Origin: Isoetes taiwanensis
Lineage: Eukaryota; Streptophyta; Lycopodiopsida; Isoetales; Isoetaceae
Length of the DNA stretch: 64,000 nt
NCBI GenBank assembly: GCA_021234155.1
Contig: JAJEKV010000030.1
Span: 16,916,003-16,980,002, forward strand
Direction: 5' to 3'
Shown here: positions 1-64,000 of the stretch, in pieces
Position numbering within the stretch: the stretch's first letter is position 1
Layout: each line of letters begins with the position of its first letter
The notes under the pieces: model-generated
Databases searched by the model: none
Seen by the model: only the letters and a program-made list of their open reading frames with translations
What the model was told of the DNA's origin: nothing
Made by a program: the position numbers and the translations under genes

Positions 1-76
1 ATGGTAGCCGAAATCTGTAAACTCCAAATCCGGCATAGATAGACACAACAAAACTATATAAATTACTAGTAACGGT

Positions 77-93
77 GCCCAGCGTTGCTGGGC
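77..93 (-). other. Helitron 3' terminal hairpin
   Basis: Seven-base stem GCCCAGC/GCTGGGC with a 3-base loop, 7 bases from the CTAG terminus. The same hairpin occurs at 38274-38290 (plus) and 60906-60922 (minus), defining one Helitron family in the window. Confidence 0.85.
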
Positions 94-1218
94 ATAAGTT
101 TGGAAACCTGTAAATGAGAAACTTACGTATAATTCATTATAACTTCACCTTAACACGTGAGTACAATAAGCACTTTACTTAGAAAAATGAACGCGTGAAT
201 ACAATAAGCACATTACTTAGAAAAATACCTTTGCTGCCCTGCAACTAAGAATTGTATCTATGTTTCACGTAAACATGGCCTATATTCCACAATTCACGCT
301 ACTAAATTAACTTATTTTGACCTGAATTTCTTTGTCTTAATATGAATTTTTAGAGCATACAGAAATTAATGACGTGCAAAGCACAATAGATTATTGGTTT
401 TTTATTGATTTTGGGATTATATACTTGGCTGCGTATAAAACAATCAGACAAAACCATCAGACATAAAACCATGTGCAAGACATGCACACGTGCATTTACT
501 CCCACATACAGATTTTCATGCAAGGCATTTTTCCATGGCAATGTTCAACTTGGGGATGCATCTAGCATCCATCTTGTTTTCTATAAGAACGGGATGCATT
601 TCTTAAGGTTATATCTTGAATCTTGGCTATATTCCTTCTGTTTCACGTAGCAAGAGATTCTTTAGGTTGTTGACTCGAATTGATGATGCAGAAATTGATT
701 CTATTGAAAAATAATCATGTATATTAAAAGGCAATCCGAAAGAAACTTTCAATTAGCACTTTTAACAAACAAAAACGTGGGATGTTGCTTTGCTATTACA
801 TATGCAAGTGCCCTTATGTTATCAAATCCGTATACTCTTCGCCAGTTTAAGGTCAGAATTGTAGAATGCAGAAAAATGATTATTATAAGTTAATAGATTA
901 TTAAATCTTCATACATCATGGGTATGGTTTTTAATATATCTATAAATATAGTATTTCTTAGTGAAGTCTGAACCATCTGCCAATATAATTGAAATGCTGC
1001 TGATTATTTAGAAACAACAGAAATGAAAGCAGCCTGCAAAGACATACGAAATAATAAGAAAAAAGAAAGAGAGACCATATCTCCATGGTCTAGATGCTCA
1101 ATCCTTGGGCTTATGCTTCAAAAAATATTGTAGGAAAGCTATTGTACATGTTTTCAGCAGTTTTCTTGAATCTTATTAGTTTGCAGTTTTATCAATTAGA
1201 AGAGTCAGATCCACTTAC

Positions 1219-1322
1219 GTTAAAAACACGGCTATGAAGAGAAGTCCTATACTTAGGAGGACTGCCAAAGTAGGATAAAGGGACTCTGGCACTAGATTTG
1301 TTATAGCTCCCATCGATGGAGC
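1219..1322 (-). pseudogene. Captured exon resembling OST5/TMEM258
   Basis: On the minus strand a 104-bp exon-like segment is bounded by an acceptor (CTTGCAG, before 1322) and a donor (GTAAGTGG, 1218-1211). Its open frame contains VPESLYPTLAVLLSIGLLFI followed by AVFLT. In plant OST5/TMEM258, a small membrane subunit of the oligosaccharyltransferase complex in the ER, the first helix follows a similar P-x-x-(W/L)-Y-P-T-L-A-V pattern; that comparison is from general knowledge, not a search. The conserved second helix was not found elsewhere in the element, so this looks like a gene fragment carried by the Helitron. The frame could start at the internal ATG (MGAITN). Confidence 0.5.
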
Positions 1323-1928
1323 CTGCAAGAACCATACAGAGACCCTCATTACTGGGATAAAATGTTATCCATCTTACCCAACCAAGATGGCCACTTCACC
1401 ACCTATTGTTCATTGGGTAGGATGGCGAAATAAACCGATAGTTAATATATTTATAATTAGAAAAGCTATAATCCAATTTTCATCAAGCAAATCTTACAAG
1501 AGTTAATATTCGCCTGTAAAATTTCTCTTGCAAAATCTAATGAAGTATGAATGGAATTGCGCAATTTGATTGAATGAAGATGAGAAATTAAAACTATCAA
1601 TAGTGTGACCAGTTGATCAAAAAATAGCAAAAAAACATATGAAGTACCAAGAAGAGGATCTGTTACAGAAATTTAAATAGTCATAAAAAGCTCTCGCAAC
1701 ATGGCAGAGCTGGCAAAAGCATTTACAGCATCCTTCCAAGCATGGAAAAATCTACAGTCAACATCTCAAAACTTAGCCTAAATTGACATGTGGAAAAATT
1801 GAAATCAAAGGAGCACCATTCTTTGCAAAGTTTTACAGCCGCAGATATCTGTTGTAGCAGCATATGTATGAGGAATAATGTGTGCCACTTTCGTCTTGGT
1901 TGAGAAGTCTAGACTACATTTTTATAAG

Positions 1929-2270
1929 CTTGCTGCCAAGCATTTTGCTCCACTTTATTTGTTTATTCCCAGCCCATAAAAGTTGACGCCTCTAGCGAAG
2001 ATGCTCATAAAACCCAAACAAATGAAAATAGACTGTTTGAGCCTGTACATGTGCAGACTATATTTTGATAACCTTGCTGCCAAGCATTCCCAAACAAATG
2101 AAAATAGACTGTTTGAGCCTGTACATGTGCAGACCATATTTTGATAACCTTGCTGCCAAGCATTTTGCTCCACTTTACTTGTTTCTGTGTCCCAGCCCAT
2201 AAAAGTTGATGCCTCTGGCGAAGATGCTCATGAAACCCAGTTGAATGAAAATAGATTGTTTGAGCCTGTC
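1929..2270. repeat. Tandem repeat, three units
   Basis: Units start at 1929, 2073 and 2149 with CTTGCTGCCAAGCATT. Units 1 and 3 are full (about 120-144 bp). Unit 2 (76 bp) lacks the middle CCAGCCCATAAAAGTTGA segment. It lies inside the first Helitron. Confidence 0.85.
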
Positions 2271-3254
2271 CAACTATTCTTCAACAGACAACTTGGCAAT
2301 GTCAAATCCTTGTAGACTTTTTGACGCCCTACATACCCTATAATGGCCATGTTGTATGAACAGAGCCATGCTGCGGTAACCTAGTGAGGAAACGAAGCTG
2401 CGAGCTAAACAAAGTGTAGGAAGGTCGGCACATATACAAAAATCATGGGCAAAGCGACACATTGCCATGCCATCCCGATACCAAATGATAAACCTTAGAT
2501 GTTGCCATGCCATTGCAATTGGCCAAATTTGAACCCATTTGAACATCTAGCTACAATTCGAAACTTCCTGTGAGATTTAATTTTAGCTGGCCTGACATGC
2601 ATGTGATACTCCAATAGTAAATAAGGTAACATTCGCTCAATCTTCCCAGGTTCAGGTTAATCTGCTAGCAAAAATCTCATCACTCCATTAGCAAGCATTT
2701 CGCCATTTCCAGTTCTGCAAGGTTGGTTAAACAAACAAAGGATTGTGAATCAATGAATCTGCAATGCTGCATGCACATTTGTAAAGATGGTAAAAATTAG
2801 ACGTCCATGAATGCATTGCAAGTACTATATGTAGCTTTATATTATTAGCAGAAACCTTTTGTGTCATCTTTATAGCTTTCAAGTCCATATCAGAATACCA
2901 CACTAATATATGAAAACGGCCGTATGCTATCAGATATTTTTCAACTCAAAGTAATTTTATCCATGAAATAAGACTAAAGAAAATGGGCATGAATATGGAA
3001 ACCAAAGAGAGGGGCAGAACATGACATCGACGTATAGAAGCCAAAGCTTACTGCAGGATCAGAACTGGAATCGTCCTACACAAAAATTGCCCTTATCTTG
3101 AAGTCTAAAACAAAGATGAAGTCTAAGGGCCTAAATATTATTTAGAATGAAGCAATGGACGAATTCACCTTTTCATCACGCTGTAGCTCGAATTGTACTT
3201 TCCAACTAAACCCTGACTTACTTTGTTTCGATTGCCATGACTTGCCAATTCTTC

Positions 3255-3745
3255 AAGAACCATATCACGAACAACACGTGCTGGAAGACAAACTTCCCAA
3301 CCAGCTTTTGAAAACTGATCCTAAGATGGTTAAGACGCTCACAAAAAGGAGCACGGTCCCTGTAACTTCCTTCAGCCTACTCCACAGTGACGGAACTCCC
3401 TAATGCCATTGCCATGCCGTAGCTAGGTTTTTTTTTTTTTGTTATTACATAGTGCTCAAAAACCATATCACGAACAACACATGCTGGAAGCCAAACTTTC
3501 GAACCAGCTTTTGAAAACCCATCATAATGGTTAAGACGCTCATAAAAAGGAGCATGGTCCCTGTGACTTTCCTTCAGCCTACTCCATAGCGACGAAACTT
3601 CCTGGACCCTGGTTGCACCATTGCCATGACGTAGCTAGTTATTTTTTTTCCCGTGTTTTACGCTCAAAAAAAGGAGCACGGTCCCTTAACTTTCCTTCAG
3701 CCTACTCCATAGTGACGGAACTCCCCAGACCCTGGTTGCAGATCT
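3255..3745. repeat. Tandem repeat, about 205-bp period
   Basis: Copies begin at AACCATATCACGAACAACAC near 3258 and 3461. A third, shortened copy from about 3661 shares the CGCTCA...GGAGCACGGTCCC and CTTCAGCCTACTCCA blocks. T-runs separate the units. It lies within the first Helitron near its 5' end. Confidence 0.8.
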
Positions 3746-4044
3746 GTATGCCCCGAGGATTCCATCAGTAAAAAGAAACCCTAAGAAAAGGTATGTTGGA
3801 AGGAAGGGTCAAGATGTTGCCACGTGGCATTAATGAATAAAAACCGTCCGATTTAGGGCGTGGTCCATTACACAACATTATAATATAAGATATACCAATG
3901 GAAAGCATTTCTAACTTTCCAAAGCACTAAAAAACACATGAATCTGACACTCGAGCCATAAGTTATGAAGAAAACCGCGTCGAGACCCTACATGGCGGCC
4001 ATCACAGCGCCCCCTCACTTGCAGGAGACTTTGCGTCTAGACCC

Positions 4045-4232
4045 TGTTGAAGATATGATCTAATAGATCAAGAAGTGCGTGTGGCAGGCTGACTAGATTG
4101 CCAAGTTGGCGATCCAAGCCAAGAGGCACGACTCATCTGAAGAGCCACAACTGCACATATTTGTAAGCCACGGTTGGGGCTGTTCCAACCAGTCTGTTCA
4201 ATTCTATTTTGTTCTTCCTCCATATTTTATCA
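4045..4232 (+). repeat. 5' LTR
   Basis: 188 bp, TG...CA ends, followed immediately by the primer-binding site. Differs from the 3' LTR at a handful of positions, such as ACTAGATTGCC versus ACTAGACTGCC. Confidence 0.93.
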
Positions 4233-4248
4233 TGGTATCAGAGCAGGG
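4233..4248 (+). promoter_or_regulatory. Primer-binding site (initiator Met tRNA)
   Basis: TGGTATCAGAGCAGGG directly abuts the 5' LTR. The first 12 bases match the usual plant copia primer site. Confidence 0.9.
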
Positions 4249-4445
4249 ACCTGCGAAGAGAAGAATTCTTTGTTATACGCTTATGCTGAGAAGATGAAGA
4301 AAAGGAAGAAAATCAATGGAGAACAAGTGCTCCTGTTGATGGCTGATGGGGTCCAGACAGAAGACTGACTCAGAGCAGTAGGCTGATGGGGTCAAGATAC
4401 AAAGCCCAGTAAGGTCAAGACCCATCCATACGAATCGATGCAGAT

Positions 4446-5315
4446 ATGCCTCATCGGGACGAAATTCCCACAGCAACAGCAGTCACTTCAAGTCAAATTG
4501 AAGCAAGACAGAGGCAGTATTTCAAGCCCGTTGAAGAAGTTTGGTCCGAGAAGGATGCCGCAGAAGACCCTAGTAATCAGAAGTTTCAAGAAAATCTATC
4601 AGAGGAAGACGAATTTTCTCACGAGATAGTGCTGTTGAATGATGGGGACAAAATATCAAGATTCAAGGATGTAGGTGTAACTGCCGTTGCCGCAACAACA
4701 GAAGCCAATTTTGTTGTTGAGACTCTCGTTCCAGAGAATGCCGCAGCAGAAACATGGGCTGCAGAATGGCAAGGAATAGAGAAAGAGGCAGGAGAATCTA
4801 TGCCAATGCTGCATTTGGCTGATGGGGTCGCTCAAGACGATCTAGAGCAGTTTATTGAAGTGGCCCAGATTTCTGAAATTGGGTCCAGCATTGATGCAAG
4901 GATTCTTGAAGAATTTCAAATGAAAGATAGAATCCTGATTGATCCAGGAGGTCCTGAAGAATCGATCATATCAGCAGGAGCAGATTCAAATGAAGATTGG
5001 ATTTTGGAGCACCGACTATCTCAGAATGCGTTACCAAAGAACCCGAGAAAGAATGGTGCAGAGGTGGCCTATGTTCAGAATGCAATACAGCAACCAGAAT
5101 GGATGATTGAGGCTATTGCAGATGTGACAAGAGCATATACACAAGGCAAGGACCTAGGCGAGAATGATGCTGCAAACGACTTAATTTCTCCAGCAAACAA
5201 AAGAGTGAGCTATGCAGATCTTATGCAGATTTACCCATGCTTAAGAAGACCGGTGGCCAAGCGCAGTTGGCCTGAAGGCTGTGGCCCGAAAAAGAAGAAG
5301 ACTTCTATAATGTAA
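4446..5315 (+). CDS. ORF of unknown function inside the LTR element
   Basis: 289 codons from an ATG at 4446, the only long frame in the element. The product is acidic through most of its length, with many E/D and A residues. It ends in a basic lysine-rich tail (KKKKTSIM at the C-terminus) that could act in nuclear targeting. I see no CCHC zinc knuckle, protease DTG or other retroelement motif, and no homology to a named family. It could be a highly diverged gag, an extra element ORF, or a captured host fragment. Its uninterrupted length in an otherwise decaying region suggests recent activity or selection. Confidence 0.5.
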   Translation: MPHRDEIPTATAVTSSQIEARQRQYFKPVEEVWSEKDAAEDPSNQKFQENLSEEDEFSHEIVLLNDGDKISRFKDVGVTAVAATTEANFVVETLVPENAAAETWAAEWQGIEKEAGESMPMLHLADGVAQDDLEQFIEVAQISEIGSSIDARILEEFQMKDRILIDPGGPEESIISAGADSNEDWILEHRLSQNALPKNPRKNGAEVAYVQNAIQQPEWMIEAIADVTRAYTQGKDLGENDAANDLISPANKRVSYADLMQIYPCLRRPVAKRSWPEGCGPKKKKTSIM

Positions 5316-5824
5316 GCCAAGGCTCTATTTAATTGAGTTAATTAAAGGTCTTAGTAAGTAATTAGTTACAAAATTAGTAAGTATACCCAGCCAGGAGTGG
5401 ATGAGGACCCAGTGTCTTATCTTGTTAACTTCGGATGCAAGATTAAGGGGGAGAAATGTAGTACAATGTAATCATACATCCTCAGTTCTCCTTAATGGGG
5501 TATAGATAGAAAGTTAAATTAAACTTTCTAGATGCAGTTAGAGGACTTCCTAGACCATCGAAAGGTGAGCAGTTTACATGGCCACTTAGATGAGCTCAGG
5601 TTGAGCAGTAAGGGGGAGTAGATTGACTGTTAAGGGAAGTCTATAAATAGTCTACAAGTGTAAATTCCTTATGATAAGGAAACACATCAGTTGCCTCTAG
5701 TTCATCTAGAGATGAGCAGTTTCAAGCTCATTTGGATGGCTCCAGTTGAGAGCAGTTAAAGGAGGAATATGCTTTTAGGGGATAAAAAGGGAATTTAGAC
5801 TTACACTTCCATTGATCTATTGAT

Positions 5825-5834
5825 CAAGGGGGAG
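5825..5834 (+). promoter_or_regulatory. Polypurine tract
   Basis: CAAGGGGGAG immediately before the 3' LTR, the expected plus-strand priming site. A second similar tract, AAGGGGGAGAAATG, at about 5446 inside the element is unexplained. Confidence 0.8.
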
Positions 5835-6022
5835 TGTTGAAGATATGATCTAATAGATCAAGAAGTGCGTGTGGCAGGCTGACTAGACTGCCAAGTTGGC
5901 GATCCAAGCCAAGAGACATGACTCATCTGAAGAGCCACAACTGCACCTATTTGTAAGCCACGGTTGGGGCTGTTCCAACCAGTCTGTTCAATTCTATTTT
6001 GTTCTTCCTCCATATTTTATCA
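5835..6022 (+). repeat. 3' LTR
   Basis: 188 bp matching 4045-4232, followed by the GACCC target duplication at 6023-6027. Confidence 0.93.
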
Positions 6023-6027
6023 GACCC

Positions 6028-8230
6028 TAAAATCACGTCAACTAACTGTTGAAGGTGTTCCTGGCAAAACCTTCAACCTCAATGGTTTAGAACCTCCAGG
6101 TTGCTTAGGCAACCACTCTGTGTAAAAAAATTCCCGAGACCAAAAGGTTTATGGGACCCAATATATTAAGAACATAATAAAAAATAACTCCAAATATATG
6201 GCTCTAAAGCCCATACAAAAATAAAATATGTATTCCAATGCAACATAAAAATATATGTGTGTGGTCTAGTTTTAAGACCTTAAACTACCACTAGTAAGGT
6301 TGATAAGGTCAGGGATCCAAACCTCGTTTGCTGCAGTCAAAGAAAGACTTTAAGGACAATAAAAATATCCAGGTGGTTAGGCAATTGGCTCGCTCTAGGC
6401 CATAAGAATCCATTGACTATTAGATTAAGTATGCCAACACGAGAAAATCGTATATGAAACACGTTCCAAACAATATACCAACCAAGAAGAAATTCCTCAT
6501 AGGATTAACACCTTTTGTTTCTTCTAATCTTCATGTTGATGTTTATTCTTCTCCCACTTCTGTGATTATTACGGTTGATAGTTCTAATATTTAGTGCTCT
6601 AAAGAGCGAGGGCAACAGCCCGTTTGGAGGAAAGCATTTAGGAAGAAGTCTGTTATGTCATCTCATGAGGCTATCTCGCCTCATAAAATTCAGTGTTATG
6701 ATAAATTGATGTCTACTAATGATCCTCCAGATGTGGTAGAACATGTTAGTTGTGATGAGGCTATCAAACGCCTCAAGATAGCACAAGGAGTTTGATTATG
6801 CACTATCTATGGGTGGTTTTGCTTAATGGACCATGTCATTCTCTAGGTTTTGGAACCCATGTCACATGCCTTCGTATATATCTTGATTTTTTTTCATGAT
6901 TATAGATTGACATCCCTTAAAAAAAAGGGGGTATTAACTGATAAGGGCGAAGAAAGGAAACAACATGCAGTACTACTATTAATGAGTATTTTCATGACAT
7001 AGAGAATGGAAAGAATAATTGGTCCCAACGATGTAAAGGGAAAGCAATTGTTCCCAACAGGCCAGATTAACAATAACAAAAAGATAGAAGATACAAGGCC
7101 AAGGAGAAAATTTTGGATAATAGACCAAAGAAGGAGCTAAGACAAAAAATGAACAAGAACACATGAAGGGAGGGAGGGAGGGAGGGAGGGAGGGATGGAG
7201 GAGACAAACCAATGGGAACTTATACATATGTAAAATGCATATAAATTATATGTAATGCAGTTTGGCAAGATTATATACTTAGAGAAAAAGGATCTAGAGT
7301 CAAACAGTTACTAAGAGATACAAGGAATACCTAATGAATGAATCTGAACACCAAAAAGAGACAGAGTGAGTGTCATGATCGTAGACCAATATGGATGTTG
7401 TATCCAGTGAAAGGATGCCAAGGGTAACAAAATGATCAAGAAGTCTATGCTCGAATGAACAAGCTTAGAAACAAACCAAGGGAAATGAAGGCGAAGGCAA
7501 CATGCTTGAAGCAAAAACATCGTCGAGAGAGACAAGAGTCTAACAGACGGTGTGAAAGTGCCATACGAATACAAAAAGACCAACAAATGTCAATGTAGAA
7601 AAGTGCTCCAACAAAAACATAGACGAAAATGAGAGTAGAACCTAAAGGTCTCTAGCTCAAAAAGCATCACCTAGGAAGCTACATAATCAATGGTTGATTA
7701 GAGACAAATATATGCAATAGAGTCCCTAATTAAGCTATTCATCTCTATGTAGTATCACACGAGGTGCGCCTCCGGGCCTCGAGAGCTGATGCATGGGAAA
7801 ATTCGCCAGTTATGCCACAATCTGGACTGCACATAGCGATCCTTATTTATAGGATATGCAAGTTGGGGTATAACGTGCCTCTGGAACAATTGCATATGCG
7901 TAAGGTTTTAAGTACGTCTACTCAAGGGTCTTGTTCTTATACAAGTCTTATACGTGAATGGGGTTCTCGACGCTCTACGTCGTCCCTTTGTGAATATGCA
8001 CCCAACAGCGAGAGGTGTGCAGGGGGGTTCTCATTTTTGTAATGAATGTATGTGGTTGAGTGTGTTATTTATGCTAGAAATTTTCTTGATCCCTTTGGGG
8101 CCTTAAGAGAAAGGATTTATGAAAATAATAATGGAAAAGAATGGTCTTTTATCATTTATGGAGACCAATTGGCATATGAAAATAATAATGATGTAAATTA
8201 AATATATGCATGACATACAAATTAAAGGCT
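6028..8230. other. Spacer without recognised genes
   Basis: AT-rich sequence with short, unsupported frames in all phases. Around 6890-6935 an A-run followed by GGGGG resembles a retroelement tail but has no partner. The only clear structure is a GGGA microsatellite at 7165-7194. Confidence 0.5.
7165..7194. repeat. (GGGA)n microsatellite
   Basis: About seven perfect GGGA units within 30 bp. Confidence 0.95.
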
Positions 8231-8235
8231 AATAA

Positions 8236-9010
8236 TGATACGGTTCATGTATATTTGGGAAGTTGTAACAACACAGAATCATAGAACCATAATGAAATAA
8301 TGAAATTATAGAACACTGGACTAAAGAAACTTTATTCATGGACAAGTGATATGGCAGCACCATTAACCACCCAACCGGATTTACTGGGTTATGGCAAAAC
8401 ACAAGTGCTATGGCAAACAAGCTCTGGCATCTGGCTTATTGGCCCTCCAGGCTAGTCTAGCTACTCCAAGTAGCCACACATCATAAAACAATTGCAAATC
8501 TGTGATGTCGCTATGGCAGTGATCTATGACCCCTTGACATGTTTTCGGCTATTACTCCCTCATACGGATAAACTATGGGATGTGCCAAACTTAATTCAAA
8601 AACTAGACTCCGAGCTGGTTCCAATGATATGAAGATCGCCTTAATCGGAGCTCTGGTTGCGGAGGTATGCCCAACTGAAGTTTAGGTTCTATTTGTAGGT
8701 CTCTCTGCGACTTTAGCCTTTTTTCAGGCAGTTGCATTTTATATCAAAATATCTTCTTGTCTTTAATTAGATTATATGACGTATCATATGGGACATTATC
8801 TATGATCTTTTTCTCAACCAATAATTATCCCAATGATAGTGCCTCGACCCCTTCCACAAATATCAATGGTTCTTCACACCCAAATGCTATATTATCCTAT
8901 GCCCCTTATATTATTAGGTGACCTACATTAGGACAAACATTCACACATTATTTGCCATGTTCTCATAACCCATTCGCCGTGGACCACTCCCCCGTGCTTG
9001 CTCCATATCA
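8236..9010 (-). repeat. LTR 1 (element 3' LTR)
   Basis: 775 bp; TG at 8236, CA at 9009-9010; preceded by AATAA. The most diverged of the three, lacking a short GACCTTAGGAATAC segment present in the other two. Confidence 0.9.
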
Positions 9011-10410
9011 ATCCATCCCTTCTCAAAAAGAGATCGTCCGAGTACACTTCAATTTGGTCCATCCATTCTCAAGATGGTTGTTCCACAATCAACGTGTACC
9101 TGGGAGTTTCTTGGACCCTGCGAACTCAGGAAACAATTATGTACATTATTATACTTCCACAGTACTTTATATCTCTTGGAACCTCCACGTCCCTATTCTT
9201 TTAAATCCCTGCAAAACAATTGTATTTCTGCAATACGTTATTATCTTTCGTACCTCTGCGGTACTACTTGATTGTATCTCCGCGATAGAGTATCTCCGCG
9301 ACACAGATGCAATTTTTGTCAGGCCTATTCTGTTGCAACCACAATTACCACTCTTCAAAAATATACATCTAATGCACTTTTGTTCAAGGCTATTGTGCTG
9401 CAGTCACAATTACTGATCTACCAAGAGGCATTCACAATTAGTGCACCATGTTCAGGCCTATGACGTTGCAATCGTAATTACCAATCTACCATGGGTACAC
9501 ACAAGAAATAAAACTTTACTCTTTATTCTGCATAGAGAAGATCAACTTACAAACTTTACCCATAAGTCTGTCCCATAGAAAACAATTTGAGATTCTGCAT
9601 CCAAATTTTGCGTCCATATCCTTGACAACTTGTACGTAAAATGTCCTTCCCAATGCTTAACACTAAGCAAACTGCAAATAAGATCAAGTGTTAATGTAGA
9701 TTGACTTCCAAAGTCAAATATTCATATAAATGACCCCCATGGTCAATCAGTCTCTCAGATCACCACGATCTGACTCCGCAATCCCAAGCAAGATGCTTTT
9801 GCAGTTCTCCATACTCAGGCTTAATTGTGGGAATTTACACAGGCTCAAATGACCAAGATGAACTTCTAGAGATGGCAAGAGGTTATGGCGGGTAGTTTGG
9901 CTATTATGACAAAGCAGTGCTCAATGTTGTGTTCAAGTGTTACTTGTCTCCATGACAAGCTATTTGTCTCCATGACAACTCATCTCCATGATAAACTACT
10001 TGTCTCCATGACAAGCTTTTCCACGACAACCCAGCAGTCACCTTATTATTCCATAATCTCCAAAGGATCATAGAATTTTATCCAATAATCGGAAATAGTT
10101 TACAACAAGTCGGTCCATATACTTCGAGCATTCTCCATGAAAGCACCGAGTTTTCTTTTCTAAGCTACTGATGCTCCAGCTTCTCTTGCAGCAATAGTCG
10201 CCAAATCCACCTCAATTCTACTAACCGCTCTAATATCGAAACCATATGATTTCCCTTCATGCGTAAAAGCTTTTACTCCATTAAGATAATCCAAATCTGT
10301 TCTTGTGAACCCCAAAATGATAATTTCCTCTCACACTCTCACAGATTAGAGAGTTCCAATTCCACTGGTGATTCCATTGCCCATGGTTCCCAAAAGAATC
10401 GCAAATCTCC

Positions 10411-10422
10411 GCTCTGATACCA
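10411..10422 (-). promoter_or_regulatory. Primer-binding site, unit 1
   Basis: GCTCTGATACCA here is the complement of TGGTATCAGAGC, two bases from LTR2. Confidence 0.88.
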
Positions 10423-10424
10423 CT

Positions 10425-11218
10425 TGATACGATTCATGTATATTTGGGAAGTTGTAACAACACAGAATCATAGAACCATAATGAAATAATGAAATAATAG
10501 AACACTGGACTAAAGAAACTTTATTCATGGACAAGTGATATGGCAGCACCATTAACCACCCAACCGGATCCACTGGGTTATGGCAAAACACAAGTGCTAT
10601 GGCAAACAAAAAGCTCTGGCATCTGGCTTATTGGCCCTCTAGGCTAGTCTAGCTACTCCAAGTAGCCACACATCATAAAACAATTGCAAATCTGTGATGT
10701 CGCTATGGCAGTGATCTATGACCCCTTGTCACGTTTTCGGCTATTACTCCCTCATACGGATGAAGTATGGGATGTGCCAAACCCAATTAAGAAACTAGAC
10801 TCCGAGTGGTTCCAACGATATGAAGATCGCCTTAATCGGAGCTTTGGTTGCGGAGGTATGCCCAACTGAAGTTTAGGTTCTATTTGTAGGTCTCTCTGCG
10901 ACTTTAGCCTTTTTTCCCTTTTTTCAAGCAGTTGCATTTTATATCAAAATATCTTCTTGTCTTTAATTAGATTATATGACGTATCATATGGGACATTATC
11001 TATGATCTTTTTCTCAACCAATAATCATCCCAATAATAGTGCCTCGACCCCTTCCATAAATATCAATGGTTCTTCACACCCAAATGCTATGTTATCCTAT
11101 GCCTCTTTATATTATTAGGTGACCTTAGGAATACATTAGGATAAACATTCACACATTATTTGCCATATTCTCATAACTCATTCGCCGTGGACCACTCCCC
11201 CGTGCTTGCTCCATATCA
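10425..11218 (-). repeat. LTR 2 (shared, middle)
   Basis: 794 bp, same ends as the others. It serves as 5' LTR for one unit and 3' LTR for the next. Confidence 0.92.
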
Positions 11219-12183
11219 ATCCATCCCTTCTCAAAAAGAGGTCGCCCGCGATCGTCCGAGTACACTCCAATTTGGTCCATCCATTCTCAAGATGGTTGTT
11301 CTACAATCAACGTGCACCTGGGAGTTTCTTGGACCCTGCGAACTCAGGAAACAGTTATGTACATTATTGTACTTCCATAGTACTTTATATCTCTTGGAAC
11401 CTCCACGTCCCTATTCTTTTAAATCCCTGCAAAACAATTGTATTTCCACAATACGTTATTATCTTTCGTACCTCCGCAGTACTACTTGATTGTATCTCCG
11501 CGATACAGTATCTCTGCGACACAGATGCAATTTTTGTCAGGCCTATTGTGTTGCAACCACAATTACCACTCTTCAAAAATATACATCTAATGCACTTTTG
11601 TTCAAGGCTATTGTGCTGCAGTCACAATTACTGATCTACCAAGAGGCATTCACAATTAGTGCACCATGTTCAGGCCTATTACGTTGCAATCGTAATTACC
11701 AATCTACCATGGGTACACACAAGAAATAAAACTTTACTCTTTATTCCGCATAGAGAAGATCAACTTACAAACTTTACCCGTAAGTCTGTCCTATAGGAAA
11801 CAATTTGAGATTCTGCATCCAAATTTTGCGTCCATATCCTTGACAGCTTTTATGTAAAGTGTCCTCCCCAATGCTTAACACTAAGCAAACCTGCAAATAA
11901 GGTCAAGTGTTAATGTAGATTGACTTCCAAAGTCAAATATTCATATAAATGACCCCCACGGTTAATCAGTCTCTCAGATCACCACGATCTGACAAGATGC
12001 TTTTGCGGTTCTCCATACTCAGGCTTAAGGGTGGGAATTTACACAGGCTCAAATGACCAAGATGAACTTCTAGAGATGGCAAGAGGTTATGGCGGGTAGT
12101 TTGGCTATTATGACAAAGCAGTGCTCATCGTTGTATTCAGGTGTTATTTGGCTCCATGACAAGCTATTTGTCTCCATCACAAC

Positions 12184-12498
12184 TCATCTCCATGATAAAC
12201 TACTTGTCTCCATGACAAACTTTTCCACGACAAACCAGCAGTCGCCCTTATTATTCCATAATCTCCAAAGGATCATAGAATTTTCCCTAATAATCCGAAA
12301 TAGTTTACAACAATCGGTCCATATACTTCGAGCATTCTCCACGAAAGCACCTAGTTTTCTTTTCTCTGCTACTGATGCTCCAGCTTCTCTTGCAGCAATA
12401 GTCGCCAAATCCACCTCAATTCTACTAACCCCTTTAATATCGAAACCATATGATTTTCCTTTATGCATAAAAGCTTTTACTCCATTAAGATAATCCAA
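12184..12498 (-). CDS. Short ORF in LTR element interior
   Basis: 104-codon frame just inside the element, starting MDYLNGVKAFMHKGKSYGFD. It sits in a gag-like position downstream of the primer site. The sister interior (about 10140-10290) has the same start but a stop truncates it. There is no recognisable gag motif. It may be a gag remnant of the parental element. Confidence 0.35.
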   Translation of the reverse strand: MDYLNGVKAFMHKGKSYGFDIKGVSRIEVDLATIAAREAGASVAEKRKLGAFVENARSIWTDCCKLFRIIRENSMILWRLWNNKGDCWFVVEKFVMETSSLSWR

Positions 12499-12614
12499 AT
12501 CTGTTCTTGTGAACCCCGAAATGATAATCTCCTCTCACACTCTCACAGATTAGAGAGTTCCAATTCCACTGGTGATTCCATTGCCCATGGTTCCCAAAAG
12601 AATCGCAAACCTCC

Positions 12615-12626
12615 GCTCTGATACCA
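12615..12626 (-). promoter_or_regulatory. Primer-binding site, unit 2
   Basis: GCTCTGATACCA adjacent to LTR3, the true 5' primer site of the array on the minus strand. Confidence 0.88.
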
Positions 12627-12628
12627 CT

Positions 12629-13416
12629 TGATACGATTCATGTATATTTGGGAAGTTGTAATAACACAGAATCATAGAACCATAATGAAATAATAGAACA
12701 CTGGACTAAAGAAACTTTATTCATGGACAAGTGATATGGCATCACCATTAACCACCCAACCAGATCCACTGGGTTATGGTAAAACACAAGTGCTATGGCA
12801 AACAAAAAGCTCTGGCATCTGGCTTATTGGCCCTCCAGGCTATTCTAGCTACTCCAAGTAGCCACACATCATAAAACAATTGCAAATCTGTGATGTCGCT
12901 ATGGCAGTGATCTATGACCCCTTGTCACATTTTCAGCTATTACTCCCTCATACGGATGAACTATGGGATGTGCCACCCCAAATCGGAAACTAGACTCCGA
13001 GCCGGTTCGAAAAAATGAAGATCGCCTCAATCGGAGCTTTGGTTGCGGAGATATGCCCAACTGAATTTTAGGTTCTATTTATATGTCTCTCTGCGACTTT
13101 AGCCTTTTTTTTTTTTTTTTTTCAGGCAGTTGCCTTTTATATCAAAATATCTTCTTGTCTTTAATTGGATTATATGACGTATCATATGGGACATTATCTA
13201 TGATCTTTTTCTCAACCAATAATCATCCCAATAATAGTGCCTCGACCCCTTCCATAAATATCAATTGTTCTTCACACCCAAATGCTATGTTATCCTATGC
13301 CCCTTTATATTATTAGGTGACCTTAGGAATACATTAGGACAAATATTCACACATTATTTGCCATATTCTCATAACCCATTCGCCGTGGACCACTCCCCCC
13401 TGCTTGCTCCATATCA
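12629..13416 (-). repeat. LTR 3 (element 5' LTR)
   Basis: 788 bp, ending CCATATCA at 13416 and followed by the AATAA target duplication. Contains an expanded T-run (about 13107-13122). Confidence 0.92.
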
Positions 13417-13421
13417 AATAA

Positions 13422-16400
13422 ACTATACAAGAAATTTATCGCGGCGGCCTTGAACATTTCTCTTTCTCGGCTTCTTTGTCTTTAGATGAGTAGTTGTTAA
13501 AGGGGAATACTGGTAGAGACTCACTTACTGGTTTTGTGCCAGTTGAGAGAACATACGTATAGACATTTATTTTTAACGGTATGACCAATCGATGCCCTCA
13601 AATTGTAGTGCTGAATGTCTAAGCTTGGAGGATTTGAATCACAAAATGAATGAAATATGAACCATTAAGTTGAGAAACTTTACCACTGGTTTCATGAAAA
13701 ATAAATAAATAGTGAGCACCTATTACTCAGGAATCTGTCACGTCATCATGCTGCATACAGACAGCTTTGCATCTTTTTTGCAGCTTTGAGGATTCTTGAA
13801 GGAAATGGTAGCTTTGAAAGCTGGCTATGACAGAAGGATGTCTCAAAGCAATTACTCATTTAAACGTGTCAATTCAAAACTCATCCAAAGATTTCTCCCA
13901 TGCATGATTATTGTCGGAATAGCCATTCCGGCGAGATAGCAATGGCTTCATGCTAGAATAGAGCAAGAGCTCCCCTGCTCTAAGGCAACGCTTCCAAGGG
14001 TTATAAAGCAACACATATACTTATCAGGTAAATCAGATATCAGATAAATTAGTGTATTGTAGTGTATATATGGCTAGTCATATCCACTGAATACAGGAAG
14101 TATTCCTAGATACTGTATTTAAGATATGCAATGACCTTATTTCAATTATATTAGAATAAGCATGTCAACCTCTGAATATCCGCTTCCAAACTTGCCTATA
14201 AAATGTTGTCATGAACTGCTTGATTATGAAGAACCAACTTAATTTTGAATGCATTAACATACACTTCAACCGTTTCCTAGTTTTCAGGGCCGGGGGTACA
14301 TAAGTAGTGATGCTTGCTCTGGAAAAACCTGAAAGGCATCAAAATAATATAATCAGACTGTGTTGGATGTACACTACTGGTGGTCTCCTGTTTCTACCTG
14401 ATTCTGAGGTACCAAACCCATGATTCTGAGGTACCAAACCCATCTTCAAAGTTGAGAAAATTAGCCCGTTCATACCTTCCACGATAGCCCAAGGGAGTTT
14501 CTCAACATACGAAATTGCATCACATTCTGAATTTGCAAGAGGAACTTTTGAAATGAAAATAGGAATATATTATTTTCAGTAACCAAAGAAGAGACAGATC
14601 TCAGCCAGAACCATACAATGTGCATTATGAGAAAAGGAGGTAGCAAGATTGAGCCATGAAAAACAAATTTTGTGGCCACCACTTAGGTCCATACATGGTA
14701 TGTCAAAAGGCACTGTGACCCAGCAGGATTGGTGAACTATAGATCATCTGTCCTGTTCTAACATCAATAGAACTCGACTACATCTGCAAATAAATAACAA
14801 TGTATTTTCGTCCTGTCTTGCTAACTGTCTATTTCCCCTGTTTTGCTGTTTTGGGCAGAGTATATGGTGAAGCAACTATGATCTCTTTCACAACAACGGC
14901 ATCAACATCCACCTCACTGGTAAAACAAAAATACAAGCTACAAACTATTCACAAATAATACCAGAAATACCATCTAACTCAACACGTTTCCCGAGCTTGG
15001 CATGTTGGCTGTAGAGACCAGGAGACGAAATTCTTTAACTCCGGCGCCCAAAAAAATCCACTTAGAATAGAGCCTAAAGAACTTTGGTGAAAGTCAGAAA
15101 GAAAAAATGGGCTTGATCAGCAATGCTCCAAACAGATCAGATCTTAGTAACTCCGTCAAAGTGAAGTTTTCCAGGCGACAGACGAAGAACCCTAATACAA
15201 AAAAATATGCAACACCAAAATGCTCTCGAATTTTGGCTGATAGAACCGGAGCGCCTTTATTCCATTTTCTAGAAATTCCATTCTCCCCCTTCTATTCATC
15301 TGTCCTGCTCCACAAATCGCAGCCATGCCTACACTGGTGAGATCCTGCAAAATTAGAACAAACTTGCCAAACTTGCCATGCCTACACTGGTGAAATCCAC
15401 ATTTTTGCCAAACTTGCATCTCCAAAGTAAGGGCGGAAGTAAGTTTTTTGAGCTCTACAAAGATTTTTTCCCGAACACAGGATGCAGGGATGGAGGGCCG
15501 GAGTAGAATGCCTGTTTGGCCCGCTTGGATCCAGTTTGCTGGATAGAGACCCTATTTAACGAAGTAGATCACTCAGGAGAAGAAAACATGGCAAGAGAAG
15601 GCGAATTTAGATTGCGGCGCAGAACCAAGAAAAAAAAAAAAAAGAAAAGAAAAAAGAAAAATTTGAAACACAATTACATATGTTTTGATTGTGAAAATGT
15701 ACATGTTCGGTATGTCTATTGCCACTTATAACACAAGTTATGAGATCATAGCTTCAGAACAATCTTCAACTCGATGTTTCTATGGCAATATAAATCTAAA
15801 ATCGATGTTGAATGATGTATTAAGAGACTGGCTTATTTATACACTATGAGATGCCAATGTAAGCTGACAAATGAATACTATAAAAGCAATTGCATTGGCA
15901 AAATTATCTTACTTTACTGGTTGAACAATGAAGCGGATCCAATTTCTTATATTTATGGCTCTGAGCCATGTTTGTAAATGCGGATGGAAGTTCCATGGCT
16001 AAACTTCACACATTATTGAATCTTTCCTTCAAATTTGTCACCTCTACAATCCTCTTGTAATGCTGCTAGTACCAAGATTAGAACGTTCTCTTAGCAGCAA
16101 GTCAATCCTAGGCTCACGAGAGGCCCACACCAATACTTGTACACCCATTTGCCCATGAAGAAGCGCAGGCGTTTTGTTGATCATGGCATGATTTTTAGAG
16201 CTTTGTAGTGGCGGCAGCGACGGATTATTTGAAACAAGCAATTTAATGAGACAAGGCTATTTCATGATACTTAACAAGCATCTGCTTGACATTTTTTGTT
16301 TTAACTCTTGGTGCTTCAAGACTTGGCAGCTATGCCAGTTGAATGAAGTAGCTATGGACACCGACTAAATAAAATAGTTCACAGATAAGGATTCATTCAT

Positions 16401-18415
16401 TGCTGAAGATTTAATCTATGGCATGCACTAACTTTCTGATTTTTATGATTTCGTATCAGAGAACTAAGAACTGGCTATGGCATTTGTGTTCCGAAATAGT
16501 GGAGTATATGAGTCTGGGATTTATTGCTGAAGATTTAAACTTTGGCATGCACTAACTTCTTGATTTTTGTGATTTCGTAGCAGAGAACCAAGAATTGGCT
16601 ATGGCGTTTGTGTTCTGAAACAATGGAGTATGTGAGTCTGGTAATGGCTACACCATGGCATTAGGATTACCCATATTGTGTAGAATATTAACGATCTGTT
16701 ATGACGGATAAGAAGGGCAAACTCTGTTCTCATTTGTTTACTTTCTTTGTAATGGAATATAACGACAGATAACCCGTGTATGGCGTCATTGATAGTGTGT
16801 TATGTACCATATCTGGCCTTTTCTGCCCTTCCATCATTTCGACCTCTGATTCAAACTAGTAGGCATCTGTTCATCCGGTGACATCAGGCCCTCGCTTCCT
16901 TGCAAAGAGGCGCAAAGCTATGAATAGATTTTGTTTGTTGCTATGGTATTTTAGGGCTTTCAACCATTTAAGTTCGTCTATTATTTTGTGTCTTGATATG
17001 TTCTTAGTGTGCTTTCAAATCTTTTGGGAATAGGAAACAAGAAAATGGCTGGTGAATTATGTTTGGACATCAGATATAAGATCAATGCAGACTTTTTGTC
17101 ATCAACGTATACAATTATTGTACTCCATACGTTTTTCTTCCCAATCCTTGAAGGTTTGCTCCATTCTTGGGTCCATCCCTTCTAAAAGAAATGACAAAAA
17201 AATCTACTCGAAATTTCGTCCCAATCCCATCATGGATGTTATCACCCATAATTCTAAGAGATTCGACTATCTAATAGGTCTTCTAGCTTGCTTAAAGCTG
17301 GTGTAGTCATTAGTCGTTGGAGTAGCAAGGCGATGATTCATAAGATGTTGAAAAATCTGGTCTCCTTGGAGTTGTTGTATAATCATTCGTGTGCCCTGCT
17401 TCTTTTGTCAAACATATTCTGACTCTTGACTCTTCTCGTCCTTAATGTTGATGTTGACTATCTTCATTAAAGTTATCCCTCTTAGTGGACTTGCTGATGT
17501 AGTGGCGACATAAGGCTCGGTGTCGCATCCCTAAGGCTTGAAGGTAATGTTCACCACTGTGTAGAATCTTTCATGTCGGCTCATCTGCCTTGGAGGTTAC
17601 AAGATTTGAGGATGATTCTTCTAACTCCTGAATTGATATTGTTATGTTGACCTTGTCGATTCGATTCTTCGTCCTGCTGGTCGCATGCTGTTGTTATAAG
17701 GTTGATGACAATGTTGAGTACTTTACCACTTCTAACTGTGCAACTTCTCTTGCTGAGAGGAGTTTATGTGCATCCATCTGCAGGGACTAATCTTGACTGG
17801 TCAATTAATAATGCTGGTATTTGGTCCCCCATGGTGCCTCTTCTTGATGGTGTTTGACCTCCAATCTCTAGGGTGGAAGATCGAAGATCGAAGATCATCA
17901 TGATCTTGAGATGGTGCTGTCGAGGTTGATGCAGCTGCTCTGAAGTATCAGGGCTGATGAGGAAGAAGTTTGTTGCAGTTTCGCTATATTCCTATTCCTG
18001 AGCAGCCCATCCTTGTTGGCTTTTAATACCTCCTTAGTCAAAGCATGTCTGCTTGAAGTCTAAATCTGATACTACTATGGCCTGTATATCTGCGATAGTT
18101 GACCTTCCTAGGAGGTATGTCCAGTCTCATCCTTTAGGACTCGATATCATAAGTCGATGAAGTCATCTACTTGTTGGTGGCATAGCTGTGACATTTGTCA
18201 TCGATGTGGGGTCGTTCCTCGAGACAATATGGCACTTGGAGAATATCCTTGACTAGGAGATGTTCCTCCCCTAATGTGGTCAATTTTATAAGTGCCATGA
18301 TGCCCCTTGGCTGTTGCATAGCCCTCTTGGCAATTCTTGTGTCTAATCTTGATGTCGCAATCGTCCTTCCTATAGGCTCCCCTTTATTATTTATGTTCGG
18401 GCTTCCCTGTACACC
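13422..18415. other. About 5 kb without recognised genes
   Basis: I found no protein family I recognise on either strand. Short frames exist (for example 15107-15340 and 17052-17306 on plus) but carry no motif. The only internal structure noted is a 124-bp tandem duplication at 16399-16646 and purine-rich runs near 15630-15660. 17300-18415 is less AT-rich and may be a decayed coding element on the minus strand. Confidence 0.5.
16399..16646. repeat. 124-bp tandem duplication
   Basis: Units start at 16399 and 16523 with ATTGCTGAAGATTTAA and share GGCATGCACTAACTT and GTGTTC; roughly 90 percent alike by eye. Confidence 0.85.
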
Positions 18416-18679
18416 CAAGCATCGAGACTTCCCAGTCTTTCTTTCCCCGCCTCTTTGGGCAATGTAGCTTAGTTTGCATGCTAAGTTCCATTGTCCAAAG
18501 AGGCGTGAAAGAAAGGATTGGGACGTCTCGATGCTTGCACTCAGGTCTTGATGAGTTCAAGCATCGAGACTTCCCAACCTTTCTTTCCCCGCCTCTTTGG
18601 GCAATGTAGCTTAGTTTACATGCTAAGTTCCATTGTCCAAAGAGGCGTGAAAGCAAAGATTGGGACGTCTCGATGCTTG
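18416..18679. repeat. Two tandem long hairpins
   Basis: Each unit (18416-18537 and 18558-18679) is a near-perfect inverted repeat with arms of about 48 bp and a 25-bp loop. The left arm starts CAAGCATCGAGACTTCCCA and the right arm ends GGGACGTCTCGATGCTTG. The two units are about 95 percent alike, 142 bp apart. A transcript would fold into long stems like an inverted-repeat MITE or a young small-RNA precursor. Confidence 0.85.
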
Positions 18680-18709
18680 CACTCAGATCTTTGGGCGTAA
18701 CTCCGATAT

Positions 18710-18867
18710 GCCAAATGTGCATTTGAATGCCATCGGGATTGTGTATCTGTAGCTCCATTCCTTTGGGCGGCACCTGCCATATAAACCCATTAGGTATGTA
18801 GAGCATGTGCCACCCAAAGGAATGGAGTACAGATAAGGTCCTGATAGCATTCAAATGCCAGTTTGGC
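18710..18867. repeat. Third long hairpin, different sequence
   Basis: Imperfect inverted repeat, arms about 60 bp. The left arm has GCATTTGAATGCCATC and GCTCCATTCCTTTGGG. The right arm has the complements CCCAAAGGAATGGAGTAC and GCATTCAAATGCC. It directly follows the two tandem hairpins. Confidence 0.8.
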
Positions 18868-19279
18868 GTACTGGAGATATGCCTTAGCTATCCAGTAGAT
18901 GGGACACGATGACACATAATCATCATTGGTGGATCGTGTATCTAGTGAAATCTCATCTCCGTCAAAGTCGGCTCGATTGATCCGTGGCCGTTTGACCCAT
19001 TGGCATGCGTAGATTACTTCTCATCAGCAAGATTCTGTGGCATACGAAGGGGCAAGCGTCAACGGAAGTCAAGCCGGCTTTGGCGGGGGCGAGGTTTCTC
19101 TAGGCACTTAGGTCGACTGATGTTACACATGAATGAAACATGGACCGAACCGTCATACATGAAAGAAACATAAAACAAGGTAAGGAAATACATAGAAGAC
19201 AAAAGCTTGTAACAAAAAACTTTACTTTTTATTAATAGTGCCAAGGATGGTTACAATAGTTTGAAGAATCGAGATGCGG

Positions 19280-19952
19280 TTACAATAGACTGAAGATACT
19301 CATCACATCATCTTTCCAGGCAGCACCATCCTCATCAGTTTCATCGTTCGGAGTTCCATCCTCTTCTGCCTGGTGACCTAGGTTCAACCTCCGATGACCC
19401 TTTCCCTTGGTGCAACGTCCTCGAGGCATGTTTCTTCTAGCACGTTCTCTGTTTGTCAAGGTAAAGCACGAAGGAGAGTCCGATGGATCACGTATACTCA
19501 GACTTGGCCTATCTGTGTCAGACTCCTCGGTATCTTCGCTGTCGGATGACTCGTCTGAGAATATGGCTTGGCCTATATCATCTTCGTCATCAACGAAGTG
19601 GGTACGCTGAATGTCTTCGTCAACATGGTTTGCAGCATTTATTGCAAGCAGCTCGTCCTCACTGTCTTCGAAGCTATCCTCTTCCACTTCGGAATCTGCA
19701 TCCATGAAAGGAAACTGTAGCTTATCGATTGCGGATGTACCACTGTTGCGATTCAATAGCCGCCAGTTTGAGAAGTTGTATACAAGTTTGTCTGCCTTCC
19801 TATGTAGCAAGCGATTGCGGGTGACACTGTGTATATACTTATAGGCACTCCAATTCCTCTCACTTACAGTATTGGAAGATACCAAGGAGAGGATAGTCAT
19901 TGCAATTGCCTGCAAGGTATCAGTAACTTGCCCATGATAAGATTCCATATTT
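19280..19952 (-). pseudogene. hAT transposase C-terminal dimerisation domain
   Basis: Open frame of 222 codons. Residues 10-60 hold the hAT C-terminal dimerisation signature: AIAMTILSLVSSNTVSERNW followed by SAYKYIHSVTRNRLLHRKAD, with W-S and H-x7-R-L spacing as in this family. An acidic tail (DSEVEEDSFEDSEDELL and similar) follows. The first codons continue the frame interrupted at 29225. It is the 3' end of the hAT gene whose 5' part is at 29.2-31.1 kb. Confidence 0.88.
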
Positions 19953-19974
19953 GGGTAAAAGCATGAAAGGGTGT
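19953..19974 (+). repeat. Left terminal inverted repeat
   Basis: 22 bp starting GGGTAAAAGCATGAAAGG, the exact reverse complement of 29203-29224. Flanked outside by ATTT. Confidence 0.95.
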
Positions 19975-20269
19975 ACGTACATCGTACTGAATTGAAGGAC
20001 GAATTTGTGCTTTTTTGGGGTACATTTTAGATGTACATCAAGATACTATGGTTTGTCGTTTTGTGTCAGGTATGCAATGATTGCAAGATCATCCCTGACA
20101 GTGCCCCCGAAATTCTTGGTTAACCACTGCACCACCGAACCAATTCGAATGGATCCGTCCCTCCCTTTCCGAAATTCCCCCCTTTCACAGGACGAACGCT
20201 GAACGAATTCCATAAGCAAACACATGCCAATTGAATCTACAAGAAATACAAATCAATTTCAATCTGTTC

Positions 20270-23200
20270 ATGGAGGGTGAGAATTCCAATGGAAGTGATG
20301 GTTCTAAGCGCAAGTATGCCGACATTGGCCAGTGTTATGCCACAAAACAAATAAAGCAGCGTGTTGACAGGCCGGTGGATTGCATCCTCAGTTGCTGGCA
20401 AACACTTCGTCCAGATCAAAGATTAGTTTTTTGTGCTCGTTTGTTGCAAGATGACATGCTTTTTTCTTTTTTCGAACCTGTAATTGGAAATCCTGCCGAA
20501 GTTATTGTTATGAAATCAATGATCAGAAACTTGAAAGATGGGCTTCAAGAAGTAAAGTCTGCTAATAGCAAAGATAAATTGGCTGCAAAATATTCACTGT
20601 TATCAATGATTGTTGGAAAAAAAGGAGATATAAACAAGAATGTTTCTTCAAAGTTGCTAAAGATACAGCCAAGAAATTTATCCAAAGCTGCAGCAAGAAG
20701 AAAGATAATGTCATTAAGTGGAGCAAATGTATGGGCTTTGGCAGGAAAGATGCCAAGATCAAATAGAATCGATGATTCAATCAAATGTCAGGTTCGTGAA
20801 TTTTGGCTTGATAATACCAAAGTTTCACCAAAGGTTAGAGATGTCATGAAGAGGAGAACACAAGCAATACAATACCTTGATATCTCACAGGTTTGCTCTT
20901 GTAATTGAATCAATTCAGTTTTGGAGATTATGTTTTCTTCCAAAATTCTTTCATGACTTTCTTCTGTACATTCTAGTTCTGTTCCGAGTGACCTGTTAAT
21001 GAATACACATGGTTTTCATGAAATGTATTGCATTTTACATTGTTTACATTTTTACATTGTTTACATTGTTTCCATTAACACTTACATGTCCATGCAGCTG
21101 CATTTACATGTACTTGAATATCAAAATTACATCATTTTACATTTTAGTGTACTTTCAGGTAATGAAGCCAAACAAATCATACATATGTACATTTGATGTA
21201 CTAATATTGTAACATTAATGTGATGTACTAATATTGTAACATTAATTAGATGTACATTGGATGTACATTAGATGTACATTGGATGTACATTGAATGTACA
21301 GTAACAGATCAGTGGAACTGTTTGGCTGTACATTAGATGTACTGATGTACATTAGATGTACATTAGATGTACAGTAACAGATCAATGGAACTGTTGGATG
21401 GACATTTTATGTACATAGAACATACATTAAATGTACAATTGTATAGTTCAATACTCTTTTGGCATCTGGTTGCCGACATCATTTTGCTAACATGGTCTTT
21501 AATGCTTTTGTTATTGCAGTCTGAGCTTTATCAACAGTTTGTATATCAGAACCCTAATACCAAAATTAAGCCGACAGGTTCGAGTATCCGAAACCTGATT
21601 GCATAAGGAAATTGAAGGAGCCGAAACACATGTTGTTTGTGGTCAAACATGAGCAAGCAGATCCGTACGTAAAGGCCTTCAATGATATGAGGAGATCCCT
21701 ACATGTTAATTGCACTTGCCGCTGCAAAGGTGTCTGCGTGCATGCCAAAGAAAACAATGGAGTATGTCAAGCAAACAAGAAGACTTTTGATAATGTTAGT
21801 ATCTTGTGGAGGTCAACAGCTTTTGAAAAATATGTGACGGATGAATGGCATAAACTAAAATGCATCAAAGGTGAATGTGATGAATGTGGAGTGAAGAAAT
21901 TAGACATTTGTCCAAACGAGGAAGATGGAATTCGAATGTCGACCGGCAAGTATATGCATATGTCAATGAGCCATCCAAAAAGGTACATCCGTAAGGCTTA
22001 GATTAGTTGATCGTAATGACAAAGCATCTGCTTTGTTAAAGAACATGAAAATTCAGCTTGCTAAGTTTACGAGATCATAACTTTACAAAGACAATCGGGG
22101 CAAGAGCAAAAAAGTTTAAAAGATGTGTTGAGAAACTCCCTGATAATAGTGTGTTGTCCGTTGTTGACTTTGCAGAGAACTACACATTGAAACCGAGGGA
22201 CAGAAGTGCAATCCGGAGCATTGGAATCCTGATCAAATTAGTATTTTGGTCCATATTTCAATGATGAAAATAGAAGGTAAGCTTAAAAAAAAAGCGATGC
22301 ATTTCTATTTTTCGGATGACAGAAGCATGACACTCATTTTGTGCAACATGGTTTTAAATTACATTTGGGGTGGCTTAAGAATAATGGAGGTGGACACATA
22401 AACCTTCATTATGTGTGGTCGGATGGTTGTGCATCTCAATTCAAATCAAGACGGGCATGGTATGGAATCAGAGATACCATGTTGAAAATAAAATTCGAGT
22501 GATATGGAATTTCTTTGGATCCGCCATGGGAAAGGCACACATGATGGCGAGGCTGGTATAGCAAAGTTGTGGCTTGAGAGCGGCGAGAAAAACAAAATGG
22601 CATGCCAGTGGCAGTGTAGAAACAAAGATGTGCGCTTTTAAGGGCCAAGGAATCGGATTGGGAAAGGGTGTTTTGGGAGGTTGGAAAACAGATGTGAACA
22701 GCAGCAAGCATTCAATTGCAAGACTTTACACCGGTACTCGCCAGAGATACATTCTCAGGTCAACTATAAACCCAAAGAGATCCAACAAAGTTGCTATCGC
22801 ATCACCACTCTCGTGCTTTTGTGATGCTTGCCCGAACTTCAATTGGTTGAATTGTGAGAACATTAAACATTGTGGAGAATGGTCTCTAAAAGTTTGGAGC
22901 CCACGATCATATTGCCTCTCGTGGTGAAGCTGAAAATGATGTGGAAGTTTTGTATGCGTAAGACGAGGTGGGTTTAGATGACAATCAGAGTCAAGCTTTT
23001 GATGTATTTGTGTCTTTTGCGGCACCGGACAACGTGGAAGGTGTTTCATACTATGTTCTCATGTGCACCGAGGAAAAGCATGCATTGGAAGAAGATTCAA
23101 TTGATGACTATGGAAATGAATACTCTGCGGGCACTAGTGTCATTGAAGGACAATATTATGAACTAATCCCGGCTGCCACAATAAGTATAAACCGCTTCCC

Positions 23201-23347
23201 ACTAAGAATGTTTTGGTACCTGAGAATCGTGATTGGGGTTCAATCCCATTCAAGAAAGTAAAACACAAGCTGAAGGGGCAAGCCACGACATTTCACTTGC
23301 CGATGAAGTCCATGAGACATTGTTATCACAACTTCCAGCAATTGTAG
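20270..23347 (+). pseudogene. DDD-type transposase (Sola-like), broken
   Basis: Exon 1 (20270-20890) ends at donor CACAG|GTTTGC, and exon 2 begins at 21520 after acceptor TTATTGCAG; the join ..YLDISQ|SELYQQF.. stays in frame. Downstream blocks: QFEYLKP; a Cys-rich zinc-like segment (CTCRCKGVC, then CIKGECDECGVKKLDIC); VDFAENY with first Asp near 22167; VWSDGCASQF with second Asp at 22422; and an HGK..HD-type block with third Asp at 22543. It ends at TAG 23345-23347. Several frameshifts versus the 61-62 kb copy make it inactive. The start used is M at 20270; an upstream ATG at 20231 is possible. Superfamily assignment rests on TSD length and motif pattern. Confidence 0.7.
21186..21436 (+). repeat. 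TGTACAT-rich intron array
   Basis: Inside the transposase intron, TGTACAT or its overlaps recur more than ten times, as in GATGTACATTGGATGTACAT. The core TGTACA is palindromic. The same word is frequent near both ends of the element and at 23455-23512 and 27240-27410. Confidence 0.85.
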
Positions 23348-23454
23348 ATGACATGGACTAAGTCAGATCTGTGGTACTTTCCAGAAATATTGTAATACTT
23401 TGTTCATATAAAAGATAAGAACTGAAGAACTGGACTACTTCAGAAGTGCATTAT

Positions 23455-23512
23455 GTACATCAATGTACATAAGATGTACAACAGATGTACATCTTATGTA
23501 CATCTGTTGTAC
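23455..23512. terminator. Palindrome between convergent genes
   Basis: TAAGATGTACAACAGATG is followed by its complement CATCTTATGTACATCTGT, giving a long stem in the gap between the transposase stop and the last exon of the minus gene. It is conserved in the inverted copy (about 60455-60515). A role in 3' end formation or as a transposase-binding site is inference. Confidence 0.5.
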
Positions 23513-23719
23513 ATTCCAGAAATATTATAAAAATTTGTTAAGTGTAAGTTGATTAGAATTGAACATAAGAAAGTTGAATTGCATAAACATTAAAAATAGT
23601 TTCAGTCATCGCAAAGATAAGAAATAGACAAGATAAGAAATGGACAGGTTTTCATGTACAAATGGTTGATATATTTATATTGTAAACATAAATACAACAC
23701 ACCCGAAAATGAGCATGGC

Positions 23720-24147
23720 TCATAATTCATGACCAAGCTTCAAAATGTCAGTAGGAGCCTGATATCTTATGACTATTGCATCATGTCTTCCAGCCCGCCG
23801 AGAGGCTGAAGAGATATCCTCTAAAGCAGTAGTCCATGCAGTTTCTATAGCATGTGCCACTGGCAAACCACTCCATCCTACATGGCCTGCATCTTCCAGG
23901 ACACGTGCCTTCCCCCAAGGGTTGTGCAACAAGTGATTTGCTGCCAATATACATTTCATGGTTGCTCGTTCCTCATAATTTTCAATATGCTCAACCTTTT
24001 CCCAAAGTTCAGGAACAGCAGTATAGAGGCGATAATCGGTCCCCAACCCTATGTACTTGCAGCTTGTGTTGGTTTGTATTACCTCTGGGTGCAGCAGAAC
24101 TCTATCTCTTAGTTTCTTAATAGTCTTTTGTGTTTCAGTCCATTCAT
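23720..24147 (-). CDS. Last exon of the element's minus-strand gene
   Basis: Begins after acceptor TTTGCTTTGTAG (minus strand), with frame DEWTETQKTIKKLRDRVLL, and ends ...ILKLGHEL at the stop 23722-23720. About 141 codons, mixed charge, no known domain. The inverted copy holds the same exon at 59831-60254 with the same splice acceptor and stop, so the exon is a real part of the element. It probably joins the HAD exon through a donor near 24290 (GTACAG), skipping the stop there; that splice is inference. Confidence 0.55.
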
Positions 24148-24285
24148 CTACAAAGCAAATGAAGATCACTTAATTATGTATACACACTCATAATTGTACC
24201 AATAAGAAAGACAGTAAAAACAGAGTACTCAAGTGCAATGAACAAAAACTTTGATACATATATTCATAACATTTGAATTTGTACA

Positions 24286-25054
24286 TCAGTCAAAGTCTGT
24301 ACCAACAATGGGCCAGTCGAGAGGCCAATAACATGATGGCAGTTTCTCCATTCCTTGCTCCGTATATTGACTAAATTTAGGCAGCAGAGCACCCAAGTTG
24401 CTGCCATAGTTTGCCAGCAAAATCTGTTCCACCTGCTCTGATATGCTATCTGCTGCATTAGTCATTGGATGTTCTTTCACATAAACTATACCATCTTCAG
24501 CCATTTTGAATCCATTAAGCCATGGAATGAGCTCCATGACAAGCAATCTGTCGCCAGCTAATATCGGTGTTCAAGAGAAAGGACATATGTAGCTTCCTAC
24601 ATGATTCAAAGTGGATTTGTATCTTTCGTCGTTGATCAGAACTGTATGTCCATAGTAATCTGGGTACTCTTTCCATACCACAGCTAATGGTTTCAAAAAC
24701 AACCCCTTTTGAGGTTCAGTAGGGTGTTTGTGTGGCAGAGTCCACACTGCTCCTGACTGTAAACAAACTTCAGCTTTATGGAAAAAGCATCACAAATATG
24801 TTCCACAATTGGGTAAAGATTTTTAGAAGTGAGTGAAGACCAGATGGCAACATCAAACCCTTCTCTTACAAATGCTAACAGTGATGCTAACCCTGGCCTG
24901 CAGTAAAAAAACCTGTTTCCTATATTAAATTGAAGCTCATCTTTCTGGATGTGTTGGTATCTTGAGTTAATATTTTCATTCTTGTGCACACTCTTGCCCA
25001 ACACAGAATTTAAGTCAAAGATAATGAGCTTTCTCCCTGAATTAGATGATTCAC
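24286..25054 (-). pseudogene. FCP1/HAD-like domain exon
   Basis: Starts after acceptor TTGCTGACAG at 25055. HAD landmarks in order: KLIIFDLNSVLGKS (motif I, second Asp replaced by Asn), RPGLASLLAFVREGFDVAIW then SSLTSKNL (NIF/FCP1 motif II region), and GHTVLINDERYKS (acidic motif). In FCP1/SCP phosphatases motif I is DxDx(T/V). I recall a group of plant HAD-like proteins with DLNG, so Asn may be ancestral rather than a lesion; activity is doubtful either way. A shared 1-nt frameshift near NLK/RGCF occurs in both copies. A TGG-to-TGA change (CPFS*TPILA) is specific to this one. Confidence 0.65.
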
Positions 25055-25267
25055 CTGTCAGCAAGAAAACACTTGAGATTCACAATTTATAATTACATTT
25101 CAGATCACACAATTGAGAAAACACATTGATAATTACACAATTGTTATTTGCACAGGTGTAAGTGAGACAAATAAATTAATTTTTTCATTACTTATTGAGT
25201 ACAAAGAAGCTCGGAGCATGACTCATACAAAACTGTAATTTACAAACAAGTCAAAGAGACTATCTAC

Positions 25268-25660
25268 CCTGTGTAGGAACAACTGCTTGTATATTCATCT
25301 CGCCTTCTACAATTAATGCCTCCATTAGATGATCCCTCCGTGACTTGGCATAGGCATCAGTGAACCAACTGGGTGTCATCTGCATAGTGCACAAGTATTA
25401 GAGGACTATACCAACAAATAACTAATAGGAAAATAACATGTTCTACTTACAAAAATGGAGCTTGGCTGTGCATCAACCACGGCATCTATGAATTTGTGCA
25501 TGTAAGCCACAATGTACATGCAAGGGTTGCTGGTACTAGTTTCTGGCATTTTAGGACAGAACACGGGAGCATCAAAGTTCTTCCTACCATGGCTTAAGCC
25601 GTTGGATCCGAGCATCATGTTATTGATCACAAGCTTATGAAACCCGCAAAATTGCAATGT
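25268..25660 (-). CDS. Two exons upstream of the HAD domain
   Basis: Exon 25268-25379 (MTPSWFTDAYAKSRRDHLME... to VPTQ) has acceptor CTATGCAG and donor GG|GTAGAT. It splices in frame to the HAD exon (ACACAGG|GTGAA, giving Q-G-E-S-S). The exon before it, about 25450-25650, contains NNMMLGSNGLSHGRKNFDAP and YIVAYMHKFIDAVVDAQPSS, with donor TTTTTG|TAAG or a near variant. No named domain. The HAD-proximal donor region is also present at the edge of the second copy, where LINE sequence takes over. Confidence 0.5.
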
Positions 25661-26345
25661 GAGAATAAATCAAGCATAAGAAATTGTAATATGAGAATAA
25701 TCAAATCATAAAAACAAAAACGAAACTCATACTTACTACGGACCACTTTAGCATCGGGTACATAGCCTTTGACAGAGAGAGGATCAGATACTTGGGCTAG
25801 CTATAGATGGAAAAGTGCTTTTCACTTGGACCAGCAAGCACAAGTATTGCCAATGCCACATTTGGGCCTTGAATTGGAACAAATATGTATTGGCATCTTG
25901 CAATCAAAATGCCATCCAAATTCTTCCTTTATGTTAGTGTTCGTGCATCCGCCCCCTCTTGAGGGAATTCACAAAATTATGGAAGGTGTCCCACGAACCA
26001 TAAAAACTTGTGTTTCTAATCGATGGAAGACCGCTACAAAGGTACCGCACACAAATCCGTAATACATATTAATACATAAGATGAGTGACTTAGGGAATGA
26101 AATAACATAAATATGTTGAAATGCTAGCCTACCTCCCATAGACGTCTACCATCTTAGAGGTCAAGTCCAAATTCTAGCGAACTCGTCAACATCACTTTGA
26201 AAGATAGAGGGTGCGGCTTAGGAGGACAAATCCCTATAAGGAGTGAATGGAACCAACCTTTTCGGTCGGTTCACTAAACCGCATAAGGAAACAACAAAGA
26301 TTAGCAAAAGAATATATCTATTGTAATCAATTGTATATTACTCAC

Positions 26346-27173
26346 CTTGTAAATTCATCACCTGCTTCAGCATCTTCTGTGGACTGCTGCACCTTATTTG
26401 TTATCACATCAATATTTGCTTGTAGCTCCTCTTCCTCTTCCGGTTCCGACTCAGAAGGATCAAGATCAGCTTCCTTTACGGCCTGTGATCGTGTCCTATC
26501 CACAAAAAAAATGTGGTTAATTATCATAAATCTGAGATGTTTAACAAAATTAGTTCATCTTGGACATACCTCTTTCTTGGTGGTGGTGGCACTTTTTTGC
26601 CTGGAGATTTTCTTTTCGGAGGACATTTTTTTGTTGCTGGAGATTTTGCCTGTTTTTTTCCTCTTGGAGTTACATCACCAGCATTCTTTTGCCTCCTCTT
26701 TGGAGTGGACTCAACTACCAACTCAACTTCCTCTTCCCTGGTATCTCCTGGGATAAAATCTGGATCTGTGTCCTTTGTAGCTTCTGTAACAGGTCCAGAA
26801 TTGGCACCTGCAGATGATGCTGAGACAGAAGCTGAATCTTTCTTAGGAGCTTCTCCAATTACCAATTTGGCACTTGGTGATGAAAGTGTTTCTGTTGCAG
26901 CAGTCATTGAAGGCTCTGCACCTGCAACTGCTTTAGCTTTCTCAAGTGCCATCCTCTCTATTTCCTCAACTTCACTTTGCCATGTTCGAGGAGGCACTGT
27001 TGCAGATCGTTCTATTACTGGCACTGTAAATGTTATTGGTGATCTGGAGCTGGAAGGTTGAGGGTCTACAGATTCGGTCTGCTTATGCTCAGCCAAATCT
27101 GTAAAGAGAGTCGATGCAGATGGTTCAAGAACATCAGCCATTAAAGCTGCTTCTGGGATAGGAACAGCCTCAT
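26346..27173 (-). CDS. Acidic/proline-rich exons of the element's minus gene
   Basis: Exon 26570-27173 (acceptor TTTGTTTGCAG; donor AAGAG|GTATGTCC) starts DEAVPIPEAALMADVLEPSA and ends in a basic KKCPPKRKSPGKKVPPPPRK patch, likely nuclear. Exon 26346-26495 (acceptor GTGGATAG; donor ACAAG|GTGAGT) continues in frame as R-K-R-T-R-S-Q and is strongly acidic (EPEEEEEL). Together they look like a disordered linker between the coiled coil and the HAD domain. The introns hold TGTAC repeats. Confidence 0.55.
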
Positions 27174-27765
27174 CTGCAAACAAACAAATGATCTAAATTT
27201 CAATAGACATAAAAGAACATGAAAACAAAACTTAAACAATGAGAAATATCTGGTACATTCTGCCAAGCATGTATATTTCATGTACATAAAATGTACCAAA
27301 TGTACGTAACTACATTTAACTGTAGCCAAATGTACATGTACATGTTCCTCAATGTACATAGATGTACCTCAATGTACCCAGATGTACCCAGATGTACCCA
27401 GGTATCCAGTTAGGGAATGTAGATCTATGCCCAAAAAAAGCACATATATGTAAAAAATGCACATACTTATGAATCCATCTACAGATGCACTCTAAAGATA
27501 AATGCATGTACATCTATTTGCAGATGTAGACTCCATTAGATACATGTACAACTGATACAACTGCAGTCCAAGCTCAAAAATAAAAGCATCAATAAACAAG
27601 CAAATATATGCCTATGTACCTCTGCTTACAGATGTACACTAAAAGTTATACATGTACAAGGAATAGCAATGCACTGAAAGCCATACATATAGAACTATGC
27701 AGACTACAATAAGAAATATGAATTAAGAGAAATATAAGTTTAAATTAGTTGAGAGCAATGCATAC

Positions 27766-29012
27766 CTTTCACAGCAGGGAAACCAAGCTGAATTCGAATG
27801 CCCTCATCCCAGATGCAACCTTTTATGCAATTCTGTCTTTCATGGACTGTATAACACAAGCGAGAAGAGGCAATAAGCATCTCTCGCATGGAGCTAGCAA
27901 CAACAAACCAATTTTGCCAAAGCCTTGGCCACAAAATTACATGAACTGAATGTGATGAACTGCTCTATAGAAGTAGCTCCTACAGGGTAGGGCCTCGGGT
28001 GCAGAACAATAGGTCCTGCTCTCCCCATGAAATCCAAAATCTGTGAATGCCTTTGCTGAACCAATTCAATGCAATTAAGTTTTTCCTTTGCTTGTTCAAT
28101 TGAGATTTCATGCCTTTCAATTTCTTTAGTTGCTTCCTGCAAACCAATTTCTAGCTTAGAAGAGTGCTGCTCTTTCTCATGTCTACTCATAACCAAGTCT
28201 TCCAACTTGTACTTCAACACTCCGAAGATAACTTGATTTCCAGCAGGATCCTGGGACAATTTGTCAAATTCCTGTTTTGTCTCATCTATTTTCTGGCAGA
28301 TCTGCTGCAGATCTTCGGATAGCATATCCTTTCTACCCTCAATCCGGCTGATGACCTTCAATGCATCCCTCCTGTTTTCTTCCAGTGCTTCTACTTCATT
28401 CAATAGGTTAGTTTTCTCCTCCAACCCATGCTTAAGTAACTGCTTTATTGTGTCAACATCTGATCTAGAATAACCCAGGGCTCTAATATTCTGCTGCAAT
28501 ACGATGTCCTGTTTGATATTTGAGGATTTACCTGTTGTAGGGTCCTCTGTAACGTCTGAAATGAGGGTTTTGGCAAGATCTTTGGCGGTCCTAGCCACGT
28601 CCATCCAATCAACAAGCCGTCCCTTCAAGTGAAGAGCAAATGCTCGCAAAAAATAGGTAGAAATATAATGGTTTGTAACCTGTTTCTTGCCATAAACCAA
28701 TTCATAATATTTAAAAATCATCTTTCCATGCGTTCTGGATTCTCCCTTCCTTGAATCCTCGCCTATTTTTGAGCTTCACCCCATACCTCGCTCATAACCA
28801 TCTCTAGGTTGGGTATGTGGGCCTCGTGATGTTTATCACGGAGGTCTTTGGCATGGATCACATCAAACCCAAACGTAAACTCCTTGGAGGTAAAATTCCA
28901 CTGCCGGAAGCACTGGCTTCCTGCTTGGGCTGTGGTGATGAGCAAGCACTCATCTGGGGGCGTTTTGGGGCCATAGCTAGATGAAGAATTCGTGATCGGA
29001 ATTCAAGCAGAG
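27766..29012 (-). pseudogene. N-terminal coiled-coil exon of the element's minus gene
   Basis: Likely starts MAPKRPQMSACSSPQPKQEA (about 28974). The frame then shifts twice: near codon 25 and again at an A-run near 28768 (EAQK / IGEDSRKGE). The main uninterrupted part (27894-28721) has KYYELVYGKKQVTNHYISTY, then heptad-rich sequence (residues 85-240, for example LLKHGLEEKTNLLNEVEALE) predicting a coiled coil, and ends before donor AAAG|GTATGC at 27765. No named domain recognised. The shifts sit partly in homopolymers, so sequencing error cannot be excluded. Confidence 0.5.
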
Positions 29013-29202
29013 AAGGCGGGGGCGGGATAGTGAACGAGAGGCAAACCAACAAAGAATTTGGGAAAGAATTTCAAAATCCGAAAATTGTGCGGTTTCAGAG
29101 TGGTGGATAATCATGGCAGTTACTAGCCGATCATGATGACAGTTATTCCAAAAATGTGCATTTGGTACATATGTATATGTACAAAAAGGGCTACATTTAT
29201 AG

Positions 29203-29224
29203 ACACCCTTTCATGCTTTTACCC
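29203..29224 (-). repeat. Right terminal inverted repeat
   Basis: Reverse complement of 19953-19974, followed by ATTT at 29225-29228. Confidence 0.95.
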
Positions 29225-29690
29225 ATTTGGTTCCTTCTTATGACTCTCCAGTGCGTCGTGAAGCTCTTCATCTGCCCACCTTCCATTCAGGTTCTGGTAT
29301 TCAGTTTACTCGGCAATGAAAAAACTTGTAGTCCGAGCTGTTGGGATAGAACATTTTTGCAACCTTCTTCAACGAACCCATCACTTCTTTATCTGTATGC
29401 TGGTCCATATCGTGGTTGTGTGGGTCTAAGGCATGTGCGGCGCCATGAAGATCATTGTATGACTTCTTCCATCGTTCATTGAAGTCTCTGAGTAGTGCTG
29501 CGCGCTTAGTATTGTCAAATGGCGCATTGGGGCCATCACGTTCTAGGAAGGATTGAATGGAGTGCCAACACCTCCAGACCTTTCCAGTGCTTGCCTTCGA
29601 AGAATCAAGGGTTTTGATGGCATGACAAACAGGTTGCATGCATCTCACAACATTCTTTACACTTTTCCAAAATGTCTCCCGCCCAAGCAT
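29225..29690 (-). pseudogene. hAT transposase, region after the catalytic core
   Basis: Frame includes WRCWHSIQSFLERDGPNAPF and a run ending KKVAKMFYPNSSDYKFF. A frameshift and a stop follow near 29300. In the next frame YQNLNGRWADEELHDALESH leads up to the insertion point (KEPN at 29225), and the frame resumes at 19952. This is the helical linker before the hAT C-terminal domain. Confidence 0.75.
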
Positions 29691-29832
29691 TTCTCGAAGG
29701 GCAGCGGCTTGTTGTCGGTGTTTGGCAGCATTTTTCCCTTTCTGCCTCCTTTCCCATTCAAAAAACTCTGTATGATTGAAGGTTGAGATAATCCAATCAC
29801 GACACTAAAGCACTCTTTCAAGACAGATGTAA

Positions 29833-30592
29833 TTAGAACCAAATCGGGTTTGCCCAGGATTCATGAGTGCTAGGGTCTTCTGACGCAATGACTTGTAAAT
29901 GGCATAAATTGCCGGCTTCGTTGTGATGAATTTTACAAGCCGACGCGCTTTCTGAATGGGATCTTTGAACCAAGTGTGCTGTGAGAATCAATCCTTGAGC
30001 AACCGTGGCATTGGCAGCTAGTAGCGTGCAACCATGGAAATTCAGACTCCAATAATTCACCCGCTAGCTTGCAATTAGACGCGTTATCCATTACAACCTG
30101 AAATATTCTCTTCGGTCCAAAACTCTCTATCACGGCCTTTGTTTTCTGAAAAATCCAATCTCATGTCACTTGGTCAGTTTTGGTTTCTACGGTTTTCAAA
30201 AATACTTCGCCCCCTGGATACACGATCATGAAGTTTATAAGATGGTCCTTGTTTACATTGCTCCAACCATCAGTCACTAGTGAAGCTGGCCTGGCTTCAG
30301 TCACACGACACAACTTCATCTCCACCCTCTCGACCATTTTTCTGTGTATTTCATCAACCATTTTATTGTTGGCATGCTTGTATGAAGGCAACCTAAAAGT
30401 CGGCCCTGCTTTAGAAAATTCCTGGAAGGCTTCTTTCATTGCTTTGTGCTCCAAAATATGTGGAGACAACCCGGCATATAAAAATGCCTCTACAACCTTC
30501 AATTGCGTCTTCTTCAGTTGCTGTGATGTTAAGCAATGATCAACCCTCTGTTGCTTCGTCTGTCTTTCCACTATTTCAATTGTCTCTATCAT
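29833..30592 (-). pseudogene. hAT transposase catalytic core (DUF659 type)
   Basis: Residues SLVTDGWSNVNKDHLINFMI (30.2-30.3 kb) carry the first catalytic Asp in TDGW. After a break, FQVVMDNASNCKLAGELLES carries the second (MDNASNC), followed by a W-x8-C-x-C-H-G block, as in plant DUF659 hAT proteins. Frames change between 30161 and 30133, so the gene is broken. Confidence 0.85.
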
Positions 30593-30766
30593 TCTATGCT
30601 CTCCCGTGCTTATACCCCACCCTCTGATTGGTATGCTGCCCCAACAGGAAGGGTGGTATAGTTATTTTCATCTGCTTCTGCTCGGCACTGCTCTTGAGTA
30701 TCCGTAACTCGTCTTTTTTTCATATTATTCTTCGTTTTCCGTATCACATCCAGTCGAGACAACCTT

Positions 30767-31081
30767 TCAATGGCATCCTTTCGCAATACAAGTCGCGATA
30801 CCGACAACTCGTTCACGTAAGATGTGAGCTCGAATTCTTGTTGCAGAACCATTTACCGATGAGCATCCACAAAACACACATTCCCACTCATTTACGCCAA
30901 ACTCTTTCACAAAATCCCATTCTGGGCCTCTTTTTCGACCCGCAACTCCAGTAACGCGACCATGTGGACGTGGTGCAGTCCCCGTGGCCCTGCCACGGGC
31001 ACGCACAGTCCTCGCACCTCTAGAGGTGGATGCATGACCGCTGCCTGCACCTCCAGAGGTAGATGCGTGACCAGTAGCCAT
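30767..31081 (-). pseudogene. hAT transposase N-terminal BED zinc finger
   Basis: From M at 31081: an Ala/Gly/Ser/Thr/Arg-rich leader (MATGHASTSGGAGSGHASTS...), then EWECVFCG...ATRIRAHILRE, a CxxC...H zinc finger of BED type that binds transposon ends. The frame extends upstream to 31276, but the leader fits a start at 31081. Confidence 0.75.
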
Positions 31082-31518
31082 TGCTCGGACCTGGCTGATA
31101 ATGTCTGTTAATCTGACTCCTTGATTACACGAACTAAAGGAAGACGTATATATGCAAAGGAGCAAGCTCACAATGCATATGTTACGTCGACGTTCCATAC
31201 GAGAATCAAGGGGGGTTGGATGGGACCCTATAGGATATTCTATGGAAGCAGATGCGAACCCAAGGCTGGAAACCACTGGGACGGAGTAAACTCACATTCC
31301 AGTATCCAACGTCAGGCTCATGACACGAAAAACGACACCTCAAAGGCAAACCGTTTCCCAAGAAGTATTTTAACTCAACCTGGCAGTCAACATTTGAGGT
31401 GAATTCTAGGGCTAATCACGTTTTTCTTATATATACTATTAACAGTGCCACAAAACAGGCGAAACAGAGGCGCAAACATTTTTTTTTCTTAGTAAATTGG
31501 GAAAAACAGCTTGAATAG

Positions 31519-31761
31519 TTTCGCGTACGCAAAAACAAAGAATTCGCATACGCGAACCTTTTTTCGCGTATGCGAACACTTAGAACCGCGTACGCGAAGT
31601 TTAAAAAATTTCGCGTATGTGAAAACAACTAAAACGCGTACGCAAATCTGTTGTTTTTGCGTACACGAAAAACAATTGGTTTCGCGTACGCGATTCTGAA
31701 GGTTCGCGTACGTGAAAAAAGTTTCGCGTATGCAAAATAGAAGTTTTCGCGTACGCGAAAA
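31519..31761. repeat. Cluster of TTCGCGTACGCGAA palindromes
   Basis: Eleven copies of a 14-bp palindrome or one- to three-base variants in 243 bp, for example 31563-31576 (TTCGCGTATGCGAA), 31681-31694 and 31744-31761 (TTTTCGCGTACGCGAAAA). Spacers of about 10-15 bp are AT-rich. Many variants are CG-to-TG or CG-to-CA changes, as expected from cytosine methylation. It lies just beyond the hAT 5' coding end, so hAT subterminal sites are one explanation. Confidence 0.9.
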
Positions 31762-32442
31762 TCTTCCGATGCCGGAATTGTTTTTTGCCGTATTTTTTAC
31801 GTTTTATACAGCAAATATGTGCCGTATCATACAATTCATACGTATTCCATATAAAACTGTACATCGTATTGAACCTATCCCTGTTTATTCATATCTTCTT
31901 GATTTGTAAACTTACTCCATATAGAAGTACAAGACATCTTACAGAGGATGCACCTTGTTGTTAATATCCTACCTCGATCAATATGTTTCTATACTATGAA
32001 TCAATGACTAAACTTTTCTGCCTTGAAAACTAATCTGAAAACCATTCATACCTTTTCTTACAGATATAAGGACCATAAGTGGTGTTCTTGTTATCACCCA
32101 TCACAAATATAGTTCATAAGTTGGGAGCTCAACTTTAAATTCCTCATCCTTCCAGACTCAGACTCTTCTTGAAAAACCTTAGCTTTATTAGTATCAAAGC
32201 TGTTTCAATAACATATCCCAAAGGATGAGGGTTTTTCTTAACTGAAGCCAAAGCACAAGCAGGACCAAGGGATGGTGGTCTCCCCTTACATGCTCTCTTT
32301 TAGGATGGAAAATAACATGTATATTTATCTGTTGTTCTTGAGGCGCATGCTGCAACATCAAATATTCATGACCTAGACTAGAATCAGACCTTGTGCTTGA
32401 AAACCCACTTGTTGATATGGATCATGTTGTCTTCCTTCTAGT
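31762..32442. other. Spacer without recognised features
   Basis: AT-rich sequence with no convincing coding frame or repeat beyond the flank duplication (CTTCTAGT, 32435-32442) of the MITE that follows. Confidence 0.6.
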
Positions 32443-32689
32443 CAAGGGGGGTTCACAGTTTTGGGCGTATAACCCATCTGCATGCACGGGAAGGGGGTTT
32501 TTTGGACCCATTTTCGTACATATACGATCGGCAGGGGGTCCTTTTTCTGGTATTTTTTGCACTATCCTAGGTAATTTTTATTCGAAAGGGGTCAAAATTT
32601 GCTTTTAAAGATCCGGATACAGGGGGGTTTTTTGCCACCCCATGCACGCAGATGGCATATCCCCCTTATACATGAGTGAATCCCCCTTG
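32443..32689. mobile_element. MITE with 8-bp target duplication (hAT-like)
   Basis: 247 bp. Left end CAAGGGGGGTTCAC, right end GTGAATCCCCCTTG (one mismatch), with further inverted similarity inside (TGCATGC / GCACGCA). CTTCTAGT is repeated at 32435-32442 and 32690-32697. An 8-bp duplication with short inverted ends points to hAT-family mobilisation. Non-coding. Confidence 0.92.
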
Positions 32690-32697
32690 CTTCTAGT

Positions 32698-35485
32698 GCC
32701 ATGCCAACATGATGAAACTTGGAAGGAACTTCAGTCCTGAAACACGTTTCATCTTTACATGCATATTGTTCTGCAAAACATGAGGTTGTATCCTTAGCAA
32801 AGGTTACATATAAAGTGCTCTACTTTCTTTAAATGAGGCAACAGAAATTTGTTAAATAAACATGAAGGCGAGATTTTAAATAGAGAAATATTCCTATAAA
32901 AAAAAATCTCTTCCTCCTTCATTGGTAGTGACAAAAGTAACAAACAGAAGTCCCACCTGCCACATGACCAGTGAAGGTCAAACTCTCTCCATGGAAGTTC
33001 CTTTTGCCAGCTAGTCCTTAGCTCCACATAGATTGATGTAAAGTATGCCTTACCTCTTGTCTAATTGTGCATCACCTCTAGATGTGAGTAGCCATCAGAT
33101 TTAAACGGACACTAGATGCTGAATTTTGAGTCTCCAAGAGCAAGAAACAGATATCTACACTGAATATGCATGTCGTAACTTGCACTATTGTGTTGCTCTA
33201 AATGCTGCAACAGAACCAGAGAATTAGTCATGTCTTTCTCATAGACGGCTAATTCTCAGCAGATGTTAATCTATGCTAATAGTAGGTTGTATTATAGCTA
33301 AACCAAAATATGAAGATGTCAAAAATTCAAAGGCAACAGGCTCAAGACATCTTATAGCCAATAGACCCATTCATATCTACAGAAAGTCTGATTGCATATA
33401 TATTGATTCTTGTATTAAATCACTCTCTCCACTCCATATATACTAGTATAGGATGGTTTATCACGTGCAAGGTTCACCACATTAAAGAAGAAATTATCTT
33501 CAAGTCATACAAGTATTGACACAGAGTTGTGATCTTGTGCCTTTCGTTAACAAGATCAATAACGTCATAGGCCTGGTAGAACCCATGCACATCCCCTTAT
33601 GTCTTGCTTTAGAACACTCCAGGATATCACAAACCTAGTAGGTCTTAAATCTAATAGATCAATGTATCAGTATCGGTCTATTTAATTCTACTTTTATAGA
33701 GGTCGTCTTTGCTTCCTGCCTGCAAACAAGGTTGTCAACAAACCTAAGATGTATATCATATAGTATCCACACATTATGTGTAGCCTAGCTTCTATATGAA
33801 ATGCAGTGGTACAACAAACAATAAAAAATGATAGTACAATCCAAAATGAAACGAGCAGAATAGGCTACATTATTATACAGTACAGTCAAGATGTATTCAT
33901 ATGCATCCCAAAACATGATATTTTGACATGCCTTGCAGAAATCAAGACGATTATAACAAAATATCTCACGGAGCTCTATTAAGTTTTTATGCAGCCTTTC
34001 ATCAATAAAGTCAGCGAGATCAGTCAATGTAGCACAAATATATTCTGAACTGAGTTTTCCTCCTCCATGAGATCAGTGCATGTAGCACAAACATATTCTG
34101 AATTGAGTTTTCCTCCTCCACCTCCAGCTTATGATATTATCACCAAGCATTTATTACTTACTCCATCTACTCTTCTACTTCTGTATGGGCAATGCATATT
34201 CAGCTTAGAGGATGAACTCTGTATTTTGACTATTTTCTTATTTTGCCATACTTTTTATGCACTGCAATCCACAGACAAACTGCCCTTCCATGACATTACA
34301 CATTTGACGATTGGGATAGTTTGTCTTATGCCTTATCCACCGTTATACATTCACACATCAATGCATATTTTGCTACAGAAATAAATCAGATGAAAATTGA
34401 GAAGAGGAAAATTGATGGACATCTTCTGCAAAATACCCATTGGATAGCAACATTTGCCATGTTTCTAGTGGGCATGAAGTTATCTCTTGCTCCTTGCCTG
34501 TCTGCTTTCATATATACCAACTTCAGCAACTTCTACACTTGGCCAATCAAAATTACAAACAACATAACTTCAAAGTAAAAGGAAAAATGGCACATGCATC
34601 TCACCTTTTCTAGATCTTCATGTTTCTTCACAAGAAATTAGTAACAAAAGGGATATAAACATAGGGCCCACCCTGAATCTAGTTGCTAGAGCTGCATCAC
34701 CACAGCTACCAGCAAGTAGGGAAGATCCACGGTTATTACCTACAAAAATGATGCTCATGTGCTAATGCCTATCATCGTGGAAGAAGAAAAACATCACAAA
34801 AAGGGCAATCATGTAACTATTGCAAGAAATCTAACTGTAGTATACTACACCTAGTATATTATTTGAAGCTTCCTTTCCTGAATGTATGCTCATGAATGAA
34901 CTAAGGCAAAGTACTAAAGAAAGCTTGAAAATTTGCAATTGAAAATTTACCTACTACTTTCTAACTAACGTAATGCCACAACGCCTAGTATATTATCTAA
35001 AGCTTCCTTTCCTGAATGTACACTTATAAATGAACTAAGGCAAAGTACTAAAGGAAACTTGAAAATTTACCTACTACTTTCTAACTTACGTAATGCCGTA
35101 ATACATACAACCTATAGCCAAGTAGAGAAGCAAAATGAGCATTTCAACTAATTTAACATTTCAAGTGTTTAATGAACAAGAAGACATGTAGAAACGTTTT
35201 GGGGATTGCAACAGGCTCACCTAATGCCGTAATGCCAATTCCAATAAATCCCAAGAATCCCTCAAAGGTTAGAACTTGCCAGTAATGCCATAATACCAAA
35301 TCGAATTCTCAAAGCCCCATAGAGACGATAAAATTTCCATCAGTTTTCTTCACCTTGGATCAAATCTAACGACTATGAGGCTCTCCACGTGCACAATAAT
35401 CATAGCTGGTTGCAATGTGGATGCCTTCAAATCGCTCCAAAGTGTCCACCCTCGTTTGTGCAAACGTGCGAAAAAAAATAAAAAA
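32698..35485. other. 2.8-kb spacer with small duplications
   Basis: No recognised gene. Two tandem duplications: about 34018-34120 (GATCAGTCAATGTAGCACAAA and a diverged repeat) and 34849-35098. The remainder is AT-rich. Confidence 0.55.
34849..35098. repeat. About 134-bp tandem duplication
   Basis: Units share CCTAGTATATTAT, AAGCTTCCTTTCCTGAATGT and GAACTAAGGCAAAGTACTAAA, and end at TACGTAATGCC. Confidence 0.85.
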
Positions 35486-35489
35486 TCAT

Positions 35490-35930
35490 CTCTTATAGCA
35501 CACCAAAACACATAAGACTAAACACATATCATTCTTGTTTATTATTAGAGCAACAAAATTCACATAACATTTTGAAACAAAATAAATGACAAGCAGTAGT
35601 AGCATCTCGTGTCCACTATGGAAGAGCACACTCTTCGTCAAGGGTATTCTGGCCATTGAATTCACCAATACCATGTAGCTGAACCGAAGCATCATCAATA
35701 TCCTTCCAGAATTTCACAACTGTTTTCATTGACGGTCGCATATTAGCATCTTCATCAATACACAAAAGTGCAATTTTTGTTACTCTTCTACTTTGCTCCT
35801 CAGTATAGCCTTCGTGCATTAGCAATCTATGATCAATTAGAGTGCCATTTTCCATATCCTTCATAACCCACTCTAGAAAGTGTAGACAAGTGCCATCTAA
35901 TGCAATTGTTGCAATGCTTTTATAAGGCAA
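35490..35930 (-). pseudogene. Receptor kinase 3' fragment, copy 1
   Basis: Minus-strand frame (35616-35925) reads IATIALDGTCLHFLEWVMKD ... LLMHEGYTEEQSRRVTKIAL then LCIDEDANMRPSMKTVV. This is the C-lobe end of the kinase (conserved C-x-D-x3-R-P-S-M motif) plus tail. Below 35616 is the 3' untranslated part shared by all copies. Upstream kinase sequence is missing; the neighbour is an IPMI fragment. Homologous to 42124-42570. Confidence 0.85.
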
Positions 35931-35956
35931 CAAATCTTTGCTTTTTCTTGCAGAGT

Positions 35957-36720
35957 AATCAGATAATTCCAGGCGAGTATCTTCCTTGACGCCTTGAAAC
36001 CCTGATGATTATGAGAAACTTGGAAGCTTTGCCCATGGCTGAATTGGCTTCTCAGTACCCTCATTTTATGAAAACAGGCAAGGCGAAGGCCGGATATAAT
36101 GTGATAATTGGAGGAGGCAATTTTGGCTGTGGTTCTCTAGAGAACATGCACCTGCTGCTCTTGGTGTCGATGGAGTAGAGGCTGTAGTTGCAAAATCATA
36201 TGCCAGGATTTTTTTTTTCAGAAACTTTGTCGCAACTGGAGATGAGATTAATGTGGATAATAAGATAAGATAAGATAAGATGAATTTTTACGTCCACGGG
36301 AACCCAACGGGTTATGGGACGGCACATGCAAGGGCAACAGCCCATCTAAAACCTGGGGACTAGGCCCCATCACCAAACACAATAACCAAATATTAAAAGG
36401 CTAATGCTAGTGGTAAATTTATGCTTCTAAAATTATCTAGAGATAGCCAGTCCAAGGATTGGAAGGCCATTGATCCAGAATAATTGCTGCGCCTCCCCTG
36501 TACACTGCCCATTTCTTTTGCAGGCGAGCTGCCCTCACCTTGCAGAGCTCCTCCTTACGATAATGAGAGAAAATAGTTGTTTAATCATTCTACTGGGAAA
36601 CAATATGCTCTGAAGCCTATTGGTGATGCTGGTCCTATGATCGAGGCCGACAATATTTTTGCTTATGCAAGACAGACAGGCATGATTGCAGCTAGTTGTT
36701 TGTTCTTAGAATCTTCATAT
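35957..36720 (+). pseudogene. Isopropylmalate dehydratase small subunit fragment, copy 1
   Basis: Begins after an intron-like acceptor (TTTTTCTTGCAG, ending 35963). Blocks across frames: NQIIPGEYL, PDDYEKLGS, IIGGGNFGCGS (the NFGCGSSREHAP signature of LeuD/IPMI small subunits), EAVVAKSYARI, FRNFVATGDE, and after an insertion ALKPIGDAGPMIEADNIFAY. IPMI acts in leucine and, in some plants, glucosinolate synthesis in plastids. Multiple frameshifts and a 300-bp insertion make it dead. The retained acceptor argues for DNA-level duplication rather than retrotransposition. Confidence 0.82.
36262..36562 (-). mobile_element. LINE-like 3' fragment in the IPMI remnant
   Basis: About 300 bp absent from the sister copy (compare 41575-41590). 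On minus it ends in a (CTTAT)n tail (36262-36282), as some plant LINE/SINE insertions do, and the interior resembles a LINE tail (TGGGCTGTTGCCCTTGCATG). Short flanking GATA may be a target duplication. Confidence 0.55.
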
Positions 36721-36874
36721 TGGATGTAGTTTGGAATTCATTTCATTGCATTTTGGTTGGAAAGAGAAAGTAAAGCAGCTCGTGGCCGGAAACTACCTGC
36801 CCAAAAGTTGAACTATTCATTTGGGAAAATTTTTTTTTTGACTATTTTTTGTTTTGGTGTATTTATGGGATTTA

Positions 36875-38301
36875 TCTTATATTATAATGTTATACCGTAA
36901 GTGCGTAGTGCATCGAGCCCTAATTTGAATGGCCGAGATCATCTGGATGCATCCGAAGGCCTAGATTTATTGCACGACTTACCAACACTGTGATTGGTCA
37001 TGCTTCGATCTCTTAAGGGGAAAGGGTAAATGAAAAGGGGGAAAAGAAAAAGGGAAGTGGAAAGAGAGAATGTGAAGGGCAAAAAGGCATGGGGAAAAGG
37101 GAAAAGGGAAAAGGGTAAAAGGAAAAGGGAAAAAGGAAAAAAGAGAAAAGAAAAGGAAAAAGAGAAAGGGTGGTGAAAGGAAAAAGGCATGGGGAAAAGG
37201 GAAAAGGGTAACAGGCATGGGGAAAAGGAAAAAGGGAAAAAGGAAAAGGTAAAAAAGAAAAAAGGGGAAAAAAGGAAAAGGGAAGTGGAAAGAGAAAATG
37301 GGTATAGGAAATAAGAGAATAAAACAAATGTGCAAAAGGCATGGAAAAGGGGAAAAGGAAAAGTAAAGGGAAAGAGTGCACAGGAAAAGGATCAGCAAAG
37401 CCATCAAGAAAAGGAAACGGGAAAAAAAGGAAAGGGAAAGGGAAGCAGGGGAGTGATGGAGGGGAGGGAAAGGGAAAAAGGACATGAGGAAAGGAAAAGA
37501 GAAAAGAAAAAAGAAGGGTTGAAAGAAGGGAAAATTGCACGGGAAGAGGGAAAGGGTGGGAAAAGGAAGCACGGGAAAAATAGAAAGAAGAAAAGGGTGG
37601 GAAAAAAGGGCATGTGAAAAGGGAAATAGAAAAGAAAAAAAAATGGAAAAGGGGGGAAAGAGAGAGAGGCACGGGAAAAAGGAAATGAGGAAAATGGAAA
37701 AGGGGAAGAGAAAAAGGGAACATGGAAAAGGGAAAGAGGGAAAGGACGAGGAGATGGAAAAGGGATGGAGAAAAGAAAAATGGAAGGGAAAAGGGCACAC
37801 AAAAAAAGGAGGAAAAGAGTGGGAAATGGAGGAAAAGAGAAGGGAAAATAGGCATGGAAAAAGACAAAAGAGTAAAAGGTTGAGAAAAAGGGAAGACATG
37901 GAAAAAGGATGGGGAAAAAAGAAGGCATAAAAAAAGAGAAAGGGGAAGGGAAAATGGCAAAGAAAAAAGAGAAGAGGGAAAAGGTGGAGAAAGAAGCAAA
38001 AGGGAAGGGAAAAGGGCAAAGAAAAAAGAGAAGAGGGAAAAGGTGGAGAAAGGAGCAAAAGGGAAGGGAAAAAGGTTATCGGGAACAGGGAAGGGGGAAG
38101 GAAAGGGATGGGAAAACAAGGAAACATGTGAGAAAGACGAGAAAAAAAAGGAAAAGAAAAAAAAAAGTAGAGAAAATAAGAAAAAATGAAATGCGGGATA
38201 GAGCAAAAGGGAAAGGGAAAGGAATATGGCTTTTCTCACTGCATCCCAAAGCGTTTACAGGCTCTCAACTTATGCCCAGCAATGCTGGGCACCATTACTA
38301 G
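36875..38301 (+). mobile_element. Non-autonomous Helitron with purine-rich core
   Basis: Starts TCTTATATTATAATGTTATACC at 36875 and ends hairpin GCCCAGC-AAT-GCTGGGC (38274-38290), ACCATTA, CTAG at 38301. Inserted between A (36874) and T (38302). The related segment at 41871-41885 reads GGATTTATGCTTTAT without the element, an intact empty site that fixes both ends to the base. Same family as 66-3890. No coding capacity. Confidence 0.95.
37010..38225. repeat. 1.2-kb purine-only-like tract
   Basis: GGGAAAAGG-type sequence with almost no pyrimidines on plus. Local tandem copies include the AAAAGAGAAGAGGGAAAAGG segment repeated near 37970 and 38030. Its long open frames on minus (Phe/Pro/Ser/Leu-rich) are composition artefacts. 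Confidence 0.95.
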
Positions 38302-38531
38302 TGCTTTATATAATGGTTTATATGTTGTTCATGAACTTGCGAACGTTTTTTGTACCTTTACTTTTTTCTTCAAAAAAAAAAAAGTAAAGAAAAAGGCAAC
38401 ATCTCACACCAAAACACATAGGACTACACATATCATTCACACATAAAGCTCCTCTATTATTAGAGCATCAAAATTCACATAACATTTTGAAACAAAATAA
38501 ATGACAAGCAGTAGTATCATTTTCGTATCCA

Positions 38532-39230
38532 CTATAGAAGGGCAGACTCTTCATCAACGGTATTCTGGACATTGACCTGACCAACACCATGTAGTTGGGT
38601 CAAAGCATCATCAATATCCTCCAACAATTTCACAACTGTTTTCATTGACGGTCGCATATTAGCATCTTCATCAATACATAAAAGTGCAATTTCTGTTACT
38701 CTTCTACTTTGCTCTTCAGTATAGCCTTCGTGCATTAGCAACCTATGATCGATTAGAGTGCCATTTTCCATACTCATCATAACCCACTCTAAAAAGTGTA
38801 GACAGTCACCATCTAATGCAATTGTTGCAGTGCTTTTACGACCACTTAGAGTCTCTAGCATCACTATCCCAAAGCTGTAAACATCATGCTTTTCTGATAC
38901 AATTCCATTTACCCATTCTGGAGGCAAATAGCCAATAGTTCCCATCATTCTTGTGAGGAGAATGGAAGTTTGGTCACCAGGAAGCAACCTACAGAGTCCA
39001 AAATCTGAGACCTTGGCATTAAATGAGTCATCCAATAATATATTCTGAGGCTTCACATCCAAATGAAGTCTTTTGGGTTCACATTCTTCATGCAAATATG
39101 CGAGTCCTTGTGCCGTCCCTAAAAGAATTCTCATTCTGTTTCTCCAATCGAGAATAAAATCATCACTAAAGATCCATTTCTCAAGGGAGCCATTTGGCAT
39201 GAATTCATAAACTACAGACGAATCCGCTCA
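38532..39230 (-). pseudogene. Receptor kinase C-terminal half, copy 2
   Basis: 222-codon open frame from MPNGSLEKWIFSDDFILDW through catalytic loop HLDVKPQNILLD, intact DFG (VSDFGLCRLLPGD), APE-equivalent PPEW and the tail ending VDEESALL. Upstream of 39215 the homology to the full copy stops after YEFMPNG (about 39225), so the ATP-binding lobe and ectodomain are absent. Almost identical to 42124-42780 but without its frameshifts, so it shows what the longer gene should encode. Confidence 0.88.
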
Positions 39231-40815
39231 GCGAGCTAGATCAGCACATGTGTGCATACACGATGTTACTAAAATAAAGTAGGGTCAGATAACATCAAGA
39301 AATATCAAGAAATGGTGAAATCATGAAACTGCAAATCAGATGTTTACCTCTGTTTCAGATATTGCCTCTTGCACTATTGTTTATCCAACATAAATCTAAA
39401 CATACACAACCTGCTTTTTTCTTTGAGACTGGTACAATATTTAATCCAAGAACCTCTTCTGCTTGTTTATCTTCATAAGATTGCTCAAGCTCAAGTTCAG
39501 ATCTATCATACTCATCCAACAAAAAGCAAAAAAAAATACAAGGGTAGGAGAGGTCCGGTACTTGCAGCCAAACATCAAAACTTTACCATAATAATAGTAA
39601 AGATTGAAGGGCCAAAAGGTACAATGGAGCCTCTCTCGGTATATATAGTGATCAGCCCTTGTATCCTTCTGCCCTATTAGTATACTATAATAGATCTGGA
39701 TTCTAATTGCAAGAAATGTAAACATTGGATTTATATCACTTGTTCAAACCTGCAACTATGCTCATATAGTTATTTTGGATCCATTCAATCAGCCTTCCAT
39801 ATTTAAAAAAAAAAAAAAAAAAAAAACATTTGAAGCCCTATTGTACCTGAATTTTGTCTTAGTCTGAAGTATAATCTTCAACCTGTTGTGTCTCAGAGAT
39901 GCTGGCCTCTCCCTTATCCTTATAGCCAGAACTATTGTTATATGGATATCTACCTCCAGAACCTCCTTTCTTGTTTGCAAAAGAGCTTTTAGTGTGGCTT
40001 GCCTCCCCCTTAAGGTTAAGATATTTTTTCTGATCCCCCATTCCACTGAAGAACTCAATGTTATTAGACACAACTAAACAGGCTAGAAAATTGTCTTCCA
40101 ACACTTTTTCATTAAGGTTTTCATCATCCGAACTGGAGCCTCAAGGTCTATCGTCCGAGTCAAATTCTTCCTCCATAACATATATATGTTCTATGGTTTT
40201 AAAAACTATTCCTCCGATAAATTCTGTATCTGACAAGCCATGTGCAGAATATCTTTTCTACAGCTAGCAGTCTTGCTCAATTTTAGGTTTTGACTTAGGA
40301 ATTTTTTACATATTCTTAGCAGACGATTTCTCATACCTTTTATCCTGAAATGTGAATGCTAAGCATGCGAACACTGCTGTACACTCAGCTTTGAAGCACT
40401 TGGTCTCTAGATTAGATGCCAAAAGTCCCAATCCATAGCCGTGTTAGGTGGAGCCGAATTTACCTTAAAAACCTTCATATTATTCTTTTGGTGCCTTTCC
40501 TAGAAGATCTGGAGAGAGTAAACCTAATACGTGTATACCTCGGCTTTACTTTTGGTAAATTTTTCATAAACGAAACATGGCCAAATAATCATGCTATTAG
40601 ATATGACCTTTAAGTTTTCATTACCTACTTTTTCAATGGTATGGGGCAACTCATACACAATGTGTTTATGGCATTCACCCCTTGCCTAAGACTTAAGCCT
40701 AAAAAGGTTCATGTTAAACACAGGCTTCAAACCAGTATAAGGTGTTCTCCAATCCATACTGCTCAATTTCTTTTCATTTTCATTTTTAGGCAGAAAGAAT
40801 TGCCACCTATTAAAA
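39231..40815. other. Spacer between kinase units
   Basis: No recognised host gene. A minus frame at 39859-40250 (ending SISETQQVEDYTSD) is Gly/Lys/Ser-rich and may be a gag-like remnant, but no motif supports this. A long A-run is at 39806-39827. Confidence 0.45.
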
Positions 40816-40819
40816 AGAA

Positions 40820-41245
40820 AGCATCTCTTATAGCACACCAAAACACATAGGACTAAACACATATCATTCACACATAAAGCTCTTGTTTATTATTAGAGCA
40901 ACCAAATTCACATAACATTTCTAAACAAAATAAATGACAAGCAGTAGTAGCATCTCGTGTCCACTATAGAAGAGCACACTCTTCGTCAAGGGTATTCTGG
41001 CCATTGATCTCACCAACACCATGTAGCTGGGCCGAAGCATCATCAATATCCTCCAAGACTTTCACAACTGTTTTCGTTGACGGTCGCATATTAGCATCTT
41101 CATCAATACACAAAAGTGCAATTTTTGTTACTCTTCTACTTTGCTCCTCAGTATAGCCTTCGTGCATTAGCAATCTATGATCAATTAGAGTGCCCTTTTC
41201 CATATCCTTCATAACCCACTCTAGAAAGTGTAGACAAGCTTTTAC
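40820..41245 (-). pseudogene. Receptor kinase 3' fragment, copy 3
   Basis: Frame 40964-41212 repeats the C-lobe tail (LCIDEDANMRPSTKTVVKVL), preceded on plus by the shared 3' untranslated block. As in copy 1, it adjoins an IPMI remnant at about 41250, so copies 1 and 3 are one duplicated unit. Confidence 0.85.
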
Positions 41246-41254
41246 AAGGCAACA

Positions 41255-41705
41255 AATCTTTGCTTTTTCTTGCAGAGGAGTAAGATAATTCTGGGCGAGT
41301 ATCTTCCTTGATGCCTTGAAATCCTGATGATTATGAGAAACTTAGAAGCTTTGCCCATGGCAGAATTGGCTTCTCAGTACCCTCGTTTTATGAAAACAGG
41401 TAAGGCCAAGGCTGGATATAATATGATAATTGGAGGAGGCAATTTTGGCTGTAATTCTCTAGAGAATATGCACATGTTGCTCTTGGTGTAGCTGGAGTAG
41501 AGGCTGTAGTTGCAACATCATATGCCATGATTTTTTTTAGAAACTTTGTCGCAACTGGAGATGAGGTTAATGTGGATATAGAGAGAAATTTGTTGTTTAA
41601 TCATTCTATTAGGAAACAATATGCTCTGAAGCCTATTGGTCCTATGATCGAGGCCGACAATATTTTTGCTTATGCAAGACAGACAGAATGATTCCAGCTA
41701 TTTGT
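41255..41705 (+). pseudogene. Isopropylmalate dehydratase small subunit fragment, copy 2
   Basis: Same order as 35957-36720 (intron acceptor, DDYEKL, IIGGGNFGC, EAVVATSYAMIFF, FRNFVATGDEV, ALKPIGPMIEADNIFAYARQ) but without the LINE-like insertion. Frameshifts remain and the GDAG motif is shortened to G, so it is also dead. Closely matches copy 1. Confidence 0.82.
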
Positions 41706-42123
41706 TTGTTCTTAGAATCTTTGTGTTGGTTGTAGTTTGGAATTCACTTCATTATATTTTGGTTGGAAAGAGAAAATAAAGCAGCTCGTGGCTGGAAACT
41801 ACCTGCCTGGAAGTTGAACTATTCATTTGGGAAAAACAAATTGACTATTTTTTGTTTTGGTGTGTTTATGGGATTTATGCTTTATATAATGGTTTATATT
41901 TCATGAACTTGCCAATGTTTTTTTGTACTTTTGTTCTTCCCAAAAAAAAAAAAAGGGCAACATCTCTTATAACACACCAAAACACACCAAAACACACCAA
42001 AACACATAGGACTAAACACATATCATTCACACATAAAGCCCATGTTTATTATTAGAGCATCGAAATTCACATAATATTTTGAAACAAAATAAAGGAAAAG
42101 CAGTAATAGCATTATCATGTCCA

Positions 42124-44816
42124 CTACAGAAGGGCAGACTCTTCATCAACAGTATTCTGGACATTGACCTGACCAACACCGTGTAGTTGGGTCAAAGCAT
42201 CATCAATATCCTCCAACAATTTCACAACTGTTTTCATTGACGGTCGCATATTAGCATCTTCATCAATACATAAAAGTGCAATTTCTGTTACTCTTCTACT
42301 TTGCTCTTCAGTATAGCCTTCGTGCATTAGCAACCTATGATCGATTAGAGTGCCATTTTCCATACTCATCATAACCCACTCTAAAAAGTGTAGACAGTCA
42401 CCATCTAATGCAATTGTTGCAGTGCTTTTACGACCACTTAGAGTCTCTAGCATCACTATCCCAAAGCTGTAAACATCATGCTTTTCTGATACAATTCCAT
42501 TTACCCATTCTGGAGGCAAATACCCAATAGTTCCCATCATTCTTGTGAGGGAGAATGGAAGTTTGGTCACCGTGAAGCAACCTCTGAGTCCAAAATCGAG
42601 ACCTTGGCATTAAATGAGTCATCCAATAATATATTCTGAGGCTTCACATCCAAATGAAGTCTTTTGGGTTCACATTCTTCATGCAAATATGCGAGTCCTT
42701 GTGCCGTCCCTAAAAGAATTCTCATTCTGTTTCTCCAATCGAGAATAAAATCATCACTAAAGATCCATTTCTCAAGGGAGCCATTTGGCATGAATTCATA
42801 AACAAGAAGTTTATGGGGACCTTCTGCACAGAATCCCAAAAGTTCAACAAGATGTACATGATGTATTTTCCCCAAAGTTTCTATTTCTGACTTAAATTCT
42901 TGCAAGCCCTGACTGTTGCTTTCCAGCTTTTTTACTGCAACTTTCTTTCCATCAAGGAGGGTTCCCTCGTATACTCCACCAAACCCACCTTTCCCTACCA
43001 TCTTGCTAAAGTTATTTGTCACCACTTCCAATTCTGGATAGCTGAAACTAGCCAAAGACATTGTTATGTCGGAAGGCTCACTCCGGCGCCTCCCTAGAAG
43101 AAGCCAAAGAAGTATTCTTTTGATAGTCAATTGTGTAGACTTCTTGAAAGATTGCATTGTTGCTAGAATAGAATTGATGCAATGGATGTACAACATAGAT
43201 TTGATGTAATGGATGTAAAACGCCCAACTAGAGACAAGTATGAAAATAAAAGAGACCAGAAAGCGATTTATCATGATAATAAGAGAGAGAATGGTGAGAG
43301 TAAAATCATAGGGCTGATGATACCATATGGGGTTATAATAAAATAAGACAGCAGCACAGTAAAGCACAATGAAAATGTTGAGCAAGACAAGGAGGAAAAT
43401 TCGTGTTTTGGGATTACAACATCTACGTCCAGGGAGCCTTATTACGAGTAGGCATATTGTGTTGACAACAGGCCAAGGGTAGAAGGAGAAGGATAAGGAG
43501 AAGGATACTCTCCGTGTGTGGTATGCGACATCATCTGAAGCGAGGGAAAGTTGAGGAAACAAATAAAGTACAATTGCTATAAATGAGCAAGAAATTGGCA
43601 GCATGTGTAGCAGAATCAATGTACCAATAAGCTTTGGGCTAGTGGCCATCCATTTAAGTAGGAATATAGTGCTACCTTGCAAAATGGTTAAATATATAGC
43701 AAAAGGAGACTTAAATAGTTCTTGGTCTTGCAGCGAGCTCTTAATTAGTCTGTAAAGGACTATAGAGGTTGCAGAGATGGAACAGCAGATGATGAAAGCA
43801 AGTAGAATAGATCTGAGGCGGAACAGAAGATGATGAAAGCAAGTAGAATAGATCTGAGTTAGAATAGATGTGAAGATCCATAAAAGTTGAAGGCAAAACA
43901 TGAGCAATACCAGGATAATAACTATGTAAGCCAACCAGGTTTTGCTTTCTCCAGCGCAAGCAGAAAAGGATATTCTAACATAATCATCATCAGAAGAACA
44001 ACAAGCATGATCTAGAACCCACGTACCATTGTGAAGTCCGTAGAGCATGAAGGATGCATCCTCAGATAATCTGATGAACCTATAAGCGGGGAAAGCTTGA
44101 ATGCCTTCCCTATAAGGCTTGCCTTGAATATAAATATGACCTGTGTGTAAACCACTGCTGTTCCAAATAAACAAAACACTCAAAGGATCATATGGATCAC
44201 TCTTGTAACCAAGCTGAGCCTTTACTCCTCCAGTCCGGATTTGGCATACCCTTAGAGTGGGACTTGCATTCACTGTAAAATTACCATTTTGGAACATAGC
44301 TGAAGCATTTCCTGCTGTAAGCTTTGTGAAATTCTGCCCCACAACCGCAACATCTGTGGGATAATCCATGCTGTTCCATACCACTCTCTGATTGGCATCG
44401 TAGAATAGCAAAGTTCCTTCTGATTTCAGTTCCCAACTGCTCACGTTATAGCCAGCCGACCAAACCTCTTTGCTGCCTCCATCTCTCAGAATAATTCTTC
44501 CACTGCTAGAATCCAGCTCAAGCCTAGATTTCTCAGATACTATCTGCCCTGCACTCCAGATCATCTGTGGTTCTGCATTGTGAATTGTCATAAAAATCCC
44601 CAATTCATATTTCTCTTTTAATCTTGGGACAGATCGAAATGAAAGTGCAAACTTTTCACTGGCCAAAACTACGAATCTGTTCACTAGAACTGGATAAACC
44701 GTATTTGTACCATAATTCCATGCTAAATTAGTGCGAAGGATGGTGTAATCGATAGAAAGAGGATGAGCTTCTATTATACAACAACAGAAGAAAAGGAAGA
44801 AGAAGATCCTCTCCAT
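42124..44816 (-). pseudogene. G-type lectin receptor-like kinase with seven predicted membrane spans
   Basis: One frame runs 44816 to 42567; the rest of the kinase continues in another frame at 42570-42124. The start chosen is M at 44816, because MERIFFFLFFCCCIIEAHP is a good signal peptide; an ATG 25 codons upstream adds nothing. Numbering from that upstream ATG: bulb-lectin domain about 70-190 (VWSAG, LLFYDANQRVVWNSMDYPTD), N-glycosylation sites, then hydrophobic spans near 318-340, 359-381, 396-414, 421-446, 463-485, 497-518 and 529-558. The kinase follows, from G-loop GKGGFG (633) with Lys654, Glu669 and catalytic loop HLDVKPQN (Asp748; non-RD). It most resembles the SD2-5 type of plant kinases. 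Near 42560-42595 three indels destroy the DFG region relative to 38532-39230. No introns. Confidence 0.8.
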
Positions 44817-45236
44817 ATTTGTTCCTGAAAAATGAAGCAGCATACTGTTCTGTACGCAATGCTTTTCTGGATCCGGCGAAGGAGCTTTCAACCAAACATC
44901 ACTCTGGACCTCATAGCAAATATCGAGTCTGAATTCTTAGTCCAATTCAGACTGAGATGCAACAGCAAGGCCTTTATTATTCTGCCATGCCATGCCATGC
45001 CATCAACACCTACTGCAGCGACATTAAGGCCTTTATTGTTCGGACTGAGATAGGCCTTAATTATTCTGCCATCAAGACAACACCTCCTGCAACGGTAAGG
45101 CCTGTTCTTTATTGTTCCTCCTGTTCTATCTAGCCAGGGTTAGAAAAAAAAGTTCTTAAAACTAGAAATTTGTCTTTATTTGTTCTTAGTTCTTAGATTT
45201 ATGTAAAAAAACTACAGTTAGAGAAAATCCACGAGG

Positions 45237-45325
45237 GAATTTCCCGAGGCTGCCCCGCCAGATGAGGCGGCGCCTAGGCGGCGAAGCCGCAGCCCCAACG
45301 AGTCTGGCGGGCCGCCGAGAAAATA
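45237..45325. other. GC-rich block with inverted repeat
   Basis: CCGCCAGATGAGGCGGCGCC ... GAGTCTGGCGGGCC stands out from AT-rich flanks. CGCCAGA/TCTGGCG can pair. Repeated at 52556-52640. Nature unknown. Confidence 0.6.
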
Positions 45326-46619
45326 TTCCCAAGGGTATCTTCGAGATAAGTAGTTTCCCTTACGTAATGAACAAATGGTTAATATTACGAACGAGACAGA
45401 GTGAGAAGGATTGATTACGACTATGGCGGCTACAGTGGAAATCCTTTGTATATTGTTTTAAAACGCCTTTTGTCCTTGATGAACGAGCTCTGTGTAGCCA
45501 AAAAGCTTGGTAAATAAATATCCGGCCCTCATTCTTTCTTTGTTTTGAGAAAACCCCCTGTTACCCAATGATTTTCTAGATCGAATATGAAAGGAGCTTT
45601 CAACCAAACATCATCCTGGACCTCATAGCAAATATCAAGTGGTATGTTGGACCAATTCCACTTCAGACTAATTCCGACCTAATCTTACTGCAACATCACC
45701 TGTCTGTTTTGTCTAAAAGTGGTTTATTGCTTTTGTCATTGTTGGTGACAATCAATGCAACATCACCTGTATGTTTTGTTCTAAAAGTGGTTTATTGTCA
45801 TTGTTGGTGACAATCAATGCAACAAGACCCTGTCTGTTTTGTCTAAAAGTGCTTTTGTCATTGTTCGTGACATTCAATCAAACTGGAGGTTATAGTTGAC
45901 CCAATCTCGTTATGGCTACATGCGGCAAAGTCCTAGGCGCTTCACAAAATTTCCGGTTCAAAAAATAATTTCCTTGTTCATATAAAATGTCGCAGGATAC
46001 ATGGTCGATCGAAAAAGAGGAGTATTAAGGGTTTTTTCCATTCAATTTCATATAGATTTCATATAGGTAGTATTTTTTTCGTTTAAAAAAATAAGTTATA
46101 GGGTATTCTTTTTTTATATGGTTGGTTAGTATGTTTTTATTTTATTTTAATGGTTCTCTAATTATACTTATGTATATTTCCACGTAATAAACTGCCAGGG
46201 CCAGGCCAAAGGAATAAAATTCCAAATTTTCAGTTCATTCCTTTCTTTATCCAACAAGGATCTGATAATAGAAGTTTGGCACTGAGAGCGGGACGGTGAG
46301 GCAGAGATTCTTTTCTACCCTTTCTTTCTACTTTCGATGCCAGATTTGATTGTTGCGGGCCTGCGATTATCATATCAAAAATGTTTCAGATGATCAAATT
46401 AGTACTAACATGCATAACCATTTAGAAGGTCTTTCGAACCTGTGCTTATTGGCGACATCCAAGCAGTCACGTAATGTATCAAGAAACTACAATCTCAAAA
46501 AAAGGACATCATCTCTTATAACACACCAAAACACATAGGACTAAACACATATCATTCACACATAAAGCTCCTGTTTATTATCTATCTATCTATTATTAGA
46601 GCATCGAAACAAAATAAAT

Positions 46620-46745
46620 GACAAGCAGTAGTAGCATTTTCGTGTCCACTATAGAAGGGTAGACTCTTCATCAACGGTATTCTAGACATTGACCTCACCA
46701 ACACCATGTAGTTCGGTCAAAACATCATCAATATCCTCCAACAAT
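46620..46745 (-). pseudogene. Receptor kinase tail remnant, copy 5
   Basis: About 125 bp matching the last codons and stop of the kinase (compare 42110-42235), ending exactly where a CACTA terminus starts (46746). Confidence 0.8.
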
Positions 46746-47128
46746 CACTACAACCCCAACATTTGGTCCACAGCTAAAAACAACAGTAAAAACACAATAC
46801 GGGTTGTTTTTTGAAGATTTGAGAAAAACCTACACGTAGTTATACGGAGGTGTGGTTTTTCAAGGATATGCTGTAGTTTTTCTTGAGGAGCCATAGCTTT
46901 TTTTCTAAAGAATGTGTGGTTTCTTAAGGAGGCGTACTTTCTATTGATATCTGAATGTAAAATACATGCGCTGTTGGCTATACTATTCTTTACATAACAG
47001 GCCAGGCCTTTTAAGGTAGTGGTTTTTTGAGGTGTGGATTTTCATGGTTTTCTAATACTCCATGTATGACCAAGTTGTCCACATACCATTATTGCCAAAA
47101 AATGACAGCATACAAGAGCTATATGCAT
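46746..47128. mobile_element. CACTA-type terminal segment
   Basis: Begins CACTACAACCCCAACATTTG at the point where kinase homology stops. It contains repeated GGTTTTTTGA/GTGTGG words typical of CACTA subterminal regions. The opposite end was not found, and another CACTA end is inserted at 47129. Confidence 0.6.
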
Positions 47129-47149
47129 CACTACTATAGAACGGGCTAT

Positions 47150-47640
47150 TAGCGACGTCGTTAGCACCGTCACATTGACGTATTAGAGACGTCAGACATC
47201 GCATGAGGACGTCTTGCAAATGTTGCACGGACGTTGCAAATGACGTTGCCTAGGATTCGTCGCAGGGCGACGTCACGTCGCAGGTGAAACATCATGTTTG
47301 CGACGTCCGTGACGTCGCTGTGACGTTGTTAATACGTCGCTAGGACGTTCTAATCTCGTTCTATTTACGTTACCCATGAAACGTTGTTTTCGACGTGCGT
47401 GCAACATATTTGCAACGGCCAAAACGTCCTTCACACGTCGTCGTGACGTCTTTAAGACGTTGTTAATACGTCGCTAGGACGTTCTAATCTCGTTCTATTT
47501 ACGTTACCCATGAAACGTTGTTTTCGACGTGCGTGCAACATATTTGCAACGTCCAGAACGTCCTTCACACATTGTCGTAACGTCTTTAAGACGTTGTTCT
47601 TTACGTTACAAACACGTTGTTTTGACGTTTCAAATGGCAT
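47150..47640. repeat. CACTA subterminal repeats (GACGT words)
   Basis: Dozens of ACGT-core words (GACGTC, ACGTTG, ACGTCG), including a 100-bp internal duplication (47315-47400 and 47455-47545). CACTA transposases bind such clustered subterminal words. Confidence 0.85.
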
Positions 47641-47907
47641 TTTCATTGTGACATCATATTTAGCATGTTTTTGTTGCGACGTGTAACAATTTTAATAAAA
47701 AAAAAATGTAAGAAGCTTGAAAGTCATTTTCTAAAGAATATTGAATAAGAAGAAACAAAAATAGAATAGAATAGAGTATATATTTATGTGTCATGAAACA
47801 AGAAGAGTAAGAAAAAATCGTGTCAAAAAGAAGTCACTATGTGATGCCTATATCTAATCATCTGGAACATCACACTCACCATCAGAACTATAATAGCGAT
47901 CATTCTC

Positions 47908-49708
<1,801 letters not shown>

Positions 49709-50220
49709 TCTAAAATTTGTAAAATATGTTACAACACAAATAAATAGCTTAAAAGAATATCATAAAAAACCTGGAGTATGGTCCTCCGATCGATCACTCC
49801 TTACTCTCCTAACTGGAGCATCGCTTTGAGGTAGTGCTTGATTTCTTTGAGGTCTTGCGTGGCCCCCTAAATTTATATTCCACAATTTTTAAGTATAACA
49901 AAAAATTATATTCCAAAATTATTTTTAATTATAAATTGCTAAATGTATTTTATTCTCCATGGTCAAGGGCATTCTCATAGTGTCAAACTTCTATATATGA
50001 TCTTTCTAGAACTTACCTAGATGCATGGGGTATGACGGGATGCATGGGGTATGAAAGTGACAATATCCTTGAATCAAGAACATATATCCTTCACAAATGC
50101 ATACACTACAATTGTTCATAAACACATACACTTCAACTAAAAGCATAGACTCCTATAAGAAAAAAAGCATCCGTGCAAATATTATTATCTTCTCCATCTA
50201 TCTTCTATCTCCGTCAAAAA

Positions 50221-52261
50221 TCAACTATCATTTCCATCAGTGTCATAAGCTGATTCCGAGTTATCTCCTGCCAATCCATCAGTGTCTTCTACAGGCTCGT
50301 CCTCGGGCAAAGTTGCATGTTCAAAAGTATCAGAGGGTTCCTCATCTACTCTCATGCTTTCTTCCACTTTGGGCTCCTTGAAAAAATACGACGAGACCTC
50401 GGTGAAGATTGTATGACAAACCACCAATCACTATCACTCCGATCAGGCATGAAGAAAACACCGCAAAATAATTGTCATTTAGATTGCTATTTAGAAGCGA
50501 AATCCATAGCACTTGAACCAACCTGCTCACAATTCTCTAAAAAACAATCGCTTTGAGCCACAATATAATTTTGTGGAGTTAATAGAAAAGAAACCACTGA
50601 TGTCATTTCTTACAGTTGGTCTTGGGCCTCTAAGTTGCAGATCAAACCAATCGACATCAAACACAATGGTCTTAAAGTCACCACCGACATCAACTTCCAT
50701 GATGGTTTTCAATGTGCCAACCCACCAACCTCAGGCTTGAGCTCGACACGATCTGCTACACTTGATTGGAACTCCATCTCAAACGATGTCATAATTCCAC
50801 AATCAAACGTCTTTCTATTCTTGTCACCATTGTGTACTCGATAGTGGGTACCATTCCACCACATAGAGGAATAAGATTGGAACTGCACATAACAAGAAAA
50901 TAAGTAACTAGCTCCCATTGGTAAATGATATTTAGAGATGTAACTATATTTATACATACCTGCTTCATAACCCCTTGTGCATATGACCTTTCAACTGAGG
51001 TAACCAATTCACCTTCATTAATCGCGTCATGCATTGCATTGCATACCCAATCTTGTGTCATCCTATCTGGAAAGCATTCATATCCAACTGGAAATGGACC
51101 TCGTCGATTTAATTGTCTCCACGATTTTCTTTTTTGCTCTCTTTCTTTCTTTTCATCCTCATATCGGGCAAGCCATTTCTCCATCTCCTTGGCATTGTAA
51201 AGCAAAAAATTATTTATTTTAGCTTGAGCTTCTGGAGTAAATACCTTCTGGATGCCATTACCCTCAGTCACGATACCCACATTCTTCTCCTCTTCTTCAT
51301 CTTTCCATAGTCATGGAGCTCCTGGATGCAAGTCAATGATGAACTCTGTCATATAAAATAAAGATTCTCGTGCTAACCACCCTTCAGCCATGCTGCCCTC
51401 TGGACGTGCCCTCTGATGCACCATATCTTTTAAGACCTTCATAAACCTTTCCACAAAGAACATCCACCTGGCATGGACGGTCCCTGCAAGTTCAATCTCT
51501 TCCACAAGATGCACTAAAAGATGAGGCTGGATGTCCAGAAAGCTTGTAGGAAATTCTTTCTCTAACAAACAACATGCCTCAACCATCTTCACCTTCATCT
51601 CGTCTATCTCATGCCTTGGGATCTGCTTTTGTGAAATCCATCTACAAAATTTTTAGCAATAAATTTTAGAAATGGTTCATAGAATCACATAAGTAAAAAA
51701 ATATATGCAATTGCATTTACCTTATAACCTTCGATAGTGTACATATCGCTTCTAAAGGGCCTGTACTTAAAGCACCCCTCAAAGACAATGGCATAAAGAA
51801 CTACATATTTAACATAGTAAAAGGAAATATCAAACATAATGCTTGTCATACATCATAAATAAAGAAATGCTTACATGAAGAAGCTTGTGCCAATCGTGAG
51901 ACTTGAGACCTGTAAGCTCCCCAGTGGATGAAAATGCTCCATGTAAGGAGTGCATGAAACCAGTTGGGGTGCGAAGGATTTTGAGATCTTCAAGGACTCC
52001 CCTTTGATCAACCTTACTAAGAACCCAAGCCGCATTTGGAGCATAGCCTTCATTATCGAGCCATGCTTTCTTCTTTGTATTTGTCAACTTGAGATCCATC
52101 CTTGCACTTGCCGTGTCTTTCTCACCAAATAAATGCCTCCATAAAGAGTTTCCTACATTCTTGAAAATGTGCATCGGATCAAGAAGGTGTTGAATCAAAA
52201 GGCCAGTCCAATACGGGAGTTTATAGAAAACTGATTTCCTTCTCATCCCATGAATCAACAC
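50221..52261 (-). pseudogene. CACTA transposase Tnp2, 3' part
   Basis: In order on minus: Transposase_21 region (KSVFYKLPYWTGLLIQHLLD then PMHIFKNV, and later TGLKSHDWHKLLH; 51830-52261), DUF4218 (CCLLEKEFPTSFLDIQPHLL then VHLVEEIELAGTVHARWMFF and RPEGSMAEGW; 51311-51598), a charged segment (50960-51280), a DUF4216-like part (VFDVDWFDLQ; LFCGVFFMPDRSDSDWWFVI near 50430-50700) and an acidic end (50221). The 5' half is missing. Introns and shifts separate the frames. It cuts and joins CACTA termini in intact elements. Confidence 0.85.
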
Positions 52262-52268
52262 CTACTGC

Positions 52269-52345
52269 AGCCATGCCATGCCATCAACACCTACTGCCAT
52301 GCCATACCATCAACACCTACTGCCATGCCATGCTATCAACACCTA
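52269..52345. repeat. CCATGCCAT / CAACACCTACTG minisatellite
   Basis: Short unit ATCAACACCTACTGCCATGCC repeated three to four times. A related shorter array is at 44985-45015, at the start of the left duplicate. Confidence 0.85.
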
Positions 52346-53899
52346 CTGCAGCGACTGAGATGCAACAACAGGGCCTTTATTATTCTGCCATCAACACCTC
52401 CTGCAACGGTAAGCCCTGTTCTTTATTGTTCCTCCTGTTCTATCTAGCCAGGGTTAGAAAAAAAAGTTCTTAAAACTAGAAATTTGCCTGTATTTGTTCT
52501 TAGTTCTTAGATTTATGTAAAAAAACTACAGTTAGAGAAAATCCACGAGGGAATTTCCCGAGGCTGCCCCGCCAGATGAGGCGGCGCCTAGGCGGCGAAG
52601 CCGCAGCCCCAACGAGTCTGGCGGGCCGCCGAGAAAATATTCCCAAGGGTATCTTCGAGATAAGTAGTTTCCTATTACGAACGAGACAGAGTGAGAAGGA
52701 TTGATTACGACTATGGCGGCTACGGTGGAAATCCTTGTATATTGTTTTAAAACGACTTTTGTCCTTGATGAACGAGCTCTGTGTAGCCAAAAAGCTTGGT
52801 AAATAAATATCCGGCCCTCATTCTTTCTTTGTTTTGAGAAAACCCCCTGTTACCCCCTGTTACCCAATGATTTTCTAGATCGAATATGAAAGGAGCTTTC
52901 AACCAAACATCATTCTGGACCTCATAGCAAATATCAAGTGGTATGTTGGACCAATTCCACTTCAGACTAATTCCGACCTAATCTTACTCCAACATCACCT
53001 GTCTGTTTTGTCTAAAAGTGGTTTATTGCTTTTGTCATTGTTGGTGACAATCAATGCAACATCACCTGTATGTTTTGTTCTAAAAGTGGTTTATTGTCAT
53101 TGTTGGTGACAATCAATGCAACAAGACCCTGTCTGTTTTGTCTAAAAGTGCTTTTGTCATTGTTCGTGACATTCAATCAAACTGGAGTTTAATAGTTGAC
53201 CCAATCTCGTTATGGCTACATGCGGCAAAGTCCTAGGCGCTTCACAAAATTTCCGGTTCAAAAAATAATTTCCTTGTTCATATAAAATGTCGCAGGATAC
53301 ATGGTCGATCGAAAAAGAGGAGTATTAAGGGTTTTTCCCATTCAATTTCATATAGATTTCATATAGGTAGTATTTTTTTCGTTTGAAAAAATAAGTTATA
53401 GGGTATTCTTTTTTTATATGTTTGGTTAGTATGTTTTTATTTTATTTTAATGGTTCTCTAATTATACTTATGTATATTTCCACGTAATAAACCGCCAGGG
53501 CCAGGCCAAAGGAATAAAATTCCAAATTTTCAGTTCATTCCTTTCTTTATCCAACAAGGATCTGATAATAGAAGTTTGGCAATCGAGCGGGATCGGAGGC
53601 GTAGATTCTTTTCTACCCTTTCTTTCTACTTTCGATGCCGATTTGATTGTTAAGGCCCAAGGATTATCATATCAAAAATGTTTCAGATGATCAAATTAGT
53701 ACTAACATGCATAACCATTTAGAAGGTCTTTCGAACCTGTGGTTATTGGCGACATCCAAGCAGTCACGTAATGTATCAAGAAACTACAATCTCAAAAAAA
53801 GGACATCATCTCTTATAACACACCAAAACACATAGGACTAAACACATATCATTCACACATAAAGCTCATGTTTATTATTAGAGTATCGAAACAAAATAA

Positions 53900-54027
53900 A
53901 TGACAAGCAGTAGTAGCATTTTCGTGTCCACTATAGAAGGGCAAACTCTTCATCAACGGTATTCTGGACATTGACCTCACCAACGCCATGTAGTTCGGTC
54001 AAAACATCATCAATATCCTCCAACAAT
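53900..54027 (-). pseudogene. Receptor kinase tail remnant, copy 6
   Basis: Duplicate of 46620-46745, again ending at a CACTACAACCCC terminus (54028). Confidence 0.8.
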
Positions 54028-54414
54028 CACTACAACCCCAACATTTGCTCCACAGCTAAAAACAACAGTAAAAACACAATACGGGTTGTTTTTTGAAGAT
54101 TTGAGAAAAACCTACACGTAGTTATACGGAGGTGTGGTTTTTCAAGGATATGCTGTAGTTTTTCTTGAGGAGCCATAGCTTTTTTTCTAAAGAATGTGTG
54201 GTTTCTTAAGGAGGCGTACTTTCTATTGATATCTGAATGTAAAATACATGCGTTATTGGCTATACTATTCTTTACATAACAGGCCAGGCCTTTTAAGGTA
54301 GTGGTTTTTTGAGGTGTGGATTTTCATGGTTTTCTAAAACTCCATGTATGACCAAGTTGTCCACATGCCATTATTGCCAGCCAAAAAATGACAGCATACA
54401 AGAGCTATATGCAT

Positions 54415-55184
54415 CACTACTACAGAACGGGCTATTAGCGACGTCATTAGCAACGTCACATTGACGTATTAGAGACGTCAGACGTCGCATGAGGACGTCT
54501 TGCAAATGTTGCACGGACGTTGCAAATGACGTCGCCTAGATTCGCCGCGCAGGCGACGCCACGCCGCAGTGAAACGTCATGTTTGGCGGCGCCGGCAGCG
54601 GACGTTGTTAATACGCCGCTAGGACGCTCTAATCTCGCTCTATTTACGCTACCCATGAAACGTTGTTTTCGACGCGGCGCGTAAAACATATTTGCAACGC
54701 CAAAACGCCCTTCACATCGCCGACGGACGCCTTTAAGACGTTGTTAATACGTCGCTAGGACGTTCTAATCTCGTTCTATTTACGTTACCCATGAAACGTT
54801 GTTTTCGACGTGCGTGCAACATATTTGCAACGTCCAGAACGTCCTTCACACGTCTTTAAGACGTTGTTCTTTATGTTACAAACACGTTGTTTTGACGTTT
54901 CAAATGGCATTTTCATTGTGACATCGTATTTAACATGTTTTTGTTGCGACGTGTAACAATTTTAATAAAAAAAAATGTAAGAAGCTTGAAAGTTATTTTC
55001 TAAAGAATATTGAATAATAAGAAACAAAAATAGAATAGAATAGAGTATATATTTATGTGTCATGAAACAAGAAGAGTAAGAAAAAATCGTGTCAAAAAGA
55101 AGTCACTATGTGATGCCTATATCTAATCATCTGGAACATCACACTCACCATCAGAACTATCATAGCGATCATTCTCTGTTGATG

Positions 55185-55272
<88 letters not shown>

Positions 55273-55288
55273 TGTACGATTGTCATTG
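54415..55288 (-). mobile_element. Second CACTA terminus, truncated
   Basis: CACTACTACAGAACGGGC at 54415, subterminal repeats, then the poly-Asp C-terminus of the second gene (55123-55288, intact end DSSDGECDVPDD). It is cut by the LINE insertion. Confidence 0.82.
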
Positions 55289-55407
55289 TTTTTTTTTGAA
55301 GGATGTGAGGCTCTTTTTATTGACAAGAACAAAGGCACAATACACAATGCACAGATAGGAATAAAACCCTAGTGGATAGGCTGACCCAACTAGGCAAAAA
55401 CACCCGT

Positions 55408-56046
55408 CTATGCATAAGAAGAACACCGTAAATACGTCTGCCAAATTATCTCTTTTTTATCATCAGCTAGAGAAGAGCAACGATAAGCTTTAGTGATCTT
55501 CTGCTGAGCACAATGGAGAAGCTGTTGATCAGAGATGTGTGCACCTTGGAAAATCCACAAACGTCGCCTCTGCCAGATAGACCACAAAATCCAACTAGAA
55601 GTAAGATGAAATGCCCGCTTACACAAACTAGGCCAAACAGGGGGATAAAGTGCAAGTAGGATCTCCTGGCTAGTGAGAGATACACTGAAAAGAGTGAACA
55701 ACCACTCCCAAGCAAGCCGTAGATGATCGCACAAGAAGAAGCAATGTTCAATAGTTTCAACACGTTGGCCACAGAGAGGGCAACGATCTGAGACTCTAGG
55801 ATTCATCTTGTGAACCAAGACATTCACTCGAACACATCTATGGAGAATTTGCCATCGCAACGCTGACACTTTAGGGTGGAGCAATTTATCCCATGTCCAC
55901 ATCCAAACACTTCTCCACCGTGGTTGAGGAACCCAAGATGCCGCTACTTTGGGATGGGGAAGAGGCTCACAATCTAAAAGCAGCCTGTACGTGGAAGAAA
56001 CAAACTTTTCTGGCCTAAGACGTGCATCACATATCCAAATAGGCAC
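55408..56046 (-). pseudogene. LINE C-terminal zf-RVT domain
   Basis: 212-codon frame with LHRCVRVNVLVHKMNPRVSD then RCPLCGQRVETIEHCFFLC, the C-x2-C...H-x4-C zinc-binding region after plant LINE reverse transcriptases. Confidence 0.88.
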
Positions 56047-56118
56047 ATCGGCCTATGGTTGCTGCACATTGGATGGCAAAAAATCAGCCACCCTAGCCCG
56101 TGATTTGCCGATCCCATC

Positions 56119-58288
56119 TCAGATAACGTAAATCTCGCCCCGAAAAGCCTCCCATGACAAAAGATGACCAGAATCATACCAAGCCGCAATCGTTAAAACC
56201 CCAAATAGCCGCCAACGCCAACGGGGTCTTTGGATGTACAAGCCATTACAAAAGGTCAGCCGATCATGCATACCTTGCGTGGGAAGCCACCAACATGACA
56301 TTGACAATGAAGCACACGCTTTGGGGATTAACATGGAATAAAGATCTAACCGCATCCCGTGAAGCAAGCGCACCTTTAAGGAATGGGGAAGCATTTGGAT
56401 ATGGATGCAGAGGATACAACAAGGCCCATGGGAGACTAGGCTTGATAGTTGCCTTGTGAAAGGGGAGACACTGCAGAAGTGATTGCCGCACCAACCTTAA
56501 GCCAGGAGAGTTATCTTTATCAAGAAGGAGCCTCCAAATGAACTTTGAAATCATGACCTGGCTTTGCGCATTTTAAGTCCAACATTCCAAGCCCACCACC
56601 AAACCGCTTTAGGCTTGATGCACTTAGCCCAGGATACCTTAACAACAGCACCTTCCGATGTACCACCTCAGATGAAATTCCTGACAATATAGACGATCTC
56701 ATTCATCTTACATTGAGGACCCAGTAAGACAGATGCCATATAGACATGGGTGTTGCTGAGGACGGACCTTGCAACTGTGATCCTACCAGGCAAGGATAAC
56801 TTAGCCACCTTCCACCGTAATGATGTTTCTCAAGACCTTTAATGATCTCATCCCAAGCACATGAGGCGTAAACATGCACCCCCCACAGAATGCCCAAAAG
56901 CTTTGTGGGTTGACCCATGAGGAAGCACCGTCCAAGGATAGTCAAGAATACAAGAGGGAACAACACTATCCAGTGTCCATAGAGCAGTGCACTTTCTCCA
57001 ACCCACAAGAACTCCAGAGGCCGTGGGAAAAAAGTATCTAGGAGCAAACTTAGCATTATGGAGATTTTCATCATTGGCCATAAGAAAAAGGAAAGTGTCA
57101 TCAAAGATACCGATTACACACCTCCTGAGAACCATCCAACATGGGCGCACTCGGATGACACCTTCTCGAAGCTGCAACATCAAAGAGTTGAGACAACACT
57201 TCGCAACAATAGTGAAGAGCAAGGGCGCCAAAGGACAACCCCGCCGGATCCCCCACCAACAAGAAAGATCCGGGGATGGCTCACCTTGAAAAGCACCGTA
57301 GACCGTGGCCGACACATGAAGCTTCATAACATCACGGTGAATGCCTCTCCAAAACCCAAAGCAAGAAGGCATTTCTCCAAAAATACCCAATCCACACTGT
57401 CATAGGCTTTAGCAAAGTCTAGTTTGAGGAACACCACTTGATGACCCTACAAGCGAGCCCAATACATGCCCTCATATGCAGCCGCAACATTGTTCAAGAT
57501 GCATCGGCCAGGGAGAAAGCCAGACTGTGTAGAAGAAATTGACTCAAATTTAAAGATGTTATGCGACCTTGTCGGCCGGGGCTTTAGCAAATATTTTGTA
57601 GACGATGAGAGCAAGGTGATAGGACGCCACCGAAAATGGATCTAGGCTCTTTGCACTTTGGAATGAGAGAGATGCATCCAGTGTTGAGGATCTTATCTAA
57701 GCTTTGCGAATGCTGAAAGTCACAAAAAGCAGCATAGACATCATCGTTGAGCCAAGGCCAGCAAGCTTGAAAGAACTCAATAAGGAAGCCGTCAAGACCA
57801 GGACATTTATCATGCTTCAAATGAAACACAGCCTCCTTCAAGTCCTCTCTTGTGATATTCGATTCAAGCAATCTCTTTTTCTCAGCAGAAATAATTGGAC
57901 GTACCTTAGACAACACAGCAGTCTGCATATCCTCCTGGAATGGCATGGGGTGCTGAGCAAAGAAGGAAGAGAAATGATCAAAAAGATATTGCTTGAGTTG
58001 CACTGGGTCAGAAATAAGAGAGCCATCGGGAAGCTTGAGGGAGTGGACAGATGTTGCCTGCCTTCTCCTTTTGGATGCTGCAAAGAAAAAGCGAGTACAC
58101 CTATCCCCATCTTTGAACCATTGCAAACCAGCCTTCACTCGAGCATGCCGAACCTGTTCATTTTCCAACGGTTTAATTCGTGAAAGAACTAGCTTTTCTC
58201 TGGCCCCATTAGAGGGAACATGAGAGCGACAAATCGCAAGTTCACCATACAATGCAGAAAGTTTCTCTCTTGTCTCTAATGCTCGCAC
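56119..58288 (-). pseudogene. LINE reverse transcriptase, frame-broken
   Basis: N-terminal part 57584-58288 (WFKDGDRCTRFFFAASKRRR; HDKCPGLDGFLIEFFQACWP) is followed in other frames by GIRRGCPLAPLLFTI and GIFDDTFLFL (the (Y/F)xDD active site written as F-D-D) at 56900-57400, and by downstream segments to 56119. Several shifts and stops make it inactive. Confidence 0.85.
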
Positions 58289-58294
58289 TCTGCC

Positions 58295-58710
58295 TCATTC
58301 CTTAGCGAGAGACTTAACAGCAGAAAGAGCTGCAACTAAACCAGCCATGCCTCTTCTAGAGGAAAATGCTTGGGACCAAGCGTGCTGACAGCGAGTTTGT
58401 AAGTCCACATTCTCTAAGAACGTGACATTAAACTTGAAATAAGTTCTGGTTGGTCTTCGACAGTTAGCCACATTGCAGGAGAAAAGTTGGGGATGGTGAT
58501 CAGAGATAGAACCATCCAAAAGGTTATGCCTACGGAAATTCAAGAGATCATGAGCCGCATGAGCATTGAAATAGCCTCTATCATGACGGGCATATGCCCT
58601 ACCAACACCAATCCAGCCATTACACCAAGTAAAAGATGAATCGCCCTCAATTTCTGTAAGCCCACAGTCATGAAGGAGGCGCACCCACTGATCACGTTCA
58701 ACTACACATG
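58295..58710 (-). pseudogene. LINE endonuclease, C-terminal part
   Basis: Frame contains SSFTWCNG, YARHDRGYFNA and SISDHHPQLFS (the SDH of apurinic-type endonucleases). The first residues of the open frame (to about QTSQRDYLPCVV) derive from the adjacent inverted element, so the frame is chimeric at its start. Confidence 0.82.
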
Positions 58711-58923
58711 GTAGATAGTCTCTTTGACTTGTTTGTAAATTACAGTTTTGTATGAGCCATGCTCCGAGCTTCTTTGTACTCAATAAGTAATGAAAAAATT
58801 AATTTATTTGTCTCACTTACACCTGTGCAAATAACAATTGTGTAATTATCAATGTGTTTTCTCAATTGTGTGATCTGAAATGTAATTATAAATTGTGAAT
58901 CTCAAGTGTTTTCTTGCTGACAG

Positions 58924-59693
58924 GTGAATCATCTAATTCAGGGAGAAAGCTCATTATCTTTGACTTAAATTCTGTGTTGGGCAAGAGTGTGCACAAGAAT
59001 GAAAATATTAACTCAAGATACCAACACATCCAGAAAGATGAGCTTCAATTTAATATAGGAAATGTGTTTTTTTTGCGGGCAGCCGGGTTAGCATCACAAG
59101 TAGCATTTGTAAGAGAAGGGTTTGATGTTGCCATCTGGTCTTCACTCACTTCTAAAAATCTTTACCCAATTGTGGAACATATTTGTGATGCTTTTTCCAT
59201 AAAGTCAAGTTTGTTTACAATCGGGGAGCAAGTGGGACTCGCCACACAAACACCCTACTGAACCTCAAAAGGGGTTGTTTTTGAAACCATTAGCTGTGGT
59301 ATGGAAAGAGTACCCAGATTACTATGGACATACAGTTCTGATCAACGACGAAAAGATACAAATCCACTTTGAATCATGTAGGAAGCTACATATGTCCTTT
59401 CTCTTGGACACCGATATTAGCCGGGCGATTGATTGCTTGTCATGGAGCTCATTCCATGGCTTAATGGATTCAAAATGGCTGAAGATGGTATAGTTTATGT
59501 GAAAGAACATCCAATGACTAATGCAAAGCAGATAGCATATCGAGGCGGTGGGAACAGATTTTGTCGGCAAACTATGGCAAGAACTTGGGTGCTCACGCCT
59601 AAATTTAGTCAATATACTGAGCAAGGAATGGAGAAACCGCCATCATGTTATTGGCCTCTCGACCGCCCATTGTTGGTACAGACTTTGACCCGA
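58924..59693 (+). pseudogene. FCP1/HAD-like domain exon, second copy
   Basis: After acceptor TTGCTGACAG: KLIIFDLNSVLGKS, GFDVAIWSSLTSKN and GHTVLINDEKIQ. It retains Trp (CPFSWTPILA) where the first copy has a stop, but has its own shifts (NVFFLRAAGLASQ instead of RFFYCRPGLAS). It shares the NLK/RGCF shift with the first copy. Confidence 0.65.
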
Positions 59694-59830
59694 TGTACAA
59701 ATTCAAATGTTATGAATATATGTATCAAAGTTTTTGTTCATTGCACTTGAGTACTCTTTTTTCTTGTCTTTCTTATTGGTACAATTATGAGTGTGTATAC
59801 ATAATTAAGTGATCTTCATTTGCTTTGTAG

Positions 59831-60254
59831 ATGAATGGACCAAAACACAAAAGACTATTAAGAAACTAAGAGATAGAGTTCTCACTGCACCCGTGAGGTA
59901 ATACAAACCAACACAAGCCGCAAGTACATAGGGTTGGGGACCGATTATCGCCTCTATACTGCTGTTCCTGAACTTTGGGAAAAGGTTGAGCATATTGAAA
60001 ATTATGAGGAACGAGCAACCATGAAATGTATATTGGCAAAGAAATCACTTGTTGCACAACCCTTGGGGAAGGCACGGTCCCGAAGATGCAGCCATGTAGG
60101 ATGGAGTGGTTTGCCGCTGGCACATGCTATAGAAACCGCATGGACTACTGCTTTAGAGGATATCTCTTCACCTCTACGGGCCGGAAGACATGATGCAATA
60201 GTCATAAGATATCGTGCTCCTACCGACATTTTGAAGCTTGGTCATGAATTATGA
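59831..60254 (+). pseudogene. Last exon of the partner gene, second copy
   Basis: After acceptor TGCTTTGTAG: frame to ...TDILKLGHEL stop. Uninterrupted from about 59934; small shifts near 59890. Counterpart of 23720-24147. Confidence 0.55.
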
Positions 60255-60621
60255 GCCATGCTCATTTTCGGGTGTGTTGTATTTATGTTTACAATATAAA
60301 TATATCAACCATTTGTACATGAAAACCTGTCCATTTCTTATCTTGTCTATTTCTTATCTTTGCGATGACTGAAACTATTTTTAATGTTTATGCAATTCAA
60401 CTTTCTTATGTTCAATTCTAATCAACTTACACTTAACAAATTTTTATAATATTTCGAATGTACAACAGATGTACATAAGATGTACATCTGTTGTACATCT
60501 TATGTACATTGATGTACATAATGCACTTCAAGTAGTCCAGGTTCTTCCTTCTTATCTTTTATATGAACAAAGTATTACAATATTTCCGAAAGTACCACAG
60601 ATCCGACTTAGTCCATGTCAT

Positions 60622-62814
60622 CTACAATTGCTTTGGAAGTTGTGATAACAATGTCTCATGGACTTCATCCGCAAGTGAAATGTCAGGCTTGCCCCTTCAA
60701 ATTTGTGTTTTACTTTCTTGAATGGGATTCGAACCCCAATCACAGATTCTACAGGTACCAAAACATTCTTAGTGGGAAGCAGTTTATACTTATTGTGGCA
60801 GCCTGGGATTAGTTCATAATATTGTCCTTCAATGACACTAGTGCCAGCAGAGTATTCATTTCCATAGTCATCAATTGAATCTTCTTCCAATGCACTAGTA
60901 ACAGTGCCCAGCGTTGCTGGGCATAAGTTCAACCTGTAAATGTTTTGGCCGCAATAAAAAAAAGATGCAGTAATAGTCTAAGTTTTGTAACTTCTTATTA
61001 TAACAAAAACTTTTTAAAGCTTTAACTACATTTTAAATGAAACCTAGCTCCTTCATGTTAGATAATATTGCATTTCGTATCTTTTTGAGGTTTGAGGTTT
61101 TTCTACCCTTGTTTACCCAGGCAAAATTGAAAACCGGTTAATGACAGACCTGTTAATGGTCCCACTATTTTGCAACTGGCATTCTGCTCTAACTAATGTC
61201 AATGAACTTGTTGTTAGTTCCTCCACGTTGTAAGAGGCCAACGTTTTTATTACGTAATGAAATAACATAGTTTTTATTACATGGGAACATAGTATGAAAC
61301 ACCTTCCCCGTTGTCTGGTGCTGCAAAAGACACAAATACATCTGAAACAGCTACAGTGTCATCTAAACCAGCCTCGTCTTCTGCATACAAAACTTTCACA
61401 TCATTTTCAGCTTCACCACGAGAGGCAATATGATCTATGGGCTCCAAACTTTTTAGAGACCATTCTCCACAATGTTTAATGTTCTCACAATTCAACCAAT
61501 TGAAGATCATGCAAGCATCACAAAAGCACGAGAGTGGTCTGCATAGCAACTTTGTTGGATCTGCTGGGTTTATAGTTGACACAGAATGTATCTGCTGAGT
61601 ACCAGGTAAAGTCTTGCAATTGAATGCTTGCTGCCTGTTCACATCTATTTTTCCAACCTCCCAAGACAGACACCCTTTCACAATCCGATTCCTTGGCCCT
61701 TAAAACTGCACATGCTGTTTCTGCACCTGTCACTGGCATGCCATTTTGTTTTCTCTGCTCGCTCTCAAGCCACAACTTTGCTATACCAGCCTCGCCATCA
61801 TGTGTGCCTTTCCCATGGCCAGATCCAAAGAAATTCCATATCACTCGAATTTTATTTTCAACATGGTATCTACAGATTCCATACCATGCCCGTGCAGATT
61901 TGAATTGAGATGCACAACCATCCGACCACACATAATGAAGGTTTATGTGTCCACCTCCATTATTCTTAAGCCACCCCAAATGTAATTTAAAACCATGTTG
62001 CACAAAATGAGTGTCATGCTTCCCCATCATCCTAAAAATAGAAATGCACTGCTTTTTTAAGCTTACCTTCTATTTTCATCATTGAAATATGGACCAAAAT
62101 ACTAATTTGATCAGGATTCCAATGCTCGGATTGCACTTCTGTCCCTGGTTTCAATGTGTAGTTCTCTGCAAAGTCAACAAATGCACAACACACTATTATC
62201 CCGAGTTTCTCAACACATCTTTTAAACTGTTTCCCTCCGCCCGGTGGCCTTTTGTAAAGTTATGATCTCAGAAACTTAGCAAGCTGAATTTTCATGTTCT
62301 TTAACAAAACAGATGCTTTGTCATTCTGATCAACTAATCTAAGCCTTCTGGATGTACCCTTTTTGGATGGCTCATTGACATATGCATATACTTGCCAGTC
62401 GACATTCTGAATTCCATCTTCCTCGTTTGGACAAATGTCTAATTTCTTCACTCCACATTCATCACATTCACCTTTGATGCATTTTAGTTTATGCCATTCA
62501 TCCGTCACATATTTCTCGCAAACTGTTGACCTCCACAAGATACTAACATTATCAAAAGTCTTCTTGTTTGCTTGACATACTCCATTGTTTTGCTGGCATG
62601 CACAGACACTGCAGCAGCAAGTGCAATTAACATGTAGGGATCTCTTCATATCATTGAAGGCCTTTCTGTATAGATCTGCTTGCTCATGTTTGACACATCA
62701 GCATGTGTTTCGCTCCTTCAATTTCCTTATGCAATCAGGTTTCAGATACTCGAACTGTCGAAGGCAAATTTTGGTATCAGGGTTCTGATATACAAACTGT
62801 TGATAAAGCTCAGA
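60622..62814 (-). pseudogene. DDD-type transposase exon 2, second copy
   Basis: From SELYQQFVYQNPDTK (62814) to the stop at 60622. It keeps long open stretches: NVDWQVYAYVNEPSKKGTSR (62260-62649), and KHDTHFVQHGF...YVWSDGCASQFKSARAW...GSGHGKGTHDGEAG in one frame (61518-62030), so the second and third Asp can be seen together. The splice acceptor is TTGCAA instead of TTGCAG. Helitron DNA at 60895-61280 interrupts the C-terminal part. Confidence 0.72.
60895..61280 (-). mobile_element. Helitron 3' end fragment
   Basis: Inserted before TGCATTGG of the transposase. Minus-strand end is hairpin (60922-60906) then CTAG (60898-60895) followed by T. The family 5' start TCTTATATTATAATG is absent, and about 15 bases of host sequence are missing, so the 5' end is truncated or deleted. 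Same family as 66-3890. Confidence 0.8.
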
Positions 62815-62882
62815 TTGCAATAACAAAAGCATGAAAGACCATGTTAGCAAAATGATGTCGGCAACCAGATGCCAAAAGTACC

Positions 62883-63984
62883 TTGTGAGCGTTGTGTGGG
62901 CGCCTCGTTGGTGTGCATTGTTTAGGTCATCGTCGTCTCTAAAATGAAGGACATTTTGATTTAGTAGATGCACTGCTAGTCTTATGACATGCGGCTCTTG
63001 TTCTTGTAAGTCATAGGATAGGATTCTCCAGCATGCTTCTATTGCGGAGAAGTATCTCGCATTTAGGTAGTGTGCAATTTCGTCCTGATTTGGTTCGGAG
63101 GGTGTGCTACTGATTGGTAGATTCTGGTATTCTAGTGTCGCCGAGATCATATCTGGTCCTTTGTATATATATTTGTAAAGATATTTGACTGATTTGATAT
63201 GGGCACATATTTCAACATTGATATGGCAGTTGAAATATGTGGAGAGCCATTTGTTGTGCGGTACAACCCATCTATTGTCTATATGATTTCCGTTGCGGAT
63301 TATGTATCGGCCATTGTCTCGTCTTCTATACTTTACTTTTCCGCCATGTATTGTAGTTTCTTCTTGGAATTCCTTTGGGTATTGTTTTGTGCATCTTCCG
63401 TCTTTCATGCATGGGGATTGTGGGTTTAAAAGTCCACATGGGCCATGTATCATGCTAGTTGTGACAATCGTATATAGTTGTGCCTCTGTTTGTGGGTCTG
63501 GAAGTTCTGCTGACACTATTTTATCAAAATCTGCAGGGGTCTGTGGTTTGCCATTATGGTGGACCATCAAGAGTTCGTGTGCATGTGGTAGGCCTCGTTT
63601 TTGGAACTCTATCACGTAGATTTTTCCTATAATCGCGCCAAGGATCTCCTTCTTTATTATGAGGTCTAATAGTTCTTTTAGCTTCATTTGGAAGACACGT
63701 GCTATGAGGTTTGGACGATCAGATGGTGTTTGTTTTTGTAGTAGCTCTCTTGTGATTTCTATCCAGTTTGGATTCGCAGTCATGGTTATGAAATAGTCTG
63801 GTTTGCCTAAAGTTCGTACAATTGCTATAGCATCGTGGTATAGCTGGTTTGTGTTTCTTGGTGAACTGGTATGGCTTGATGGCAAAATGATACGTCTTCC
63901 TATGTTTGATGCTGTTGCTGCAGGCCGCCCAATTGCATCCTCTATGCCTTGGCATATCTCAGATCTGAATATTTGCTGATTCAT
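62883..63984 (-). pseudogene. Helitron Rep (HUH) domain, partial
   Basis: Frame (open to the window edge) has FITMTANPNWIEITRELL (Helitron-like N domain), RGLPHAHELLMV (the HUH metal site, residues 134-136) and KYLYKYIYKGPD (catalytic Tyr pair region, residues 268-274), ending HQRGAHTTLT. The C-terminal helicase is missing: at residue about 367 the frame runs into intron sequence of the Sola-like element (YFWHLVADIILLTW). Rep nicks and joins single strands in rolling-circle transposition. The N-terminus lies at or beyond the window end. It could be the driver of the Helitrons in this window, if of the same family. Confidence 0.88.
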
Positions 63985-64000
63985 TCTAACATAGTTAAGG

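What the first reader, a model, noticed from the sequence alone, without database searches (positions are those of the whole stretch)
42567..44816. Lectin ectodomain, seven predicted membrane helices and a cytoplasmic kinase in one frame
Seen: one uninterrupted frame encodes a signal peptide, a bulb-type lectin domain, then about 240 residues of hydrophobic segments (seven by eye, 43220-43940), then an SD2-5-like kinase. Known: plant G-type lectin receptor kinases have one membrane span. Loops predicted cytoplasmic are basic (FRLR; KWMATSPK; RLPGRRCCNPKTR) and outer loops are not, which suits N-out/C-in topology like a 7TM receptor. Inference: a 7TM-kinase fusion, or an intron-like segment that happens to be open.
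Basis: partly seen in the sequence, partly recalled or inferred. Interest (0 to 1): 0.82.

Follow-up and report, generated by a model that had tools for sequence, protein, structure and literature searches.

The report
Quillwort lectin receptor with seven helices
A quillwort genome holds a family of receptor-like genes in which a lectin-type outer domain is joined to seven predicted membrane helices and a kinase, instead of the single helix that plant receptor kinases normally have; the copy in this window looks broken, but fifteen relatives have complete reading frames.

Summary
It is not an open intron. The host genome (size matches Isoetes taiwanensis; inference) holds at least 17 long single-frame paralogs (33-86% identity). 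All 18 frames aligned keep seven or eight segments with a basic-inside charge pattern; 15 of 18 run through the whole kinase. The membrane domain is constrained as protein (dN/dS 0.28-0.47, intervals below 1, in the four most divergent of nine pairs). By kinase tree the 18 form one clade apart from 14 other kinase loci of this genome, 11 of them readable as single-span. The 7TM domain matches no Pfam, NCBIfam or PDB sequence; I saw it in no other complete fusion. Reported 7TM-kinase fusions come from oomycetes, amoebozoans, choanoflagellates and sponges; ten paper searches showed none in plants. Ligand, mechanism and expression are untested; no usable structure was obtained.

The parts
44766..44816 (-). 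signal peptide (residues 1-17; cleavage point not predicted, boundary set at the invariant Ala17)
   Evidence: hydrophobic N-terminus, KD 2.09 at 4-22; A17 invariant in 18 of 18 family members
43959..44744 (-). ectodomain, residues 25-286, with B_lectin at 94-164 (window 44325-44537); no EGF/PAN-type motif; 7 N-glycosylation sequons in residues 1-286
   Evidence: Pfam PF01453 E 1.7e-5, below gathering for this member; matched in 18 of 18 members at E up to 1, best E 2.2e-11; sequons; no CGxYGxC in 18 of 18
43092..43958 (-). seven-helix membrane domain, residues 287-575
   Evidence: KD segments; seven peaks in the family-averaged profile; positive-inside charge pattern; dN/dS; no Pfam, NCBIfam or PDB sequence relative above noise
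43869..43937 (-). TM1 (residues 294-316)
43752..43811 (-). TM2 (336-355)
43647..43712 (-). TM3 (369-390); weakest by KD in this member (1.36)
43563..43625 (-). TM4 (398-418)
43440..43508 (-). TM5 (437-459)
43425..43463 (-). signature NTICLLVIRLPGR at the TM5/third inner loop, best-conserved part of the 7TM domain
   Evidence: N452, I454, L456, L461, P462 identical in 18 of 18; TM5 43% and i3 46% mean pairwise identity against 24-31% for the other six helices, 12 representative rows
43338..43406 (-). TM6 (471-493)
43218..43292 (-). TM7 (509-533)
42597..43010 (-). kinase N-lobe and catalytic loop, residues 603-740 (GKGGFGGV, VAVK, HLD; stops before DFG)
   Evidence: Pfam PF07714 E 5e-24; PDB relatives SYMRK and BRI1 kinases, E about 1e-36
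42549..42598 (-). frame break: three single-base indels relative to the paralog at 38532-39227 (two losses, one gain, net -1), the first immediately before DFG
   Evidence: the first loss is shared with a copy in L029 (C1035, about 17.125 Mb)
42124..42597 (-). rest of the kinase (DFG to C-terminus and stop), out of frame with the upstream ORF
   Evidence: alignment to 38532-39212
43774..43855 (-). 41-bp tandem repeat (two copies, 93%) in the TM1-TM2 loop; 36 nt more here than in sister L009; the extra stretch is also in one copy each in L029 and L030
38329..39212 (-). truncated paralog: kinase second half with intact DFG, 93% identical DNA
40834..41236 (-). truncated paralog, kinase 3' end and 3' flank, 90%
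35499..35922 (-). truncated paralog, kinase 3' end and 3' flank, 87%
46520..46745 (-). 3'-end/flank copy, 85%; no further match to the gene body beside it
53817..54027 (-). 3'-end/flank copy, 85%; no further match to the gene body beside it

Best explanation
The window carries one probably decayed member of an Isoetes family of receptor kinases built as signal peptide, short G-type (bulb) lectin ectodomain, seven-helix membrane domain, SD2-5-like HLD (non-RD) kinase. Shown by sequence: the architecture, its presence in 18 long frames of the genome, complete frames in 15 of 18, one kinase clade, protein-level constraint on the 7TM segment in divergent pairs, and the broken kinase of the window copy. 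Inferred: the lectin lies outside and the kinase in the cytoplasm; a cell-wall or microbial ligand is sensed by the ectodomain (possibly with the outer loops); the signal reaches the kinase through the helix bundle, with the conserved TM5/third-inner-loop NTICL..RLPGR element as the likeliest coupling surface, rather than through the single-helix dimerisation usual for plant receptor kinases. The family arose once, by replacement or insertion at the membrane span of a G-type lectin receptor kinase, with loss of the SLG/EGF/PAN part of the ectodomain.
For: 18 long single-frame genes aligned, the 17 others 33-86% identical to the window protein, from 68 places matched in the genome. Between ectodomain and kinase, KD counts seven segments in 12 of 18 and eight in 6 of 18; seven peaks in the averaged profile. 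Inner loops K+R 127, D+E 11; outer 57 and 45. dN/dS in the 7TM segment 0.42 [0.27-0.60], 0.47 [0.30-0.65], 0.30 [0.17-0.44], 0.28 [0.19-0.39] for the four most divergent of nine pairs (7TM dS 0.94-1.44); kinase 0.05-0.18 in the nine. 15 of 18 reach kinase subdomain XI; HLD 18 of 18, DFG 17 of 18; catalytic lysine 17 of 18. Kinase tree: the 18 lie on one side of a branch, SH-aLRT 99, against 14 other kinase loci of the genome, 11 of which are readable before the kinase and show one strong span. The family's 7TM profile gives no hit (iE < 0.1) in 5 of 5 single-span controls scanned.
Against: No RNA, protein or ligand data, and no second species. Both AlphaFold2 runs were single-sequence and poor (mean pLDDT 39.8 and 56.2), so no fold is shown. 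Segment counts depend on scale: GES gives 6 to 10, and only 6 in L017 and L019, so exactly seven is the best reading, not a measurement. Sequons are not confined to the ectodomain; L011 and L012 have 7 and 8 after it against 6 and 8 within. In close pairs the 7TM dN/dS is near or above 1 (0.75 window/L009, 0.82 L015/L018, 1.93 [1.01-4.71] L017/L018). The divergent pairs share members (L010 twice, L022 twice). The kinase tree is a quick one with near-identical controls and two flagged long branches (L035, L013). The canonical mannose motif QxDxNxVxY is absent in 18 of 18, so sugar binding is uncertain. The window gene and its closest copies are broken at different places.
Confidence: 0.8

Rival explanations
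1. The 7TM segment is only an elaborate anchor: the family works as ordinary single-span lectin receptor kinases do (ligand-induced clustering), and the extra helices carry no signal.
For: Most of the 7TM domain is poorly conserved (24-31% for six of the seven helices, outer loops 11-30%, against 75% for the kinase), and some close pairs show dN/dS near 1.
Against: 18 of 18 keep at least seven segments and the summed polarity; a helix-loop element is kept at five positions in 18 of 18; dN/dS below 1 in divergent pairs.
Confidence: 0.3
2. The membrane segment is a retained or open intron (or exitron) of a normal single-span lectin kinase.
Against: Codon-position T bias, 0 of 5000 shuffles; open in 18 aligned frames down to 33% identity; dN/dS intervals below 1 in divergent pairs; the single-span controls have no such segment (11 of 11 readable; 5 of 5 by profile).
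Confidence: 0.03
3. The frameshift at DFG in the window copy is an assembly error and the gene is intact in the plant.
For: The published assembly rests on Nanopore, Illumina and Bionano data (PMC8566536, passages); three indels and several substitutions cluster within about 50 bp while the rest of the shared kinase stretch is nearly identical to 38532-39212.
Against: The first one-base loss is shared with a copy about 167 kb away (L029 hit at 5972-5773), so it looks inherited; neighbouring copies are broken elsewhere too.
Confidence: 0.2
4. The 7TM domain is a diverged member of a known 7TM family (GPCR-like, MLO, RGS1-type or another) captured by a lectin kinase.
For: Seven helices, N-out/C-in, as in such families (recalled).
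Against: No Pfam or NCBIfam hit for the 18 members above noise, no PDB sequence hit by single sequence or profile, no free-standing parent seen in the own genome with three TM queries (not every short hit was examined).
Confidence: 0.3

Closest known systems
G-type (bulb) lectin receptor kinases, SD2-5 type
   Same: signal peptide, B_lectin, SD2-5-like kinase (SD2-5 label recalled); the genome search brings up other lectin kinases of the same genome as next nearest
   Different: seven membrane segments instead of one; no SLG or PAN match, which three single-span relatives scanned beside them have, L034 only below Pfam's cut-offs
GPCR-TKL/K and GPCR-TK fusions of choanoflagellates and sponges (PMC12716839, passages read)
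   Same: 7TM domain followed by a cytoplasmic kinase in one chain
   Different: described there outside plants and with 7TM domains of their own; here a plant RLK-type kinase, a lectin ectodomain and a 7TM domain without known relative. Likely another independent origin (inference; no sequence comparison with them was made)
GPCR-TKL bigrams of oomycetes and amoebozoans (PMC5784254, passages read)
   Same: 7TM plus tyrosine-kinase-like kinase
   Different: no lectin ectodomain described in the passages seen; DEP domains in some; those authors report no evidence outside oomycetes and amoebozoans

Membership tests
G-type lectin receptor kinase | B_lectin ectodomain | tested here: met
   PF01453 matched in 18 of 18 at E up to 1, best E 2.2e-11; window and L017 below the gathering score, L010 and L022 above it
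G-type lectin receptor kinase | plant RLK/Pelle kinase of the lectin-kinase kind | tested here: met
   Pfam kinase in 18 of 18; PDB hits to SYMRK and BRI1; next nearest in the genome are single-span kinases, 5 of 5 scanned with a lectin match
G-type lectin receptor kinase | single membrane span | tested here: not met
   7 or 8 KD segments in 18 of 18 against one strong span in 11 of 11 readable controls, two of which have an extra weak segment
G-type lectin receptor kinase | SLG / EGF / PAN between lectin and membrane (usual, not universal) | tested here: not met
   no PAN or SLG among families matched by the 18 members at E up to 1; PAN and/or SLG matched in 3 of 3 single-span controls, one of them (L034) below cut-off
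G-type lectin receptor kinase | mannose-binding motif QxDxNxVxY (recalled; not required in receptor kinases) | tested here: not met
   0 of 18
7TM-kinase fusion (GPCR-TKL/K-like) | seven helices, N-terminus outside, kinase inside | tested here: met
   hydropathy and charge pattern only; not experimental
7TM-kinase fusion (GPCR-TKL/K-like) | 7TM domain homologous to a GPCR family | tested here: inconclusive
   no sequence match; no reliable model to compare folds
7TM-kinase fusion (GPCR-TKL/K-like) | coupling to a heterotrimeric G protein | not testable with these tools
   none
functional receptor kinase (window copy) | complete kinase domain with DFG and C-lobe in frame | tested here: not met
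   frame ends at KVSILDSEVASR before DFG

The most novel reading that the evidence does not exclude
A land plant evolved its own class of seven-helix receptor kinases: an orphan 7TM domain with no known relative, set between a fast-evolving lectin ectodomain and a strongly conserved non-RD kinase, where the bundle itself (outer loops and pocket) takes part in ligand sensing and switches the kinase allosterically, independently of the 7TM-kinase fusions of oomycetes, amoebae, choanoflagellates and sponges.
Probability: 0.35. Interest if true: 0.92.

Novelty: new variant of a known kind. Interest (0 to 1): 0.78.

Why it matters
Plant receptor kinases are generally described as single-span proteins (recalled; [quoted passage not shown] A multi-gene family that joins a lectin ectodomain, an orphan 7TM domain and an RLK kinase in a lycophyte would add a plant case to the repeated, functionally uncharacterised evolution of 7TM-kinase fusions (PMC12716839, passages), and gives a ready test of how a helix bundle can drive a kinase: the same genome holds single-span sisters with related kinases for domain swaps.

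Tried and rejected
Intron alternative: rejected on codon bias, conservation of the open frame and dN/dS. DUF3675 (PF12428) hit on TM1-TM2 of the window protein: E 0.035 to 0.25 depending on the stretch, 1 of 18 members, treated as noise. Internal duplication of the helix bundle (TM1-3 against TM5-7): no support, probability 0.2% (the second comparison there overlaps itself at TM4 and says nothing). Relatives in viral and prokaryotic contigs: none confirmed. My first reading of the TM1-TM2 repeat as a 57-nt (41+16) compensated duplication was dropped: sister L009 lacks 36 nt there. Free-standing or otherwise fused 7TM domain in the own genome: three TM queries listed 43, 32 and 56 places. Beyond the aligned genes I looked inside seven such places: L047, L048, L049 and L053 hold a 7TM piece without a lectin or kinase match, L050 lectin plus TM1-3, L051 lectin, 7TM and kinase, L052 part of the 7TM plus kinase. 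Many other short hits were not examined, so a distant free-standing relative is not excluded. Rfam scan of 34-56 kb: nothing at gathering threshold. The VAVK count (18 of 18) is not used: it includes a chance match in the L009 ectodomain; by column the lysine is kept in 17 of 18.

Rows dropped: one search scored 60 of 2362 candidates and listed 68 places, so family size is a lower bound. It gave 8 loci (L001-L008); I fetched 20, 10, 8, 5 and 2 further stretches and aligned 18 frames that had a plausible signal-peptide start and ran at least to the kinase catalytic loop. Left out: partial or startless frames in L007, L008, L016, L020, L026, L028, L050-L052 and the fragmentary copies in L029-L032. 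Of 14 control loci, three (L041, L043, L044) have no readable membrane stretch. Conservation by segment used 12 of 18 rows. dN/dS was estimated for 14 pairs (7TM values 0.15 to 1.93) and bootstrapped for 9.

Full report
What is there. The finding gave no strand; the frame is on the minus strand, 44816 to 42567, 749 codons. It starts with a hydrophobic signal peptide, has a B_lectin match at residues 94-164 (E 1.7e-5, under Pfam's gathering score), a stretch of strongly hydrophobic segments at about 294-533, and a kinase match at 603-740 that covers only the first 144 of 258 profile positions. In the Protein Data Bank the kinase part is nearest by sequence to SYMRK and BRI1 kinases. A Kyte-Doolittle scan gives six membrane segments at a cut-off of 1.5 and seven at 1.2; the GES scale gives eight for this member.

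More than chance. In residues 290-570 T is strongly concentrated at the second codon position; none of 5000 block shuffles reached the observed excess, and none of 5000 stayed free of stops. That is the signature of coding for hydrophobic residues, not of a T-rich intron.

The genome. The window lies in a held assembly of 1,658,258,908 bases in 1110 contigs. The published Isoetes taiwanensis assembly is 1658.30 Mb in 204 scaffolds and 909 contigs, N50 17.40 Mb (PMC8566536, passages). I take the host to be that quillwort; this is an inference from size, not a record name. The main text of that paper holds neither 'lectin' nor 'receptor-like' (0 occurrences each).

The family. A search of this genome with the window protein listed 68 places (60 of 2362 candidates scored, so a lower bound). 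I aligned 18 long frames, the window's included, that have a signal-peptide start. The other 17 are 33-86% identical to the window protein, and each is read in one frame without an intron. All 18 match B_lectin and kinase models at E up to 1. In 15 of 18 the frame runs on to kinase subdomain XI; the other three (window, L009, second frame of L014) end early. Kinase signatures: P-loop 18 of 18, HLD 18 of 18, DFG 17 of 18, catalytic lysine 17 of 18. HLD in place of HRD makes them non-RD kinases; that such kinases are common among plant immune receptors is recalled, not tested.

Seven segments. Between ectodomain and kinase the KD scan finds seven segments in 12 of 18 and eight in 6 of 18; on the GES scale the count from residue 200 on runs from 6 (L017, L019) to 10. 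The weighted family profile has seven clear peaks and a small eighth at the juxtamembrane stretch before the kinase. Summed over 18 members the predicted inner loops hold 127 K+R and 11 D+E, the outer loops 57 and 45. With the signal peptide and five to ten N-glycosylation sequons in each ectodomain this favours lectin outside and kinase inside; against it, two to eight sequons also lie after the ectodomain, in L011 and L012 as many as in it or more. All this is prediction; single-sequence AlphaFold2 models were poor (mean pLDDT 39.8 whole, 56.2 membrane part), and I made no fold search from them.

Selection. In nine pairs tested with bootstrap, kinase dN/dS is 0.05-0.18. The 7TM segment lies at 0.28-0.47 with intervals below 1 in the four most divergent pairs (L010/L013, L010/L011, L021/L022, L022/L025; 7TM dS 0.94-1.44), at 0.58 [0.39-0.86] in L025/L027, at 0.65-0.82 with intervals that reach 1 in three closer pairs, and at 1.93 [1.01-4.71] in L017/L018. 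These pairs are not all independent. The ectodomain lies at 0.22-0.96 in the same nine. So the membrane domain is constrained as protein over long times, yet evolves about as fast as the lectin and far faster than the kinase. The best-kept part is the end of TM5 and the third inner loop, NTICL..RLPGR: five positions identical in 18 of 18, 43-46% mean identity against 24-31% in the other six helices.

Origin. In a quick kinase tree of 32 rows from this genome the 18 7TM members fall on one side of a branch (SH-aLRT 99), apart from 14 other kinase loci (several controls are near-copies, and two rows have long branches). Eleven of those 14 have a readable stretch before the kinase, each with one strong membrane span and a CGxYG motif of the EGF/PAN region; two of the eleven show an additional weak segment. 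Pfam finds PAN and/or S-locus domains in 3 of 3 such controls, one of them below cut-off, and lists neither among the families matched by the 18 7TM members at E up to 1. The family's own 7TM profile hits none of 5 controls scanned. Thus the 7TM architecture most simply arose once within G-type lectin kinases of this lineage. The 7TM domain has no recognisable relative: nothing in Pfam or NCBIfam for 18 members above noise, nothing in PDB sequences. In the genome, three TM queries gave family members and fragments; in the seven extra places that I looked into, a 7TM piece stands with lectin and/or kinase in three (L050, L051, L052) and alone, as a fragment, in four (L047, L048, L049, L053). 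Other short hits were not examined.

The window copy. Its kinase frame stops at KVSILDSEVASR. Against the paralog at 38532-39227, which has an intact DFG, it shows two one-base losses and one one-base gain between about 42549 and 42598, net -1. The first loss also occurs in a copy on the same contig about 167 kb away (L029), so it is probably inherited rather than a sequencing error, though the cluster of differences keeps an assembly error possible. The nearest relatives in L009, L029, L030 and L031 are broken at various places too, while 15 more distant members have complete frames. The window also holds five partial copies of the gene's 3' end and a 41-bp tandem repeat in the TM1-TM2 loop, where the window gene has 36 nt more than L009. 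I therefore read the window as a decaying cluster of a living family; that the family is expressed is not shown.

Mechanism. Most likely the intact members are cell-surface receptor kinases: lectin-type ectodomain outside, helix bundle, cytoplasmic kinase. The canonical mannose motif is absent in 18 of 18, so the ligand may not be mannose. Whether the helices transmit the signal or merely anchor the protein is open; I favour transmission because polarity, number and one inner element are kept, but the anchor reading stays at 0.3.

Comparison. 7TM-kinase fusions are reported from oomycetes and amoebozoans (PMC5784254, passages) and from choanoflagellates and sponges, with the remark that the fusion likely evolved repeatedly and that none is, to those authors' knowledge, functionally characterised (PMC12716839, passages). 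A receptor survey that includes Isoetes sinensis among its genomes counts lectin RLKs as a class and has 0 occurrences of 'transmembrane' in its main text (PMC12512272, passages). The Arabidopsis and tomato G-LecRK classification lists SLG, EGF, PAN and TM as accessory domains (PMC5889549, passages). Ten paper searches (three of them returned nothing, the others were seen as listings of the best 1 to 20) showed no report of a seven-span plant receptor kinase; the library lacks most subscription papers and preprints, so absence is not proven. I file the family as a new variant of the G-type lectin receptor kinases that works, by architecture, like a 7TM-kinase fusion; it fails the single-span criterion of the former, and its kinship to any GPCR family is unresolved.

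Noticed in passing
window 35616-36008 and 40964-41341 (-), with about 36000-36720 and 41330-41690 (+): Two kinase 3'-end fragments share a similar foreign join upstream, and each is followed by a piece that reads like a 3-isopropylmalate dehydratase small subunit pseudogene (identity recalled from motifs, not searched): a composite unit that has itself been duplicated.
   Followed up: no
window 38532-39212 against 42124-42803: The coding part of the two copies is nearly identical while the adjoining 3' flank is clearly more diverged, apart from a 50-bp cluster of differences at DFG: suggests gene conversion or an assembly effect.
   Followed up: partly
L047, L048, L049: Three dispersed 7TM fragments with the same downstream end, one about 460 bp from a frame that reads like a Harbinger-type transposase (recalled), as if carried by a mobile element.
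   Followed up: partly
window 36979-38239 (-): Long low-complexity array with two overlapping frames of about 400 codons rich in F, S, P and L; not evidence of a gene.
   Followed up: no
window 46520-53109 and 53817-55360: Segments that both hold the gene's 3' flank, a further similar downstream frame and CAT/ATG trinucleotide arrays, with transposon debris (EnSpm-like 51.3-52.3 kb, LINE-like 55.4-58.3 kb, Helitron-like 62.7-64.0 kb; names recalled).
   Followed up: no
L017 and L018, 7TM segment: dN/dS 1.93 [1.01-4.71] in the 7TM segment of a close pair (dS 0.05) while the kinase is at 0.18: possible diversifying selection on the membrane domain.
   Followed up: partly
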